Virus record (IMG/VR): IMGVR_UViG_3300022074_000054
Location: 1 to 54,241 of that record
Length of the DNA stretch: 54,241 nucleotides
Source: a virus
Reading direction: 5' to 3' (one strand)
Both the position numbers and the translations under genes were made by a program. Shown here piece after piece: positions 1 through 54,241 of the stretch (its first letter is position 1; every line of letters begins with the position of its first letter). Below the pieces are notes generated by a model, which saw nothing but the letters and a program-made list of their open reading frames with translations, had not been told where the DNA came from and searched no databases.

Positions 1-126
1 TGCGGTAGCGCCACCTCCTCCGCCCATTCCGCAAGTAGCTCCTGCACCAACACCTGTAGCACCGCCGCCTGCTCCTGTAGCACCGCCGCCTGCTCCCGCA
101 CCGGCAGTGCCCCCTGTTATCCCACA
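1..126. repeat. Terminal direct overlap, left copy
   Basis: These 126 bases are identical to 54113-54238. After one mismatch the last two bases of the window also match. The overlap lies inside a proline-rich coding region that itself holds a 21-bp unit twice in tandem (about 53-94). Joining the ends keeps the reading frame open. This indicates a circular or circularly permuted genome cut at an arbitrary point, not a natural terminal repeat. Confidence 0.9.
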
Positions 127-1378
127 AATTTCACCAGAGGTTTTGGCGCAAATACAACAACAGTTTAATATTCCGGCTGCGCCACCTGCACCTCCTGTAG
201 CGCCGCCAGTAGAAGTTCCTCCACCGGTTATGCAACCTGCTCCGCAACCGGTAGCGCCGCCAGTCCTCCCGTCGTTGCCGCCTGAATTGCCTCCCGAAAT
301 AATAGTGAGGGAACCGCCTCCTAGGTTTGAGGGTATTGGTAGTTTGCCGGAAGCGCCTCCAGAAGCGGTTGTTCCGCCACCGGTTCAAGTGCCTCCTACG
401 GTAGTACAACCTGCGCCCGCGCCTGCGCCTGCGGCACCCCCTGTAATTGACCCTGAAATCATTGCACAAATCCGAGAAGATTTTGGAGAAGACTTTAGAG
501 GCGGTATGCCGACTGGTATTGGCGGATTTATTGAAACACCGCCGGTGGCGCTTGCGCCGGAACCTACTGTTGAACCAACGCCGGAACCTGCGGTACAAGC
601 CGAAGGAAGCATTCCGTTACCTGACGGTAATAGTTTTGATTTGAGCAGCCTTGATCTTTCCGGTATGAGAGATTTTGATTTGTCTGACGTGGGGGGCTTT
701 ACCCCTAATTTTGATGCCGGTTTAACCTTGGGTAATACGTTTTTGACAGAACCCGTAGAAACGCCCGCGGCAACCGTAAGTTCGACGCCAGACAATGTTC
801 CCGCTACGCCGGACACGCCGGTTCTTAGCCAAGACCAGTTGGATGCTATTAATCGGTTGAACATGGATGAGTTCGGCTTTCTTGGTTCAGGCGAAGGTAT
901 GGACTTTAGAGACACGGACTATATGTTTGATGGCGGTGGTAATGATGTCTACAACCCAACGGTAAATGACAACCCGGTCCCGGACAACGCTTATCCGTTT
1001 ATTCCCGGTGGCATTGACACTAGCGAAATGACTCCAGAGCAATTAACAGGTTTAAACAATTTCTACGAGCAGTATCCCAACGGCTTTGATTTTGCCGGGG
1101 GAATCGGCATCGGCAATATTAACATTCCCAATATACCTGCGGGAACCTATGTACCCCCGGTTGATCCGGTAGGTAATTTAGGTGTTGATGATACGGGTGA
1201 TAATACTGGTGAGGATGTACCACCAATTGATGTTACGCAGCCATATGTTGTACCGAATGTTCGGGCGGCGAGTAGTTTTGGTTTAACGGGCGCACAACAA
1301 ACAGTGCCTGTCGCGCCTAATCCTTTCCAACGACCAGAGACCCAAGGGGGAATTGGTTCACTCGCTGGCGGCGGTTAA
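2..1378 (+). CDS. Proline-rich virion protein, C-terminal part (gene split by the contig ends)
   Basis: This is the continuation of the gene that starts at 53637. Once the ends are joined the full product is about 617 residues. The frame is open from base 2, so a GTG at 107 is not the true start. The first third is Pro/Ala/Val repeats, which should be extended and non-globular. The rest is acidic, Gly/Asp/Asn-rich and ends in GGIGSLAGGG; a GIGSL string also occurs internally. It follows portal and two small genes and precedes the lysis genes, so a virion role is likely (inference). No enzymatic motif was seen. Proline-rich repeats can shorten or expand in assemblies, so the exact repeat number is uncertain. 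Confidence 0.75.
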   Translation, partial: AVAPPPPPIPQVAPAPTPVAPPPAPVAPPPAPAPAVPPVIPQISPEVLAQIQQQFNIPAAPPAPPVAPPVEVPPPVMQPAPQPVAPPVLPSLPPELPPEIIVREPPPRFEGIGSLPEAPPEAVVPPPVQVPPTVVQPAPAPAPAAPPVIDPEIIAQIREDFGEDFRGGMPTGIGGFIETPPVALAPEPTVEPTPEPAVQAEGSIPLPDGNSFDLSSLDLSGMRDFDLSDVGGFTPNFDAGLTLGNTFLTEPVETPAATVSSTPDNVPATPDTPVLSQDQLDAINRLNMDEFGFLGSGEGMDFRDTDYMFDGGGNDVYNPTVNDNPVPDNAYPFIPGGIDTSEMTPEQLTGLNNFYEQYPNGFDFAGGIGIGNINIPNIPAGTYVPPVDPVGNLGVDDTGDNTGEDVPPIDVTQPYVVPNVRAASSFGLTGAQQTVPVAPNPFQRPETQGGIGSLAGGG

Positions 1379-1401
1379 TGTAACAAACGGGGGCAACCAA
1401 A

Positions 1402-1857
1402 TTGATAGCAGAATTAGCTGCGTTTAACGCTGGATTTAATGTTTTAAAACAATTTGTCGCAAACGGTCGTGACCTGTCCGATGCCATGGGCGCTATCGGG
1501 CAAATGGTTAGCGCAAAAGAAGACTTAAAAAACCGCGCCGACAAGAAAAAGAAAAGCGTCTTATCTGTTTTAGGCGGCAAAACAGAAAATGATTTTGAAG
1601 AGTTTATGGCTCTTGAAAAAATCAACGAAATTGAAAAAGAACTGACCAGTATGATGAAACTTTATGGTCGGCCCGGATTGCATGAGGATTGGATTCGCTA
1701 TCAAGTTGAAGCACGTAAAAAACGCCGAGAAGAGGAACAAGAAAGAAAAAGAAAAAAAGCTAAAAACATGGAGTATTTTGGTATTTTCATAGCAGTTTCC
1801 ATGTGCGTATCAGGTTTTATTTTATTGATGGTGTGGGTTAAATGGCTGGCTGGTTAA
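1402..1857 (+). CDS. C-terminally membrane-anchored coiled-coil protein
   Basis: 151 residues. The start is TTG; no ATG precedes the conserved-looking N-terminus, and a GGGGGCA element lies 7 bases upstream. Residues 1-40 look globular. Residues 45-120 are highly charged and helical, with Lys/Arg/Glu runs (KKRREEEQERKRKK). A single hydrophobic segment of about 22 residues (YFGIFIAVSMCVSGFILLMV) ends the protein, so it should be tail-anchored in the inner membrane with a cytoplasmic basic stalk. The next two genes are holin and endolysin, so a lysis or membrane role such as a spanin-like factor is possible, but no lipobox or signal peptide was seen. Similar proteins are, from memory, common in marine phages without assigned function. 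Confidence 0.7.
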   Translation: MIAELAAFNAGFNVLKQFVANGRDLSDAMGAIGQMVSAKEDLKNRADKKKKSVLSVLGGKTENDFEEFMALEKINEIEKELTSMMKLYGRPGLHEDWIRYQVEARKKRREEEQERKRKKAKNMEYFGIFIAVSMCVSGFILLMVWVKWLAG

Positions 1858-1888
1858 TACAAAGTAACCTTTTTTCTTTATTTAAAGC

Positions 1889-1894
1889 TATAAT
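1889..1894 (+). promoter_or_regulatory. Possible -10 box ahead of lysis genes
   Basis: A perfect TATAAT lies in an AT-rich stretch between the tail-anchored protein gene and holin. No convincing -35 box sits at 16-18 bases. This is a weak candidate for separate expression of the lysis pair. Confidence 0.3.
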
Positions 1895-1933
1895 AAGTAT
1901 AAGACTTAATGCGGGAAATCGCAGGAGGTGCCC

Positions 1934-2329
1934 ATGTTACAATCGTTAATTGGTCCAGTCACAGGTCTTCTGGACAAGTTCATTCCCGATGCGGATGAAA
2001 AAGCTAAGTTGGCTCATGAGATAGCCACTATGGCAGAAAAGCAGGCCCATGAAGCAAACATGGGCCAGTTAGAAGTTAATAAAATGGAGGCGCAACACCG
2101 AAGCGTCTTTATTGCAGGCTGGCGGCCATTCCTTGGCTGGGGCCTTTCGTTTGCCATGATCTGGCATTTTGTTTTTGTACCCATGATTACTTTTGGCTTT
2201 GCTTACGCGGGGGTTGAACCACCCGAACTACCCGCGTTTGACATGGACAGCCTGATGACTGTACTTCTGGGTATGCTCGGATTGGGCGGTTTACGCACAT
2301 TCGAAAAAGCGAAAGGGCTTACCAAATGA
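1934..2329 (+). CDS. Holin, 3TM type
   Basis: 131 residues from the ATG at 1934. AGGAGG at 1923-1928 is well spaced for this ATG, whereas an in-frame GTG at 1928 would overlap the ribosome site. The N-terminal third is amphipathic and charged. Strongly hydrophobic stretches follow near residues 66-92 (with GWGLSFAMIWHFVFVPMI) and 105-121. The GWRPFLGW segment before the first membrane span is typical of the 3TM holin family found in phages and gene transfer agents. It should oligomerise in the inner membrane and release the downstream endolysin. Its stop overlaps the endolysin ATG (ATGA). Confidence 0.8.
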   Translation: MLQSLIGPVTGLLDKFIPDADEKAKLAHEIATMAEKQAHEANMGQLEVNKMEAQHRSVFIAGWRPFLGWGLSFAMIWHFVFVPMITFGFAYAGVEPPELPAFDMDSLMTVLLGMLGLGGLRTFEKAKGLTK

Positions 2330-2778
2330 GTTTTAAATTATCTAACCGTAGCCAAGGCAATTTAGAGGGGGTAGATGTCGGTTTAATTGCGGTTGTCGAT
2401 TACGCCATTGCCGTCACAAAAATTGATTTTGGTGTGATCTGTGGTCTCCGTACTATGGAAGAACAAGAAGCACTTGTTGCAAAAGGCGCAAGTAAAACGA
2501 TGAAATCTAAACACCTCGACGGCCACGCCGTAGACCTCATGGCCTATATTGGTTCGCGTGGATCGTGGGAACTCAATGTCTATGACGAAATAGCGGACGC
2601 TATGAAAGAGGGTGCCGAAGCCGCTGGTATCGGAGTTCGCTGGGGTGCTGCATGGCACATACCGGACATTCGTGAGTGGGACGGTACTATGGAAGACGCC
2701 ATGAATTCTTATGTAGACCTTCGTCGTTCGCAAGGTAGGCGTCCATTTATTGATGCCCCACATTTTGAATTGTGTTAA
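2326..2778 (+). CDS. Endolysin, M15-type D,D/L,D-peptidase
   Basis: 150 residues, translationally coupled to holin. The M15/VanY signature SxHxxGxAxD is present at residues 61-70, giving zinc ligands His63 and Asp70. The third ligand is probably His146 in the C-terminal PHFEL motif. The compact size and lack of a wall-binding domain fit the T5 endolysin-like peptidases that cut peptide stems of Gram-negative peptidoglycan. No signal peptide is visible, so export would depend on the holin. Confidence 0.88.
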   Translation: MSFKLSNRSQGNLEGVDVGLIAVVDYAIAVTKIDFGVICGLRTMEEQEALVAKGASKTMKSKHLDGHAVDLMAYIGSRGSWELNVYDEIADAMKEGAEAAGIGVRWGAAWHIPDIREWDGTMEDAMNSYVDLRRSQGRRPFIDAPHFELC

Positions 2779-2797
2779 GGGTATAGGACGTGCTAAG

Positions 2798-2824
2798 ATA
2801 ATATCTGACATTGTTCGATATTAT
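2798..2824. repeat. Perfect inverted repeat, operator-like
   Basis: The arms ATAATATC and GATATTAT are exact reverse complements separated by 11 bases. It lies in the 57-base gap between endolysin and the next gene and is followed by ATGCGAG. There is no T-run, so it looks more like a protein-binding site or an mRNA hairpin than a terminator. Confidence 0.5.
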
Positions 2825-2835
2825 GCGAGAAGTGA

Positions 2836-3033
2836 ATGGATGACATTTATATAGCCGAAGCGGTCTTTCGAATCTTGAGAGAAAGGCGTCAATCGGTGAC
2901 GGATTTAATGATCTATGGGAACGTTAAATCTATGGAGCAGTATCGTGAGCTTATGGGCAACCTAGAATGTCTTAATCACGTGGAACAGGAACTCAAGGGC
3001 CTGCTAGATAAACAGGAGCGATCTAATGACTAA
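2836..3033 (+). CDS. Small conserved-looking helical protein
   Basis: 65 residues, predicted mostly helical (VFRILRERRQSV, ECLNHVEQELKGLL) and charged. No membrane segment or signal was seen. It ends 8 bases inside the GroES-like gene, so the two are co-translated. Its position between lysis and head-assembly genes suggests a small morphogenesis factor, but the function is unknown. Confidence 0.65.
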   Translation: MDDIYIAEAVFRILRERRQSVTDLMIYGNVKSMEQYRELMGNLECLNHVEQELKGLLDKQERSND

Positions 3034-3529
3034 ATCAACAAAAATTGATTTGTCTGCGGCACCAAATGCAGCATTCAACATGCAAGCAAAAACGGGTCCG
3101 TCAGAACCAATCAAAAAAGACGATAAGCCAAACTTGGCTGATGCGTATGTAGAAAAACCACGTCTCAATCCAGAGGCAATTGGTAAATCCCTTCTTGACA
3201 GAATGCCGGAACCAACCGGCTGGCGAATCTTAGTTCTTCCTTATCAAGGTAAAGCAAAAACCGCAGGTGGTATTTTCTTGCCTACGGAAGTTCAAGAAAA
3301 AAGTCAGGTATCCACGCAGGTTGGATACGTTCTAAAAGTTGGCCCGTTAGCCTATGCGGACAAAGAAAAGTTCCCATCAGGCCCATGGTGTGAAGCAAAA
3401 CAATGGGTTTTGTTTGCACGTTACGCCGGGTCACGGTTCCAAATTGATGGCGGTGAGGTTCGTATTCTTAACGACGACGAAATCCTGTCTACCATTTTGG
3501 ACCCAGAAGATATTCACCAATTAACATAA
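3026..3529 (+). CDS. GroES-like co-chaperonin
   Basis: 167 residues. The first 55 are a charged, disordered extension. Residues 60-165 form a cpn10-like beta-barrel: GWRILVLPYQ, the mobile-loop region GGIFLPTEVQ, VGYVLKVGP, and a C-terminal VRILNDDEILSTI strand. GroES proteins cap the host GroEL cage. Phage versions (T4 gp31 type) can adapt it for capsid protein folding. No GroEL gene was seen, so it should partner the host chaperonin. It stands three genes ahead of the major capsid gene, which supports that role. Confidence 0.8.
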   Translation: MTKSTKIDLSAAPNAAFNMQAKTGPSEPIKKDDKPNLADAYVEKPRLNPEAIGKSLLDRMPEPTGWRILVLPYQGKAKTAGGIFLPTEVQEKSQVSTQVGYVLKVGPLAYADKEKFPSGPWCEAKQWVLFARYAGSRFQIDGGEVRILNDDEILSTILDPEDIHQLT

Positions 3530-3541
3530 GGAGAGATTGTG

Positions 3542-4405
3542 ATGGCAGAAGCCGAGAAAGAACAAGTCGAACTAGACTTGGAGGATGCTCAAGAAACCGA
3601 AGTAGAGGTTAATGAGGATCAACTAGAATCCAGAGAGACTGATAGTAGTGACGATCAGTTTCAAAAAGCCGAGACCGCAACGCAAAAGCGAATTGACCGG
3701 CTTACAAAAAAGATGCGCGAAGCCGAACGGCGAGAGCAAGAGGCTATAAAATACGCTCAAGGCGTACAAAACGAGTCTCAACAAATAAAACAGCGTATGC
3801 AAGCTTTGGACACTAATTACGTGTCTGAATATACCAATCGCGTAACTACTCAAATGGAGCAAGCAGAAGCTGCGCTTGCGAGAGCCATTGAGATTGGTGA
3901 TAGCGCCGCTACAGTAGCCGCGCAACGAAATTTAACAGCTTTAGCTATTCAAGCTGACCGCGCAGCACAAGCAAAAGCGCAATCCGCCCGTGCGCAACAA
4001 CAAGCACAAGCGGCGGCACAACAACAAGTACGTCAACCAATGCCTGCCCAGCAGCCTAAGAGACCTGACCCTAAAGCGGAACAGTGGGCTCTTAAAAACA
4101 GTTGGTTTGGGTCCGACGAAGCCATGACTTATGCAGCCTTTGGTATTCATAAGAAACTGGTGGAGGAGGAAGGATTTGACCCGCAGAGCGATGACTACTA
4201 TACTGAATTAGACAACCGTATTGCTTCTAAGTTTAATACGGGTGCTACGGCTTCTAACAGACGACCCGCTCAGACGGTTGTAGGAGCCCAAAGAAGTACA
4301 TCTGGGCGCAGTGGGAAAAAGGTTAGACTCACCCCTAGCCAAGTCGCGATAGCGAAGAAATTGGGTGTGCCGCTTGAAGAATATGCGAAATACGTGAAGG
4401 AGTAA
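3542..4405 (+). CDS. Capsid scaffolding protein candidate
   Basis: 287 residues from the ATG at 3542. AAGGAG upstream fits this start better than the GTG at 3539. The N-terminus is very acidic. Residues 40-170 are Gln/Ala/Glu/Arg-rich coiled coil. The C-terminus is basic and ends in VRLTPSQVAIAKKLGVPLEEYAKYVKE. An acidic, helical, elongated protein with a small basic C-terminal helix upstream of the major capsid gene is the classic layout of a phage scaffold. The assignment rests on architecture and position, not on a sequence signature. Confidence 0.7.
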   Translation: MAEAEKEQVELDLEDAQETEVEVNEDQLESRETDSSDDQFQKAETATQKRIDRLTKKMREAERREQEAIKYAQGVQNESQQIKQRMQALDTNYVSEYTNRVTTQMEQAEAALARAIEIGDSAATVAAQRNLTALAIQADRAAQAKAQSARAQQQAQAAAQQQVRQPMPAQQPKRPDPKAEQWALKNSWFGSDEAMTYAAFGIHKKLVEEEGFDPQSDDYYTELDNRIASKFNTGATASNRRPAQTVVGAQRSTSGRSGKKVRLTPSQVAIAKKLGVPLEEYAKYVKE

Positions 4406-4410
4406 AAATT

Positions 4411-4896
4411 ATGACAGAACAAGATAAAGAGATGGGTTCCGCCATAAAGAGAACTTCTCGCGCCAACGAAACTAGGGAGAAGCAGGCAATTCGTAAGCCT
4501 TGGGCTCCCCCGTCAATGCTAGAAGCACCACCTGCCCCTGATGGGTTTAAGCATCGCTGGATTCGCGCAGAAACGCGTGGATTTGATGATACAAAAAACA
4601 TCAGTGCCAAAATGCGTGAAGGTTGGGAATTGGTCCGTAAGGACGAGTATCCTGATTTTGAATCGCCAGTTGTGGAATCAGGTAAATATCAAGGTGTCTT
4701 TGGAGTCGGCGGATTGCTTCTTGCCAGAATACCGTTAGAAACTGTTGAAGAGAGGACTGACTACTTTAATAAGCGTAGTCGGGACCAAATGGAAGCAGTT
4801 GACCACGATATGATGCGTGAGAATGCACACTCAACTATGAGGATCAGCAATGCTGATCGTCAATCTCGTGTAACCTTCGGTGGCCCAAAAAAGTAG
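4411..4896 (+). CDS. Putative virion-associated protein of the head module
   Basis: 161 residues, hydrophilic. The N-terminus is basic (AIKRTSRANETREKQAIRKP) and is followed by a Trp/Phe/Tyr-containing region with GKYQGVFGVGGLLLARIP. The C-terminus is RVTFGGPKK. No enzyme motif was seen. It lies between scaffold and decoration candidates with short spacers and its own AAGGAG site. From memory, similar proteins lie next to scaffold genes in marine podoviruses, with function unassigned. Confidence 0.6.
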   Translation: MTEQDKEMGSAIKRTSRANETREKQAIRKPWAPPSMLEAPPAPDGFKHRWIRAETRGFDDTKNISAKMREGWELVRKDEYPDFESPVVESGKYQGVFGVGGLLLARIPLETVEERTDYFNKRSRDQMEAVDHDMMRENAHSTMRISNADRQSRVTFGGPKK

Positions 4897-4922
4897 GGCT
4901 GCCCTAATTAGGAGAAACTAAA

Positions 4923-5573
4923 ATGGCAAATCAAAATACTGCCTATGGTCTTCGTCCTATCGGGCTTAATGGCTCTGCGACCAATTCTACTGGGGTAACT
5001 CAGTACGAAATCGCATCCAATAACACCAATGCTATTTATCAATACGCTATCTGTGTGCCTTTGGCCGCAGGCGTTATTGACCAAGCGGGTGCTACCAATG
5101 GTGGTACTACGCAAGCATTGGGTGTCCTGATGGGGGTGGAGTACGTCGATTCGGTTTCCAAGAAACCGGTTTTCATTAACTACTGGCCCGGATCAAACTC
5201 TGTGAGCGTTGACACAAATCACCCTGTGAAAGCGTTTGTAGCTGACAATCCAAACCAACTGTTTAAAGTAGCGTCTGACGCCACTTTGACTGACCGAGCA
5301 ACTGCTCAAGCCGCAGTCTTCGCGAATGCGTCACTTGGCACATCTGCTAGGTCAGGTTCTACCGACAACGGTAGTTCAACATCCGCCTTGGGCGTTTCAA
5401 CAATCAACACTACGGCGACGCTACCGCTTCGTATCGTAGGAATTATGGATGACGCAGCAAACAGTGATTACACTGCTGCTGGTATTCCATTGATTGTGCG
5501 ATTAAACGCTCATTTCAACGCACCAACCAGCCGTTTCGATTCGCAGACAACTGCGACTTCGACGGGCATTTAA
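4923..5573 (+). CDS. Putative head decoration or structural protein
   Basis: 216 residues, rich in Thr/Ser/Ala/Asn and beta-prone, with almost no charged clusters. It begins ANQNTAYGLRPIGLNGS and contains VPLAAGVIDQAG and INYWPGSNSVSV strands. It has a strong TTAGGAG site and lies 14 bases ahead of the major capsid gene, where decoration or stabilising proteins are usually found. Capsid-related function is an inference from position and composition. It could alternatively be a minor capsid fibre. Confidence 0.65.
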   Translation: MANQNTAYGLRPIGLNGSATNSTGVTQYEIASNNTNAIYQYAICVPLAAGVIDQAGATNGGTTQALGVLMGVEYVDSVSKKPVFINYWPGSNSVSVDTNHPVKAFVADNPNQLFKVASDATLTDRATAQAAVFANASLGTSARSGSTDNGSSTSALGVSTINTTATLPLRIVGIMDDAANSDYTAAGIPLIVRLNAHFNAPTSRFDSQTTATSTGI

Positions 5574-5587
5574 GGAGGGTTTAACTA

Positions 5588-6496
5588 ATGGCTATTTCAA
5601 GAAGTCAACTAGCGAAAGAGCTAGAACCCGGCCTTAACGCTTTGTTCGGGCTGGAATACAACCGTTATGAGAACGAGCATGGAGAAATCTTTGAAGAGGA
5701 GTCTTCGGACAGAGCCTTTGAAGAGGAAGTTATGCTCGGTGGTTTTTCTACGGCACCCGTAAAAGGTGAAGGCACTGCCATCAGCTTTGACGATGCACAA
5801 GAAACATACACTGCTCGTTACACACACGAAACCATTGCGCTGGCATTCTCAATCACTGAGGAAGCAATTGAAGACAATCTGTATGATCGTCTTGCATCGC
5901 GCTACACCAAGGCATTGGCTCGTTCAATGGCTCAAACCAAGCAGATCAAAGCTGCCGCTATCCTGAACAATGCGTTCACAGCGGGTGCTTCTGCAATTGG
6001 TGACGGTGCAGCACTGTGTTCAAACGCGCACCCAAGCTTGTCTGGTAACCAGAGCAACCTTCTCGCCACAGCGGCTGACCTCAACGAAACTTCGCTTGAG
6101 CAGATGCTGATTGAGATTGCTGGTCTTACTGATGAGCGTGGTCTGAAAATCGCTGTACGCGGCATGAAGCTTATTATTCCTAAAGAGCTTCAGTTCATCG
6201 CAGAACGAGTTTTGAACTCAAACCTGCGTTCGGGCACTGCTGACAACGACAACAACGCCATGAAGAATATGGGTATGATTCCGGATGGAGCGGTGGTTAA
6301 CCACTTCCTGACTGACTCAGACGCATACTTCATCAAGACTGATGCGCCTAACGGCTTCAAATTCTTCAACCGTTCGCCAATTAAAACGGCAATGGAAGGT
6401 GACTTTGACACCGGCAACATGCGCTTCAAGGCTAGAGAACGTTACTCTTTCGGAGTATCGGACTGGCGTTCAGTTTTCGGTACACCCGGAGCGTAA
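5588..6496 (+). CDS. Major capsid protein, Mu gpT-like
   Basis: 302 residues with AAGGAGG 9 bases upstream. The sequence resembles the Mu-type major head subunit gpT family: an N-terminal arm (LEPGLNALFGLEY), then acidic EEESSDRAFEEEV, FSITEEAIEDNLYD, an Asn/Ala-rich region with SNAHPSLSGNQSN, and the end RARERYSFGVSDWRSVFG-like. It should form the HK97-fold shell of the procapsid and mature head. It is followed at once by a strong intrinsic terminator, which caps the head operon. GroES-like and scaffold genes upstream support its identity. Confidence 0.88.
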   Translation: MAISRSQLAKELEPGLNALFGLEYNRYENEHGEIFEEESSDRAFEEEVMLGGFSTAPVKGEGTAISFDDAQETYTARYTHETIALAFSITEEAIEDNLYDRLASRYTKALARSMAQTKQIKAAAILNNAFTAGASAIGDGAALCSNAHPSLSGNQSNLLATAADLNETSLEQMLIEIAGLTDERGLKIAVRGMKLIIPKELQFIAERVLNSNLRSGTADNDNNAMKNMGMIPDGAVVNHFLTDSDAYFIKTDAPNGFKFFNRSPIKTAMEGDFDTGNMRFKARERYSFGVSDWRSVFGTPGA

Positions 6497-6550
6497 ACCG
6501 TGCTATAAAGGGGTTGCCAGTTTCATACTGATTCCTCCCTTTAGACTTGG

Positions 6551-6584
6551 AAGGGGTAACGAAAGTTGCCCCTTTCTTTTTTTT
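6551..6584 (+). terminator. Intrinsic terminator after the capsid gene
   Basis: The hairpin AAGGGGTAAC-GAAA-GTTGCCCCTT has 10 paired positions with one U-G pair and a GNRA loop, followed by TCTTTTTTTT. This is a strong rho-independent terminator that separates the head operon from the following tail-side genes. Confidence 0.92.
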
Positions 6585-6598
6585 CGGTAATAATGTAT

Positions 6599-6651
6599 CC
6601 TGTCAATATCCCTGACAGCCGTATGGTACGGCTGACATAACCCACGACAGG
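6599..6651 (+). promoter_or_regulatory. Structured leader with alternative hairpins over the ribosome site
   Basis: CCTGTC (6599-6604) can pair with GACAGG (6646-6651), which covers the Shine-Dalgarno AGGAG at 6649-6653. It can instead pair through CTGTCA/TGACAG (6600-6605 with 6613-6618). A third perfect hairpin, CAGCCGTA-TGG-TACGGCTG, occupies 6616-6634. These options are partly exclusive. A TAATAATGT stretch at about 6588-6596 could be a -10 box. Confidence 0.55.
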
Positions 6652-6659
6652 AGATACAT

Positions 6660-7121
6660 ATGGGTACTACAACTTTTTCCGGCCCTATTAAAGCTGGAAC
6701 CATCAAAGCAACCACGGGTACTTCCCTCGGTACAAACATCAAAAACACTGGTCAAGTCGTAATGGCGCAGACTTTTGCCGTCGATCTTTCTGGCGGTGCG
6801 GTAGCGGCTCAAGTTACGAATGTTGTTATTCCAGCAAACTCACAAATTATTGATTGTGTGATTGATGTAATCACCGCAGCAAACGCCTCTACCAACTTGA
6901 GTGTTGGTGATACGGTAGGCGGTGCAGCCACCATTCTAAACACTTTTGCAAGCGGAACCACCGCGGGTCGTAAGTATCCGACTACGGAAGCTGGCGGCAC
7001 CTTAGCGTGGGAAGACACAGGAACTGCGGACATTCGTTTGACCGTTACGGCTTCTGCGGCAACAAATGCTGGAGAAGTACGTTTTACTATCTTGTACCAG
7101 CAAAACAACAACCTCGCGTAA
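6660..7121 (+). CDS. Putative beta-rich virion structural protein
   Basis: 153 residues, Thr/Ala/Gly/Val-rich with few charges and predicted almost entirely beta (VTNVVIPANSQIIDCVIDVIT, ADIRLTVTASAATNAGEVRFTILYQQ). It has an AGGAG ribosome site inside a structured leader and is the first gene after the capsid terminator. The composition fits a secreted-like capsid decoration or head-fibre protein, but no specific family was recognised. Confidence 0.6.
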   Translation: MGTTTFSGPIKAGTIKATTGTSLGTNIKNTGQVVMAQTFAVDLSGGAVAAQVTNVVIPANSQIIDCVIDVITAANASTNLSVGDTVGGAATILNTFASGTTAGRKYPTTEAGGTLAWEDTGTADIRLTVTASAATNAGEVRFTILYQQNNNLA

Positions 7122-7133
7122 TAGGAGGTAAAC

Positions 7134-7406
7134 ATGGCTGGTTCTGATGTAAGAGCGATTCGTTTGACTGCCACCGGCTCTGCCGGTGTTGGTCCCGCAC
7201 GTATTCGACAGGTTCAAATCAAGACAACTACGGGATCACCGCGACTTACTATTACAGATGGTAATGGTGGATCGACCGTGCTTGACATGGACTTAGATGC
7301 TTCTGATACACACTCTGTAAACATTCCTGATGAGGGGATTAGGGTGTCAGACATCTATATTTCGTTGTTTACTGCGTGTACTTCTGTAACGGTGTTTCAT
7401 AGCTAA
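7134..7406 (+). CDS. Small beta-rich protein
   Basis: 90 residues with an AGGAGG site. Repeated short strands are seen (VRAIRLTATGSA, PRLTITDGNGGST, GIRVSDIYISLF). The layout suggests one beta-sandwich domain. It is likely structural and paired with the preceding gene, from which it is separated by 12 bases. No known family was recognised. Confidence 0.55.
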   Translation: MAGSDVRAIRLTATGSAGVGPARIRQVQIKTTTGSPRLTITDGNGGSTVLDMDLDASDTHSVNIPDEGIRVSDIYISLFTACTSVTVFHS

Positions 7407-7415
7407 GGTTTTATT

Positions 7416-7700
7416 ATGGCTACGACAAAAGATGCGACTCGTTTACCGTCCGGAAGGATCAAGTATAGAGGAGAAACTTTTTCGGGCTACAACAAACCGA
7501 AACGGACACCGGGTAAAACGAAAAAAAGCGCGGTTCTTGCCAAAAAAGGCAATGAAATCAAGCTGGTAAGATTTGGAGACCCTAAAATGTCTATTAAAAA
7601 AGACCAGCCGGGTAGACGTAAAAACTTCCGTGCCCGCCACAATTGTGATACGGCAAAAGACAAGTTCAGCGCCAGATATTGGTCCTGTAAGGCGTGGTGA
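7416..7700 (+). CDS. Small basic Cys-containing conserved protein
   Basis: 94 residues with a very high Lys/Arg content. The C-terminal half carries FRARHNCDTAKDKFSARYWSCKAW, with two Cys residues. This basic tail recurs, from memory, in many marine phage proteins of unknown role. It could bind DNA or RNA or be packaged. It lies among four successive small Lys-rich genes (7.4-9.25 kb). Confidence 0.6.
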   Translation: MATTKDATRLPSGRIKYRGETFSGYNKPKRTPGKTKKSAVLAKKGNEIKLVRFGDPKMSIKKDQPGRRKNFRARHNCDTAKDKFSARYWSCKAW

Positions 7701-7707
7701 GGGTGCA

Positions 7708-7890
7708 ATGAAGGTGGAAGAAGTTTTAGCCAAGTTAGAAAAACACGAGGCCGAATGTAATCTCCGATACCAAAGGATAGAAGAACGTCTGGACGATCAT
7801 AAAAGCAGCCTAAAAGCGTTGGATGTAAAGTTATGGGCGCTTGCGGTGTTGATTTTAATTGCGCCGTTTGTGCAGAAATTTCTGGGGTGA
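7708..7890 (+). CDS. Small coiled-coil protein with C-terminal membrane segment
   Basis: 60 residues from the ATG at 7708, preceded by GGTGAGGG. Residues 1-38 are an amphipathic charged helix (VEEVLAKLEKHEAECNLRYQ). Residues 40-58 are hydrophobic (LWALAVLILIAPFVQKFL), which predicts a single membrane anchor. It could be a minor holin-like or membrane-tethered factor; the function is unknown. A longer upstream in-frame extension lies over the previous gene and is not favoured. Confidence 0.6.
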   Translation: MKVEEVLAKLEKHEAECNLRYQRIEERLDDHKSSLKALDVKLWALAVLILIAPFVQKFLG

Positions 7891-7894
7891 ACGT

Positions 7895-8137
7895 ATGGGA
7901 TCAGTGGTTAGAACCGGACCTAAAAAAACAAAATGCCCTGACGTTACTTACATGCGCAAGGGCGGTAAGGTTTCAAAAAAATCAAAAGGGAGTAAGATTT
8001 GCCCCGAAGGTAAAGCGTGGGCAAAAAGAACTTTTGACACATACCCCTCTGCTTACGCCAATCTTGCTGCTTCTAAGTATTGCAAAGACCCTAATTATGC
8101 CAAAAAGTCAAAAGGTGGCAAAAGGAAGGGTAAGTAA
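7895..8137 (+). CDS. Small Lys-rich conserved marine phage protein
   Basis: 80 residues from the ATG at 7895, with GGGGTGA upstream. It begins with basic CPDVTYMRKGGKVSKKSKG, then ICPEGKAWAKRTFDTYPSAY, NLAASKYCKDPNYAKK, and ends Lys/Gly-rich. The central Cys/Trp/Tyr segment is, from memory, common in marine phages and T4-like cyanophages. Its three cysteines could bind metal. The function is unknown. Its stop overlaps the next start (TAATG). Confidence 0.65.
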   Translation: MGSVVRTGPKKTKCPDVTYMRKGGKVSKKSKGSKICPEGKAWAKRTFDTYPSAYANLAASKYCKDPNYAKKSKGGKRKGK

Positions 8138-8517
8138 TGGGAAAGCTACAGGATTGGGTTGATGAAGATTGGGTCAGAATTGATAGCCAAGGTAACATCG
8201 CAGGCAAATGCGGCACTTCTAAAAATAAAAAGAACCCTGACCGATGCCTTCCACGATCTAAAGCACAGAGTCTCAGTAAGTCTGAAAGAGCTTCGACTGC
8301 TCGTAGAAAAAAGCGTGAAGGCTCTAAAGGAAAGCAAGTTGTTTCGAACACTAAAGCGGCCAAAGTAAAAAAGATGGCCACGGGCGGCGTTGTAGAAACC
8401 AAGCCCAAAAGACCCTTTCGGGGTAAAACTAAACCCGGAAGCGCCATAGCCAGAGGCTGCGGTATGGTCATGAACAACAGGCGAAAGCGCACGAAAGGCT
8501 CGGTGACACAATCATGA
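8137..8517 (+). CDS. DUF5872-like basic protein
   Basis: 126 residues. The N-terminus is WVDEDWVRIDSQGNIAGKCG, followed by NPDRCLPRSKAQSLSKSERA and a Lys/Arg-rich tail. The WVRID...G.CG...CLP.SKA.SLSKSERA pattern resembles the small phage family known as DUF5872 (family name from memory). It contains KKMATGGVV, a motif that recurs in several other proteins here. It may be a packaged nucleic-acid-binding protein, but this is untested. Confidence 0.6.
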   Translation: MGKLQDWVDEDWVRIDSQGNIAGKCGTSKNKKNPDRCLPRSKAQSLSKSERASTARRKKREGSKGKQVVSNTKAAKVKKMATGGVVETKPKRPFRGKTKPGSAIARGCGMVMNNRRKRTKGSVTQS

Positions 8518-9098
8518 ACTTAGCTTTCTATGACCAGCCTACAGAAAAAGCCATTGTAAAAGAGATTATGCAATGGTCTGAAACTGCGTTAGAACAGCCC
8601 AGTCCTTACTTTAATAATTTACCGCCTTGTCCGTATGCGCGAAAAGCCTTTATGGACGAGAAGGTCGCTATTCTTTTTAAATACGACGATTCGTATCAAG
8701 CCTTATATTCTTGCATATCGCAATTTGACGACAATTTTGATTTAGCCATCATAATTGACCTGTGCAACAATAAAATCCCAGAAGATTTCCACGAATACTT
8801 TGAGTCGATCAACGAAGCTATAGCTAATGGCATGTTTATTGACAAAGATGTTTGGGTCATGGGGTTTCATTCGGATGACGAACCCAGTGATTTTGTACAA
8901 GATATTGAGTTTGACTACGAAGAAGAGACCGAATACTGCATGATATTCGTACAGCGTTTGTCGAAGCTACAAGAAGCAGCAGACAAGTTGGACAAAAAAG
9001 GATATTATGATAGTTATGATGGTGAGTACAATGTGTCTTACATTTACAAACAACGTGAGCAACTTTACAGGAGACTGAAAAATGGCGATGAAACCTAA
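8514..9098 (+). CDS. Acidic conserved marine phage protein
   Basis: 194 residues, strongly acidic, with no signal or membrane span. The conserved-looking core NLPPCPYARKAFMDEKVAILFKYDD is followed by alternating strands and helices, DKDVWVMGFHSDDEPSDF and YCMIFVQRLSKLQEAADKL. The Cys-Pro motif and mixed alpha/beta pattern suggest a small enzyme-like or binding fold. From memory it is widespread in marine myoviruses and podoviruses with no known role. It overlaps the previous gene by 4 bases and the next small gene by 17. Confidence 0.65.
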   Translation: MNLAFYDQPTEKAIVKEIMQWSETALEQPSPYFNNLPPCPYARKAFMDEKVAILFKYDDSYQALYSCISQFDDNFDLAIIIDLCNNKIPEDFHEYFESINEAIANGMFIDKDVWVMGFHSDDEPSDFVQDIEFDYEEETEYCMIFVQRLSKLQEAADKLDKKGYYDSYDGEYNVSYIYKQREQLYRRLKNGDET

Positions 9099-9252
9099 AA
9101 AAATGCGTGGCGCTGGTGGTGTCAAAAAAATGGAGGGTGGTGGTAGAGCCGGTATGGCAATGAAGCCACAGCGGATGAAAAAAGGCGGCACCGATTTGGC
9201 TACGATACGAAAGATGGCTAAAGACAAGGGTTACAAACTGGTTAAGGCGTAA
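9082..9252 (+). CDS. 56-residue basic Gly/Met-rich protein
   Basis: This short gene starts at an ATG preceded by CAGGAGACTG. The product is MAMKPKKMRGAGGVKKMEGG-type sequence with about one third Lys/Arg, then a C-terminal helix with DLATIRKMAKDKGYKLVKA. It carries a KKMEGGGRAG motif related to motifs in neighbouring structural genes. It overlaps genes on both sides, the stop sharing a base with the next ATG. Function unknown. Confidence 0.6.
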   Translation: MAMKPKKMRGAGGVKKMEGGGRAGMAMKPQRMKKGGTDLATIRKMAKDKGYKLVKA

Positions 9253-9920
9253 TGACTTTATCTAACAGCAAAGATTTTGAACTAGACGTAGCAGAATACG
9301 TCGAAGAAGCGTTCGAGCGATGCGGTCTTGAGGTGCGTACTGGTTACGACCTCAAAACCGCTAAACGTTCGCTTAATCTTTTGCTGGCAGATTGGGCTAA
9401 CCGCGGGCTAAACCAGTGGACAATCAAAGAGCGGACGCAGGCTTTAACCCAAGGAACAGGCGAATATGCGCTTAATGCGGATATTATTGACATTTTGTCT
9501 GTTGTTGTGCGTAGAGACGGAACGGATTATTCGTTGGAGCGTCTAAGTCGAGACGAGTATCTGACAATTCCGACAAAAACGACACAAAGCAGGCCGAACC
9601 AGTTTTTCTTGGATCGTCAACTAACGCCTAATTTGAAGTTGTGGCCTGTACCAGAAAACAGCACCGATGTTGTTTACTACAATGCGTTGACACGCATGGA
9701 CGATGCGGACATTTACACCAACACGCTGGATATGCCTTTTAGGTTTTATCCGTGTTTGGCGGCGGGGCTGGCCTATTACATTGCTTTGAAGAGAGCCCCC
9801 AACCGGGTTCAGATGCTCAAGGCCATGTATGAAGAAGAGTTTGACCGCGCTGCAACGGAAGATCGTGATCGTTCGTCGTTTAACGTCGTACCTAAGTATG
9901 AATACTATAGGACGGGCTAA
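9252..9920 (+). CDS. Head-tail adaptor, P22 gp4-like
   Basis: 222 residues. The helical N-terminus (DVAEYVEEAFERCGLEVRTG, LNLLLADWANRGLNQWTI) is followed by RPNQFFLDRQLTPNLKLWPVPENSTDVVYYNAL and a helical C-terminus. This alternation, and the RPxQFxLDR...LxLWPxP block, is typical of phage neck proteins related to P22 gp4 that dock under the portal. It starts the neck/tail cluster. No catalytic muramidase motif was identified. Confidence 0.65.
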   Translation: MTLSNSKDFELDVAEYVEEAFERCGLEVRTGYDLKTAKRSLNLLLADWANRGLNQWTIKERTQALTQGTGEYALNADIIDILSVVVRRDGTDYSLERLSRDEYLTIPTKTTQSRPNQFFLDRQLTPNLKLWPVPENSTDVVYYNALTRMDDADIYTNTLDMPFRFYPCLAAGLAYYIALKRAPNRVQMLKAMYEEEFDRAATEDRDRSSFNVVPKYEYYRTG

Positions 9921-10279
9921 TGGCAAAGTTTGCATCTGGTAAAAACTCATACGCAATATCCGACCGCTCTGGTTTTCGTTATCAATACAAATTGATGAAA
10001 AAAGAGTGGAACGGCTTGCTTGTGGGTCCAGATGAGTATGAGCCGAAGCATCCGCAACTAGGTCCTTTTAGAAAAGTAGTTGATCCGCAGGCTTTGCAGA
10101 ACGCAAGACCGCAGCCGGACAACCCGACAAGCGCGTTTTTGGTGGTTACTACGAACGGAATTGTGTATTTGGGTAACGGCAACTGGAGTACCGGCGGAAC
10201 GGCAGAAATGCCGTCAGAACTAGAAAATACCCCGGCTTTGCAGGGTGCGGTGGGCACAGTATCGGTGGTGACGCCATGA
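9920..10279 (+). CDS. Conserved small neck or tail-associated protein
   Basis: 119 residues. It begins MAKFASGKNSYAISDRSGFR, then has KEWNGLLVGPDEYEPKHPQ and a hydrophilic middle. The C-terminus ends GAVGTVSVVTP, a short beta motif shared with two other tail-region proteins. It overlaps both neighbours by 1-4 bases and sits between two adaptor-like genes. From memory it is common in marine phages; a virion role is inferred. Confidence 0.6.
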   Translation: MAKFASGKNSYAISDRSGFRYQYKLMKKEWNGLLVGPDEYEPKHPQLGPFRKVVDPQALQNARPQPDNPTSAFLVVTTNGIVYLGNGNWSTGGTAEMPSELENTPALQGAVGTVSVVTP

Positions 10280-10926
10280 GTTTTACCTATGACCAGCTAA
10301 AAACGGCGATTCAAGATTACGCAGAGAACGACGAAACGTCCTTTGTGAACAATCTGCCAGTATTTATACGTCAGGCAGAGGAGCGAATCCTTAAAAACGT
10401 GCAGTTGAGCCTGTTCAGGAAGAACGTCAGTGGCAATATGACGCAGGCAAATCAATTTTTAGCCTGTCCGAGTGACTTTTTGGCACCTTTTTCGCTTTCT
10501 TTTACGGACGCAAACAGCAACAAAGTATTTTTGGAGTTTAAGGACACCGATTTTGTACAATCGTTCAACCCAAACCCTGCAACAACCGGCGATCCGCGTT
10601 TTTATGCGGTATTTGACGTTGATAATTTTATTATCGGTCCTACTCCCGACGCTGCAAGAGCAGTGGAGCTACATTATTTCTATAGACCGGCAAGTTTGAC
10701 GGCGGGTGCGGGTAGCGGCACCACATGGCTGAGTGAAAACGCTCAGATGGCGATGCTGTACGGCAGCCTGATCGAAGCCTACATTTATATGAAGGGTGAA
10801 CAGGACGTTATGGCGGCCTATGAAAAAAGATTTGCGGAAGCGATGACCGGCATGAAGATGCTGGGTGAAAACAAAGAAGTCACCGATGATTATCGCACCG
10901 GTATGCTAGTGAGGCCGAAACAATGA
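10276..10926 (+). CDS. Putative neck/connector protein
   Basis: 216 residues. Residues 1-60 are helical (FTYDQLKTAIQDYAENDE, FIRQAEERILKNVQ). A beta-rich region follows (VSGNMTQANQFLACPSDFL, DFVQSFNPNP, RAVELHYFYRPA), and the C-terminal helix AQMAMLYGSLIEAYIYMKGE ends it. This helix/beta/helix architecture matches head-to-tail connector proteins of short-tailed phages. It follows the gp4-like adaptor and overlaps the next gene by 4 bases. Confidence 0.6.
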   Translation: MSFTYDQLKTAIQDYAENDETSFVNNLPVFIRQAEERILKNVQLSLFRKNVSGNMTQANQFLACPSDFLAPFSLSFTDANSNKVFLEFKDTDFVQSFNPNPATTGDPRFYAVFDVDNFIIGPTPDAARAVELHYFYRPASLTAGAGSGTTWLSENAQMAMLYGSLIEAYIYMKGEQDVMAAYEKRFAEAMTGMKMLGENKEVTDDYRTGMLVRPKQ

Positions 10927-11222
10927 GCTTCCCAGCATTAGAACTAGATTTGAACTCTGATTTTAAGGTGGAAGTACACACCACTCAGAATCGCGGGTTT
11001 ACTCCAGAGGAAGTTGCAGAGCGTTGTGCTGATAAGATTATATCTATCAGTGATTCTGCAAACCCTGCAATACAGGCACAGGCACATGCCTTTCGTAAGC
11101 ACATAGTTAAAGTTTTAGAATTTTATATGCGCGAAGCGATAAAAAGTGATAGAACCACCGTGTACAATGCGATTAAGGATTCTGGAAATCACGAACTCGC
11201 GGAACTAATTAGGAGACTGTAA
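10923..11222 (+). CDS. Small helical conserved protein
   Basis: 99 residues, mostly helix: RGFTPEEVAERCADKIISIS, NPAIQAQAHAFRKHIVKVLE and REAIKSDRTTVYNAI. No membrane span. From memory it is widespread next to neck genes in marine T4-like and T7-like phages, with no function known. It overlaps the connector gene and is followed directly by a structural gene. Confidence 0.65.
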   Translation: MSFPALELDLNSDFKVEVHTTQNRGFTPEEVAERCADKIISISDSANPAIQAQAHAFRKHIVKVLEFYMREAIKSDRTTVYNAIKDSGNHELAELIRRL

Positions 11223-11224
11223 CC

Positions 11225-11677
11225 ATGGCTTTCAGCGGAAACTTCATGTGTACATCGTTCAAGAAGGAGCTATTGTACGGTGTCCACGACTTTGATCTCG
11301 CCAACGGCGATACATTTAAAATTGCTCTATATACAAACAGCGCCTCGTTTGATGCGTCTACTACTGCTTACACGACCTCTAATGAGGTAAGTGGCACGGG
11401 GTATAGCGCAGGCGGTGGGGCATTGACCAATGTTGACCCCACTTCGTCTGGAACTACGGCATTGACCGACTTCCAAGACGAAACCTTCTCCACGGCAACA
11501 ATTACTGCACGTGGGGCACTTATATATAATACAACTCCAAACACCACTTCTATTTCGGTAACCAATCCGTCGGTTGTAGTGTTGGACTTCGGCTCGGATA
11601 AAACGTCCACCGCAGGTGACTTTACGATTGTTTTTCCAACTGCCGATGCAAGTAACGCCATTATTCGGATAGCGTAA
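11225..11677 (+). CDS. Conserved beta-rich virion structural protein
   Basis: 150 residues, Ser/Thr/Gly-rich. It begins MAFSGNFMCTSFKKELLYGV, then GDTFKIALYTNSASFDAST, SNEVSGTGYSAGGGALTN and repeated beta segments. This N-terminal block is common in phage and prophage structural proteins near tail genes, as far as I recall. It probably forms a small trimeric or jelly-roll decoration. Its stop shares a base with the next start. Confidence 0.65.
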   Translation: MAFSGNFMCTSFKKELLYGVHDFDLANGDTFKIALYTNSASFDASTTAYTTSNEVSGTGYSAGGGALTNVDPTSSGTTALTDFQDETFSTATITARGALIYNTTPNTTSISVTNPSVVVLDFGSDKTSTAGDFTIVFPTADASNAIIRIA

Positions 11678-12570
11678 TGGCTGACGTAATCGTCCCAATA
11701 GGCGGCTGGGGCCGCTCTGGTTGGGGCGAGGGCCCGTGGTCCCAGAGTGGTTTACCACAAGCGGCGGGCTCAGTAGGTTCTGTAACGGTTGTGGCGGAAG
11801 CCAACGTACCGGTTACGGGTCTACAAGCGACTGGTAACGTAGGTGGCGTAACAGTAGTTGCGGAAGCCAACGTAGCAGTCACGGGAGTTGCTGGCACAGG
11901 CCAAGTAGGCAGTGTCGGTATTACGGCGGCAGCCAATGTAAACGTCACGGGTGTGGCGGGCACAGGCCAAGTCGGTTCGGTTGCCATTACAGGTGATGCG
12001 AATGTCCCAGTTACCGGATTAGCCGGAACAGGAGCAGTAGGCTCCGTTACGGTTACCGCAGATGCAAACGTTAACGTTACGGGTGTGTCAGGAACAGGAG
12101 CAGTAGGCTCGGTAAGCGTCGAAGCGGACGCAAATGTACCTGTCACAGGATTAGAGGCCACCGGGTCTGTTGGTTCCGTAACGATTGTTGCAAAAGCCAA
12201 TGTATTCCCAACAGGTCTTGAAGCTACTGGTGTAGTAGGCACCGCCTCTGTAGATGGCGAGGCCAATGTACCAGTAACAGGCTTGTCTTCGACAGGCACC
12301 GTTGGATCAGTATCGGTAAGCACTGGTCAGACTATTAGCGTCGGCGGGGTCAGTGGAACAGGTCAAGTAGGAAGTGTTTCTGTTAATGGAGACGCTTTAG
12401 TAAATGTAATAGGAGTCAGCGCAACAGGTAGTGTTGGTACTGTACTGGTTTACTCAAACATTGTCCCGGATCAAAATCCGGGTTATAGTGAGATTAATGT
12501 TAACCAGTCGCCATCATGGTCGGAGGATATACCAGCCCAGAGCGCAAATTGGACGCAAATAGCAGCGTGA
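11677..12570 (+). CDS. 22-residue tandem repeat protein, fibre/adhesin-like
   Basis: 297 residues. After a Gly/Trp-rich head (IGGWGRSGWGEGPW), about ten 22-residue units follow from residue 30 to residue 255, with consensus xTGxVGSVxVxAxANVxVTG. Units are beta-prone and almost uncharged. The C-terminus is Asn/Ser/Trp-rich (QNPGYSEINVNQSPSW). Regular beta repeats next to a large tail fibre suggest a rod- or fibre-forming receptor-binding component. DNA units are diverged enough to avoid simple recombination but are clearly homologous. Exact role unknown. Confidence 0.65.
   Translation: MADVIVPIGGWGRSGWGEGPWSQSGLPQAAGSVGSVTVVAEANVPVTGLQATGNVGGVTVVAEANVAVTGVAGTGQVGSVGITAAANVNVTGVAGTGQVGSVAITGDANVPVTGLAGTGAVGSVTVTADANVNVTGVSGTGAVGSVSVEADANVPVTGLEATGSVGSVTIVAKANVFPTGLEATGVVGTASVDGEANVPVTGLSSTGTVGSVSVSTGQTISVGGVSGTGQVGSVSVNGDALVNVIGVSATGSVGTVLVYSNIVPDQNPGYSEINVNQSPSWSEDIPAQSANWTQIAA
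11764..12430 (+). repeat. About ten diverged 66-bp tandem repeats
   Basis: Within the fibre-like gene, 66-bp units repeat in frame and encode 22-residue beta units (core GxVGSVTVxAxANVPVTG). Units 9 and 10 are the most diverged. The array is a candidate for repeat-number variation between relatives. Confidence 0.8.
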
Positions 12571-12581
12571 GGATAAATTAG

Positions 12582-15500
12582 ATGCCAAGTACCTATACAG
12601 TTAACCTCGGTATTGAGAAACCGGCTACTGGTGAGCAGTCGGGTACATGGGGCGACACTACAAACGTCAATTTCGATATTTTGGATCAAGCCATTAATGG
12701 CGCAGTACGGGTTACGCTTACTAGCGCGGGCTCTTCTGGTTCACCCAATGCACTTCAAATCACTAACGGTGCGACCTCAGACGGGCGCAATAAGTGGGTT
12801 GAATTTTATAGTTCAGGCGACCTTGGGGGCTCTGCTTACGTGCAGCTTGACCCAAATGACGCTGAAAAAATAGTTTTCGTAAGAAACAGTTTGGCAAGTA
12901 GCCGGTCTGTTATCTTGTTTCAAGGTACATATAACTCTGCGCGGGACTTAGAAGTCCCTGCGGGCGTTGATATGGTGGTCAAGTTTGACGGTGGCGGCGC
13001 AAGTGCGGCTACGGTCACTGACGTGTATACCAAATTACGTGTTACTGAATTAACCACTCCTACGCTTACTGCAACGACTGCCGATATTAACGGCGGGACG
13101 CTTGATAATTCTGTAATTGGCGGCACGACGGCTGCGGCTATCACGGGTACGACTATAGTTGCAAACACCAGCCTCAACATTGCAGGCGATGGCGCAACCG
13201 TAACGGGTATTAAAGACGAAGATAATATGGCGTCTAATAGCGCCACAAAGCTTGCCACCCAGCAATCTATTAAAGCTTACGTTGATTCGCAGGTTGGCAC
13301 GGTCGATACGCTGGCCGAAATTTTGGCCAACGGCAACACATCTGGATCAAACAACCTTATTATTAATAACGGTCAAGCTCTGACCTCCAACACCATTAAC
13401 GAGACTACTGCGGGCAGCGGTGTCACGATTGACAGCGTTTTGCTCAAAGATGACGTAGTCAACGCCACCGACGTAGAAACAAGCAATATTTCCGCCAATG
13501 ACGGCACACAAGTAGCAACTTTAGCCAATAGCACGGGCGTAATCACTGTTGCCTCGTCTGTTCTCACCACCACCGACATCAACGGCGGTACGATTGACAA
13601 CACTAATATCGGCGCTTCCACACCGGGAACGGGTGCTTTCACCTCTTTAAATAGTACAAACTCTCTTGTAATAACCTCGTCGGTTCCACGTGTCACACTA
13701 AATGATTCGGATGGAACAAACACACAAGGCGACATACGCCAAGTAAGCGATGCGATAGTAATTAAGTCTAGAAACGGATCATCAAATGGTGCGATAAAAT
13801 TTACTGGAGAGAACGGATCGACAGAAGTTGAGTACGCAAAGTTTGATGCTAATGGCTTGTTTATTAGCAAGCTTGGAGCTGTTTTTAATGAGGACAGTGC
13901 CAACGTAGATTTCCGCGTTGAGTCTGACAGCAACGCTAATATGTTGTTTGTTGATGCGGGTAATAATCGTGTTGGTATAGGGATGACTCCCGCTACTGAT
14001 TTTCACATAAAAGGCGTTACAACGATTGATGGTGATGGGTCTTCTCGTGCTGAAATAACCTCTAGCACTGCAAGTTCTATAGTCAGCTTGAATGTTGGTG
14101 GGTTTGACGGAACTCCGTCTGTTGCGAGAGATGTGCGATTTTTCGTAAATGCTGCCTCAAACGCTAAAACAGAAGCTATGCGCCTTGAGTCAAATCAAGA
14201 TGCTGCATTTTTGGGGAACCTTACGATCCCAGAAAAAATTACTCACACTGGGGACGCAGATACTTTTTTACAGTTCAACGCCGCTGACTCATTTAGGGTC
14301 GTCACAGGTGACGAGGAAAGGTTAAAAGCCAACAATGGCGAAGTAGTTGTCAATGATAACAGTGCGGACATGGATTTCCGCGTTGAATCAAACGGCAACG
14401 CTAATATGCTGTTTGTTGATGGTGGGAATAATAGGGTTGGGATAGGTGTCGGCGCTCCCTCAGATGTCCTTCAAGTGCATTCTGGTGCGGCAGGACGTTC
14501 AATATTTAGACATGCCTCTGGTGATGGCGGGGTGACAATTACAGGAACAGGTGCAGGTAGTGCGGCATCCTTAATTTTTGGTAACAACTGGGACAATGAC
14601 TCAGGTTCAAACTTTGTGGAGGAGTACCGCCTGTTTATGGATGGTGCTGACGACAGCCTGAAGTTTAACTACAACGCTAATGCAAGCACAGCCTTGACTT
14701 TATCAAGCGCGGGTGCGGCTACGTTTGGTTCTACTTTAACCATAGGCGGCAACTTCCTAGCTGAAAGCTCTGCAACCATTAACTCAACTATTCGTGCCAC
14801 AGGAAACAATACTAGGGCAATCGCTAATTATCAGGCGCATGATAGTAGCGGCAATGATGTAAATATGGTTATGGGTGTGTTCGGGGACGCCACTAGAGGC
14901 GAAATATCCACTAACACAAACCACACCCTGCGCCTCTATGTAAACAACACGCCGTCTAAGTATCTTGAAATTGCAACGACTGGTCAGATTTTTACAAGTC
15001 ACGGGATGGTCGTCAATGAAGATTCTAATGACAGTGACTTCCGCGTTGAGTCTAACAGCAACACGCATATGCTGTTTGTGGATGCGGGGAATGAAAGTGT
15101 CGGGATAGCCACGAGCGCGACAGGCGCTACTGGCTCTTTGGTAATTAAAGCAAACAGTGGTGCTGGTGCCATTTCAATTATCGGACGAAATAACGGCGGG
15201 ATTGGAACAATCTCGTTTTATGATGACGATGGTTCCTCAAATGTTGGCTACATTCAGGGCCGTGCTGACGACAATCAATTTAGATTGTGGACGACGACAT
15301 CTGACATTTTGTCTCTAGGTCAAAATAATACGCAAAGACTGCATTTTACAGATAACGAAGCAATACTTAATTCAAACTCTGGTTCATACAAGTTCTACAT
15401 TACTCGCACTGGCTCAACAAATCAATCTGGCTCAATGTACGCGGATGACAACACGTTTGTGTTTGATTCTACGCAAGATGAAGTATCTGGAGCTAACTTT

Positions 15501-16166
15501 TTGTTCCGTGGGACAAACGATGCTGCGAGTAATGTTTCATACTTGGAGTTAGATTATGCTGGTGGCACTACTTTCAACCAAGGTGGTTTGGCGCAGCAAG
15601 ACTTCCGCGTTGAGTCTGACAATGAATCCAACATGCTGTTTGTTGATGCTAGTGCTAACTTTGTGGCTTTCGGAAATAATGTTGCTAACCCCGCGAGCGG
15701 TTTTGCCTCACAAGGTGGAGCGGCATATACCGACACTGGGGGATTTCAGATAGCAAACAGTTCTTCTGGTGCATCGTTGGTGCTTGGGCAAAACTTTGCA
15801 ACTAACGGCTCCATTTGTGATTTTAGAAAACAATCAGTCGTGGTTGGTTCAATATCAGTTACAGGCTCCGCAACATCTTACAACACCTCTTCAGATGCTC
15901 GACTCAAAGAAAACATCGCAGACGCAGACGATGCTGGTGTCTTAATTGATGCTATACAAGTCCGTCAGTTTGATTGGATTGCAGACGGCGAACACCAGCG
16001 TTACGGCATGGTGGCTCAAGAGCTAAACACGGTTGCACCAGAAGCGGTATCTGAAGGCGAAACCGAAGAAGACATGATGGCAGTGGACTACAGCAAGCTA
16101 GTACCCATGCTCGTTAAAGAAATACAATCTCTACGTGCGCGAGTCGCACAAATTGAAAACACTTAA
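12582..16166 (+). CDS. Tail fibre/tailspike with C-terminal S74 chaperone
   Basis: 1194 residues. The N-terminus (TYTVNLGIEKPATGEQSGTW) is a typical virion-attachment start. A long beta-rich shaft contains four copies of a motif like FRVES(D/N)xNxNMLFVDAGN (coding near 13908, 14374, 15040 and 15602). The C-terminus is an S74 intramolecular chaperone: SSDARLKENI with the Ser1104/Lys1109 dyad, RQFDWIADGEHQRYGMVAQE, and a closing coiled coil (VPMLVKEIQSLRARVAQIE). In this family the domain trimerises the fibre and then cuts itself off, probably before Ser1104. The protein should be the main receptor-binding element. Confidence 0.88.
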   Translation: MPSTYTVNLGIEKPATGEQSGTWGDTTNVNFDILDQAINGAVRVTLTSAGSSGSPNALQITNGATSDGRNKWVEFYSSGDLGGSAYVQLDPNDAEKIVFVRNSLASSRSVILFQGTYNSARDLEVPAGVDMVVKFDGGGASAATVTDVYTKLRVTELTTPTLTATTADINGGTLDNSVIGGTTAAAITGTTIVANTSLNIAGDGATVTGIKDEDNMASNSATKLATQQSIKAYVDSQVGTVDTLAEILANGNTSGSNNLIINNGQALTSNTINETTAGSGVTIDSVLLKDDVVNATDVETSNISANDGTQVATLANSTGVITVASSVLTTTDINGGTIDNTNIGASTPGTGAFTSLNSTNSLVITSSVPRVTLNDSDGTNTQGDIRQVSDAIVIKSRNGSSNGAIKFTGENGSTEVEYAKFDANGLFISKLGAVFNEDSANVDFRVESDSNANMLFVDAGNNRVGIGMTPATDFHIKGVTTIDGDGSSRAEITSSTASSIVSLNVGGFDGTPSVARDVRFFVNAASNAKTEAMRLESNQDAAFLGNLTIPEKITHTGDADTFLQFNAADSFRVVTGDEERLKANNGEVVVNDNSADMDFRVESNGNANMLFVDGGNNRVGIGVGAPSDVLQVHSGAAGRSIFRHASGDGGVTITGTGAGSAASLIFGNNWDNDSGSNFVEEYRLFMDGADDSLKFNYNANASTALTLSSAGAATFGSTLTIGGNFLAESSATINSTIRATGNNTRAIANYQAHDSSGNDVNMVMGVFGDATRGEISTNTNHTLRLYVNNTPSKYLEIATTGQIFTSHGMVVNEDSNDSDFRVESNSNTHMLFVDAGNESVGIATSATGATGSLVIKANSGAGAISIIGRNNGGIGTISFYDDDGSSNVGYIQGRADDNQFRLWTTTSDILSLGQNNTQRLHFTDNEAILNSNSGSYKFYITRTGSTNQSGSMYADDNTFVFDSTQDEVSGANFLFRGTNDAASNVSYLELDYAGGTTFNQGGLAQQDFRVESDNESNMLFVDASANFVAFGNNVANPASGFASQGGAAYTDTGGFQIANSSSGASLVLGQNFATNGSICDFRKQSVVVGSISVTGSATSYNTSSDARLKENIADADDAGVLIDAIQVRQFDWIADGEHQRYGMVAQELNTVAPEAVSEGETEEDMMAVDYSKLVPMLVKEIQSLRARVAQIENT

Positions 16167-16193
16167 CCAACTGTCATTAAAGGAGAAAGAAAC

Positions 16194-16544
16194 ATGGCAA
16201 TTACTACAACTTGGAGCGTCAACGACATGACGCATAATGATTCTGACGGGGGTGTAATCCTCGTTTATTGGTCTTGTGTAGCGGCAAGCGATGGTACGCC
16301 ATCCTACTCCGCTACCGAAGGCGGCAAGCTGCGTTTGACGTATGACGCGTCAAGCCCAGACTACATCCCCTACGCTGATCTTACCGAGAACGACGTATTG
16401 GGCTGGGTCTACAACAGCTTGATTGAAGGCGACGAAACGGCTGACCAAGCAAAAGCCCGTGTCGAAGCCGACCGTACAGCTAAGGTGCAAGGTCAGATCG
16501 ACCGTGCAGCAACGCAATCAGGCGGACTTCCTTGGGACGCTTAA
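16194..16544 (+). CDS. Small protein encoded behind the tail fibre (DUF7936-like)
   Basis: 116 residues with AAAGGAGAAAG upstream. Beta-rich N-terminal half (AITTTWSVNDMTHNDSDGGVILVYWS), then YIPYADLTENDVLGWVYNSL and a C-terminal helix (ADQAKARVEADRTAKVQGQI). The IPYxxLTExxVLGWV block resembles small proteins that lie next to tail-fibre genes in marine phages (DUF7936, name from memory). It could be a fibre assembly factor or a virion part. Confidence 0.6.
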   Translation: MAITTTWSVNDMTHNDSDGGVILVYWSCVAASDGTPSYSATEGGKLRLTYDASSPDYIPYADLTENDVLGWVYNSLIEGDETADQAKARVEADRTAKVQGQIDRAATQSGGLPWDA

Positions 16545-16569
16545 TTTAACTTAAATAAGGAGACTTATA

Positions 16570-16806
16570 ATGGCGAAAAATGAAAAGAAAACCATTACTG
16601 TCAATGATGTAGAACACAACATTGATGACCTGACCGAGCAACAAATTGCGATGGTTAACCACATTGCTGATCTGGATAAGAAGCTAGGAAGCCTACGCTT
16701 CAATATGGATCAGCTAAACGTAGGCCGTGAGGCTTTTGTCAACATGCTCACAGCGTCTCTTGCTGAAGCGGAGAGTGCTGAAGAAGCTGAAGTAGTGAAC
16801 GGATGA
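16570..16806 (+). CDS. Small acidic coiled-coil protein (DUF6447-like)
   Basis: 78 residues. A short beta start (KKTITVNDVEHNIDDLTEQQ) is followed by one long amphipathic helix up to residue 70, and an acidic end. The shape resembles a family of phage proteins called DUF6447, by memory only. It has a strong AAGGAG site and ends 2 bases before the next gene. It may act as a fibre chaperone; this is not shown. Confidence 0.6.
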   Translation: MAKNEKKTITVNDVEHNIDDLTEQQIAMVNHIADLDKKLGSLRFNMDQLNVGREAFVNMLTASLAEAESAEEAEVVNG

Positions 16807-16807
16807 T

Positions 16808-18751
16808 ATGCCCTTACAAAAGTTACAGTTCAGACCCGGAGTAAACAGAGAAACCACTTCGTATACAAACGAGGGCGGTTGGTTTGACTGTGACAAAGTA
16901 AGGTTTCGTTTCGGCACCCCAGAAAAGATAGGCGGGTGGGAAAAGTTCTCTGGCAAAAGCTTTTTAGGCACCTGTCGGGCACTACATCCTTTTGTAGCCT
17001 TAGATGGCGCAAGCTATTTGGGTGTCGGAACGCATCTAAAATATTACATCAACGAGGGCGGTGGTTATAACGACATAACGCCGCTTCGTGAAACGACGGC
17101 AGCGGGCGACGTGACGGTTGCCGCGACCAACGGCTCGTCCACATTAACTGTTACCGATAGTAACCATGGCGCACTAGAAAACGATTTTGTTACCTTTAGT
17201 GGCGCAGCGTCGCTTGGAGGTAACATTACGGCAGGTGTTCTTAACCAAGAGTATCAAATATCTCGTATTGTCAATACGAATTCGTATGAAGTCGTGGCCA
17301 GAGAAGTTGCTTCTCTTAATGACATTACAGTTGACGGTGTTTACACACCCACTCCCGTTCTTGCCAATAGCTCAGACACCGGTAACGGCGGCAGTTCCGT
17401 GGTTGGTGCTTATCAAATTCAATCCGGCTTGGATACGACCGTAGCCGGAACAGGCTGGGGCGCAGGCACGTGGTCACGCGGAGCGTGGGGTTCGAGTGCA
17501 AACCTGACTGCCGTAGGCGACATTTTGCGTATCTGGAGCCACGACAACTTCGGTGAAGATTTAATCATCAACGTCCGTAACGGTGGTATTTACTACTGGG
17601 ACAAGTCCACCAGTTCAGCCCCCTTTGCCCGTGCCGTAGAGCTAAAAGACCTTGCGGGCGCGGACGCCACAACGCCTACTATTGCCAAACAGGTCATGAT
17701 TTCGGATCGTGACCGACACGTTATTGTGTTTGGCTGTGATGCTCAAAACGACATTGGTGTTCAAGACCCACTACTTATCCGCTTTTCTGACCAAGAAAAC
17801 CCGCTGGTTTGGTCGGCACAAGCCACCAACACGGCAGGTGATCTGAGAATCGGTACGGGCTCTGAAATAATCACGGCCCTCGAAACACGGCAACAAATCC
17901 TTGTTTGGACAGATAAGTCTTTGCATTCTATGCAGTTTTTGGGCCCACCCTTTACTTTCGGTATCTCCATGATTTCCGAAAACATCACGATTGCCAGTCC
18001 TTTATCCGCTATTGCGGTAGACGACATGGTGATGTGGATGGGTGAGGAAGAGTTTTACATTTACACCGGTCAGGTGCAGAAGCTACCCTGCTCTGTCAGA
18101 GCTTATGTTTTTAACGATTTTAACCAAGATCAAGCAGAAAAAGTTACCGCAGCGGTCAACAGTTCGTATTCAGAAATATGGTGGTTTTACCCGTCTGCGA
18201 CGGTAACAAACGGCATAGTAAACCAAAATATTGATAAGTATGTGGTTTATAACTATGAAGAGCAGGTTTGGTATTACGGCAACTTGAACAGGACGGCTTG
18301 GATTGATCGGGGAATTGGTCAGTATCCAGTGGCGGCCAGCACTGACGGTTATTTGTACTACCACGAGTTTGGTACAGACGATGGCAGCGTCAACCCGCCT
18401 GCGGCCATCAGTTCTTACATTGAAAGCAGTCAAATGTCGATTGGTGCCGGTGACAACTTTGTGTTCTTGAGCAAGTTGATACCGGACGTAACGTTTGATG
18501 GCTCGACTTCACCGTCGCCCAACGTCGATTTTACCCTTGAAACCAGACGTTTTCCGGGTGCGGACTACAATCAAACCACAAGCAGTAACGTAATTCGTAG
18601 CTCTACCGTGCCCGTTGAGCAGTTTACCGATCAGGTACGGCTCCGAATGCGCGGTCGCTCGTTTGCGTTGAAAATAGAATCGGACAACACGGGTGTTGAA
18701 TGGCGGCTTGGAACACCACGTGTTGAATTAAGACCGGATGGGCGTAGATGA
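16808..18751 (+). CDS. Tail nozzle protein, P22 gp10-like candidate
   Basis: 647 residues. It begins MPLQKLQFRPGVNRETTSYT, then KVRFRFGTPEKIGGWEKFSG, LDGASYLGVGTHLKYY, and repeated Trp/Tyr/Gly beta blades (IYYWDKSTSS, PLVWSAQATNTAGDLRIG, MVMWMGEEEFYIYTGQVQ, EIWWFYP). The pattern of small propeller-like blades after an N-terminal 'my parameters' segment fits the P22 gp10 type tail hub (packaged-DNA stabilisation protein). With the gp4-like adaptor this gives a P22-like short tail. The call depends on remembered family features and should be tested by structure prediction. Confidence 0.6.
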   Translation: MPLQKLQFRPGVNRETTSYTNEGGWFDCDKVRFRFGTPEKIGGWEKFSGKSFLGTCRALHPFVALDGASYLGVGTHLKYYINEGGGYNDITPLRETTAAGDVTVAATNGSSTLTVTDSNHGALENDFVTFSGAASLGGNITAGVLNQEYQISRIVNTNSYEVVAREVASLNDITVDGVYTPTPVLANSSDTGNGGSSVVGAYQIQSGLDTTVAGTGWGAGTWSRGAWGSSANLTAVGDILRIWSHDNFGEDLIINVRNGGIYYWDKSTSSAPFARAVELKDLAGADATTPTIAKQVMISDRDRHVIVFGCDAQNDIGVQDPLLIRFSDQENPLVWSAQATNTAGDLRIGTGSEIITALETRQQILVWTDKSLHSMQFLGPPFTFGISMISENITIASPLSAIAVDDMVMWMGEEEFYIYTGQVQKLPCSVRAYVFNDFNQDQAEKVTAAVNSSYSEIWWFYPSATVTNGIVNQNIDKYVVYNYEEQVWYYGNLNRTAWIDRGIGQYPVAASTDGYLYYHEFGTDDGSVNPPAAISSYIESSQMSIGAGDNFVFLSKLIPDVTFDGSTSPSPNVDFTLETRRFPGADYNQTTSSNVIRSSTVPVEQFTDQVRLRMRGRSFALKIESDNTGVEWRLGTPRVELRPDGRR

Positions 18752-19044
18752 GTAGAGGCTTAGTACAACCACTCTTTCCAAACGCACCTACTGAGTATGA
18801 CGCTCAGTACATGGCGGAGGTTGTTCGTGCCTTCTCGGTCTTTCTACAGCAAGTAAACAATCCCGGTCCTTGGCAGGCGTCAGCGTTGACTTTGCCAAAC
18901 TTACAGACCGACAACTATAACCTTCCTCTTGGTGGTGTTTTTCAGTACGGCGACGAATTGCGCATAACTGTAGCGAACAAGCCGTACCTGAGAGGATCAC
19001 AAGCAGCGGGGGCCGTGGGTAGCGTCACGGTGACAATATCATGA
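18748..19044 (+). CDS. Conserved small tail-associated protein
   Basis: 98 residues, overlapping the nozzle gene by 4 bases. It begins MSRGLVQPLFPNAPTEYDAQ, then YMAEVVRAFSVFLQQVNNPG, a short beta region (LQTDNYNLPLGGVFQYGDEL) and ends GAVGSVTVTIS. The end matches the repeat core of the fibre-like protein at 11677. From memory the family is common in marine phages. Virion role inferred from position. Confidence 0.65.
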   Translation: MSRGLVQPLFPNAPTEYDAQYMAEVVRAFSVFLQQVNNPGPWQASALTLPNLQTDNYNLPLGGVFQYGDELRITVANKPYLRGSQAAGAVGSVTVTIS

Positions 19045-19271
19045 GCGATACTATTATTAATATGCCGAACGGCAGTAAATGGAAACCTTCTACTAGCACA
19101 GACGTGGTTCATTGTGCTAATTGTACTAATGAGGTGGATACAGCGGAAGAGATTGCATCTTATCCGGATGGAAACTGCCCTCAATGTGGTTCTTCATGGA
19201 CTGGAGGCGAGAACAGAAGTACAATAATACAGGTAACTATGCCTGAAAGCATAACTGGCGGAGCGGGATAA
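19041..19271 (+). CDS. Zinc-ribbon small protein
   Basis: 76 residues. Two CxxC knuckles, CANC and CPQC, are separated by about 19 residues and predict one zinc ribbon. The rest is Thr/Ser-rich with a beta end (STIIQVTMPESI). It overlaps both neighbours. A zinc ribbon inside a virion operon may stabilise a small structural protein; nucleic-acid binding is the alternative. Confidence 0.6.
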   Translation: MSDTIINMPNGSKWKPSTSTDVVHCANCTNEVDTAEEIASYPDGNCPQCGSSWTGGENRSTIIQVTMPESITGGAG

Positions 19272-21061
19272 TGGCGGAAACAGCGTTAAAGATTGAAGAA
19301 ACCGAAGAACTGGAAGTCCCGACCGGTGGTATTGGTGATTTCGTCATGGACGATGACGAAGCGGATGAGGTTTATGCTGATAAAGCTGAAGACTTTGGTG
19401 ACGACGGTATAGCTCAATTTCCTGCGCTGGCAGAGCGCATGGCAAAGTATGGCCGCAATGAAGATAACATGCTGGCCCACGTTGCGGAGGGTGAATTAGT
19501 CATCCCGGCACAATTCCTCGAAGATGAGGTAATTAAGCAACGTATCTACGATATTCTGACAGAAGCCGGGGTTGAAGACCCTGAAGCTTATGTTGTTGGT
19601 GCGAAAGCCAACGATCTTAACCCTACAACGGGCCTACCTGAGTTTTTCCTCAAGAAACTATTTAAGAAAATTGTCAAAGGCGTCAAGAAGGTTGTTAAGG
19701 CTGTTGTTAAAGTGGTCAAAAAGGTCGCTCCGATCATCTTGCCTATTGCTTTGGCGTTCACGCCTCTCGGACCTATTTACGGTGCCGCACTTGGTTCTGG
19801 TATCGGAACACTAATACAGGGCGGTAGTCTGAAAGACGCCCTGAAGTCGGCGCTTATTTCGGGTGCCGTAGGTGGTGTCACTGCTGGATTTACAGGATCA
19901 GGCAGCTTTGGACAGAACGTAGCTGATGCGGCCTCCAATTTTGGCGCTCGTGTTGGTCAGACGGTTTCTGGTGCGGGCTCTACCTTTACGGGTGGCGGCT
20001 TTACCGGAGAAGGCAATTTATTCTCGGACTTTGTACCCACTCCGGGTACGGAAGTTGCAGCCGCCGGTGATGCTGGTGCCTCACAAGCTCTTGACCCTAA
20101 TGCACCGGCACCGGCCCAAGCCAGTGTTGATGCGGGTGCTGGCAATCCTCCAGTTGCGGGTGACGCCGCGGCGGCAGGCGCGGATGCAGCGGCAGGCGTG
20201 GATGCAGCAGCGTCAGGCGCGGATGCAGCGGCACAAGGTACTCAGCTATCAACTGGAACAGAACCTCCCGGCTTTTTCAAAAGCGTTAAAGGAGCATTGG
20301 ACCCCACTGATGACGTAGGCTTCTTTGAAGGTATGGGCGATGCGTTTATGCCTGAGACCACTTCAACTACAGACGTTTTGAAAGCACAGGGCATTAATCC
20401 TGTTAACGCTACTGCGGCGCAACAAGCGGGCGCAAAAATGGTGGCGGCTGATCTTACACCTAACTTGCTTAGACGTTTCGGACCAATGGCTGCGGCAGGT
20501 ACAGTTGCAGCCGGTGGCATGGGCTTCTTTGATGTTCCAGAAGTAGAGCAAGCTAATTTCTTAGATTACAACCCTGACGGTACGCCGGTTACGGGTGCTG
20601 ATTTAATTGCAGCCGACCCCGGCAAATACCTCGTCCACAACCTTGGTCAGTTACAACTGAACCAAGAAACAGGCGAGTATGAAACCGTTGGGCAAGATAC
20701 TACGACAGAGGAAGTTGAAGATGCGGCGTATTTACCGCCTCTCATGCAGCCTGTCATGCAAAGTAATGCACCAGTAAACCAAGCTGGCTATCTTATGGCC
20801 AGCAACCCCGGCGGACCGTTTGCGCGACCATACGTGACGGCAGCCGAGGGTGGACCAATCTTCCCGCGTCGCACAGGCGGCATAGCCCCAACAGAAGGTA
20901 CTCCGGGTGAAGATAGCGTTCGAGCCATGTTAATGCCCGGTGAGTTTGTAATGACCACCGATGCTGTACGTGGCTTAGGTAACGGAAATCTTAACAACGG
21001 CATCAAGAACATGTATTCGGTTATGCGGAACCTTGAGAGTCGTGGGAGGGCTATGGCGTAA
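19271..21061 (+). CDS. Candidate internal/ejection protein with cationic amphipathic helix
   Basis: 596 residues. The acidic N-terminus carries AHVAEGELVIPAQFL. At about residues 131-158 there is a strongly basic helix (LFKKIVKGVKKVVKAVVKVV), then a hydrophobic Gly/Ala stretch that could insert into membrane. The middle is Ala/Asp/Gly low complexity. The C-terminus holds AEGGPIFPRRTGGIAPTEGT and DSVRAMLMPGEFVMTTDAV. A cationic helix followed by a hydrophobic hairpin suggests membrane-active delivery, as in proteins ejected by short-tailed phages. No lytic transglycosylase motif was found. It is the first of four giant genes. Confidence 0.6.
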   Translation: MAETALKIEETEELEVPTGGIGDFVMDDDEADEVYADKAEDFGDDGIAQFPALAERMAKYGRNEDNMLAHVAEGELVIPAQFLEDEVIKQRIYDILTEAGVEDPEAYVVGAKANDLNPTTGLPEFFLKKLFKKIVKGVKKVVKAVVKVVKKVAPIILPIALAFTPLGPIYGAALGSGIGTLIQGGSLKDALKSALISGAVGGVTAGFTGSGSFGQNVADAASNFGARVGQTVSGAGSTFTGGGFTGEGNLFSDFVPTPGTEVAAAGDAGASQALDPNAPAPAQASVDAGAGNPPVAGDAAAAGADAAAGVDAAASGADAAAQGTQLSTGTEPPGFFKSVKGALDPTDDVGFFEGMGDAFMPETTSTTDVLKAQGINPVNATAAQQAGAKMVAADLTPNLLRRFGPMAAAGTVAAGGMGFFDVPEVEQANFLDYNPDGTPVTGADLIAADPGKYLVHNLGQLQLNQETGEYETVGQDTTTEEVEDAAYLPPLMQPVMQSNAPVNQAGYLMASNPGGPFARPYVTAAEGGPIFPRRTGGIAPTEGTPGEDSVRAMLMPGEFVMTTDAVRGLGNGNLNNGIKNMYSVMRNLESRGRAMA

Positions 21062-24000
21062 TGGCTGAACAATCCACACAGATCGTCCGCGAAGCTCCGG
21101 AAATTGAGGCGTATAAACTCGCCCTATTAGAATCTGCAAAAGCTCTTGCCGACCAAGGACAAACTATTCCGCCCTATATGGTCGCGGAAATGTCTGGCCT
21201 ACAGATTAAGGCAACCGAACTAGCAGAAGCCGGAATTGGCGGATACCAACCTTATTTACAAGAAGCTGGGTACACGCTAGGCGATGCACAAACCGCATTT
21301 GGCGCAACCATGCAAGGCGCTTTGCCGTTTCAGACGGAAGCTGCCGATGCCATGCGTGGCGGGTTGTCTAATATCCCCGGACAAATTTCAGCCGCTCAAG
21401 CGGGTATTTCTGATGCAATTACCGCTGGCGGCGCAGCAACAACCGCGGCCCAAGGCGCATTAGACACGGCAGCAACTGGCGCAAGAACGTCTGCTGCGGG
21501 CGGCCAAGAAGCGTTAGGCGCTGCGGCGGCTAACATACCCGGCGTTATTGGCGATGTCACTCAAGGTACTGCTGCTGCAAACGCTTTGGCAGCACAAGCG
21601 GCGGCTGATGCTGCGGCTACCGGACGAGTAGACACTCTAGCCAAGCAATTAGCGACAGCCGATGCTGCATCCAGAGGTATAGCCGGTACGGTTGGCGATG
21701 CTGGTTTACAGCAAGCTGCTACAACACAAGCTGGTTTAGATGCCGCCACATTAGCTGCGCAACAAGCCGCAGCCACAGGACAAGCTGATTTAGGCACGGC
21801 TGCCGGATTGGGGCAAGGTTTTGCTACTGAGGCGGGCACCGGAGCGCGGGCCGCGGCTCAACAGGCTGGAACAGATACTGCGACTGCTATTCAAGCGGCG
21901 CGAGGTGCCGTACAGGGTGCTGGAACAGGATTACAACAAGCCGGTATTGGCGCATTACAAGCTGCTCAAGATGCAGGGACCGCGACTCAAGGCGCAATTG
22001 ATGCTGCCAGAGCGCAGGCCGCAGGTGGTCAGCAAGCGTTAGGCGCAGCCGGTTTAGCAGGAGCGCAAGCCGCTGCGGATGCAGGATTAGGCGCAAGACT
22101 TGGCGCGGCTGGAACCGCTCAAGGTTTAGCGGGCACTTCTGATGCAGCCCGTTTAGCGGCTCAACAGACGGCTCAAGGTTTAAGCGGCGTAAGTGGCGCA
22201 GCGCGGACCGCGGCTCAAGACGCTGCCGCAGGCGGGCTGGGTGCTTATGAAAGAGCTATTGGCGGAGTTGACGATATTGCGCAGGCGGCTCGAAATGTTG
22301 CAGGTCGCGCTCAAACAGGCGGACAAACAGCAGCGCAGCAAGCTGCTCAACAGACTCAGGCCGCAATTTCCGGCGCTAGGGGGATTACATCCGATGCTGC
22401 AAGAGCTTTACAACAAGCTGGAGCGTTAGGAACACAAACTGCACAACAGGGTATTGCTGGTTTAGCGGGCACTACAGGAGCATTTGATCCTACGTCTGCC
22501 GGTTCGTTCATGAATCAGTACGAAGATGCCGCTGTTCAGCAGGCTTTGGCCGACATTCAACGTGCTGGAACCATTCAACAACAGGGTGTAGCGGCACAAG
22601 CGGTTGGATCAGGTGCTTTTGGCGGGTCACGCCAAGCGGTAGCCGAGCAAGAATTACAACGAAACATATTAGAGCAACAGGGCCGTACTGCCGCAGGAAT
22701 GCGTCAGCAAGGCTTTGAAAGCGCCTCACAACGGGCGCAACAAGCGTTTGAAGCGCAGCAAGCTCGTGCGCAACAGGCCGCGCAGCTTACTGGAGCGTTG
22801 GGCGCTCAAGGATCACAGGCCGGAATGTCCGCAGCGCAAGCTGCTGGAACGCTTGGTCTATCTGCCGAAGAACTTGCGGCGCGTACTGCGCAACAGCAGG
22901 GTCAGTTGGGCTTATCTGCCGAGCAGTTAGCCGCACAAACCGGTATGAGTGCCGAGCAATTGGCGCAACAAGGTGCGTTGCAGGGTGGCCAGCTTGGTTT
23001 ATCCGCAGCACAAGCGGCGGGTCAAATCGGATTGTCCGCAGAACAACTTGCGGCGTCTAATCTGGCACAGGCCGGACAGATGGGTATGACTGCCGAGCAG
23101 TTGGCCGCATCAAACTTGGCTCAAGCAGGTCAGTTAGGTCAATCTGCCGAGCAATTGGCCGGTCAGCTTGGCATGTCTTCTGCTCAGTTGCAGGGTCAAT
23201 TAGCGGGCCAAGCGGCTCAAATGGGTATCAGCACCGAAGAACTTGCCGGACGTTTGATTGGTCAGCAGGCTCAAACGGGTATGTCTGCCCAGCAGCTATT
23301 GGCGCAGACTGCGCAACAAGCCGGTCAGTTGGGTCTGTCCGCAGAGCAATTAGCGGCTCAAACGGCACAGCAGCAAGCCGGAACACAATTGTCCGCCGAA
23401 CAACTAGCGGGCCAGTTGGGCATGAGCGCGTCTCAGCTACAAGGTCAATTGGCGGGTCAAGCCGCCGGTTTGGGCATGAGCGCCGCGCAGATGCAGCAAC
23501 AAGGCGCACAACAAGGTGGTCAGTTGGGACTTGCCGCACTACAGCAGGCGGGTCAGCTAGGCATGAACGCAGAGCAAATGGCTTCTGCAAACGCCCAAGC
23601 GTTGGCAACGACCGGTATGAATTTACAGCAGCTTGCATCACAAACGGGCCTAAGTGCCGCGCAGTTGGCAGGTCAAATGAACCAGCAGACGGGCGCATTA
23701 GCACTACAGGGCGTAAATCAGCAAGCCGATATTGCAAACCGAGCAGCACAACTGGGTATCTCAGCCGAACAGCTTGCGGGACAACTGGCCAGTCAATCGG
23801 GACAGTTGGGTCAAAGCCAAGCTCAGTTGGCTATGCAGGGTTCTCAGCAAGGCGGCGCTCTTGGTCTTCAAGGATCAGAGCTACAAGGCCGGTTGGGCGA
23901 GGGACTTGGAGCCCTTGGCACACAATACGGGCAGCTTAACTTACAACAAGCTGAAGGACTCAGCCAATTGGGTCTACGTCAGGGCGCTCTTGGCGAACTA

Positions 24001-24291
24001 CAGCAGCAGTTGGGTCAGAAAGAAGCTGGATTCTTGTTTGATGTTGGTAAGCAACAGCAGGCACAGGATCAAGCGGTACTGGAAGCGGAACGTAAGACGC
24101 AGGTCGAGCAACAATACGAGCCTTACCAGCGTGTTGGTTTCCTATCTGACATTTACAAAGGTGCGCCGTCTAGTCAGATGGCCATATCACAAACATCTGG
24201 CGGAAGCGTATCACCAGCCCAGTCTATCTTAGGCTTGGGTGTAGCAGGCTTGTCGGCAGCGGCAGGTGCAGCAAAAGCGGGGTTATTTTAA
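21061..24291 (+). CDS. Giant Ala/Gln/Gly-rich repeat protein, putative ejection protein
   Basis: 1076 residues with extreme Ala, Gln and Gly content. The first half repeats Ala/Gly helices such as AAGGQQALGAAG and TAAQDAAAGG. Residues 590-910 are 11-residue repeats with consensus LGLSAEQLAGQ. The C-terminus is distinct: QQYEPYQRVGFLSDIYKGAP and SILGLGVAGLSAAAGAAKAG. Hendecad helices form long rods or tubes. Its place between other giant genes after the tail suggests an internal core or ejected tunnel component (inference). The unit is repeated enough that assembly errors are possible. Confidence 0.6.
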   Translation: MAEQSTQIVREAPEIEAYKLALLESAKALADQGQTIPPYMVAEMSGLQIKATELAEAGIGGYQPYLQEAGYTLGDAQTAFGATMQGALPFQTEAADAMRGGLSNIPGQISAAQAGISDAITAGGAATTAAQGALDTAATGARTSAAGGQEALGAAAANIPGVIGDVTQGTAAANALAAQAAADAAATGRVDTLAKQLATADAASRGIAGTVGDAGLQQAATTQAGLDAATLAAQQAAATGQADLGTAAGLGQGFATEAGTGARAAAQQAGTDTATAIQAARGAVQGAGTGLQQAGIGALQAAQDAGTATQGAIDAARAQAAGGQQALGAAGLAGAQAAADAGLGARLGAAGTAQGLAGTSDAARLAAQQTAQGLSGVSGAARTAAQDAAAGGLGAYERAIGGVDDIAQAARNVAGRAQTGGQTAAQQAAQQTQAAISGARGITSDAARALQQAGALGTQTAQQGIAGLAGTTGAFDPTSAGSFMNQYEDAAVQQALADIQRAGTIQQQGVAAQAVGSGAFGGSRQAVAEQELQRNILEQQGRTAAGMRQQGFESASQRAQQAFEAQQARAQQAAQLTGALGAQGSQAGMSAAQAAGTLGLSAEELAARTAQQQGQLGLSAEQLAAQTGMSAEQLAQQGALQGGQLGLSAAQAAGQIGLSAEQLAASNLAQAGQMGMTAEQLAASNLAQAGQLGQSAEQLAGQLGMSSAQLQGQLAGQAAQMGISTEELAGRLIGQQAQTGMSAQQLLAQTAQQAGQLGLSAEQLAAQTAQQQAGTQLSAEQLAGQLGMSASQLQGQLAGQAAGLGMSAAQMQQQGAQQGGQLGLAALQQAGQLGMNAEQMASANAQALATTGMNLQQLASQTGLSAAQLAGQMNQQTGALALQGVNQQADIANRAAQLGISAEQLAGQLASQSGQLGQSQAQLAMQGSQQGGALGLQGSELQGRLGEGLGALGTQYGQLNLQQAEGLSQLGLRQGALGELQQQLGQKEAGFLFDVGKQQQAQDQAVLEAERKTQVEQQYEPYQRVGFLSDIYKGAPSSQMAISQTSGGSVSPAQSILGLGVAGLSAAAGAAKAGLF
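22805..23800 (+). repeat. 33-bp/11-codon degenerate repeat array
   Basis: This part encodes many in-frame copies of an 11-residue helical unit around G(L/M)SAEQLA. Some are separated by 22-residue spacers such as SNLAQAGQMGMTAEQLAA, which occurs twice in tandem with small changes. The DNA copies are diverged. Confidence 0.7.
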
Positions 24292-27198
24292 ATGATGAAC
24301 AGAGAAGTAATGAGCAGACAGATGTTTGCTAAAGGAGGCGCGGCGTTTCCCGACCTTAGTGGGGACGGCAACGTGACGCAAAAAGACATTTTGATCGGTC
24401 GTGGGGTTATCCCCATGCAGGAAGGCGGTATGGCTCCCATGCCAATGTCCGCGGCTCCCGGACCACAAATGATGCCTCCGGGTTTGCCTCCTATTGACCC
24501 TAATAACGTTGATATTAATCAAGCGGCACAAGGTGCCATGCAGCAAGGCATTGACCCCGCAATGCTTGAAGGCATGTTGACGCAATATTCCGCTGGTTTG
24601 GAAGACTTAGAAAACGCTGAAGATTACGAGACCGTCATGAACGGTATTCGAGGCGATGACTTACCTATTGAAAGCAGGTATCAGGAACTAGCCAGTGTTG
24701 TGGGTCCAGAAGATGCGCAACAAACTCCTGAATCGGTGCTTGCTCTGGTGCAGCCCGTCATGATGATGGCTGCGGTGGATCAAGGTATTGGAGGATTGGC
24801 CGCCGAAGAGATGAATGCCCCGATAGAAGGGGCCATGGCAGAAGGCATCATGTCTACTGTCAACATGGGTGGTCCGGAAGCTCCAGCACAGGTTCCCGGA
24901 GGGCCTGCTCCCGTAAATTTTAATCAAGGCGGTTCCGTAGCTTACATGGCGGACGGTGGTGATAGCCGCCTTGGACAAATATATCAGGACAGACAAGCCG
25001 TATATGGCGACATTTTAGGCGTCGCAGACCAAGAAGCCGAACTAGCCGACCAGACTGACATGACAAAGGCGCAGATGCTTTTTGACGTGGCTCAAGGCGC
25101 GTTAATGTTTGCTACACCCGGAGAGAGAAACATGAGCCCCGCAGAACGGCTGGCTCAAGCGTTTACACCCGTGTTGGGTAACATCAGCACTCGCGCCGGT
25201 GAACTACAGAAGTTTAAAAACGCACAAAATCAAGAAAAGCGGGCCTTGAACCTGCAAGCGTTGGGTTCAGCAGAAAACCAATTGGCCTTTGAATTAAAGG
25301 TTGATGCAGATAAAGCAGCGCAAGCCGCTGAACAAGCGTGGAAAACCAAAGAGAAAGCACTAGACCGCGGTCACGAGCTTTTGAAAATGGATAAAACGTT
25401 TGCTTTCAACCGTCAAGAAAACGAATCAAGCCAAAATTTCCAAATGCGTTTGGCAGATCGTAAGATTGAAGCTCAAAACTTATTGCAACAATTACAAGGC
25501 ACTCAGAAAAAAGAGGAAATTCAACTTCGGGGACAGTTGCAATCTGAATTAGCGCAGATCGACAACGCGTTCCAACGTAGTATGCAGCAAGACCGGTTTG
25601 ACTTTAGCAAGCTGGAGCGTTTGGACACTCAAGCTTACAACGACGAAGTACGTCAGCAGCAGTTTGCTAATCAACGAGCCATTATTGCGCTTGAGTTTGA
25701 CAATACCAAACAAGGTATTGCGCTTAGAAACCAGCTTGAGCAAGAAAACATGCGTCTTGGCAGTGAATTGCGTGTTGGTGAAAATCAAATCGCCTTTGAG
25801 AATCAGCTTGAGCGTGACAACATCTTGCATATCAACGATATTTCTAAGATGGATCACGGCCATGAGCAAAACTTGGCGCTTACGTCGCACCGCGGTGCTA
25901 TTCAACGTGAAAACCAAGAGTTGCAAAACGCCTTTACAGCCGCAGAATCGGCGCTGGATCGTGCGCAGAAAGAAAACTTGCAACTTAGCGATCAGACCTT
26001 CCGCAGACTTATGCAGGAAGAAATGCAGACCTTTACCTCCGATCAAGCTGAGATCGACAGGGCCATTGCTAAGACAAATCGTGCGTTTGACGAGGCTCTT
26101 GCAGTACGCGGAGCGGATCAGAAAGATGTTCAACTTGGTCTTAGCGAAAGAGCGCAGGCTCTGGATGAGGCATACAAGCTGGGCATGTTGAGTATTGAGC
26201 GACTTGTCGCTAACGCAACCAAGGTTGGCAGCAAAGCTAAGACAGATGAATTGACTTACCTGACTAACCCAGAGCGTATGTCACAATACGCACAAGGAAC
26301 CTTGGGTGACGAAACGGCTCTGTATGAGCAAGCGTTGCTAGATTACACCTCTGCTAACGACGTGTGGGACCCTGCGCTAGGTAAGTATGTTCAAGGCTCT
26401 GCGGGTAAATTAGCGCCAACCATTTTGGAAAGCGTTAAATCGGGCAACCCAGACTTGTATACGAAGATTACCGGTACGCAACTTGCGGAAGATGGGAGTG
26501 CTTTACCCGATGCGCCGCTTACGTTGTTAGGGGCAAATTCTCAAAACAGCGACATTATGAACGCTGACGGCACCGTTAATCTACAATCTAGTGTTTTTGA
26601 GGTTACTAGACCAAACCGATACAACCCTGAAGTAGATTACAAGCAGGTAATAGGTATGTCTCGTTTGTATCCGGGGTTGAAAAAGATTGTATCTGAAGGT
26701 TATGCGGAGGCTACGGACGGTATGCCCACCGAAGAGGCACAAATGCACTCAGAGGCACAAAAAACGCTGAATGCTTTTTCGAACGATCTTTTACAGTTTT
26801 CAACACAGATAACGGGCGACCGTGTATTAAAATTTGTGCAGGAGCTAATAGAGCAAGAAACTCAGAATTTAAGACCCGGTGGTATATTACTTAAAACAGA
26901 CTCCGATGCACGTTCGTCTCTAAAAGCTTTACGGGACGGGTTAATGCAAGGTATGCAACTAAAAGCGGCGCAATTGCCTGAATATGGTGGTAATTCTTCT
27001 GGATTAGGGGAAGCGCAGGTTAAAGCCTCCCGTGCAGCAATGGATGAAATGAAAGTCTTATTGAACGAGGTTTTAGCGTTTGAAGAAGGGTTTGGTTATA
27101 CCCCTGTTGTTCGGACGACGGAAACAGGTGCCGATCAAAGTACCTCTACTGCACGAAGCCAAATTTTAGATATGCGTAAGCAAAACAATGGGGGTTAA
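24292..27198 (+). CDS. Large coiled-coil virion protein with EF-hand/dockerin-like loop
   Basis: 968 residues. Residues 21-32 (DLSGDGNVTQKD) satisfy an EF-hand-type calcium loop, Asp21, Ser23, Asp25, Thr29 and Asp32. Residues 40-240 are Met/Pro/Gly-rich with two xxGG tags (MQEGGMAPM, MADGGDSRL). Residues 250-640 are long Gln/Glu/Arg coiled coil. The C-terminal third is mixed alpha/beta with no recognised enzyme motif. Position and size suggest an internal or ejected virion protein. Calcium binding is predicted, not shown. Start chosen at the first Met although the ribosome site is weak. Confidence 0.62.
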   Translation: MMNREVMSRQMFAKGGAAFPDLSGDGNVTQKDILIGRGVIPMQEGGMAPMPMSAAPGPQMMPPGLPPIDPNNVDINQAAQGAMQQGIDPAMLEGMLTQYSAGLEDLENAEDYETVMNGIRGDDLPIESRYQELASVVGPEDAQQTPESVLALVQPVMMMAAVDQGIGGLAAEEMNAPIEGAMAEGIMSTVNMGGPEAPAQVPGGPAPVNFNQGGSVAYMADGGDSRLGQIYQDRQAVYGDILGVADQEAELADQTDMTKAQMLFDVAQGALMFATPGERNMSPAERLAQAFTPVLGNISTRAGELQKFKNAQNQEKRALNLQALGSAENQLAFELKVDADKAAQAAEQAWKTKEKALDRGHELLKMDKTFAFNRQENESSQNFQMRLADRKIEAQNLLQQLQGTQKKEEIQLRGQLQSELAQIDNAFQRSMQQDRFDFSKLERLDTQAYNDEVRQQQFANQRAIIALEFDNTKQGIALRNQLEQENMRLGSELRVGENQIAFENQLERDNILHINDISKMDHGHEQNLALTSHRGAIQRENQELQNAFTAAESALDRAQKENLQLSDQTFRRLMQEEMQTFTSDQAEIDRAIAKTNRAFDEALAVRGADQKDVQLGLSERAQALDEAYKLGMLSIERLVANATKVGSKAKTDELTYLTNPERMSQYAQGTLGDETALYEQALLDYTSANDVWDPALGKYVQGSAGKLAPTILESVKSGNPDLYTKITGTQLAEDGSALPDAPLTLLGANSQNSDIMNADGTVNLQSSVFEVTRPNRYNPEVDYKQVIGMSRLYPGLKKIVSEGYAEATDGMPTEEAQMHSEAQKTLNAFSNDLLQFSTQITGDRVLKFVQELIEQETQNLRPGGILLKTDSDARSSLKALRDGLMQGMQLKAAQLPEYGGNSSGLGEAQVKASRAAMDEMKVLLNEVLAFEEGFGYTPVVRTTETGADQSTSTARSQILDMRKQNNGG

Positions 27199-27200
27199 TA

Positions 27201-30200
27201 ATGGCAGGTGAAGCATTAGTTGAACTTACAAGGCCCCAATTTGAAAACTTGATGGAAACTCAAGGCTTGGACCAGACCGTTGACGGTATCTTGTCCATAG
27301 CCAATGAGGAGCTAGAGTTATCTGCGCCGCTTACAAGAGAAAGCTTGGCAAACGGCACACACCCTATACTAGATCAATTGGATCGTTATAAAGGTATCGC
27401 GCCAGAGCAGCGTAATGTTTCGCCTGAAGAAATACTGACCATTTTTACCAACGTAGAAGACTACGGTAAATATGACCCAGAAAAGGGCAGTTTTTCAGGA
27501 TTTAAAGCCGCCGCTTCTGGTGCGGGACGAATGGTTCCAGAAACAGTGGGAGCCGGGGTAGGTTTTAAGGCGGGTCTTGCCGCCGCAACGCCGATAGCGG
27601 CTCTGATTCCTCCCATTGGATTACCCGGATTAGCTTTGAAGGGTATTGTTTACGGTGCTGGTGGTATTGGTGGCGCTATTTTGGGAGCGTTTGGTGCGGG
27701 TGAAGCAGAAGACGCTTTGTTAGGTGAAGCCGCTCCGGTAGTGCCGTCACTAGAGCCTGCTTACCGTGGTGGTGAAACGGGCATGTTTGCGCTATCCATG
27801 TTGGCCTCCCCTTGGAAATTAGCACCTAGTGTACCGAAAGCCAAAACAGGTGCGATTGAGTTTCTTGAAAACTTCAAGCAGGTTTCTAACGGTAAGTTCG
27901 TTGACGTGGCGGATGAAGCTTTTCAGCTTGCCGCAAAAAACGCCGGACTTAGCGAGAAAGCTGCAACAAAACTATTTGAACGCGCCTCACGGGCCAGAAC
28001 TGCCGCTTCTCAAAGCGGGCCCATGTTTGGTGGAGGCGTCGGCGTTAATATAGGTATTGGGCGATTTAACCCCGCGGGCTATTTATTTGATCCACGAAAA
28101 GGCCCTGTCGGGGCTAGAGTTGTTGGTGGTATCGAGGGCGGCATTGACCGATCACTGCGTTTTGCTAGAGAAAATCCGGGAAAGTTTTTAGGTGCGGAAG
28201 GATTAGTCGCTGCCGGTTCGGGGACTGGAGCAATGATTGCTCAAGAAGTTGCTCCGTATGACGAAAGCGCCCGTATAGGTGGAGAATTAATTGGATCGTT
28301 TGTTATTCCAATTCCTGCGCAGATAGTTTTAGATTCTGGCCCAGACGCGGCCAAAGGTTTATTTAGAACGTTAAAAGCGTGGTATGGAAATGCCGCAAAT
28401 GAAACCACACGCGAGGGCCTTCTTACAGACAGCCTAAAGCGCGACAGTGCTAGTCGTATTTTACAAGCTTTGAACAAGTCCGAAGAGTTTGCAAACAAAG
28501 TAAATAAAGAAACCGGCCAACTTGAAATGACGGCGGACGAAAAACTGACGTTTTTCATTGAAGAGCTTGGGAAAGCTGCAAGTGAGCCGCGTAAAGGCCC
28601 TGACGGTGAAGACATACAGCTTACCGTGGCTAATCTGGCAAAAGCCGCGGGTTTGGACTTTTCTCCAACCTTACAAACAATTGAAAGAGAATTAGCTAAA
28701 TCTAGCGACGACCTTGCTGTAGCTACAGGCCGAGGAAGAGAAGAATTGCAAGCCGGTGCGGTACAGGCTATTCGAGCTTTAACCGCTACTAAGGACCCTT
28801 TAGCCTTGGCTTACGCAGCGCGTATCCAACAAGGGCTATACGAACAAAACATTATGGATGGCGTAGACGCCTCTGTAACAAAATTAATGGAATCTGCGTC
28901 AAAAGTTGTCGGACGAGATGTAGCTGGCGGTTCCGATAGAGTTGACCTGTCTGAAAAACTGTATGACGTACTTAAAAATCAGATTGATCTATCTAAAGTA
29001 AGAGAAAGACGCCTTTGGAATGAAGTGGGCAGCTATCCGCTTACACAATTTTACGCCAAAAACGGGCGTGAAATACAACAGCCAAACGTTTTGCAATTGC
29101 TAGACCGTCCGTCACGTGATGGGGGTCTTAATTTTGCCTCTAAAGGTGCGCAAAGAGACCTTGAAAGCACCTTATCTGGTTACCAAAAAGACATTGATGA
29201 CTTGCGTGACTACTTTCAAAACGGCACTGGACGTAACCCCGCTACTGCACAAAAGTTTTTTGAAATGCGTTCGGGTTTAATGGACCGCGCTTCAGAGTTA
29301 AGGAAAACAGGGCGCACAGTAGCTGCTGGCAGATTAGATAAAATTAACGACGCTTTGTTGCGCGATTTGACCGGGCAAAAAGACGGGGCTTCCGAAGGAT
29401 ATAACGCGGCTCGCGCATATACCTTCGCCCGAAACAACGTATTCACACGTAGCTTCTTGAGTGATCTGACTGCAACAGACCGTAACAGAGGTCTGGTTTT
29501 AGACCCACAAAATCTGCTAGATGCCGCTTTCCGCGGAGGCAACCTAAGTACCGCTAAAAGATTTGACCAAATTAAAGCGGCGGGTCGTTTCCTTGTAGAT
29601 GAAGGCGGTATTGATGAAATAGAAGCCCAGATAATGGACGCTGATTCATTGATGAGCGCGGCTTTACGTGATTCGCTGGGCAAGGTCATGGATAGCAAGC
29701 GTATACCTAATCCGGCGAACCCCGATGAAATGATTGAAACGTTTGTAGTTAATCAAACTAAATTAGATACGTGGAAAGGCCAGCCCGGAACAAAAGAACT
29801 TTTTGCCTTATTGCCTGATTTAGAGGTTGATTTGGCAGACGCGGTTAGCGCACAAAGAGCGTTTGATAACATGTTGACTGATGTATCAAACACGATGAGT
29901 CCTTCAAGGGCCAAGCAACTAGGCTTTAATGAAGAGCAAATTAACAACTTGTACAAAACAAAAGCGTTCCAAAGCGTTTTAGAGTTTGAAGACCCCGGTA
30001 AAGCAGTGGCGCAAGCCCTGTCTTCTCAGCGTCCGGGGCTGGCGCTTAATTCTCTTTATCGCATGGTCGATGAAGCTAATTACGCGAATAGTGAGTTCAC
30101 TCGTGAACAAGCAATGGCGGGTTTGAAAGCGGCTATTTATAACAACGCTTTGACTAAAGCTAACAACACCGCCGGTTTACCCAACGGTGATGCGCTGCAA

Positions 30201-31007
30201 AAAGCTTTGTTTACCGACTTACCGGGACTTGGGCAAAACGCTAAATTTTCAATGAAAGACTTTATGCTAAGTAAAGGTCTGGCTGACGAAGCAGAAATGG
30301 ATTTAGTACAAAAAGCCATCAAAACTTTACGTGGCGTGGAAGAGGCTTTTGCTACCAACAACTTTGAAAACGTCCTGTTTAAAAACCCTAGCATGGCCAA
30401 GCTGTTCTACGTCCGTATTGGTGGTGCTACTTTTGGTGCAGCCGCGCAGAACCAATTGAAGAAGTTTCTTGGTATGCCGCAAATGAGCGGCGGCCTTATC
30501 GCGGAGCAAACAGGTTCTGATCTGGTACAGCGTGTGTTGCTTCGCGGACCAGAGACACAGCGAATTAAGGTCATGACCGAAATGTTCCAAAACCCAAAGC
30601 TACTTGCTGCAATGATGAAAGACATCAACGACAAGAAACAAGCAGACGCCGCCATGTCGGCTCTTGAAAAGGTCTTTGAGCCACTGGCAAGACAAACCGG
30701 TAGAAGGCTACCCATCGGTATACGGCCTGTTATTGAGGAAGAGGATTACACTCCGCCTGAACCCGCGCCACGGCCCATGAGCCCTCCACCAAATTTACCC
30801 CCTGCTAATCAGCAAGGGTCATTGAATCCGCCTGCTTTGAATATTCCCACTCAAAGTGCGGATGCTGCGCCTATGCCCACTCAACTTGCTTCTGCGGCTC
30901 CCCAGCCATCCTCCCCTTCAGGACAAGTTGATAGGGCTAGGTTTGCAGCCTTATTCCCAGAAGACCGAGACCTTATGGGTATCGGCAGTTTGATGGGGCA
31001 AGGCTAA
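27201..31007 (+). CDS. Giant putative internal virion/ejection protein
   Basis: 1268 residues, the largest gene here. Residues 100-185 contain Gly/Ala/Ile-rich hydrophobic segments (GVGFKAGLAAATPIAALIPP, GGIGGAILGAFGAGEAEDAL), which could be membrane-inserting. A second hydrophobic patch lies near 335-380. The middle is helical and charged. Residues 1175-1250 are Pro-rich, and the end is DLMGIGSLMGQG. T7-like phages place large ejected core proteins after the tail genes, and this fits. No catalytic motif was confirmed. Confidence 0.6.
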   Translation: MAGEALVELTRPQFENLMETQGLDQTVDGILSIANEELELSAPLTRESLANGTHPILDQLDRYKGIAPEQRNVSPEEILTIFTNVEDYGKYDPEKGSFSGFKAAASGAGRMVPETVGAGVGFKAGLAAATPIAALIPPIGLPGLALKGIVYGAGGIGGAILGAFGAGEAEDALLGEAAPVVPSLEPAYRGGETGMFALSMLASPWKLAPSVPKAKTGAIEFLENFKQVSNGKFVDVADEAFQLAAKNAGLSEKAATKLFERASRARTAASQSGPMFGGGVGVNIGIGRFNPAGYLFDPRKGPVGARVVGGIEGGIDRSLRFARENPGKFLGAEGLVAAGSGTGAMIAQEVAPYDESARIGGELIGSFVIPIPAQIVLDSGPDAAKGLFRTLKAWYGNAANETTREGLLTDSLKRDSASRILQALNKSEEFANKVNKETGQLEMTADEKLTFFIEELGKAASEPRKGPDGEDIQLTVANLAKAAGLDFSPTLQTIERELAKSSDDLAVATGRGREELQAGAVQAIRALTATKDPLALAYAARIQQGLYEQNIMDGVDASVTKLMESASKVVGRDVAGGSDRVDLSEKLYDVLKNQIDLSKVRERRLWNEVGSYPLTQFYAKNGREIQQPNVLQLLDRPSRDGGLNFASKGAQRDLESTLSGYQKDIDDLRDYFQNGTGRNPATAQKFFEMRSGLMDRASELRKTGRTVAAGRLDKINDALLRDLTGQKDGASEGYNAARAYTFARNNVFTRSFLSDLTATDRNRGLVLDPQNLLDAAFRGGNLSTAKRFDQIKAAGRFLVDEGGIDEIEAQIMDADSLMSAALRDSLGKVMDSKRIPNPANPDEMIETFVVNQTKLDTWKGQPGTKELFALLPDLEVDLADAVSAQRAFDNMLTDVSNTMSPSRAKQLGFNEEQINNLYKTKAFQSVLEFEDPGKAVAQALSSQRPGLALNSLYRMVDEANYANSEFTREQAMAGLKAAIYNNALTKANNTAGLPNGDALQKALFTDLPGLGQNAKFSMKDFMLSKGLADEAEMDLVQKAIKTLRGVEEAFATNNFENVLFKNPSMAKLFYVRIGGATFGAAAQNQLKKFLGMPQMSGGLIAEQTGSDLVQRVLLRGPETQRIKVMTEMFQNPKLLAAMMKDINDKKQADAAMSALEKVFEPLARQTGRRLPIGIRPVIEEEDYTPPEPAPRPMSPPPNLPPANQQGSLNPPALNIPTQSADAAPMPTQLASAAPQPSSPSGQVDRARFAALFPEDRDLMGIGSLMGQG

Positions 31008-31855
31008 TGAGTATCTTTCAGGAATTTGGAGGCAGGTCGTCGTATTACACGGCTAACGAACTCGACCGTCTACAGAACCCTGAAAAGTACAATTACGACC
31101 AAGCCCAGTACGATGCGTTTGCGGCACAAGCGCAGAAAAAAGCCGACTCTCGGCAGGCCGCTTTGGAAGCATCGCAAGATGCTATACCGTATTCCTACGT
31201 GGGCCGCGGCACAGGAGCCACAAACCCGGCGTTTAGTTTTGCAGGATACAGTGGTCAAACGAGCGGCGGCACTTCTGGTCTGTCTGGCTTTGGTGGTCTT
31301 GCTGGTTTGTTTGGCGGAGGTTCAACAACCGAAACAACAGGAAGCACCACATCTGGTGGCGGCGGTGGCGGCGGCGGTGGCGGCGGTGGTCCACGCGACG
31401 ACCAAGGAAATGTACAACATAGAGCGGAGGGCGGCGTGATTACTTCACCGTATGCAAACCCCATGAAAATGCAGATGGGGCAGGTCAGAACAATGGAGGC
31501 TCGTTTACCGGAACCCGGTATTGGCGGGATGTTTGAAAGCTTGCAGCAGCAGTTTGGTCAACAAATGAACCAAATGCGATCTTCACCATTACGTGTTTAC
31601 ACCGATTACTTAAACCAAACTTACGTCGGGCCACAAGCGCAAGAAATGCAGGGGAAAGTTGAAGAGTTCGTAGACTTAGTAGATCAAGCCGAACGTGCGC
31701 ATTTTGGTGCAGAAGAAAGTTTTGGTTACGGACGGCCTATGCAACCACCGATGATGCAAAATCACCGCGCAGTAATGACAGAAATGCCTTTAATGCAGAC
31801 ACAAGGACCCGAATCAATGACTAGCGGCATTGCCTCACTGCCCCCTGCCTTTTAA
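31007..31855 (+). CDS. Gly-rich virion-associated protein
   Basis: 282 residues. A Tyr/Gln/Ala-rich start (YDQAQYDAFAAQAQKKA) leads to a Gly/Ser/Thr hinge with an uninterrupted run of 12 Gly (about residues 117-128). Then come HRAEGGVITSPYANPMK, a helix and the end SGIASLPPAF. The Gly run is coded by GGC/GGT/GGA and is a likely spot for length change. The GIASL end resembles those of the preceding giant protein and the proline-rich protein. Confidence 0.6.
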   Translation: MSIFQEFGGRSSYYTANELDRLQNPEKYNYDQAQYDAFAAQAQKKADSRQAALEASQDAIPYSYVGRGTGATNPAFSFAGYSGQTSGGTSGLSGFGGLAGLFGGGSTTETTGSTTSGGGGGGGGGGGGPRDDQGNVQHRAEGGVITSPYANPMKMQMGQVRTMEARLPEPGIGGMFESLQQQFGQQMNQMRSSPLRVYTDYLNQTYVGPQAQEMQGKVEEFVDLVDQAERAHFGAEESFGYGRPMQPPMMQNHRAVMTEMPLMQTQGPESMTSGIASLPPAF

Positions 31856-31872
31856 GGATTAAAGTAAATGCT

Positions 31873-32232
31873 ATGGCAAACGTATCGGAAAACACAAACC
31901 TAACAATCCCACTCAAGAATATCTTGGGTATGATAGCCTTTACCTCTATCGCAACCATGGCGTACTTCACCATCGAATCGCGGCTCACGGCTCTCGAACA
32001 TCAACTCGAAATGACAGACGTGGACATTAAAGCGAACACAGAGTTCCGTATTCTCTGGCCTCGCGGACAGCTTGGCGCACTACCCGCAGACGCTCGACAG
32101 GACATGCTGCTTGAGGCTTTGGACAGGGATGTAAATGAGTTACGTGAATTACAAGAAAACGTTCATGAACTAACAATACGAATTGGTACAATCGAAGCTC
32201 TTCGCGATCAGCAGGAAGAGAGCAAAAACTAG
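31873..32232 (+). CDS. Small membrane-anchored coiled-coil protein
   Basis: 119 residues. A hydrophobic segment (residues 16-32, ILGMIAFTSIATMAYFT) is followed by a long helix and the conserved-looking FRILWPRGQLGALPADARQD and a C-terminal coiled coil. One N-terminal membrane anchor with a periplasmic or cytoplasmic helical domain is predicted. From memory this is frequent in marine phages; a spanin or superinfection role is possible but unproven. Its TAG stop shares CTAG with the stop of the leftward helicase gene. Confidence 0.62.
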   Translation: MANVSENTNLTIPLKNILGMIAFTSIATMAYFTIESRLTALEHQLEMTDVDIKANTEFRILWPRGQLGALPADARQDMLLEALDRDVNELRELQENVHELTIRIGTIEALRDQQEESKN

Positions 32233-33677
32233 CGCAACCAGTCCTGCACTTCTTCGCCCAATACCTTGCCCGCTATGTCAATCTTGTTGCGTAACGCTTC
32301 CAGTATCTTTTCATCTATGGTGCCCGGAGACACTAGGTCAATGTACGTGACCTTGTTGTCTTGACCAATACGGTGCGCCCGGTCTTCCGACTGCAACCGT
32401 ATTTCTAAGTCATAGCTGTTGCTGTAATACACAACAGTGTTAGCCGCAGTCAATGTGATCCCATAACCGCCTGTCTTTGGCTGCCCCACAAAGAACCGCA
32501 GCGGGTGGTCTTTCTGTTGAAAGTTTTCCACAATTTGCTGCCGCTCGTCTTGCGGTGTAGCCCCGTAGTAGGTTGCGACCGATTCGGGCCCGAACCGGTC
32601 GCGCAGGGCAGAAGCCACCTGTTGGATGTCGTGTGTATACGTCGCCCAAATGATAGCTTTTCCCTGTAACTCTTCAGTAACGTCGAGCAGTTCGTTCAAA
32701 CGGTTGCTCTTTACCGTCTGCACCTCTCCGTCATCTGGCTGCAAATGTCCGCAGCAAATCTGTTGTAGTCGCATGATTTGTGTCAGTACGCTTGCAGTCG
32801 TGGCCAACTCGCCACTCTCAAGCTTGGCAAGCGCCAGCTTCTTCATCTGCACGTACAGTTTGACTTGTTCGGGTGTGAGGGCGACTTCCCTTCGAGTGTA
32901 AACCTTGACTGGAAGATCAAGGCAATCGACTTTTAGAACACGGTTACTGAACCGATCTAACTTTTCAGAAAGTTCGTCTAAGCGTCGATAGCCCACAATC
33001 TGCTGGAAGCTGCGGTGACCCATTTGGCGTTTCTGCACATTGGCGTACCGCGCTTGGAAAGCAAAGTAGCTGTTAAAGCCCAAAGCCTTTTCGGCAAGGA
33101 AGTTACATTGGCTGAACAGGTCCATAGGGCTCTTGGTAATAGGGGAGCCGGTCAATATCCGGCGGTATTTAGCCCGTTCCTGCAAAGCGATGATGTTCTT
33201 CGTCCTCGCAGCCTTCCTATTCTTTATTGTAGTTGATTCGTCAATAATCACAATGTTGTCGGGATTCTGGTACAGATACGCAACGGCTGCCTCTGTCCCG
33301 CGTTGTGATGAGAACGCTTCGATGTTCATTACGAAGACCTTCAATTTTGGATCACGGTCCACGATGAAATCTTTCAGGTCACTTTCATAACGCTGCGTCT
33401 TAGCCGGTATCCAGCGCATCACCTCTCTTGGTATACGCTTGGGCAAATGTATCGGCACCTCACCCTTGACCCAGTTGTCATACACCCCTTTCGGCGCAAC
33501 GATCAACGCGGCTTTTATCTTGCCTGCCTCGTACAAAGCACCCATGGTATCTATAGCTACCTTCGACTTTCCCGTGCCCATCTCCATAAGCAACGCATAG
33601 TATTCCGCGGCCCACGAGTCTTCAAAAGCTACCCGTTGGTGGTCGTATGGTTGGGTCTCATATTCGTAGCCAGTCAT
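32229..33677 (-). CDS. SNF2-family SF2 helicase
   Basis: 482 residues. Motif I is LMEMGTGKSKVA (near residue 31). Motif Ia is LIVAPKGVYDNW. Motif II reads DEST (VIIDESTTIKN) rather than DEAH. Motif III is TGSPI. The second domain has IIWATYTHDIQQ, GYGITLTAA and motif VI QSEDRAHRIGQ. It should be an ATP-driven dsDNA translocase acting in replication or recombination. It is one of only two leftward genes and meets the rightward structural operon end to end. A promoter facing left is present at 33716-33743. Confidence 0.9.
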   Translation of the reverse strand: MTGYEYETQPYDHQRVAFEDSWAAEYYALLMEMGTGKSKVAIDTMGALYEAGKIKAALIVAPKGVYDNWVKGEVPIHLPKRIPREVMRWIPAKTQRYESDLKDFIVDRDPKLKVFVMNIEAFSSQRGTEAAVAYLYQNPDNIVIIDESTTIKNRKAARTKNIIALQERAKYRRILTGSPITKSPMDLFSQCNFLAEKALGFNSYFAFQARYANVQKRQMGHRSFQQIVGYRRLDELSEKLDRFSNRVLKVDCLDLPVKVYTRREVALTPEQVKLYVQMKKLALAKLESGELATTASVLTQIMRLQQICCGHLQPDDGEVQTVKSNRLNELLDVTEELQGKAIIWATYTHDIQQVASALRDRFGPESVATYYGATPQDERQQIVENFQQKDHPLRFFVGQPKTGGYGITLTAANTVVYYSNSYDLEIRLQSEDRAHRIGQDNKVTYIDLVSPGTIDEKILEALRNKIDIAGKVLGEEVQDWLR

Positions 33678-33702
33678 TGTTGCCCCTATTTTTTAAAATC
33701 GC

Positions 33703-33730
33703 TTGACTTTAAAATTGTATAAGATATTAT
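33703..33730 (+). promoter_or_regulatory. Rightward promoter of the replication operon
   Basis: TTGACT (33703-33708), a 16-base spacer and TATTAT (33725-33730). The -10 and following bases (ATATTATCCTA, 33724-33734) recur exactly at 41229-41239 in another predicted promoter. The promoter overlaps the leftward one face to face. Confidence 0.75.
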
Positions 33731-33743
33731 CCTAAATTGTCAA
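33716..33743 (-). promoter_or_regulatory. Leftward promoter of the SNF2 gene
   Basis: Read on the minus strand: TTGACA (33743-33738), 16 bases, TATACA (33721-33716). It lies across the rightward promoter, so both -35 boxes sit at the outer ends and the -10 regions cross. Simultaneous polymerase binding should be impossible. Confidence 0.65.
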
Positions 33744-33782
33744 GGCCCAAACGGTGCCTTTAACCACGAAAGGAGAAACACG

Positions 33783-34367
33783 ATGAGTGATGACCTAAAG
33801 AGACTGATGGAGCAGGATTTTGAAAATACTGCTGCTTCGTCCGTTGATAAAATTGACCAGCAAGGGCTTACTTCGGTAGCTGCGTTGGCCAGAACAATCC
33901 GTGACAAAGAAGAACGAATCTCTTTCCTTGAGCAGTCGCTCAAAGAAGAGAAGAAGACTTTGATGAAACTCACGGATGAAGAAATGCCGTCGATGCTTGC
34001 AGAGATTGGTATGTCTTCATTTGCACTAGATGACGGTTCAACCGTCGAGGTTAAACAAACCTATGGTGCTTCCATTCTAGTTGATAAACGTCCCGAAGCT
34101 TACGAGTGGCTACGTGATAACGGATACGATGACATTATTAAAAACACTGTCGCGTGTCAGTTTGGCCGTGGTGAGGACGATCAAGCTAGTGCCTTTGCTG
34201 CTTTCGCGCAACAGCAAGGTTATGTTCCCGACCAAAAGACAGAGGTTCACCCTCAAACACTTCGTGCGTTCGTCAAAGAACGTTGTGAAGCGGGAGAGGA
34301 TTTTCCGATGGAATTGTTTGGTGCATGGGTAGGTCAACGCGCAGTTATAAAGCGAGGAAAAAAGTAA
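33783..34367 (+). CDS. Conserved replication-operon protein of unknown role
   Basis: 194 residues with an AAAGGAGAAA ribosome site. Residues 40-75 are coiled coil (KEERISFLEQSLKEEKKTLM). Then come DEEMPSMLAEIGMSSFALDD, EAYEWLRDNGYDDIIKNTVA, the FGRGEDDQ block and VHPQTLRAFVKERCEAGEDF. From memory such proteins lie directly ahead of ssDNA-binding proteins in many phages. Its stop overlaps the next start (TAATG), which suggests coupled production and perhaps a direct partner of the SSB-like protein. Confidence 0.7.
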   Translation: MSDDLKRLMEQDFENTAASSVDKIDQQGLTSVAALARTIRDKEERISFLEQSLKEEKKTLMKLTDEEMPSMLAEIGMSSFALDDGSTVEVKQTYGASILVDKRPEAYEWLRDNGYDDIIKNTVACQFGRGEDDQASAFAAFAQQQGYVPDQKTEVHPQTLRAFVKERCEAGEDFPMELFGAWVGQRAVIKRGKK

Positions 34368-35143
34368 TGACTAAGAAAAATGAAGTAGCCGAAGCGGCAA
34401 AAAACGAAGTGGCAGTGTTTAACCCTGCCATGATGGAGCAGGATGCCGGAGCAGGCATGGACAATATGGGCACAGAAGACTTAGCTCTTCCGTTCCTGAA
34501 AGTCTTGTCTGGCAACGATCCTGTATTGGATGACGAAAGTGTCGATGCTCGTAAGGGCGATATATACAACACCGTTACTGGGTTGGCGTACAAAGGAAAG
34601 GAAGGGGTGCGTGTCGTACCTTGTGCTTACCAGCGTAGGTTTATCCAGTGGGCTCCGCGTGGCAGCGGAAGCGGTGCGCCTTTGGCAATTTACGAGCCGG
34701 GACAGGAGCGTCCAAAGACAGAGCGTTCCACTGATGACAACAAAGAATACGTTGTCGGAGGTGATGGTGACTACATCGAAGAAACTCACCAGCACTTTGT
34801 ACTCCTTATCAACGAAGATGGGTCACACGAGACGGCCCTTATCGCTATGAAATCTACCCAGCTTAAAAAGAGCCGGAAGTGGAATAGCATGATGGCGTCT
34901 CGCTCAATGCAAGGTGCTAACGGGCCGTTTACCCCGCCCCGCTTTAGCCACATTTACCATCTCAAGACCATTGCCGAAGAGAACTCAAAAGGTTCGTGGC
35001 ACGGTTGGGAAATGTCCTGTGAAGGCGTCATTGAGGACGGCGCTCTGTATACCCGTGCGAAGGCGTTTGCAGAGAGCATCACCGCAGGCGATGTTGTGGT
35101 GAAACATACGGATGACGAAGAAAACGGCTCAACACCGTTTTAA
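34367..35143 (+). CDS. ssDNA-binding protein candidate
   Basis: 258 residues from the ATG at 34367, with GAGGAAAA upstream; a longer in-frame extension lies inside the previous gene. The core has beta-rich and basic patches (GVRVVPCAYQRRFIQWAPRG, MKSTQLKKSRKWNSMMASRS). The C-terminus is acidic and ends HTDDEENGSTPF. An acidic tail with a terminal aromatic residue is the hallmark of phage and bacterial SSBs, which use it to recruit partners. With primase, helicase and polymerase next door, an SSB role is likely. A dedicated annealing protein is the alternative. Confidence 0.7.
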   Translation: MTKKNEVAEAAKNEVAVFNPAMMEQDAGAGMDNMGTEDLALPFLKVLSGNDPVLDDESVDARKGDIYNTVTGLAYKGKEGVRVVPCAYQRRFIQWAPRGSGSGAPLAIYEPGQERPKTERSTDDNKEYVVGGDGDYIEETHQHFVLLINEDGSHETALIAMKSTQLKKSRKWNSMMASRSMQGANGPFTPPRFSHIYHLKTIAEENSKGSWHGWEMSCEGVIEDGALYTRAKAFAESITAGDVVVKHTDDEENGSTPF

Positions 35144-35153
35144 TGAGTCACTT

Positions 35154-35182
35154 GGCGGGGCCTAGCGCCCCGCCGTTCTTTT
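35154..35182 (+). terminator. Strong hairpin, weak-tail terminator after SSB
   Basis: GGCGGGGC-CTAGC-GCCCCGCC is a perfect 8-bp GC stem, followed by GTTCTTTT. The broken T-run suggests partial termination. This could lower downstream primase/helicase transcripts relative to the SSB. Confidence 0.7.
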
Positions 35183-35198
35183 CCGTATGGGGGCACAC

Positions 35199-36737
35199 AT
35201 GTCAGTAGAAAAATTTATGGCCATATTTGATGGCCTGAAAGAAGCCCACGGCTACTTTAAGATCGAAAAAACTGCCGCCAATGGTAAGGCGCAAGGTAAG
35301 GCAGGCGTAACACGTGAACCCAGAACGAAGAAACTTTGGGAAAACCACTTGTCCGGCAAGGGCAATGGATTGGGTATCATCCCGATCAACGAAGACAACA
35401 TGTGCAAATGGGGTTGCATTGACGTGGACCAGTATCCACTCGACCACAAGCACCTTGTTGATAAGATAAGAAAGTTAAAACTACCTTTAGTAGTGTGCCG
35501 CAGCAAGTCAGGCGGTGCGCATTGTTTTCTGTTCTCAACCGAATGGGTTTCAGCAAAAGACATGCAGAAGTCTCTGCAACACATGTCCGCGGCCCTCGGC
35601 TATGGCGAGAGCGAGATATTTCCAAAACAGATTAAGCTGCACTTAGACCGTGGTGACGTTGGAAACTTTCTCAATCTGCCCTACTACGATCACGAGAACG
35701 GCCTGCGTTACGCATTCCTAGATGACGGCACATCTGCCGACTTAGATGAATTTATTGAGCTACACCAAAAGTTTGCTCAAACCCCAGAAGAAATTGTTAA
35801 GCTTCAGATAGTGGACACGGGTGAAAAAGACCTGCTGAAAGACGGTCCACCCTGTTTGCAGATACTGTGCAAGCAGCGCATTAGTGAAGGAGGCAGAAAC
35901 AATGGCCTATTCAATATCGGGGTTTACTTACGCAAGGCGTACCCAGATAGCTACGAATCGGAAATACTACGCTACAACATGGAGTACCTATCTCCGCCAT
36001 TGCCACTGCCAGAGGTCAACATAGTTGCCAAGCAGCTAGACCGCAAAGACTACGCTTACAAATGCTCTGACGCGCCAATCAACGCGCACTGCAACAAAGA
36101 ACTGTGCCGTACCCGTAAATTCGGCATAGGAGCCGCTGTAGCGGGCGCTACGATAGCAAACCTGCGGAAGTATAACTCTACCCCGCCTGTCTGGTTTATG
36201 GACGTTAACGGCGAACCACTGGAGCTAGACACGGATGCTCTGATGAGCCAACCGATGTTCCAAAAGAACTGCATGGAGCAACTGAACTTCATGCCCCGAT
36301 CCGTTGCCAAGCAGCAATGGGAAAGCCGGATCAGTACGCTCATGTCCGAAATGCGCGACAACGAAAGCGCGATCATGGAAGTGGCACAAGACGCCAGTAT
36401 TAGCGGGCAGTTTTACGATTACCTCGAAGAGTTTTGCAGCCACCTACAGCAAGCGCAGGATAAAGAAGAAATCCTGCTCCGCCGCCCATGGACCGATGAG
36501 GAGGAAGAGGTCACGTACTTCCGTCTCAAAGACTTTGAAAGCTATCTCAAAAAGAATAAGTTTTTCGAATATAAGTCTCACAAAATTGCGCAGCGTCTTC
36601 GTGATATTAATGGCGAGAGTATGGTTCTCAAGATTAAGGGTCGGTCTGTACGAGTATGGAAGATACCGGCCTTTGAAAGCGCCGACGTTGAGATAAAGTC
36701 GCCCGCCTTTGGTAACCAAGAGGAGGCTCCGTTTTGA
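35199..36737 (+). CDS. AEP-superfamily primase (prim-pol type)
   Basis: 512 residues from the ATG at 35199. The GGGGGCA element just ahead favours it over the ATG at 35187. The AEP catalytic pair DxD is at Asp75/Asp77 (CIDVDQYP). The RSKSGGAHCFLF block with His108 follows, and GNFLNLPYYD is the third motif. A Cys/His cluster (Cys289, His297, Cys298, Cys303) may bind zinc. The C-terminal third is helical, with an HTH-like part. The motif order resembles primases of TOTE-type and phage prim-pols. It should make primers for the family A polymerase. No DnaG/TOPRIM primase was found. Confidence 0.8.
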   Translation: MSVEKFMAIFDGLKEAHGYFKIEKTAANGKAQGKAGVTREPRTKKLWENHLSGKGNGLGIIPINEDNMCKWGCIDVDQYPLDHKHLVDKIRKLKLPLVVCRSKSGGAHCFLFSTEWVSAKDMQKSLQHMSAALGYGESEIFPKQIKLHLDRGDVGNFLNLPYYDHENGLRYAFLDDGTSADLDEFIELHQKFAQTPEEIVKLQIVDTGEKDLLKDGPPCLQILCKQRISEGGRNNGLFNIGVYLRKAYPDSYESEILRYNMEYLSPPLPLPEVNIVAKQLDRKDYAYKCSDAPINAHCNKELCRTRKFGIGAAVAGATIANLRKYNSTPPVWFMDVNGEPLELDTDALMSQPMFQKNCMEQLNFMPRSVAKQQWESRISTLMSEMRDNESAIMEVAQDASISGQFYDYLEEFCSHLQQAQDKEEILLRRPWTDEEEEVTYFRLKDFESYLKKNKFFEYKSHKIAQRLRDINGESMVLKIKGRSVRVWKIPAFESADVEIKSPAFGNQEEAPF

Positions 36738-36880
36738 GCAGTCTGTCGAAGCAAGACCGTGATAAAGAAATCGTTCGGCTGATTGACAAAGAACGAATGA
36801 CAATGACCGCAGTAGCCAAGCTATTCGGTATCTCAAAGCAGAGAGTGCAACAAATATACCGAAGGGAAAAAGATGTTTAG
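36734..36880 (+). CDS. 48-residue helix-turn-helix protein (sigma region 4-like)
   Basis: It starts at TTG with an AGGAGG site (36721-36726) 7 bases ahead. It overlaps the primase stop by 4 bases and the helicase start by 8. The product is charged, and the second half, MTMTAVAKLFGISKQRVQQI, is a clear HTH with recognition helix SKQRVQQIYRRE, like sigma-factor region 4. Candidates are a phage transcription regulator or an anti-sigma decoy. It is too short for most tools but the ribosome site and HTH support it. Confidence 0.72.
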   Translation: MSSLSKQDRDKEIVRLIDKERMTMTAVAKLFGISKQRVQQIYRREKDV

Positions 36881-38390
36881 AATTTTTGGACCGCCGGGTA
36901 CAGGTAAGACCACAACCTTGCTCAACATGGTTGATAAGGCGCTGGAAGAGGGAACACCACCCCATCGCATTGCCTTCTTGGCCTTTACTCGAAAAGCGGC
37001 AAATGAGGCAAAAGAACGGGCGGCTGTCCGTTTTAACCTTGACCCCAAGCACGACTTAATCTTCTTCCGGACGCTGCACAGTCTGGCGCTAACCATGTCA
37101 GATATACGATCAGAGCAGGTGATGCAGGAAGAAAACTATCGGGAACTTAGTCGGGCCATTGGTGTCGAACTGGGCGGCCAAAAGAACACGTCAATAGACG
37201 ATGACGTGCCCAGCATGGTAGCCAGCAGCGACCCGATCCTTGGGCTGATTAACTTAGCCCGACTGCGCAAGGTTCCACTACGGGACCAATACAACATCAG
37301 TGACATTGAGCATGATTGGAACACCGTTAACTTTGTCGATAAGTGCTTGCGTGAATACAAAGAAAGCATGGGCCTGTTTGACTTTACGGACATGCTTGAA
37401 CACTTTGCCAACGGGGATGAAAAGTTTTGCCCAGAATTTGATCTGTGCTTTTTAGATGAAGCCCAAGACTTGTCCCCGCTCCAGTGGGACATAGCCCACC
37501 TGCTCGACCGTCGATCCAAGAAGATGTACTGCGCCGGAGACGATGACCAAGCCATCTACCGGTGGGCGGGTGCAGACGTAGACCACTTCATTAACCTGCC
37601 CGGTGGTTCAGAAATACTGTCGCAGTCTTACCGAATACCCAAACGTGTGCATGATGTGGCAGAGAATGTCGTGCGTCGCATCGCCAGACGGTTTCCGAAA
37701 GACTACGAACCCCGTAAAGAACCCGGCAATGTGACGCGGATTACTACTATCAATTCCCTCGACATGGCGCAAGGAGACTGGTTGATTTTGTCGCAAGCGG
37801 GATACCAACTCACCCCCGTGGCCAACGACCTCAAGTCCAACGGCTACCTGTTCAACTACCGCGGCAGACGGTCCATTAGCGAAAAGGTGAGCGAGGCCGT
37901 CAACGGCTGGGAGCAAGTGCGCAAAGGAAAAGAAATAACCGGCAGCGTAGCGCGTATAATATACAGCTATATGGCAATAGGTGACCGATTAACACGCGGC
38001 TTTAAAAAACTGCCGGGAGTAGATGACAACGAGCTAGTCACCTTTGACGCTCTGACCGAACACCACGGTCTAAAAGCAACAAAGGATATGATCTGGTCCG
38101 TCGCCATGGACAAGCTGCCCGATACCGACCGGGCCTATGTCACAGCACTCCTTAGAAGAGGAGAGAAGTTTAATGGGATTCCCCGCATAACAGCGTCCAC
38201 GATCCACGGATCAAAGGGCGGCGAGGCCGATAACGTCGTACTGTTCACGGACCTCAGTCCAGCAGCTGATACACAATTCCAGAAAAACCCGGACGATACT
38301 CATAGAGTTTTCTATGTAGGTGTAACCCGTGCTAAAAAGAACTTATACATTGTAGACGCAGAAGACGTATCACGGAGTTATGACCTATGA
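36873..38390 (+). CDS. UvrD/Rep-like SF1 helicase
   Basis: 505 residues. Motif I GPPGTGKTTTL (residues 6-16), Ia AFLAFTRKAANEAKER, II CFLDEAQDLSP, III AGDDDQAIYRWAGAD, IV LSQSYRIPKRV, V ASTIHGSKGGEADNVVL, VI RVFYVGVTRAKKNLY. The order is complete, so it should be an active 3'-5' DNA helicase. It is shorter than host UvrD (about 720), mainly in the accessory 1B/2B insertions. It acts with AEP primase and Pol A in the same operon. Confidence 0.92.
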   Translation: MFRIFGPPGTGKTTTLLNMVDKALEEGTPPHRIAFLAFTRKAANEAKERAAVRFNLDPKHDLIFFRTLHSLALTMSDIRSEQVMQEENYRELSRAIGVELGGQKNTSIDDDVPSMVASSDPILGLINLARLRKVPLRDQYNISDIEHDWNTVNFVDKCLREYKESMGLFDFTDMLEHFANGDEKFCPEFDLCFLDEAQDLSPLQWDIAHLLDRRSKKMYCAGDDDQAIYRWAGADVDHFINLPGGSEILSQSYRIPKRVHDVAENVVRRIARRFPKDYEPRKEPGNVTRITTINSLDMAQGDWLILSQAGYQLTPVANDLKSNGYLFNYRGRRSISEKVSEAVNGWEQVRKGKEITGSVARIIYSYMAIGDRLTRGFKKLPGVDDNELVTFDALTEHHGLKATKDMIWSVAMDKLPDTDRAYVTALLRRGEKFNGIPRITASTIHGSKGGEADNVVLFTDLSPAADTQFQKNPDDTHRVFYVGVTRAKKNLYIVDAEDVSRSYDL

Positions 38391-38593
38391 CCAAAATTAC
38401 ATTCAGACAATATATGGAAATGATGCAGGAGGCTGAAGCCAAATACGGCGTGGTTTACGAAAGCGAAGTTTCCAAAAGAGACTGGGATAACCCGCTCATA
38501 AAGGACGAGGACATACCCGGTCTTACCTTACAATGGGACCAAGAACTCAAAGAATGGTGCGTATTCGGCCCCCTTAACCAGACGGTACATTAA
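38387..38593 (+). CDS. Small acidic protein
   Basis: 68 residues, with a helix (FRQYMEMMQEAEAKYGVVYE) then an acidic, Trp-containing C-terminal half (LTLQWDQELKEWCVFGPLNQ). It is coupled to the helicase by a 4-base overlap and is directly followed by the DUF6378-like gene. No family recognised. It may be an accessory of the replication complex. Confidence 0.6.
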   Translation: MTKITFRQYMEMMQEAEAKYGVVYESEVSKRDWDNPLIKDEDIPGLTLQWDQELKEWCVFGPLNQTVH

Positions 38594-38935
38594 ATGAAAA
38601 GAGAAGCATTACTTCACGCGGCAGAGAAACTTATCAACGGCCCGCGGGCCAAAGACTACGGGGACGCTTTGCATAACCATAAGCGGATTGCTGCCGGATG
38701 GAACGTAATCGTGGAGGGCGCTATGACAAGCCATGGCTTTCTAACGCCCGCACACGTCGCCTTGATGATGGACTGGGTTAAGACCAGCAGATTGGTGGAA
38801 AGCATTGACCACGAGGACTCGTGGATAGACAAAGCAGGGTACACGGCTCTGGGAACAGAATTTGTACACGAAACCAAATCATCGGGGAACACTAATGGCA
38901 AAACTACAAATGAGCATGTTCGCACCAAAAAGTGA
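38594..38935 (+). CDS. DUF6378-like protein
   Basis: 113 residues. The pattern LINGPRAKDYGDALHNHKRI, AHVALMMDWVKTSRLVES and DSWIDKAGYTAL matches the small all-helical phage family known as DUF6378 (name from memory). The family is often beside nucleotide metabolism or replication genes, which supports a MazG-like or regulatory role, though catalytic residues are not evident. It overlaps the polymerase start by 41 bases. Confidence 0.7.
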   Translation: MKREALLHAAEKLINGPRAKDYGDALHNHKRIAAGWNVIVEGAMTSHGFLTPAHVALMMDWVKTSRLVESIDHEDSWIDKAGYTALGTEFVHETKSSGNTNGKTTNEHVRTKK

Positions 38936-40790
38936 GTGGATACCGCCGCTAGAACTGCCGGACATCACGTCAGCTAAAAAGATAGCCATCGACGTAGAAA
39001 CACGCGACCCGAACCTCAAATCAAACGGCCCCGGCTGGCCTACCGGTGACGGTGAGGTGGTGGGGTATGCCGTAGCCGTAGAAGATTGGTCGGGATACAT
39101 TCCTATCCGTCATTTTGGTGGGGGCAACCTTGATGAGAAGGTCGTCAACCGCTGGCTCAAAAAAGTATTTGAGTGTCCTGCCGATAAGATCATGCACAAC
39201 GCGCAGTATGACTTGGGCTGGATCAAAGCGATGGGCTTCCAAGTAAACGGGCGCATCATCGACACCATGGTCGTCGCGTCACTGCTGGACGAAAACCGTT
39301 TCAGCTACAGCCTGAACGCACTGGCCTACGACCATCTGGGCAAAGTTAAATCAGAGAAAGGTCTAGTGGAGGCGGCGCGGGAGTTCGGAGTCGATCCGAA
39401 AGCAGAAATGTGGAAGATGCCCGCCATGTACGTTGGACCGTATGCAGAGGGTGACGCTGAACTTACCCTCGAACTCTGGAATTACTTCTCCGTTCAACTT
39501 GGCAAAGAGGGCCTGTGGCCTATCGCTAACCTCGAACTTGACCTCCTCCCATGTCTCGTTGACATGACGATGCGGGGCGTTCGGGTAGATACGGATAAGG
39601 TCGAGCGAACTAGGGATAGCCTGCTCAAGCGGGAACGGGAAGTCGTGAAGGAGATCAAGCGCATCTGTGGCACTGATGTCGAAATCTGGGCTGCTCAGTC
39701 TCTCGCTAAAGCGTTCGATAAAGTCGGCGTCCACTACCCACGCACTGAAAAGGGCGCACCGTCGTTCACGAAACTCTTCCTCCAAGAGCATGAGCATCCC
39801 CTCGCGCAACTCGTCACCCAAGCTCGGAACCTGAACAAGACATCCGGCACTTTCATTAATACAATCATGAAACACTGCCACGCTGATGGTCGAATACATT
39901 CCCATATAAACCAAATCCGTTCCGACGATGGGGGCACGGTATCTGGACGTATCTCAATGTCCAACCCGAACCTTCAACAAATCCCGGCCCGCGACCCAGA
40001 ACTGGGACCAATGATTCGTTCGTTGTTTCTTCCAGAGGAAGGCGAACAATGGGCGGCCATTGACTTCTCGCAACAGGAACCGCGCATCTTGGTACATTAT
40101 GCGCATGTATACGGTAAAACGCGAGGCGTTGCATTGGAGGGCGCTAAAGAGTTTGTCGCTGCCTACAACGATAATCCCGACACCGACTTCCATACCATGG
40201 TGGCGGAGATGGCTAACATTCCGCGCAAGCAAGCCAAGACCATCAACCTCGGCATGATGTACGGCATGGGCGTAAACAAACTGTCCGAACAACTCGACGT
40301 GTCGGTCGAAGAAGCCAAGGGCCTGACCAAGCAATACCACGACCGCGTACCGTTCGTTAAAGGCTTGATGAACGGCGTCACCAACCGGCTGAACGAGAAA
40401 TCTTCTGGCGGCTCACTGCACTCGCTGCTGGGCCGTAAGTGCCGGTTCGATCTATGGGAGCCCGATACGTTTGCCATGAACAAGGCGCTGCCCTACCGGG
40501 AAGCCGTTGACGCCTATGGGCCCACGACCCGCCTCAAACGGGCCTACACCTACAAGGCGCTCAATCGGTTAATTCAAGCATCTGCTGCGGATATGACGAA
40601 AAAAGCGATGGTCGATCTATACAAGCAAGGCATCCTACCCATGCTTCAAATCCACGACGAAATAGCCATGTCCGTGAAAAACGTCGAGGAAGCAAACAAG
40701 GTGGCCAAGATTATGGAAACCGCGGTGCCGCTCGAAGTACCATCCAAATGCGACGTGGAGATAGGCCCGTCTTGGGGTGAGGCCAAGTGA
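38895..40790 (+). CDS. Family A DNA polymerase
   Basis: 631 residues from the ATG at 38895. 3'-5' exonuclease motifs are present: Exo I AIDVETRDPNL, Exo II HNAQYDLGWI and Exo III YAEGDAELTL. Polymerase motif A is AIDFSQQEPRI (Asp390), motif B KQAKTINLGMMYGMG, and motif C QIHDEIAMS (Asp588, Glu589). All are intact, so it should be a proofreading replicase. It lacks the CxxCxGxG zinc repeats of a DnaJ central domain, which is reported in HMO-2011-type polymerases. Motif A has QQEPR where bacterial Pol I has QIELR. A leftward nuclease gene overlaps its last 145 bases. Confidence 0.93.
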   Translation: MAKLQMSMFAPKSEWIPPLELPDITSAKKIAIDVETRDPNLKSNGPGWPTGDGEVVGYAVAVEDWSGYIPIRHFGGGNLDEKVVNRWLKKVFECPADKIMHNAQYDLGWIKAMGFQVNGRIIDTMVVASLLDENRFSYSLNALAYDHLGKVKSEKGLVEAAREFGVDPKAEMWKMPAMYVGPYAEGDAELTLELWNYFSVQLGKEGLWPIANLELDLLPCLVDMTMRGVRVDTDKVERTRDSLLKREREVVKEIKRICGTDVEIWAAQSLAKAFDKVGVHYPRTEKGAPSFTKLFLQEHEHPLAQLVTQARNLNKTSGTFINTIMKHCHADGRIHSHINQIRSDDGGTVSGRISMSNPNLQQIPARDPELGPMIRSLFLPEEGEQWAAIDFSQQEPRILVHYAHVYGKTRGVALEGAKEFVAAYNDNPDTDFHTMVAEMANIPRKQAKTINLGMMYGMGVNKLSEQLDVSVEEAKGLTKQYHDRVPFVKGLMNGVTNRLNEKSSGGSLHSLLGRKCRFDLWEPDTFAMNKALPYREAVDAYGPTTRLKRAYTYKALNRLIQASAADMTKKAMVDLYKQGILPMLQIHDEIAMSVKNVEEANKVAKIMETAVPLEVPSKCDVEIGPSWGEAK

Positions 40791-41095
40791 TCCTCTAGCG
40801 GCGGCACAATGACCACGGCCCGCGTGTCAAGGTTCACGTAAGCCATGCGGATGTTAAACATCTTTTGAACGTCGCTGCGAGGGCGGTAAATGCGTGACGG
40901 TTTTGTACGGTTGGGGTTTACACGCCGACCGTCTTTTTTTGCATCAAACAAAAAAATGTCGCCCGAAGGCGACAGTGCGATGAAGTCTGCGGGACTTGGC
41001 TCTCCTATAGGTTTGAACACCCAATACCCCTGTCGAAATAAAAACTCCTCAAGGATCAGTTCACATATTTTTCCGTCGCGGTGTTTCTTGTGCAT
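40646..41095 (-). CDS. PD-(D/E)XK nuclease, Holliday-junction-resolvase-like
   Basis: 149 residues on the minus strand. The core is GKICELILEEFLFRQGYWVF, then PSPADFIALSPSGDIFLFDA with K53. Asp37, Asp51 and Lys53, with Glu12 or Glu16, form the PD-(D/E)XK pattern of Hjc-like resolvases. The last 40-odd residues (SHLDGTSSGTAVSIILATLF) are coded opposite the polymerase 3' end and may be an extension without function. A role in resolving replication or recombination branches before packaging fits. The start may lie slightly inside, as the ribosome site is weak. Confidence 0.72.
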   Translation of the reverse strand: MHKKHRDGKICELILEEFLFRQGYWVFKPIGEPSPADFIALSPSGDIFLFDAKKDGRRVNPNRTKPSRIYRPRSDVQKMFNIRMAYVNLDTRAVVIVPPLEDHLASPQDGPISTSHLDGTSSGTAVSIILATLFASSTFFTDMAISSWI

Positions 41096-41140
41096 CCCAG
41101 ATCACAAACACTTTTCGGTTGCCCCACCACAATGTTGACA

Positions 41141-41157
41141 GGTTTTGGTTCAAAACC
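41141..41157. promoter_or_regulatory. Perfect 17-bp palindrome beside TTGACA
   Basis: GGTTTTG-GTT-CAAAACC directly follows TTGACA (41135-41140). The 17 bases are exactly a spacer's length, but no good -10 box follows. It may be an operator in the gap between the leftward nuclease and the rightward RHH gene. Confidence 0.5.
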
Positions 41158-41206
41158 ACGACACAATAGTTAATTTTTTATAAAATTATTCTTACACGGG
41201 TTTTTC

Positions 41207-41235
41207 TTGCATTGTTGTATATCTTCTTATATTAT
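41207..41235 (+). promoter_or_regulatory. Promoter of the RHH/zinc-ribbon operon
   Basis: TTGCAT (41207-41212), 17 bases, TATTAT (41230-41235). ATATTATCCTA is shared with the replication promoter at 33724-33734, so both may be early promoters under one control. Confidence 0.7.
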
Positions 41236-41271
41236 CCTAGATATATATTCGGGGGCACGAGGAAAAAATTA

Positions 41272-41463
41272 ATGGATACAACACGCTGGAAAAGCATTCT
41301 CGTCCCGCGAGAGGTGTACGAAGACATAAAAGAGCTTTCAAAAAAGGAAGGTCGAACCATTGGCGGGCAGCTACGGCTGGTTTTCGAATGGTACATGGAG
41401 ACTTCAAATGACAGAGGCGCAAGGGACAACGGGTCAGTTCCACAAAAATCTGATAAGAAATAA
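41272..41463 (+). CDS. Ribbon-helix-helix DNA-binding protein
   Basis: 63 residues from the ATG at 41272, behind GAGG. The TTG at 41212 falls inside the promoter and is rejected. WKSILVPREVYEDIKELSKK is the ribbon plus first helix, and GRTIGGQLRLVFEWYM the second helix, as in CopG/Arc-type regulators. It probably dimerises and binds a palindromic operator, perhaps its own promoter or the palindrome at 41141. It overlaps the zinc-ribbon gene. Confidence 0.7.
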   Translation: MDTTRWKSILVPREVYEDIKELSKKEGRTIGGQLRLVFEWYMETSNDRGARDNGSVPQKSDKK

Positions 41464-41608
41464 ATGCCCGAAGTGTGAACAGACGCTCGAAGTTACAGGC
41501 AAAACCAACACCCAACTTTTTCGTAGGTGCAAGAACTGTCACCTGTCTATTGTCGATCCGCTCGACGGTGGCGAATACCCCGAAGATATTTGTGAAATAT
41601 GCGATTAA
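41408..41608 (+). CDS. Zinc-ribbon small protein
   Basis: 66 residues from the ATG at 41408. CPKC and CKNC, about 17 residues apart, form a zinc ribbon, and a further CEIC lies at the end. It overlaps the RHH gene by 56 bases and ends in ATGCGATT, which contains a GCGAT box. It could be a transcription modulator targeting RNA polymerase or a translation factor; the function is unknown. Confidence 0.6.
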   Translation: MTEAQGTTGQFHKNLIRNKCPKCEQTLEVTGKTNTQLFRRCKNCHLSIVDPLDGGEYPEDICEICD

Positions 41609-41611
41609 GTG

Positions 41612-41641
41612 TTGCTTATCCCATACCATGCGGTCTATACT
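41612..41641 (+). promoter_or_regulatory. Promoter ahead of a leader terminator
   Basis: TTGCTT (41612-41617), 18 bases, TATACT (41636-41641). Transcripts would meet the terminator at 41679-41717 before the ribosome site of the gene at 41732. Confidence 0.5.
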
Positions 41642-41678
41642 ACGCTTGAACATGGTAAGCATGTTCTCCGTAGTTGAT

Positions 41679-41717
41679 GGCCCCAGTTCGGTTGCCCCCG
41701 GCTGGGGCCATTTTTTT
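41679..41717 (+). terminator. Intrinsic terminator directly before a ribosome site
   Basis: GGCCCCAG (41679-41686) pairs perfectly with CTGGGGCC (41702-41709), followed by ATTTTTTT. The next gene's GAGG site begins 4 bases later. It ends the RHH operon or attenuates the following operon. Confidence 0.88.
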
Positions 41718-41731
41718 AGTGAGGAAAAACT

Positions 41732-41947
41732 ATGGCTGATAAAATTTTCGTAAACGGGCTGCGCGTACAAAAACCACGCGACAATGCTCCCGACTTCGTT
41801 AAGGCAAACGTAAGCATAAATCGTGCCGAACTCATCCCGTGGCTCGAATCACAGACCGGTGAGTGGGTCAATGCGCAAGTGCTGGATAGCAAAAACAAAC
41901 CCGGCACGTGGTACGTCGAAGTTGATACGTGGGAAAAGGACAAGTAG
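41732..41947 (+). CDS. Small conserved-looking protein
   Basis: 71 residues. The sequence (MADKIFVNGLRVQKPRDNAP, DFVKANVSINRAELIPWLES, EWVNAQVLDSKNKPGTWYVE) predicts a small beta-barrel, and resembles remembered phage proteins of unknown function near SSB or recombination genes. The OB-like strand pattern is only suggestive. It has GAGGAAAA upstream and is followed 2 bases later by the next gene. Confidence 0.6.
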   Translation: MADKIFVNGLRVQKPRDNAPDFVKANVSINRAELIPWLESQTGEWVNAQVLDSKNKPGTWYVEVDTWEKDK

Positions 41948-41949
41948 CC

Positions 41950-42120
41950 ATGGATGATCTAAACCTACGCGTGTCCGAAATCCCTTGGGTCTACGCCGTC
42001 AACCAAATCAACAAAGCCGTCACCGACTTCCAAGACCAACTGGAAAAAAGCGGTTCAGAAGAAGACCTTAAACGCAGCGCAGAAATTGAAAAGTGCTGGC
42101 AACGTATCATGCAAGGTTGA
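41950..42120 (+). CDS. 56-residue helical protein
   Basis: It starts at the ATG at 41950; a longer frame overlapping the previous gene is not favoured. The product is helical and acidic (VYAVNQINKAVTDFQDQLEK, SAEIEKCWQRIMQG). Unknown; paired with the preceding gene. Confidence 0.5.
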   Translation: MDDLNLRVSEIPWVYAVNQINKAVTDFQDQLEKSGSEEDLKRSAEIEKCWQRIMQG

Positions 42121-42175
42121 CTTTTACCTATAAAATCCCATACACTACTCCTTGTAACCCTACACGGAGAACGTT

Positions 42176-42520
42176 ATGAAAGACCTCATTACTATCGAAG
42201 AAGTGTGCCAAGTGGCACGAGTCAGCAAGCCAACCATCTACCGGAAGGTAAAGCTTGGCGAGTTTCCTGCCCCAGTCAAAGTACCAACAACCGCGACCCG
42301 CGGGCCAAAGATGGTCAACCGATGGGAAAAAGGCGCAGTCATAAACCATTGCATTCAAAACGTGCAGAAGGCAGCAACCGCCGCAGTCAATATCCCACCA
42401 GAAGACGTAGACGCCCACTGGCACACGGAACCCGAACCATGGTACGTGGAACACAAGTTTGTTCTCCAAGCCATGATTGGCGGGATGTTTGCAGCACTGG
42501 CCGTCTGGTTCTTTAAATGA
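42176..42520 (+). CDS. AlpA/excisionase-like HTH with C-terminal membrane anchor
   Basis: 114 residues. Residues 4-50 are an AlpA/MerR-type winged HTH: LITIEEVCQVARVSKPTIYR with KVKLGEFPAPVKV as the wing. Residues 92-113 (HKFVLQAMIGGMFAALAVWF) form one hydrophobic span. A DNA-binding domain tethered to the membrane would be unusual for a phage; it could localise DNA or sense membrane state. An ACGGAGAA site precedes it. No integrase is present, so a classical excisionase role is unlikely. Confidence 0.7.
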   Translation: MKDLITIEEVCQVARVSKPTIYRKVKLGEFPAPVKVPTTATRGPKMVNRWEKGAVINHCIQNVQKAATAAVNIPPEDVDAHWHTEPEPWYVEHKFVLQAMIGGMFAALAVWFFK

Positions 42521-42810
42521 CCGTAGACCTGAAAAAGAAATGGTGGGCATGGCACAAAGAAAACCCAGAGTTCTACGAGCTATTCAAAAAGTTCACCTTT
42601 CAAGCCATTCAGAAAGGACACCGTAACCTCTCCGCATGGCTCATCGTCAATCGCATCCGGTGGGAAACAATGATCGTTACCACCGGCGATGAATACAAAA
42701 TCTCCAACGACTACATCGCACTCTACGCTCGGCTGTTCATGCACGAGTTCCCAGACTACAAAGGGTTCTTCCGAACCAAACCCATGAAGCGCGTCCACAT
42801 CGACGAATAA
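42517..42810 (+). CDS. Conserved phage protein of unknown function
   Basis: 97 residues. It contains WWAWHKENPEFYELFKKFTF, NLSAWLIVNRIRWETMIVTT and the YKISNDYIALYARLFMHEFP block. From memory the last block recurs in many phages and prophages without a known role. It is helical and basic. It overlaps the HTH gene by 4 bases. Confidence 0.68.
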   Translation: MTVDLKKKWWAWHKENPEFYELFKKFTFQAIQKGHRNLSAWLIVNRIRWETMIVTTGDEYKISNDYIALYARLFMHEFPDYKGFFRTKPMKRVHIDE

Positions 42811-42827
42811 CTTTTTAAAAAATTAGC

Positions 42828-42856
42828 TTGACACGTATGCGATAATATGCTAAAGT
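42828..42856 (+). promoter_or_regulatory. Promoter with GCGATA box
   Basis: TTGACA (42828-42833), 17 bases, TAAAGT (42851-42856). The spacer holds TATGCGATA (42836-42844). The leader then holds GGTTAACC and a GGGGGA/TCCCCC hairpin. It shares AATTAGCTTG with the promoter at 45820. Confidence 0.65.
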
Positions 42857-42944
42857 GCCTATATCAATCGGTTAACCCGGTCGATAGGGGGAGGGCAATT
42901 TCCCCCACGCTCTTTGACAATTTAATCAACTACGGAGAACTACG

Positions 42945-43214
42945 ATGAAGAAATTCACGTTCGAACCTTCCTATGACGCTAAAACGTTTGACAAGGAAAA
43001 CCCCAAAGAAATCGAACATCACTTCTACGGAAGCAACGCCTTTGAATGGTACACCGATGTCGATTTTCAAAAGGTCTACAACTGGTTCGCAAAGCAAGGA
43101 CACACGTTCAACATCCACTTCGTGCCCGTCCACGCTAAAGCCGACTACCAAATCGTCAACTACGTGCCACATAACGTGGACGCTCATTGGTTAGGTCAGT
43201 ACCACCCTAAGTGA
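42945..43214 (+). CDS. Small acidic/aromatic protein
   Basis: 89 residues with ACGGAGAAC upstream. Aromatic and acidic throughout (MKKFTFEPSYDAKTFDKENP, AFEWYTDVDFQKVYNWFAKQ). The end VDAHWLGQYHPK shares VDAHW with the HTH-membrane protein. It is the only gene between its own promoter and a strong terminator, so it is an independent unit. Function unknown; a host-takeover protein is a guess. Confidence 0.65.
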   Translation: MKKFTFEPSYDAKTFDKENPKEIEHHFYGSNAFEWYTDVDFQKVYNWFAKQGHTFNIHFVPVHAKADYQIVNYVPHNVDAHWLGQYHPK

Positions 43215-43221
43215 AACACGG

Positions 43222-43249
43222 CCCCCGGTCTTCGGATCGGGGGTTTTTT
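43222..43249 (+). terminator. Intrinsic terminator with UUCG tetraloop
   Basis: CCCCCGGTC-TTCG-GATCGGGGG is a 9-bp stem with one G-U pair and a stable UUCG loop, then TTTTTT. Confidence 0.95.
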
Positions 43250-43676
43250 ATGCGAGGAAGGTGACCCGCCCCCGACGTTTGATGCAGGGGTCATAACTCC
43301 CCCACTAGGAGTGAGCAAGGGCGGGCCGGGGGCCAGTATACAAGAAACACACGGGGCAGGTCGCGGGCCACGGGTCAAAGAAAGGAACGCTTCTACATAT
43401 ATAGAAGCAAAATATAAAAATAAATTTTTTCGGTAAAATAGCCGTAACCGGTGTAACCGTGTAACCAGAGCAAGTAAAGCGTTGTTATATATAGAGATTT
43501 TTAGTTACATAAGTGAAAAACAAAAAAGTAACCGTACCTGAGTTTATGTAACCAGAAGGAGCAGGATTGCGTATAAGGGGGCTAAATGATTTTTTTATTT
43601 TTTTTTAATTTCTTGCCTATATATACCAAAGGGGTTTAAGTTATGGCAAACTATCGCCAAATAACTGGAGAATTAA
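43250..43676. other. Non-coding AT-rich region with GTAACC repeats upstream of TerS
   Basis: No convincing gene. A GC-rich start (43262-43380) contains GGGCGGGCCGGGGGCC-like words. Then come a perfect hairpin GCTTCTA-CATATA-TAGAAGC (43389-43408) and five direct GTAACC words at 43444, 43453, 43461, 43528 and 43548. A run of T/A (about 43590-43625) ends it. The layout resembles an origin or a small-terminase binding site. A 13-codon frame at 43643 is not supported. Confidence 0.5.
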
Positions 43677-44300
43677 ATGCCTAGTAAATCTGTTGCTCCG
43701 CCCCAGAAGAAAAGGGTGGGAAGACCGAAAGCAACTAAAGCGCAGCCGCTCACTCGAAGACAAGAACTGTTCGTGAAAGAACTGGTATCGAAGGACGGGC
43801 AGATCACTATGCGGGAGGCAGCCGTCAATGCTGGATACCCTGTTGGATCGGCGCACACTAGGGCGTATGAATTAACCAACCCAAACATAAGCCCGCATGT
43901 TGTAGCGGCAATACAAGCTTACCGTGCAGAACTGGATGAAAAGTTTGGGGTCAACTACCAACGCCATTTACGAGACCTACAAACCATTCGTGATATGGCA
44001 TTGAACAACGGTGCGTACAGCGCAGCCGTTCAAGCAGAGTACCGACGAGGGCAAGCGCAAGGTGACATCTATGTAAGTAAGAGTGAAATCCGGACAGGCA
44101 GCATCGACAGCATGAGCAAAGATGAAGTCTTGCGGGCACTCAAGGAGATTAAACAAAGCTATGCCCCGATCACTATCGACGTTACTCCCGAAGGAGAGAG
44201 CAATTCCCAAAACCGCGACAAAGCGCGAGGCCGACTTTTGGAGGCAGATGAAGACGGGGATGGAGAAGACTGGGAGGAACTTGAAGGCAACACGGCTTGA
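43677..44300 (+). CDS. Terminase small subunit (TerS)
   Basis: 207 residues. A basic N-terminal arm (PPQKKRVGRPKATKAQPLTR) is followed by the small-terminase HTH: LTRRQELFVKELVSKDGQ, MREAAVNAGYPVGSAHTRAY. Residues 95-160 are helical and the C-terminus is very acidic. This matches the terminase_2 style DNA-recognition subunit that finds the packaging site and recruits TerL. TerL lies about 4.2 kb downstream with accessory genes between, an unusual separation. The GTAACC array directly upstream may be its target. Confidence 0.82.
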   Translation: MPSKSVAPPQKKRVGRPKATKAQPLTRRQELFVKELVSKDGQITMREAAVNAGYPVGSAHTRAYELTNPNISPHVVAAIQAYRAELDEKFGVNYQRHLRDLQTIRDMALNNGAYSAAVQAEYRRGQAQGDIYVSKSEIRTGSIDSMSKDEVLRALKEIKQSYAPITIDVTPEGESNSQNRDKARGRLLEADEDGDGEDWEELEGNTA

Positions 44301-44640
44301 AACGTGGGCGATGCCCGGTGTGCCGGATGTCGTATTGTGTGATGAGCGTGGTTACTTTCATTTTGTAGAACTCAAGGCAACCGCAGGGAACGCGGTAGAC
44401 CTGAGACCCCATCAAGTGGCGTGGCTTTCCAACCATGGGCACGGCAGCGTTTGGGTGCTGGTTAAAAAACTCAAAACAAAAAACCAACCTGAACAGCTAT
44501 ATTTGTATCGCGGAGCGGACGCGGTGGATTTGAAGATGGAAGGGTTGAAGGTTAATCCGCATTACCACATCACCAGCAAGATAGATTGGAACGAAGTTTT
44601 TTCCTTGATCTGTCCCACAACATCGCATACAATCCCATAG
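44248..44640 (+). CDS. VRR-NUC-like PD-(D/E)XK nuclease
   Basis: 130 residues from the ATG at 44248, with GGAGG close ahead. PGVPDVVL (Asp27) and FVELKAT (Glu41, Lys43) form the nuclease triad. HQVAWLSNHGHGSVWVLVKK is typical of the VRR-NUC family. It may process branched DNA before packaging. It overlaps the TerS end by 53 bases, and its 3' end contains the promoter for the next gene. Confidence 0.78.
   Translation: MKTGMEKTGRNLKATRLETWAMPGVPDVVLCDERGYFHFVELKATAGNAVDLRPHQVAWLSNHGHGSVWVLVKKLKTKNQPEQLYLYRGADAVDLKMEGLKVNPHYHITSKIDWNEVFSLICPTTSHTIP
44605..44633 (+). promoter_or_regulatory. Promoter inside the nuclease 3' end
   Basis: TTGATC (44605-44610), 17 bases, TACAAT (44628-44633). ATCGCATA (44622-44629), the reverse form of the GCGAT box, covers the -10. 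Confidence 0.6.
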
Positions 44641-44665
44641 TCAATAGAAAACTACGGAGGTTAAA

Positions 44666-44908
44666 GTGACAGTAATTGAAAAAGATCGGTTCGATGCGAG
44701 CCTGTATGACCAACGCCATGGCGGTCCGTTTGATCGCGGGGGTGCTGACTATTATTACGGGCGGAAATTTGAGCCGCACTACTACACTGGCGCGACGTAC
44801 AGCAGCGACAAAGTAGAAATGAAAGAGATGAGCGCGGAAGAAATCGCCGCGTACACTCGCGGGTATAACGCTGCCGAAGAAGATGGCACACAAAAAGACT
44901 GGGGGTAA
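44666..44908 (+). CDS. Small conserved Tyr-rich protein
   Basis: 80 residues from a GTG with ACGGAGG five bases ahead. The sequence YDQRHGGPFDRGGADYYYGR, then KFEPHYYTGATY and EEIAAYTRGYNAAEEDGTQK, is, from memory, shared by plasmid and phage proteins found near DUF932 genes. The role is unknown. Confidence 0.68.
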   Translation: MTVIEKDRFDASLYDQRHGGPFDRGGADYYYGRKFEPHYYTGATYSSDKVEMKEMSAEEIAAYTRGYNAAEEDGTQKDWG

Positions 44909-44912
44909 AGCA

Positions 44913-45002
44913 GTGGGTTTTATTGAATGGATTTATAAACTTTTATTTGGGGAAGATGCTGCCGACGATCTAAGGCCAAAGCCAAATCGGAAGCGCCGAT
45001 AA
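44913..45002 (+). CDS. 29-residue membrane-like micropeptide
   Basis: It starts at GTG four bases after the previous stop. Product: GFIEWIYKLLFGEDAADDLR then a basic end (PKPNRKRR). An amphipathic hydrophobic start with acidic middle and basic tail could associate with membrane. A terminator follows within 15 bases. Support is context only. Confidence 0.4.
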   Translation: MGFIEWIYKLLFGEDAADDLRPKPNRKRR

Positions 45003-45016
45003 AAAAGAAAAAAATT

Positions 45017-45041
45017 AGCCCGGTTGACGCTGGGCTTTTTT
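45017..45041 (+). terminator. Intrinsic terminator
   Basis: AGCCC (45017-45021) pairs with GGGCT (45032-45036), then TTTTT. The loop holds TTGACG, the -35 box of the next promoter, so promoter and terminator overlap. Confidence 0.75.
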
Positions 45042-45053
45042 ATGTCGTATAGT
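45024..45053 (+). promoter_or_regulatory. Promoter overlapping a terminator
   Basis: TTGACG (45024-45029), 18 bases, TATAGT (45048-45053), followed by TATGCGATA at 45053-45061. Confidence 0.55.
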
Positions 45054-45088
45054 ATGCGATATATCTTATACAACTACGGGGGCAAACC

Positions 45089-45802
45089 ATGTTGAAAACT
45101 GTTGAATTGAGTAGAGCCGAAAAAACTAAGGGTATCGCAGTAACCTACCGCGCTGGCGACGGGGAAAAATATGCGACATGTCCGGCAGCTTGCAAAATGA
45201 ATTGCAGCGGGAAGGGATCGCGCAAGATTGATCCGGATTATCTGGACGCACTTCTGGACGCTGTTCCGCGTAAAGGTGTTTCTTTTACCTACTCGCATTT
45301 TGATCCGCGCCAATATGGCTGGGACCGAAAGCTGGCGGAAGGTAAAACCGTTATAAATTTCTCGACCGAAAACAAAGCCGCCGCAGCCGCGTCCATTATT
45401 AATGGCGTCCCGTCGGTTACTGTTGTTTCGGATGAAAGCTGGCAGGGTAAGAAAACCCAGCCCGCCGGGTGGGACGTGAAGGTAGTAAGATGCCCCGCCG
45501 AATACCGCGCCGGGTTTAGCTGCCGCGATTGTGGAAACGGTTTGCCATTGTGCGCACGTCTTGATCGCAATTATGTGATCGGATTTACTGCGCACGGTGC
45601 GAGTAAGAAAAAAGCCGCCGATCCAGAAACCCGCGGCGGATGTTATGCCGACGGCGGAAACGTTGCATTGCATTGGCGCGATACATCAAACCAAGCCCAG
45701 CCGGATGAAACCGACGGCGAAAAGCTTTTGCGGTTTGCGAAGTCTTTACCGCCGCGCAGTATTATCCGGCACCATGTCGCGGGCGATATCGGGCTTGAAT
45801 AA
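45089..45802 (+). CDS. Cys-rich plasmid/phage protein (DUF7227-like)
   Basis: 237 residues. Cys clusters are at CPAACKMNC (near residue 31), CPAE..FSCRDCGNGLPLC (near 135-151) and GGCYADGG. Between them are FTYSHFDPRQYGWDRKLAEG and GKTVINFSTENKAAAAASII. It resembles a family I recall as DUF7227, found next to DUF932 genes on plasmids and phages. The Cys pattern suggests zinc or an Fe-S centre. The function is unknown. GGGGGCA lies just ahead of the start. Confidence 0.65.
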   Translation: MLKTVELSRAEKTKGIAVTYRAGDGEKYATCPAACKMNCSGKGSRKIDPDYLDALLDAVPRKGVSFTYSHFDPRQYGWDRKLAEGKTVINFSTENKAAAAASIINGVPSVTVVSDESWQGKKTQPAGWDVKVVRCPAEYRAGFSCRDCGNGLPLCARLDRNYVIGFTAHGASKKKAADPETRGGCYADGGNVALHWRDTSNQAQPDETDGEKLLRFAKSLPPRSIIRHHVAGDIGLE

Positions 45803-45819
45803 CTTTTCAAAATATTAGC

Positions 45820-45848
45820 TTGCGCTATATATAACTTTATGCGATATT
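45820..45848 (+). promoter_or_regulatory. Promoter of the DUF932 gene
   Basis: TTGCGC (45820-45825), 17 bases, GATATT (45843-45848). TATGCGATA at 45838-45846 overlaps the -10. Confidence 0.55.
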
Positions 45849-45850
45849 AT

Positions 45851-45887
45851 GGGGGACGGGAGCAATTCCGCCCCCGTTTTTGTTTTT
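45851..45887 (+). terminator. Leader hairpin with U-run (attenuator-like)
   Basis: GGGGG...CGG (45851-45859) pairs with CCG...CCCCC (45868-45875) around GAGCAATT, then GTTTTTGTTTTT. It lies between promoter and the ACGGAGAA ribosome site of DUF932. Confidence 0.6.
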
Positions 45888-45902
45888 ACGGAGAACAATA
45901 TT

Positions 45903-47093
45903 ATGACTTATCAAACTAACGCCTTCGCGCATGGCATCGGAAACAGCGCAGTAAGTAGCCAATGGTTTAGCCGTCCAGACGATCAAAAGTTTTTATCGTT
46001 GGATAACATGCTGGCCTTTAAAAAGAGCGACGCCCAGCGGATGACAAGCCGCACGGTTGACACTCACAAAATCCAGATTGTTGGCGAGTTCGACGAAGCA
46101 AACCCAAGCCGCGGCGATTTGAGAATTGAATATGCCGACGATAATAACCGGGACCACGTGAACACCCCAACCAATTGGAGTTTTGGCCAATTGTCCCAAC
46201 TATCGGGAGCGCCTGCCGGATACCTTAAAGACTTGCCCGCACCATTGGCGGCGGACTGTATCCAATGGGGTTTGCGTTATAACCGTGGCCGCGAACTGGT
46301 GAAGGTATACGGAAGCCAATCCGACGGCGGCGACCTACGTGCGGCGACGGGTCCAGACTATGGCCGGATTTTTGACTGGGAAATATTAGAGCCGGTTAAG
46401 AACCTAGTGGACGCCAGCGGCGGACGCTGGAAAGTGCCGGGCATGATGACGGGAAGCCGCGACGGTTTAGCCGTTTACGATCCCGACGTGCCAGTAACAA
46501 TGGAAACGACCACGCTATTCGCCAGCGACCGCGACGTTTTCGTTTTCTTAGTTGACGACCGCAACCCTATCGAAGTCGGTAAGCTGCCGAACGGCGAACC
46601 CGATTTAATGTTCCGCGGGTTTTACGCTTGGAACAGTGAAACCGGTAGCAAGACGGCGGGCATTGCCGCGATGTATCTGCGCGGGGTTTGCATGAATCGC
46701 AACCTATGGGGCGTGGAAAACTTCCAAGAAATTAAGATTAGGCACACCAAATTCGCGCCGGATCGTTTCGCGATGGAAGCCCGTCCAGCATTGGAAAGCT
46801 TTGCGCATGGATCAACCGCGACATTTGTCGAAGGTGTTCAAGCTGCCAAAGCTGCCAAGATTGCGCACGATGATGAAAGCCGCTTAGAGTTTTTAAGCAA
46901 GCGGGCCGGATTATCTGGACGCATGGCAAAAGCTGCAAACGCCCGACACTTGAAAGAAGAAGGCCGCCCAGTCGAAACGGTATGGGATGCCGCGCAAGCT
47001 ATCACCGCAATAGCGCGAGACATTCCCCACCAAGACGCCCGCATTGAAGTCGAGCGAAAAGCCGGTGCGCTGCTGGATAAGGTGGCCGCGTAA
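45903..47093 (+). CDS. DUF932 family protein
   Basis: 396 residues from the ATG at 45903. Features typical of DUF932: NWSFGQLSQLSGAPAGYLKD, LRYNRGRELVKVYG, RAATGPDYGRIFDWEILEPV, VFLVDDRNPIEVG, GFYAWNSETGSKTAGIAAMY and VCMNRNLWG. DUF932 proteins are common on plasmids and phages with no settled function; anti-defence roles have been proposed for neighbours but not shown here. It has its own promoter and leader hairpin, and the following 59-residue gene is coupled by a 1-base overlap. Confidence 0.85.
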   Translation: MTYQTNAFAHGIGNSAVSSQWFSRPDDQKFLSLDNMLAFKKSDAQRMTSRTVDTHKIQIVGEFDEANPSRGDLRIEYADDNNRDHVNTPTNWSFGQLSQLSGAPAGYLKDLPAPLAADCIQWGLRYNRGRELVKVYGSQSDGGDLRAATGPDYGRIFDWEILEPVKNLVDASGGRWKVPGMMTGSRDGLAVYDPDVPVTMETTTLFASDRDVFVFLVDDRNPIEVGKLPNGEPDLMFRGFYAWNSETGSKTAGIAAMYLRGVCMNRNLWGVENFQEIKIRHTKFAPDRFAMEARPALESFAHGSTATFVEGVQAAKAAKIAHDDESRLEFLSKRAGLSGRMAKAANARHLKEEGRPVETVWDAAQAITAIARDIPHQDARIEVERKAGALLDKVAA

Positions 47094-47272
47094 TGGTGTT
47101 TTTAAATAAAAACCAGCGGGCCGCATTGGTCCGAGTTTGGAAACGCGGCGGCCACGGGGGAATGACATATCGGCAATTTCGCGCCACTGTCCAACCCGGA
47201 CCCGGCTGCGTGTTGGTGCGTTGGTCCGGCATGTGGTTAGGTATTGAACCCGACGGATACACGCACTCATAA
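47093..47272 (+). CDS. 59-residue basic protein
   Basis: It starts at the ATG sharing a base with the DUF932 stop. Product: VFLNKNQRAALVRVWKRGGH, GGMTYRQFRATVQPGPGCVL, WSGMWLGIEPDGYTHS. Basic and aromatic, compact, no membrane span. Coupled to DUF932 and ended by a terminator. Confidence 0.65.
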   Translation: MVFLNKNQRAALVRVWKRGGHGGMTYRQFRATVQPGPGCVLVRWSGMWLGIEPDGYTHS

Positions 47273-47294
47273 CCGGCCCCGACTGCCAACCCAA

Positions 47295-47319
47295 AGCCCG
47301 CCATTGTGCGGGCTTTTTT
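47295..47319 (+). terminator. Intrinsic terminator
   Basis: AGCCCGC-CATTGT-GCGGGCT followed by TTTTT. It is nearly the same sequence as the terminator at 48005, suggesting duplication of a unit. Confidence 0.93.
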
Positions 47320-47328
47320 ATTGGGGAT

Positions 47329-47357
47329 TTACTTTTTCAAAAGTTATCGCATATAAT
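47329..47357 (+). promoter_or_regulatory. Promoter with reverse GCGATA box
   Basis: Perfect -10 TATAAT (47352-47357) with a weak -35 TTACTT 17 bases up. TATCGCATA (47345-47353) overlaps the -10. A GCGG/CCGC leader hairpin follows. Confidence 0.6.
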
Positions 47358-47404
47358 CACATACGCGGGGGCAATAAAGCCGCCGCAACTACGGAGTAAA
47401 TAAA

Positions 47405-47821
47405 ATGGAAAATGTACACACTTTAAATATACGCCCGTCCGATATCTTATTGGATCGGGTTTTTAATCCAGCGCAAGATGCGGACATTGGCGGGGCAACG
47501 CCAAAGCAATTGGCGGAAGCTTGCGGGATCATTCCCGACTTCTTTTGCCAAGCTTGTATCGAAGCGGGTGACGCCCTAACGTTGGACGCCATCGCGGCTG
47601 GTATGGATAACGCCTACCAGTTCGGCGGTTTCTGTTATCCCTTCGGCGGTACTATTGACGATCACAACGGGACGTACCAAAGCGAACATGACGACGATCC
47701 AGCATTGCCACCGCTGGCGCGTTTCATCTTCGAAGGTTTCGAGTGTTTCGTTTATGAATACGGCATCGCCGCAATTCGTGACCGTGCAACCCGTGAAACT
47801 AAGATCGCGAGGTTTGATTGA
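47405..47821 (+). CDS. Small acidic protein, unknown
   Basis: 138 residues with ACGGAG upstream. IRPSDILLDRVFNPAQDADI, then TPKQLAEACGIIPDFFCQAC and a C-terminal beta-like part (ARFIFEGFECFVYEYGIAAI). Several Cys but no zinc pattern. It is the first of two coupled genes behind their own promoter. No family recognised. Confidence 0.65.
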   Translation: MENVHTLNIRPSDILLDRVFNPAQDADIGGATPKQLAEACGIIPDFFCQACIEAGDALTLDAIAAGMDNAYQFGGFCYPFGGTIDDHNGTYQSEHDDDPALPPLARFIFEGFECFVYEYGIAAIRDRATRETKIARFD

Positions 47822-47982
47822 TGGAAGCCGAAAAGAAAACCGAAACCACGCCCGCCCAGTCGCTGCTTTTCCAATTGCAGTTTATGGGCATGATGATGAT
47901 GAGCGGACGCCAAGACGAAGCCGACGCGGCTTATGTTAAGGCGCAGAAACTCGCCCAGCAATTGGTGGACGCTGGCCACTAA
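47821..47982 (+). CDS. 53-residue helical protein
   Basis: Start overlaps the preceding stop by one base. The product has an amphipathic helix with a Met-rich core (LLFQLQFMGMMMMSGRQDEA) and a second helix (AYVKAQKLAQQLVDAGH). Unknown function; the unit ends at a terminator. Confidence 0.6.
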   Translation: MEAEKKTETTPAQSLLFQLQFMGMMMMSGRQDEADAAYVKAQKLAQQLVDAGH

Positions 47983-48004
47983 CGCCACCCCAGCGCCAAC
48001 ACTA

Positions 48005-48028
48005 AGCCCGCCCCGTGCGGGCTTTTTT
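48005..48028 (+). terminator. Intrinsic terminator
   Basis: AGCCCGC-CCCGT-GCGGGCT then TTTTTT. Confidence 0.93.
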
Positions 48029-48430
48029 ATTGCCTAGTGTTTCGCAGTTAAACAAGGCGGGCCCCGCCCCGCGCACCCTTCCCCAAACCTACGGGCCGCG
48101 ATCCCGTGGCCGTGGGCCGTGCCCCGTTGGCCGTTGGCGGCGGGCTCCGGTCCCCGATCCCTGACCCCAGCCGGTGAAAATTAAACCGCGGACGGCGCAC
48201 CGTGGCCGGTGCCAGTTATCCGGTGCCGGTTGCCTTCCATCCGCTGGCCGCTGGCCGTGATCCATCCGCCGGGATAATCGCGCAGGGTCCCCCGGCTATC
48301 GGGTCAAATGCCATGGAGCGAGAGCCAAAAACCGCGATCCGGGGCGCATGGCCCCGCGTTTACGGAGCGGAGGCTTGGGCCATGTTTCTCGCAAATATTT
48401 ATGCGTTATTTTGAATCAGAATTAACTGTC
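48029..48430. other. GC-rich non-coding region with short word repeats
   Basis: No gene with a ribosome site or plausible composition is seen. The stretch is rich in GGCC, CCGTGGCC, GGTGCC and GATCC words, for example GTGGCCGTGGGCCGTGCC and CCGCTGGCCGCTGGCCGTG. It is visibly GC-richer than its neighbours. Possible packaging or origin structure. Confidence 0.5.
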
Positions 48431-48459
48431 TTATATTTGTGCTTAAAATCGCATATAAT
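48431..48459 (+). promoter_or_regulatory. Promoter of terL
   Basis: Perfect TATAAT (48454-48459) with TTATAT (48431-48436) 17 bases up. The -10 lies inside CGCAT-ATA-ATGCG (48450-48462). Predicted start is about 48466, immediately at the first parS-like site. Confidence 0.6.
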
Positions 48460-48467
48460 GCGTGGTA

Positions 48468-48483
48468 TGTTCCACGTGGAACA
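48468..48483. promoter_or_regulatory. parS-like site 1 (TGTTCCACGTGGAACA)
   Basis: A perfect 16-bp palindrome, extended to 18 bp by flanking A/T (48467-48484). It contains GTTCCACGTGGAAC, the core I recall for pseudomonad parS. It differs at one position from the general consensus TGTTNCACGTGAAACA. Confidence 0.8.
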
Positions 48484-48491
48484 TCGCAAAT

Positions 48492-48507
48492 TGTTTCACG
48501 TGAAACA
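48492..48507. promoter_or_regulatory. parS-like site 2 (TGTTTCACGTGAAACA)
   Basis: A perfect 16-bp palindrome with an exact match to the chromosomal parS consensus TGTTNCACGTGAAACA. Its centre is 24 bp from that of site 1. It lies between the terL promoter and terL. Confidence 0.85.
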
Positions 48508-48544
48508 TTGAAAACTGCGTATGAAAAATTAGCTAGGGACCCCT

Positions 48545-50008
48545 ATGAGTGCAGCGCAAAATACCTTGATCGAAGAGAAAAAACTGAAGCTTGAGCTTCG
48601 GCTTGCGCAGCTTGAAAAGAACGAGAAGTGCCGTGATGATTTTTTAACTTTCGTAAAAACAGTTTGGCCGGACTTCATCGCGGGTCGTCATCATAAAATC
48701 ATTGCAGAGAAGCTTGAAAGGGTGGCTAAGGGCGAATTGAAGCGTCTTATCATTAACATGGCACCTCGTCACACGAAGTCTGAGTTCGCATCCTTTTTGT
48801 TCCCGGCGTGGTTCATGGGCCGCGATCCGAAAAAGAAGATCATTCAGGCGACGCACACGACTGAGTTAGCGGTTAACTTTGGCCGTAAGACGAAGAATTT
48901 GATTGAGGCGGACGAGTTCAAGGAGATTTTTCCGGAGGTAAAGCTTGCGGCTGACAGTAAGGCGTCGGGTCGTTGGGACACGAACAAGGGTGGTATGTAC
49001 TACGCGGTTGGTGTGGGTTCTAACTTGGCGGGACGTGGTGGTGATTTGGTGATTATTGATGACCCGCATTCGGAGCAGACGGCGATGTCGAGTTCCGGGT
49101 TTGATGATGCGTGGGATTGGTACACGGGTGGTCCACGTCAGCGTTTGCAGCCGGGCGGCAGTATTGTTTTGGTTCAGACTAGGTGGTCTGAGAAGGACAT
49201 GACGGGTCAGTTATTACGTGCGATGGCCAAGGACCCGTTGGCGGATCAATGGGAAGTTGTGGAGTTGCCTGCTATTTTTGAGGATGGGACTCCGTGCTGG
49301 CCAGAATTTTGGAGTTTGGAAGATTTGACCGCGGTTAAGGCGTCGATTCCTCCGTCCAAGTGGAACGCTCAGTATCAGCAAAATCCTACGGGTGAAGAGA
49401 ATGCGATCATTCGTCGTGAGTGGTGGCGTGTTTGGGAGCCTGCGAAGATACCGCAGCTTGAGTATGTGATTCAGAGTTACGATACGGCGTTTAGTAAAAG
49501 GGAGACGGCGGATTATTCTGCGATTACGACGTGGGGTGTATTTTATCCGAACGAGGGTGGTTCGGGTCCCAACCTGATCCTATTGGACAGTAAAAAGGGA
49601 CGTTGGGATTTTCCTGAGTTAAAACAAGTTGCGCTTGAGAGTTACCAATTTTGGGAGCCTGATACGGTAATAGTGGAGGCCAAGGCTAGTGGTATGCCGT
49701 TGACCCACGAGCTACGGAACATGGGCATCCCGGTTGTAAACTTTACACCGAGTCGTGGTAACGATAAGGTGAGTCGAGTACACAGTGTGTCGCCATTGTT
49801 TGAAGCAGGGATGGTTTGGGCCCCCGATGAGACTTTTTCAGATGAATTAATTGAAGAGGTCGCGGCTTTTCCTAATGGAGAGCACGATGATTTGGTTGAT
49901 AGTATGACGCAGGCGCTTATGCGCTATAGACAAGGAAACTTTGTCCAGCTACCAACTGATGACTGGGAAGATGAAGAAAACCATGTTAAAGTGAAAATGT
50001 ATTATTAA
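48545..50008 (+). CDS. Terminase large subunit (TerL)
   Basis: 487 residues. Deviant Walker A APRHTKS (residues 73-79), Walker B LVIIDD (168-173) and coupling motif VQTRW. The RNase H-like nuclease has YDTAFSKRETADYS (Asp313), VIVEAKASG and HDDLVDS (Asp448, Asp449, Asp452). It should power packaging and cut concatemers. It is expressed from a promoter whose start is covered by parS-like palindromes. TerS is about 4.2 kb upstream. Confidence 0.92.
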   Translation: MSAAQNTLIEEKKLKLELRLAQLEKNEKCRDDFLTFVKTVWPDFIAGRHHKIIAEKLERVAKGELKRLIINMAPRHTKSEFASFLFPAWFMGRDPKKKIIQATHTTELAVNFGRKTKNLIEADEFKEIFPEVKLAADSKASGRWDTNKGGMYYAVGVGSNLAGRGGDLVIIDDPHSEQTAMSSSGFDDAWDWYTGGPRQRLQPGGSIVLVQTRWSEKDMTGQLLRAMAKDPLADQWEVVELPAIFEDGTPCWPEFWSLEDLTAVKASIPPSKWNAQYQQNPTGEENAIIRREWWRVWEPAKIPQLEYVIQSYDTAFSKRETADYSAITTWGVFYPNEGGSGPNLILLDSKKGRWDFPELKQVALESYQFWEPDTVIVEAKASGMPLTHELRNMGIPVVNFTPSRGNDKVSRVHSVSPLFEAGMVWAPDETFSDELIEEVAAFPNGEHDDLVDSMTQALMRYRQGNFVQLPTDDWEDEENHVKVKMYY

Positions 50009-50030
50009 CTTTTTATGGGAAGGCTCGTGA

Positions 50031-50768
50031 ATGAATAGTCCTGCGGTGAACCTTGGAGCGGGCGGATTCGTGTCCTATTATGAGGACGGCGGTGCAACTG
50101 TAGTGTTAGACGATACTACAGTCCCAGAGCAAGAACAACAGTTTGATGAGCGCGGTGTTGGCACTTTCTTTCTTGAACAGTATACGCCGTTTGCTTCGCC
50201 GCCGGAAGGCGCACAGTTTAATGCTGATAAACAATCAGAGATAAGAGCGTCGGGTAATCCGGGCTCCGCGGCCCGCGAAACATATTACGGGGACGACCCT
50301 ACTTTTTTTGAAACTCTTTCAAGCGATTACGGTTATCCGCTAGTTCAAGACCCTATCGCAGGTCCAAATCGTCATGGTCGGCCAGCCGGTCGCCAAGATT
50401 TGCCTACTCCTCAAGAACTAGCGGACGCCCGTGGACATGCCTTGGGCACCAGTATGGTGGCCGCGGACTACGGCCCAAAGACCGCTATGACGGTTGGGAA
50501 CCTTGGCGAAGACATCGGGTTTTCGGATCGTCGTCACCGTGCGCAAGACAAGCGCAATAACGCGGTGGGCATTTCTTTATTTAAACAAGCTGGAATTAAT
50601 GCTACACCACAACAACTAACACAGATGGTTGATGGTAAGATATTCCAGCAACTAGAGGCGATTATGGCCCGACCTGCGAATGAACGTAGGTTTGAGAGTG
50701 ACAAAGATGCGGATATGGACTTATATTTCCCGCGTGACTCTTATGGCTACTTTGTCTCGGATCATTAG
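50031..50768 (+). CDS. Conserved protein between terminase and portal
   Basis: 245 residues. It contains GGFVSYYEDGGATVV near the start, then acidic FLEQYTPFASPPEGAQFNAD and a basic HGRPAGRQDLPTPQELADAR block. The C-terminal part is mixed helix (LFKQAGINATPQQLTQMVDG). Similar proteins occur, from memory, in this position in marine podoviruses. No enzyme motif. Probably virion or packaging related. Confidence 0.6.
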   Translation: MNSPAVNLGAGGFVSYYEDGGATVVLDDTTVPEQEQQFDERGVGTFFLEQYTPFASPPEGAQFNADKQSEIRASGNPGSAARETYYGDDPTFFETLSSDYGYPLVQDPIAGPNRHGRPAGRQDLPTPQELADARGHALGTSMVAADYGPKTAMTVGNLGEDIGFSDRRHRAQDKRNNAVGISLFKQAGINATPQQLTQMVDGKIFQQLEAIMARPANERRFESDKDADMDLYFPRDSYGYFVSDH

Positions 50769-50776
50769 GAGCGGCA

Positions 50777-53212
50777 ATGGCAAATGGTAAACCAAATGCA
50801 GGACTGATGGATGTACCATCGCAACTAGACGTGGACGATTTAACGGCTGAAGTAGAGCTTGAGTTGCCGGATAGTTCCAACGTTGTGATGGCTGACATCG
50901 AAGCAACTGACGTTGGTTCCATTGAGATCAGCCCAGAAGACGACGGCGGTGTCGTTATAGATTTTGACCCACAGGATCAGCGTGGCGTCAGCGACGATTT
51001 TTACATGAACTTGGCTGAAGAGATACCGGACAGGGAACTGGCCCGTATTTCAAGCGACTTGTTATCTGAGTTTGATGCGAACAAGGCTAGTCGGCAAGAG
51101 TGGGAAGATGCTTACACTAACGGTCTGGAGCTTTTGGGCTTTACTTATGATGAGCGCACCCAGCCTTTTCGTGGAGCCTCCGGAGTAACTCATCCGTTGC
51201 TTGCTGAAGCTGCTACGCAGTTCCAAGCACAAGCTTTTAACGAATTGTTACCTGCTTCGGGGCCCGTGCGCACCGTAGTAATGGGTAAGGACACTGTTTC
51301 CAAGACGCAGCAGGCGTCGCGTGTACAGCAGTTTATGAATTACTACATCACAAATGTGATGGAAGAATACACGCCGGACATGGATCAGATGTTGTTTTAC
51401 CTCCCACTGGCGGGTTCTACGTTTAAAAAGACGTATTATGATGAAACGCTGGGTCGTGCGGTATCTAAGTTTGTGCCTGCGGAGAACTTGGTTGTTCCGT
51501 ATGAGACCTCGGACCTCGAAACATGTCCTAATATTACGCAGGTTGTGCGCATGTCGCTCAACGATTTGCGTAAGCGCCAGATAAACGGCACGTATTTAGA
51601 CGTTGAGGTGTTGCCTGCCCAGAAAGAAATGTCTGATTTGGACGGTGAGTTAGATCGAATTGAGGGCATGGAGCCGAATCAGATTGATTATGACTGCACC
51701 ATTTTGGAATGCCACGTCGATTTGGATTTGGAAGGATACGAAGATTTAGACGACGACGGTGAACCTACGGGTATCAAGATTCCTTACGTTGTTACCATTT
51801 CCGAGGACAACGGTCAGGTGTTGTCGATCCGACGCAACTATCGTGAAGAAGACGAGTTGCGTAAAAAGATACAATACTTCACGCACTTTAAGTTTTTACC
51901 CGGATTCGGGTTTTATGGTTTAGGTTTGATTCACACCATTGGCGGTTTGTCACGAACTGCCACGGCGGCGCTGCGACAGTTGATCGACGCTGGTACGTTG
52001 TCCAACCTCCCTGCGGGTTTCAAAGCCCGCGGACTACGGATCAGGGATGACGATGACCCGTTGCAGCCCGGTGAGTTCCGAGATGTGGACGCACCCGGTG
52101 GGGCTATACGTGACAGCCTGATGCCGCTGCCATTTAAGGGTCCCGACCAAACCTTGTTTAATTTGCTTGGTTTTGTTGTGCAGGCCGGACAGCGTTTTGC
52201 AACGATCACGGACCTTAAAGTAGGCGACGGTAATCAGCAGGCTGCTGTTGGCACAACTATTGCTATGATGGAGCAGGGCACTCGTGTGATGAGTGCTGTT
52301 CACAAGCGGTTGCATTATGCGATGCGGCAGGAGTTTAGGATTCTGGCGCGTGTTATGTCCGAGAGTTTGCCGCAACGGTATCCGTATGCGGTTCCGGGTG
52401 GTGACGAGCGTGTCATGCAAAGCGACTTTGATGATCGTGTAGATGTCGTACCTGTAAGTAATCCTAATATTTTCAGCCAAGCGCAGCGTATTGTATTGGC
52501 GCAAACCAAGTTACAATTGGCTACGCAGGCACCGGAGCTTCACAACCTAGCTGAAGTTTTCCGAGACATGTACGAAGCGTTGGGCGTGACTGACATTGAC
52601 CGAATTATGAAGTCGGTCCCACAAGAAGAGCCCATGCCTATTGATCCGGCGCAAGAGAACATCAATGCGTTGGACATGTTGCAGCTACATGCTTTTGAGG
52701 GTCAGAACCATCAGGCGCATATTACAGCGCACTTGGTATTTGGTTCGTCGCCCATGGTTGGTGGTATGCCACCGGTTGCCATGTCGTTGCAGAAGCACGT
52801 TATGGAACACGTACAGATTGCGGCGAAAGAACAAGCGGCAGTTGCATATTTGCAACAGATGCAGCAAAAAGGTGGCCAGCCCGCAACAGACGATGAGATG
52901 CTAGAGATTGAGAAGTTGACGGCACAGTTTGTAGCGGAAGGGTTACAGCAAGTTAAAGAACTATCTGGTCAGTTGTCGGGAGCGGGCGCTCCTGATCCGT
53001 TGGTACAGCTTAAAGAGCAAGAGCTACAGATTAGGGCTCAAGCCGATCAGGCCGACCAAGCGATTGACCAAGCCAAGGTACAGCTTGACGCACAGAACCA
53101 GCAGACACGTGCAAGTCAGTTTGACCGCAGGTTGAGTTCGCAAGAAAGTCAAACACAGGCTCGTATTGATGCTGCGTTGCAGCGTGAGCTATTAAAGAAC
53201 CGAGGAGGTTAG
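50777..53212 (+). CDS. Portal protein
   Basis: 811 residues. The acidic N-terminus is followed by EWEDAYTNGLELLGFTYDER, FRGASGVTHPLLAEAATQFQ, MEEYTPDMDQMLFYLPLAGS and AENLVVPYETSDLETCPNIT. The middle has KFLPGFGFYGLGLIHTIGGL, and the C-terminus is a long Gln-rich coiled coil. This motif order is characteristic of large P22-like portals of short-tailed phages, including the helical barrel in the C-terminal part. It should form the dodecameric packaging channel. Confidence 0.9.
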   Translation: MANGKPNAGLMDVPSQLDVDDLTAEVELELPDSSNVVMADIEATDVGSIEISPEDDGGVVIDFDPQDQRGVSDDFYMNLAEEIPDRELARISSDLLSEFDANKASRQEWEDAYTNGLELLGFTYDERTQPFRGASGVTHPLLAEAATQFQAQAFNELLPASGPVRTVVMGKDTVSKTQQASRVQQFMNYYITNVMEEYTPDMDQMLFYLPLAGSTFKKTYYDETLGRAVSKFVPAENLVVPYETSDLETCPNITQVVRMSLNDLRKRQINGTYLDVEVLPAQKEMSDLDGELDRIEGMEPNQIDYDCTILECHVDLDLEGYEDLDDDGEPTGIKIPYVVTISEDNGQVLSIRRNYREEDELRKKIQYFTHFKFLPGFGFYGLGLIHTIGGLSRTATAALRQLIDAGTLSNLPAGFKARGLRIRDDDDPLQPGEFRDVDAPGGAIRDSLMPLPFKGPDQTLFNLLGFVVQAGQRFATITDLKVGDGNQQAAVGTTIAMMEQGTRVMSAVHKRLHYAMRQEFRILARVMSESLPQRYPYAVPGGDERVMQSDFDDRVDVVPVSNPNIFSQAQRIVLAQTKLQLATQAPELHNLAEVFRDMYEALGVTDIDRIMKSVPQEEPMPIDPAQENINALDMLQLHAFEGQNHQAHITAHLVFGSSPMVGGMPPVAMSLQKHVMEHVQIAAKEQAAVAYLQQMQQKGGQPATDDEMLEIEKLTAQFVAEGLQQVKELSGQLSGAGAPDPLVQLKEQELQIRAQADQADQAIDQAKVQLDAQNQQTRASQFDRRLSSQESQTQARIDAALQRELLKNRGG

Positions 53213-53213
53213 A

Positions 53214-53432
53214 ATGAAATCAGTTGTTAAGGTCAACGGTTCCGCACCAAAAGACGGACCAAAGCCAGTCGAGTATGCACAGATTGATAAGCAGGGTCGT
53301 ATTCCATACGGCAAGACTGCTGATGCGCCGTATTCAGATATGCGTATGGAAGATGGCAAAGCGCCGGGTTCCAAGCTAACTGCACGTGGCATGGGTGCTG
53401 CAAAGCGCGGCGGTAGTTACATAGGTTGCTGA
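53214..53432 (+). CDS. Small basic protein behind portal
   Basis: 72 residues with GGAGG from the portal end (AGGAGGTTAGAATG). Hydrophilic: [34 protein letters not shown] and a Gly/Arg-rich end with a terminal Cys (KRGGSYIGC). Unknown; probably a minor virion protein. Confidence 0.6.
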
Positions 53433-53433
53433 G

Positions 53434-53637
53434 ATGCCGTTAAAGAAGGGTAGTAGCAACAAAACGAAGAGCCAGAACATCAAGAAATTGATGGACGAGG
53501 GCTATGAGCAAAATCAAGCAGTTGCTATTGCTTTGTCTAAGGCTGGGGAAACGCCTGCCAAGCGTATGGCACGTGGCGGAATGGTTAAGGGGTTTAGCCC
53601 CATTGCACGGCCACAACGTTTTCAAGGAGTTTTCTGA
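53434..53637 (+). CDS. Small basic conserved protein
   Basis: 67 residues. The [20 protein letters not shown] segment is, from memory, frequent in phage proteins. The end [20 protein letters not shown] contains the recurrent MxxGG tag. Its stop overlaps the next start (TGATG). Possibly packaged. Confidence 0.65.
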
Positions 53638-54241
53638 TGGTCGATTTTAGCAGGTTTACAATGGGCAGCCGACTTCCGGCGTTACCTGAGATAATTATAC
53701 CGCCGATAAACCCGGCGATTATTAAGCCTGCACCTGCTGTAAAAGCACCGGTAAAACAAGCGCCCATTCCGGTGCCGACTCCTGTGCCGACTCCCTTGCC
53801 GACTCCTTTGCCAACACCTGTAAACCCGCCGAAGCGTATGCCCGGTGAATCTGGCCCGATTATTGCGGAACCGAACGTGCCCCCCTTACCGATGCCTGCG
53901 CCCGCGCCAGTTCCAGTACCGCAGCCAATGCCTGCTCCCGCGCCAGCACCTGCTCCGGTTCCAGCACCTGCTCCGGTTCCTGTGCCGCCGATGCCTACGC
54001 CCGTGCCGTCGCCAACAACGATACCGGAATTAATTCTACCACCAACGCCTGTGCCGGTTAGAGAACCAGAGCGTGTAGTTTTTGAAGAGCCTCTTCCTAC
54101 ACCACCACCAGTTGCGGTAGCGCCACCTCCTCCGCCCATTCCGCAAGTAGCTCCTGCACCAACACCTGTAGCACCGCCGCCTGCTCCTGTAGCACCGCCG
54201 CCTGCTCCCGCACCGGCAGTGCCCCCTGTTATCCCACACAT
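53637..54241 (+). CDS. Proline-rich virion protein, N-terminal part (continues at base 2)
   Basis: It starts at ATG overlapping the previous stop, with AAGGAG ahead. After VDFSRFTMGSRLPALPEIII the chain is Pro/Val/Ala/Met repeats (VPTPVPTPLPTPLPTPV, APVPAPAPVPVPPMPTP). It runs off the window and continues from base 2 in the same frame. See the entry at 2-1378. Confidence 0.75.
   Translation, partial: MVDFSRFTMGSRLPALPEIIIPPINPAIIKPAPAVKAPVKQAPIPVPTPVPTPLPTPLPTPVNPPKRMPGESGPIIAEPNVPPLPMPAPAPVPVPQPMPAPAPAPAPVPAPAPVPVPPMPTPVPSPTTIPELILPPTPVPVREPERVVFEEPLPTPPPVAVAPPPPPIPQVAPAPTPVAPPPAPVAPPPAPAPAVPPVIPH
54113..54241. repeat. Terminal direct overlap, right copy
   Basis: 54113-54238 equals 1-126 exactly. 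Base 54239 (C) differs from base 127 (A), then two bases match. Confidence 0.9.

Follow-up and report, generated by a model that had tools for sequence, protein, structure and literature searches.

How is a single leftward gene transcribed when it stands among rightward gene blocks, and how does its promoter share space with the one for the opposite direction? This question is raised by the stretch of DNA analyzed here (the window), a virus record of 54,241 bases from a phage related to the HTVC023P-type pelagiphages. In the ORF list, all the long ORFs taken as genes are rightward with one exception, the gene of an SNF2-type helicase, which diverges from the replication operon with 105 bp between the two. 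As the helicase gene is the single leftward gene amid rightward blocks, a leftward promoter is required, and only these 105 bp are free to hold it. The first gene of the operon (PHROG 2378 / DUF7307) is followed by PHROG 2402 and by the genes for primase, helicase, and DNA polymerase. We consider it rather likely that the gap carries conserved overlapping divergent promoters for a sigma70-type polymerase of the host, and that these promoters partition initiations between the two directions and do not act as an on/off switch.

A search of genome contigs with the helicase for a host found no relative, and a literature search found no paper on an SNF2 helicase in a pelagiphage. A replication origin at the turn of the GC skew was considered and rejected, since the dip at 32–34 kb corresponds to the reversed gene; a slight second dip lies at 42–44 kb.

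Predicted promoter elements in the 105-bp gap

The features of the locus, by position in the window, are as follows.

32229–33677, minus strand: SNF2-type helicase gene (PHROG 62 DNA helicase, E 7e-123), the sole long leftward gene recognized
33683–33687, minus strand: AGGGG, a probable ribosome-binding site for the helicase, from the sequence
33703–33708, plus strand: rightward −35, TTGACT, which with 33702 forms the left arm CTTGAC; TTGAC is invariant in the aligned clade
33707–33709, minus strand: predicted leftward transcription start, from the −10 position
33714–33719, minus strand: leftward −10, TACAAT, with an 18-nt spacer, the preferred register (promoter score; register compensation in relatives)
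33716–33721, minus strand: leftward −10, TATACA, with a 16-nt spacer, the register of the first-pass annotation; the final T (TATACT) is present in about one third of relatives
33718–33726, plus strand: TATAAGATA, one of the TATRMGATA sites of the window (pattern search; enriched in related contigs)
33723–33731, no strand: inner dyad GATA-T-TATC, overlapping the rightward −10 and conserved in clade 1
33725–33730, plus strand: rightward −10, TATTAT (promoter score; TAWTAT conserved in clade 1)
33737–33739, plus strand: predicted rightward transcription start, from the −10 position
33738–33743, minus strand: leftward −35, TTGACA, conserved; 33739–33744 is the right arm GTCAAG
33742–33760, plus strand: 5'-proximal hairpin of the predicted rightward RNA, AAGGC-CC-loop-GG-(bulged U)-GCCUU
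33764–33775, plus strand: conserved CCACGA and the replication operon ribosome-binding site AGGAG (alignment A1)
33783–34367, plus strand: PHROG 2378 / DUF7307 gene that opens the replication operon (profile matches)

The rightward promoter read by the first-pass annotation, TTGACT-N16-TATTAT, is exact (33703–33708 and 33725–33730), as are the outer inverted repeats CTTGAC (33702–33707) and GTCAAG (33739–33744). Its leftward promoter, TTGACA-N16-TATACA, is also exact in its letters (33743–33738 and 33721–33716), but TATACA lacks the final T, and TACAAT with an 18-nt spacer provides a better −10. When sigma70-type promoters were defined by −35 and −10 hexamers with a spacer of 16–18 nt and a −10 that has A2 and T6, both directions belonged to this type: the leftward TTGACA-18-TACAAT scored 11/12, the top promoter score in the window, and the rightward TTGACT-16-TATTAT scored 10/12.

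The segment 33702–33744 holds the only overlapping opposed sigma70-like pair in the window in which each promoter scores at least 10/12. Dinucleotide shuffling of the window produced such a pair in 4 of 300 rounds, and 5000 shuffles of the 105-bp gap produced none. In contrast, an exact 6-nt inverted repeat with a 20–60-nt spacer arose in 1225 of 2000 gap shuffles and is not unusual alone, and the inverted repeat therefore carries weight only through its conservation.

Divergent promoter pairs have long been classed as back-to-back, overlapping, or face-to-face. At the sequence level, the two window promoters are overlapping divergent promoters with an overlap of 17 nt, and they resemble that class in their divergent genes and overlapping polymerase sites. 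The term “face-to-face” in the first-pass annotation probably misleads. With starts placed ~7 nt beyond each −10, the predicted leftward and rightward starts lie ~28–30 nt apart and diverge, and the RNAs would not overlap, unlike those of the face-to-face class.

RNA polymerase has a footprint of roughly −55 to +20. Because both −10s sit between the −35s, a polymerase on either promoter would cover the other. From the overlap geometry it is almost certain that a single polymerase would be bound at a time, as previously annotated, and the geometry together with this footprint makes exclusive binding very likely. Exclusive binding would not by itself make the two directions exclusive over the course of an infection, and the mutually exclusive expression proposed in the first-pass annotation is not supported.

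Conservation in close and distant relatives

Two scans of viral contigs, which covered the best 80 of 259 and the best 80 of 228 relatives, yielded 160 loci. With the window's own, 161 loci were read, and both genes were found in 157 (the helicase match was missing at L089, L112, L145, and L150). The 157 loci collapsed to 80 distinct intergenic sequences, the window's included, because a contig often carried several of the loci. In this set, drawn from the best 80 of 259 and the best 80 of 228, the helicase gene and the operon were divergent in 80/80 representatives, and the exact CTTGAC...GTCAAG was retained in 76 of the 80 distinct sequences (the exceptions were L088, L080, L032, and L033), all conservation counts being inflated by kinship among the sequences. 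The inner spacing of the arms was 31 nt in 73 sequences, 38 nt in three, 30 nt in two, and 29 nt in two; the rightward spacing would become 14, 15, or 23 nt in seven of the 80. The two halves of the arrangement are asymmetric. In the window, the spacers differ and the inner dyad is centered on 33727 as against 33723 for the outer repeats, and in relatives it is the rightward −35 that shifts (7/80), while the distance from the core to GTCAAG is constant in the variants inspected.

In clade 1 (a profile of 46 sequences, effective number 10.5), the information was concentrated in three islands, TTGAC, GTATAAGATAWTATC, and TTGTCAAG, the first two separated by a near-random spacer. The clade-2 profile comprised three sequences, with short flanks dropped. 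The rightward spacer is longer by 7 nt in L038, L039, and L042, where TATAAG lies 16 nt from TTGACA, and the rightward −10 may therefore have moved in these loci. L080 reads GTTGAC...GTCAAC and carries a hairpin-like insert in the leader, ahead of the usual bulged hairpin. We make no claim for the outer C...G pair as a symmetric contact: L080 swaps both sides, L088 breaks the pair, and the clade of 023Pt_psg01 (the 023Pt clade) is asymmetric there.

The −10 elements were then compared with those in shuffled core interiors (300 rounds). A leftward −10 (A2 and T6, at 16–18 nt) was present in 62 of 68 distinct cores (shuffled mean 13.6, maximum 25), a rightward one in 49 (mean 13.4, maximum 26), and both together in 47 (mean 2.6, maximum 7). 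In 17 of the 68 cores, including most of the TATAAGCATATATA sub-clade, no hexamer at a rightward spacing of 15–19 nt has A2 and T6; clade 1 has a textbook rightward promoter, and that sub-clade a poor one. We compared where the leftward −10 has its closing T in the 48 cores of clade 1 whose arms are 31 nt apart: 28 have it solely in the 18-nt register, 15 solely in the 16-nt register, three in both, and two in neither. At least one of the two registers was thus closed in 46/48, and the two cores with neither compare with 10.7 expected by permutation, a count as low being reached in 0/5000 permutations. This register compensation, observed in related sequences that are not independent, strongly supports selection on a predicted leftward promoter and is the best evidence for it. 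The assignment of the opposed promoters to the SNF2-type helicase and the replication operon is supported, and the elements and their tight packing are kept in the relatives. On sequence grounds, the promoter pair is probably real and conserved.

More distant helicases, those of 023Pt_psg01, HTVC027P, and DSL-LC04, are 53%, 47.5%, and 55% identical to the window's, respectively. The HTVC023P-type pelagiphages HTVC027P and 023Pt_psg01 have this gene pair in this divergent order. 023Pt_psg01 keeps TTGACA...TGTCAA with spacing 27, and TTGAC-N26..28-GTCAA was found in 55 of 60 distinct regions around its relatives (of the other five, two end at contig ends, two have TTGAC only, and one has neither). 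In this clade, 28 of 42 cores match TATAAT perfectly at the leftward −10, and a rightward −10 occurs no more often than expected by chance (12/42 vs. a shuffled mean of 14.7). The HTVC027P clade showed the strict pattern in one of 55 distinct regions (of its 80 loci, 2 were too short). It has TTTACT and AGTCAA around a central TATATA-like box, and HTVC027P itself keeps AGTCAA as a possible leftward −35, with overlapping −10s. The pattern for this clade missed 21 of 42 distinct sequences, mostly those in which the −35 extends into the start codon of the helicase gene; of the 21 sequences that it did match, L412 is fortuitous and lies within a gene. In some members, e.g., L389, an inverted repeat CTTTCTA...TAGAAAG surrounds the central box, and an SD-like AGAAAG would therefore stand in both divergent leaders. 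In the DSL-LC04 clade, the promoter pair was found in 0/7. Since the distant clades share the gene order and differ in geometry, the order predates the exact geometry.

These clades bear on a real, if somewhat doubtful, alternative, namely that the packing is a by-product of genome compaction, with two ordinary promoters placed in a 105-bp gap and an overlap that has no regulatory meaning. It accords with the other solution of the gap in the HTVC027P clade, where the best −10 hexamers overlap by at least two bases in 11 of the 21 pattern-matched sequences, and with the DSL clade, which does without such a pair; what argues against it is that the −35 spacing is rigid within clades (31 nt in 73/80 from the best 80 of 259 and of 228, and 26–28 nt in 55/60) in a gap that is partly free to vary. 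Overlapping divergent promoters are already known, and selection on the packing itself is hard to show. Many related phages nevertheless offer natural variants (fixed spacing, the leftward register swap, and clades with other geometries), so that regulation by overlap and mere compaction can be directly tested against each other.

The TATRMGATA motif and the proposed sharing of initiations

The site TATAAGATA in the promoter core is one of six TATRMGATA sites in the window, all of which are noncoding (noncoding sequence as drawn makes up 10.8% of the window). Six sites were reached in 0/500 shuffles of the noncoding stretches. Because the pattern had been picked after the window sites were seen, we tested nine related contigs, which contained 45 matches vs. 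8 for the reversed pattern; one sequence in the site matrix is of the other core type. By this sequence comparison, the promoter core resembles a motif enriched in related phage genomes, which is a new observation. In the related contigs, several sites lie at other promoter-like places and some in coding sequence. By hand count, among 88 TATNNGATA sites in 10 records, 28 have GC and 18 have AA, and 8 of the 18 AA sites are the promoter-pair site itself.

Elsewhere in the window, the TATGCGATA/TATAAGATA sites at 42836, 45053, 45062, 45838, and 47345 are intergenic and near promoter-like sequences. Positions 45052–45071 form a GTATNNGATATATCNNATAC dyad, and the relative L495 has two copies 10 bp apart. 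The window also encodes an RHH_5-like small protein (41272–41463; E 0.00019, below the Pfam cut-off), a possible phage regulator, and an HTH_17 / AlpA-like protein (42176–42520) that passes the Pfam HTH_17 cut-off.

An operator in the core, where a phage regulator sitting over both −10s would repress or gate both directions and the other TATRMGATA promoters would belong to the same regulon, is in our view unlikely. The noncoding placement of all six sites, their excess over shuffles and over the reversed pattern, and the two candidate binders are in its favor, but the pattern was chosen after the fact, the promoter-pair core mostly has AA where other sites mostly have GC, some of the relatives' sites fall within coding sequence, and the constraints on a −10 could yield the identical letters. 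A regulator on the core would block both directions and therefore do the opposite of a switch.

In the reading we prefer, a partition of initiations between overlapping promoters, the leftward TTGACA-18-TACAAT would give the helicase mRNA and the rightward TTGACT-16-TATTAT the replication-operon mRNA. Their relative strengths, plus any regulator, would set the initiations per direction, and a rise in one direction could depress the other. The bidirectional promoters of E. coli, as described by Warman and colleagues (PMC12825309), are similar in that opposed sigma70 promoters leave no room for two polymerases and often lie between divergent genes. They share a −10, and the distance between their starts is mostly 10, 18, or 23 bp, whereas the assigned −10s of the phage pair (33714–33719, or 33716–33721, vs. 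33725–33730) share no base and its predicted starts are farther apart, at ~28–30. The phage core does hold a palindromic TAWTAT shared by both strands, without a well-placed leftward −35. According to the same source, bidirectional promoters are common in E. coli, and the two directions compete only if one of them is strong, the basal activity of five such promoters being too low for it (PMC12825309). Partition is therefore the modest and likely reading; by this analogy, switching would depend on a regulator or on strong promoters. A literature search found no paper on overlapping or face-to-face divergent promoters in a bacteriophage.

HTVC027P, according to the accessible text on this phage (PMC12753301), encodes no RNA polymerase and uses the host's throughout, and its transcriptome has early genes that are all of unknown function; neither an annotated helicase nor a primase is therefore in the early class, as far as that text goes. 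These data weigh on the two-state switch proposed in the first-pass annotation, in which the helicase and the replication operon would be expressed in separate phases of infection. It appears very unlikely: the overlap makes simultaneous binding very improbable and the arrangement is conserved, as a switch would have it, but we found no element that locks either state, bidirectional promoters at basal activity compete little in the E. coli work available to us (PMC12825309), helicase and operon plausibly cooperate in DNA replication, and the early class of HTVC027P is as just described (PMC12753301).

The leader of the predicted replication mRNA

Under the preferred partition between two promoters, the rightward RNA would start at or near the right arm, and its 5' end would immediately form a hairpin upstream of the ribosome-binding site, a structure that may shield the mRNA or adjust its translation. 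In an alignment of 47 leaders, picked out of 58 distinct ones, 99.7% of 329 cells were paired and compensatory changes occurred in 4 of 7 pairs; neither figure was reached by any of 500 shuffles. GTCAAG doubles as the start of a conserved, covarying 5' hairpin of the predicted replication mRNA, a finding that is new. The thermodynamic fold of the window copy alone is unremarkable (z −1.1 to −1.4). A covariance model of the leader (R1) had a single confident match within the window, the leader's own copy, and among 16 loci of other clades none was convincing (best E 0.3). The hairpin is a candidate new RNA element, the window copy of which is below every Rfam cut-off.

A far-reaching combination of these observations would be a three-layer control node, conserved in a widespread marine phage group: a 43-bp cassette with mutually exclusive promoters, a shared core that is bound by a phage regulator and marks its other promoters as well, and a right arm that is at once leftward −35, rightward start, and 5' arm of the leader hairpin. 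We think this improbable; if true, it would tie together helicase supply and the transcription and translation of the replication operon. That GTCAAG is kept only as the start and 5' arm of the hairpin, with the leftward promoter an accident, is hardly credible: the leftward −35 site does share its final two bases, 33742 and 33743, with the hairpin, but TTGT upstream of it is about equally conserved, the leftward −10 shows register compensation, the 023Pt clade keeps GTCAA without such a hairpin by the leader model, and the helicase needs a leftward promoter.

Two other structures were rejected. A hairpin CCUUU/AAAGG that would mask the ribosome-binding site was 84.3% paired, with covariation not beyond that of shuffles. 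The leader resembles the Rfam family RF03012, Mu-gpT-DE RNA, in having a hairpin followed by CCACGA.AGGAGA and a start codon, but it is not a second copy, as it scored 16.8 bits against a cut-off of 49 and the leader model misses the copy at 6610. A literature search found no paper on the mu-gpT RNA motif in a phage. The copy at 6610–6662 is a strong match to RF03012 (66.8 bits) that ends at the start codon of the gene at 6660 and is preceded by a terminator-like hairpin at ~6549–6590; it looks like a 5' leader, whereas the Rfam type is sRNA gene. In related contigs, CCACGANAGGAGA mostly marks the Mu-gpT-DE leader, often with a TATAAT-like box just upstream.

Follow-up and report, generated by a model that had tools for sequence, protein, structure and literature searches.

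Whether a single regulator co-ordinates the separate transcription units of the accessory region of this virus is the question raised by a short box recurring in their promoters in the window (the whole stretch of DNA analysed, 54,241 nt). The initial annotation had described single copies of a GCGATA box, lying in or next to −10 regions and possibly recognized by a ribbon–helix–helix (RHH) protein or by a 48-residue helix–turn–helix (HTH) protein. Shared control by one regulator is supported here as the best reading, in the absence of binding data, while the definition of the box, its arrangement, and the list of candidates had to be revised.

All the box coordinates first listed held: TATGCGATA was confirmed at 42836, 45053, and 45838 on the plus strand and at 47345 on the minus strand, ATCGCATA is located at 44622 and 48448, and TATGCGATT at 41598. 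The four copies of TATGCGATA in the window compare with 0.26 expected from shuffles, all of them lie outside genes (2,963 intergenic versus 50,674 coding nt), and the value for this 9-mer under a second-order Markov simulation of intergenic DNA is 0.04. TATGCGA occurs 7 times in intergenic and 5 times in coding DNA (binomial 1e-6), and TATGSGA, where S is C or G, 10 and 12 times, respectively (binomial 9e-8); the boxes are denser in intergenic DNA, and a check for equal density in coding DNA failed to refute the proposal. These counts rest on a hand-made gene list, as automatic ORF picking mis-called intergenic DNA. The claim of GCGATA as the shared box held only in part, since this hexamer is weakly enriched (intergenic 5 versus coding 20, p 0.01) and was rejected as the core in favor of TATGSGA, which is the conserved one.

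The single-copy picture was also incomplete, as it missed a tandem arrangement with a 10-bp step, observed in the window at 42836/42846, 45838/45848, 47347/47357, and, as a triple, at 44613/44623/44633. Allowing at most one mismatch, six box pairs in the window are 10 bp apart, one of them inside coding DNA (at 39890), and none are 8, 9, 11, or 12 bp apart. Relatives supplied 241 non-redundant contexts, of which 42 have a further box on the same strand at +10 (shuffles 0.8), 26 at −10 (shuffles 0.6), and 11 at +20, nearly all other offsets giving 0–3, and on the opposite strand a second box lies at +21 in 21 contexts; inverted pairs are found at +11 as well. A point against the array view is that in 157 of the 241 contexts no further box lies 10 bp away when up to 2 mismatches are allowed. 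Besides −10 regions, arrays, in either orientation, also cover the −35 region, the spacer, or +1, and the register of the box to the −10 and −35 elements is variable by sequence.

Conserved boxes are restricted to 41.6–48.5 kb, in both orientations, without genome-wide spread (Table 1). The expected conservation in relatives was found, with boxes at the same genes: an exact box precedes the DUF7227 gene in 25/29 relatives and terL in 9/9, a tandem pair precedes the DUF932 gene in 24/27 non-redundant relatives and gene 47405 in 15/20, and gene 44666 has both an exact box and a tandem pair in 4/4 non-redundant relatives. The promoter at 42136, a site absent from the initial list, belongs to an alpA-like gene whose upstream regions carry an exact box in 18/19 relatives and a tandem pair in 12/19. 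Moreover, the degenerate copy said to end the zinc-ribbon gene at 41598 is correctly placed and is not a by-product of the stop codon: its inverted partner lies 21 bp downstream, and the pair is kept in relatives, flanking the −35 element of a small RNA promoter. As negative controls, the regions upstream of terS and g42517 have a box in 0/18 and 1/23 cases. Since the boxes recur before the same genes in relatives, and the alpA-like gene and the promoter at 41598 bear them too, they are very likely operator sites, although no binding data exist. Among sequenced phages, a search for close DNA relatives of the region returned DUF932 fragments only, and no description of the box or of the small RNA was found in the open-access literature searched.

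Table 1. Coordinates of the boxes, the putative small RNA, its predicted target leaders, and the candidate regulators in the window.
Feature	Position	Strand	Basis
RHH protein, 63 aa, lead candidate box binder	41272..41463	+	
Box TATGCGA, upstream arm of inverted pair at small RNA promoter, overlapping zinc-ribbon gene end	41598..41604	+	
Small RNA promoter: TTGCTT (41612-41617), 18-bp spacer, TATACT (41636-41641)	41612..41641	+	sequence
Box TATGGGA (TCCCATA on +), downstream arm of inverted pair	41619..41625	-	
Putative small RNA: hairpin 1, unpaired CUCCGUAGUUGA (41666-41677), terminator hairpin, U-run	about 41648..41716	+	
Terminator hairpin loop UUGCCC, 6 nt	41692-41697	+	
Box TATGGGA (42136-42142) and degenerate copy 10 bp off, alpA-like gene promoter	42126..42142	-	
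AlpA/excisionase-type winged-helix protein, C-terminal hydrophobic helix, rival binder	42176..42520	+	Pfam HTH_17, TIGR01764
Promoter of gene 42945: TATGCGA-TAA-TATGCTA tandem boxes flanked by TTGACA and TAAAGT	42836..42852	+	
Leader CTACGGAG of gene 42945, 12-nt match TCAACTACGGAG; apical GGGCAA hairpin at 42893	42930..42937	+	
Three tandem boxes (TCCCACA-ACA-TCGCATA-CAA-TCCCATA on +) over spacer, −10, and +1 of gene 44666	44613..44639	-	
Leader CTACGGAG of gene 44666, 10-nt match	44652..44659	+	
Box TATGCGA, promoter of DUF7227 gene (45089)	45053..45059	+	
Leader CTACGGGGGCAA of DUF7227 gene, containing both motifs complementary to the small RNA	45074..45085	+	
Tandem boxes TATGCGA-TAT-TATGGGG, promoter of DUF932 gene (45903)	45838..45854	+	
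Leader TACGGAG of DUF932 gene, 7-nt match	45887..45893	+	
Tandem boxes (TCGCATA-TAA-TCACATA on +) around TATAAT, promoter of gene 47405	47347..47363	-	
Leader CTACGGAG of gene 47405, 11-nt match; GGGCAA at 47369	47389..47396	+	
Box TATGCGA beside TATAAT, promoter region of terL (48545)	48449..48455	-	

The best candidate for the protein reading these boxes is the RHH protein, because arrays track it and the AlpA-like protein can be missing or exchanged with no change in the boxes. Arrays are present in 17/18 records carrying the RHH gene, and 29/32 records without it are array-free, the remaining 3 being 15–25 kb fragments of close relatives; this co-occurrence is, nonetheless, confounded by descent. 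Pfam RHH_5 matched 13/13 relatives scanned (best E 3.5e-6), although the copy in the window, at 21.5 bits, stays below the cut-off of 26. The AF2 model, extended over residues 1–12 and followed by helices at 13–26 and 30–48, shows the strand and two helices of the fold, and RHH proteins such as Arc, CopG, and AmrZ predominate among its best Foldseek matches, none of which is significant (E ≥ 0.16). The N-terminus MDTTRWKSILVP is nearly invariant among relatives and is inferred from this conservation to be the DNA-contacting strand of an RHH dimer, both dimerization and DNA binding being themselves inferred. Neither a PDB sequence search nor tblastn of phage records for homologues yielded a significant match or a homologue, respectively, and in bacterial genomes only a partial match was obtained, on a Rickettsiales MAG contig without arrays. 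Binding of the boxes by the RHH protein is thus favored by co-occurrence and by the putative contact strand, but only by a modest margin and without binding data, and the joint reading of TATGSGA operators occupied by this protein deserves the same guarded preference, again without binding data. Autoregulation is weakly supported, as the promoter of the RHH gene shows degenerate boxes only, with an exact box in 1/29 cases. RHH dimers are symmetric and the half-site is not clearly so, which counts against this protein.

The other protein initially proposed, the 48-residue HTH protein, which we take to be a sigma-region-4-like protein, is an unlikely binder, since a counterpart gene exists in the box-free phage DSL-LC04, where the gene at the equivalent position is annotated as 'RNA polymerase sigma-G factor'. 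A third candidate, not named at first, is the AlpA-like winged-helix protein encoded at 42176.

The inverted boxes at 41598 and 41619 flank the −35 element of a promoter kept in 28 non-redundant relatives, downstream of which a small RNA is predicted. By sequence and fold, this element has its own promoter and an intrinsic terminator, its folding z score is −4.7, and two-sided changes support 13/18 pairs (shuffles 0/500), in an alignment that was fitted to the structure. It also contains a conserved unpaired seed complementary to targets. A Rfam covariance-model search at 41648–41716 gave no family at E up to 1. Its existence as a transcript is likely, but it is inferred in the absence of transcript data. 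A match to the pattern in an isolate-derived record (L417), lacking homologous genes, was taken as chance.

The seed CUCCGUAGUUGA is complementary over 7–12 nt to the extended Shine–Dalgarno sequences of five box-controlled genes, every other gene reaching at most 6, and none of 500 permuted seeds paired equally well. On the minus strand of the window, CTACGGAG is found only in the small RNA. Moreover, its UUGCCC loop is complementary to GGGCAA loops in target leaders, GGGCAA being the loop of a stem of at least 5 bp in 15/19 leaders versus 22/314 instances elsewhere, and the gap from seed to loop is 18 nt in the small RNA and mostly 14–21 nt between the matching motifs in the leaders. Across records, AACTACGGAG is present in 18/20 that bear arrays, counting the antisense copy of the small RNA itself, which is its sole occurrence in G019; among array-free records, it appears once in DSL-LC04, which lacks the small RNA, and is missing from the other 28. 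In the L163 clade the seed is kept and no CTACGGAG leader was seen in the short contigs. Covariation of seed and leader beyond CUCCGUAG was rejected: the altered flanks of the L173 clade (GTAGAAG) are not mirrored in its own leaders and, therefore, support covers the 8-nt core only. Pairing in trans with the leaders is likely, although inferred and without experimental data.

A two-layer circuit, for which no earlier description was found in the literature searched, can be proposed from these elements. TATGSGA is very likely an operator half-site, often in pairs or triplets one helical turn (10 bp) apart, over host-type sigma-70 promoters, and the RHH protein (41272) is inferred to bind these arrays, probably cooperatively, as neighboring dimers that would block RNA polymerase. 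Its release would allow the joint firing of 41648 (the small RNA), 42176, 42945, 44666, 45089, 45903, 47405, and terL. Repression rather than activation by the box binder is slightly preferred, with no repression data. In a second layer, the small RNA, belonging to the same control group, may pair with five of the corresponding leaders: its unpaired CUCCGUAG would mask the Shine–Dalgarno sequence and its UUGCCC loop would kiss a GGGCAA loop, so that translation would be damped. RHH operators together with this RNA layer would constitute an incoherent feed-forward loop. The bolder reading of a full two-layer regulon, with RHH arrays on about eight promoters and the small RNA acting on most transcripts, remains tentative and falls just short of being favored.

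One rival explanation, although unlikely, is that the AlpA/excisionase-type protein (42176) binds the arrays as head-to-tail monomers. One-turn direct repeats are the pattern of recombination directionality factors, such as Apl of phage 186 with 10–11 bp (PMC7498355), and BldC binds head-to-tail on 9-bp direct repeats (PMC5859096). The 42176 protein is AlpA/excisionase-like by profile and MerR/BldC/Xis-like by AF2 and Foldseek, not significantly by E-value, and its own promoter is boxed in 18/19 relatives. However, an excisionase-like protein does not accompany all sites: it was not found in G003, an incomplete record in which true absence is unproven, and it is replaced by an unrelated winged-helix protein in G017 and G009, the boxes and the RHH strand being unchanged in all three. 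Another argument against it is the occurrence of boxes in inverted pairs, at +21 and +11. As for the RNA layer alone, it is likewise unlikely that 41648–41716 is a cis attenuator of g41732 instead of a small RNA acting in trans. The terminator immediately precedes g41732 in the relatives seen, but the g41732 leader lacks the complementarity to the seed that five other leaders have, and the seed and the terminator loop each correspond to a distinct motif of the target leaders, with similar gaps. A host transcription factor whose operator the phage took over is very unlikely: many promoters are affected, and related pelagiphage-like genomes, possibly with other hosts, are array-free, but arrays follow a phage-encoded DNA-binding protein, even if host control cannot be excluded while the host is unknown. 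Finally, the boxes as mere core promoter elements for host or phage-modified RNA polymerase are all but excluded because of box orientation and register: in the plus orientation TATGC and GANATT, about 17 bp from TTGC/TTGACA, resemble an extended −10, but the reversed box gives TCSCA-TATAAT without a TG motif, boxes are also located at +1, within the spacer, and ahead of the −35 element, triple arrays exist, and the same phages have box-free promoters, that of terS among them.

Among known systems, Apl of phage 186 and other excisionase-type regulators share one-turn direct repeats over phage promoters, and Apl represses both promoters in phage 186 (PMC7498355), whereas here the sites extend over about eight units, in both orientations and with inverted pairs, and follow the excisionase-like protein less closely than the RHH protein. 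In Streptomyces, BldC arrays (PMC5859096) also place differing numbers of direct repeats at promoters, but their unit is 9 bp with another sequence, and the phage BldC-like protein does not track boxes in all relatives. Small RHH repressors (P22 Arc/Mnt, MetJ, omega, CopG) bind neighboring promoter sub-sites cooperatively, which resembles the small protein and repeated promoter sites found here; MetJ uses 8 bp, omega 7 bp, and Arc inverted half-sites, and to our knowledge none of these repressors has 10-bp asymmetric direct repeats as its site. Stoperators of the mycobacteriophage L5 type (PMC9283540, PMC6550527) likewise place one phage regulator on many genomic sites, whereas the present ones are promoter-bound, tandem, in both orientations, and confined to one region. 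OxyS–fhlA and the C-rich-loop sRNAs of S. aureus are Shine–Dalgarno-masking and kissing-loop systems, and the predicted RNA shares with them its own promoter and terminator, an unpaired seed, and a target-complementary loop, a likeness also drawn for the phage-derived sRNAs reviewed in PMC12197685. Unlike those, it is phage-encoded, would target several of the phage's own leaders through two matched motifs, and is not in Rfam.

Gene regulation in these uncultivated marine phages is almost unknown, and the present analysis provides a defined operator, names a candidate for its regulator, and predicts a small RNA and its targets. If true, a phage small RNA steering several of its own leaders alongside a common operator would represent a circuit of new design.

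The box is better described by the 7-mer TATGSGA (S = C or G) than by GCGATA. The initial annotation had proposed a GCGATA box shared by promoters between 42836 and 48455 and, whereas every coordinate it gave proved correct, the core in its title was wrong, since the enrichment of GCGATA by itself is weak (5 intergenic vs 20 coding copies). TATGSGA occurs 10 times in 2,963 nt of intergenic DNA vs 12 times in 50,674 nt of coding DNA, and TATGCGATA is found in four copies in the window (0.26 expected), all intergenic. The start codon at 2836 has another intergenic TATGCGA 14 nt upstream. Gene, promoter and RNA-start calls were made by hand.

The window is a 54,241-base IMG/VR virus record with genes for the large terminase subunit (TerL), capsid, helicase, primase and a PolA-type polymerase. 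Its TerL shares 55–63% identity with the TerL proteins of phage 023Pt_psg01, Pelagibacter phages HTVC027P and HTVC023P, and phage DSL-LC04. Among the genes examined, which were not all those of the window, none was recognised as an integrase. A small protein (48 aa) encoded between primase and helicase is similar to sigma-70 region 4; the DSL-LC04 gene in the equivalent position carries the annotation "RNA polymerase sigma-G factor". Conservation of the box was scored gene by gene as exact TATGSGA in non-redundant 120-bp upstream regions, where shuffles expect fewer than one per gene (see the table). Redundancy was reduced by similarity thresholds without a tree, and loci collected via different genes overlap. 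The exact motif was absent upstream of terS and g47821 and rare upstream of g42517, g47093 and the ribbon–helix–helix (RHH) gene. Gene 42945 has a single relative (L079), also preceded by two boxes.

Features of the window and exact TATGSGA in non-redundant upstream regions of relatives
Feature	Coordinates	Exact TATGSGA
Intergenic TATGCGA	2822-2828	
48-aa sigma-70 region 4-like protein	36734-36880	
RHH gene promoter	41205-41260	
RHH gene	41272-41463	1/29
sRNA/g41732 promoter	41612-41641	8/11
Putative small RNA (sRNA)	~41648-41716	
g41732	41732-41947	
alpA-like gene	42176-42520	18/19
g42517		1/23
Gene 44666		4/4
DUF7227 gene		25/29
DUF932 gene		24/27
g47093		2/11
Gene 47405		17/20
g47821		0/4
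terS		0/18
terL		9/9
Palindrome TGTTCCACGTGGAACA	48468-48483	
Palindrome TGTTTCACGTGAAACA	48492-48507	

Both palindromes upstream of terL are perfect, and TGTTTCACGTGAAACA is the canonical chromosomal parS site of ParB. Most relatives for which sequence upstream of terL is available have one or two palindromes of this kind there; no ParB gene was noticed, though none was specifically sought. Among relatives, the promoter of the RHH gene itself, approximately CTTGCATTCTTGTATATCTTCCTATATTATCGTAGATA, is strongly conserved and possibly contains degenerate boxes 10 bp apart (TCCTATA, TCGTAGA).

Boxes are frequently arrayed at 10-bp spacing. In the strongly conserved DUF932 promoter of 80 relatives the box is usually repeated at 10 bp, e.g., TTGCAA-GG-TATGCGA-AAT-TATGCGA-CATT in locus L026, while relatives of gene 47405 carry reverse-orientation tandem boxes upstream (TCGCATA-TAA-TCCCATA) and gene 44666 is preceded by three, likewise in reverse orientation (TCCCACA-ACA-TCGCATA-CAA-TCCCATA). 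Across 241 non-redundant contexts from the window and relatives, allowing at most one mismatch, a second same-strand box was found at +10 in 42 (0.8 with shuffled flanks), at −10 in 26 (0.6) and at +20 in 11, and an opposite-strand box at +21 in 21; nearly all remaining offsets gave 0–3. Within the window alone, a lag of 10 is seen in six pairs, including a coding one (39890), and a lag of 8, 9, 11 or 12 in none. Since the +21 peak consists mainly of the pair TATGCGATTAAGTGTTGCTTATCCCATAC, the copy at 41598, correctly placed by the initial annotation but called degenerate, is part of a real promoter.

Use of a single sequence in either orientation and at several registers is operator-like, and the box is very likely an operator, in the absence of binding data. 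That it is core promoter sequence only is very unlikely: in the + orientation it could pass for an extended −10, but the − orientation gives TCSCA-TATAAT, without a TG motif, and boxes are also found in the spacer, upstream of −35 and around +1. Repression through the operator is inferred because the box overlaps the site of the polymerase.

Binding of the boxes by the RHH protein, inferred without binding data, is modestly favoured. Its gene occurs in the loci in 44 distinct sequence versions, whose N-terminus (MDTTRWKSILVPRE) hardly varies; the AF2 model shows an extended strand and two helices, and the top Foldseek matches are mostly RHH proteins, none significant by E-value. Among 50 whole records, 18 encode RHH and 17 of these carry arrays; in the exception, G019, RHH lies ~2.3 kb from the record end and the box region is likely cut off. 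Arrays occur in only three of 32 RHH-negative records, each a fragment (15–25 kb) of a close relative; the remaining 29, among them records of 50–90 kb and three complete phages, lack arrays. This co-occurrence is confounded by common descent. The AlpA-like winged-helix protein is a rival, given that excisionase-type proteins recognise direct repeats spaced by one turn (PMC7498355) and BldC binds head-to-tail on 9-bp direct repeats (PMC5859096), but it is an unlikely binder: it was not found in record G003, and in G017 and G009 an unrelated winged-helix protein replaces it while the boxes are unchanged. Binding by a host factor is somewhat less likely still. The AlpA-like C-terminus forms a conserved hydrophobic, membrane-anchor-like helix (AF2 helix 94–113), and the unrelated winged-helix proteins found in its place in L055 and L180 likewise have a hydrophobic C-terminal segment.

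Downstream of the sRNA promoter lies a conserved element, present in the loci in 44 distinct versions (28 non-redundant). It folds (−35.3 kcal/mol, z −4.7) into a hairpin, an unpaired CUCCGUAGUUGA containing the seed and a terminator hairpin whose loop reads UUGCCC. When 39 distinct sequences are aligned, pairing holds in 90% of cells, and two-sided changes affect 13/18 pairs, a level reached by no shuffle and abolished by sliding the pairing partners, although fitting the alignment to the structure biases this count upward. No Rfam family matched. Strong matches to the sRNA model occur in 17/18 RHH-positive records and in no others. In the relatives seen, g41732 directly follows the terminator, making read-through expression possible; action of the sRNA in trans is inferred from sequence, without transcription or effect data, and the element may instead attenuate g41732.

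Among 63 genes listed by hand, exactly five match TCAACTACGGAG over at least 7 nt just upstream of the start codon: 42945 (12 nt), 47405 (11), 44666 (10), 45089 (9) and 45903 (7); no other exceeds 6 nt. All five had been assigned a box in the initial annotation. CTACGGAG has three copies on the + strand and a single one on the − strand; the − strand copy is the sRNA. None of 500 permuted seeds paired equally well with its best five leaders; the 45903 leader, however, ranks only ninth by duplex energy. GGGCAA, complementary to the sRNA loop, is itself the loop of a stem of at least 5 bp in 15/19 non-redundant leaders of relatives vs 22/314 occurrences elsewhere. The two motifs are 18 nt apart in the sRNA and mostly 14–21 nt (longest 39) in leaders. 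The antisense strand of leaders gives weak sRNA-model matches, and L394, L060 and L389 contain antisense matches that are exact, from which a resemblance of the sRNA to the antisense of its targets' leaders is inferred.

AACTACGGAG, including the sRNA's own antisense copy, is present in 18/20 array-bearing records, missing in G003 and G021, and absent from 28 array-free records; in G019 it occurs only as the sRNA itself. G003 retains boxes and RHH but has neither an sRNA match nor AACTACGGAG. In the L048 clade the seed is changed to CUCUAUAG, and no CTAYGGAG was seen in L048 or L049. Against co-absence, DSL-LC04 has AACTACGGAG once although it lacks the sRNA, and the L163 clade keeps the seed while no CTACGGAG leaders are visible in its short contigs. 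In the L173 clade the altered bases flanking the seed have no counterpart in the leaders, so that only the 8-nt seed/leader core is supported, by inference from sequence alone, and finer co-evolution is not shown. With transcription, binding and regulatory effect inferred throughout the scheme, without direct data, the leaders of the five box genes are likely to be targets of the sRNA.
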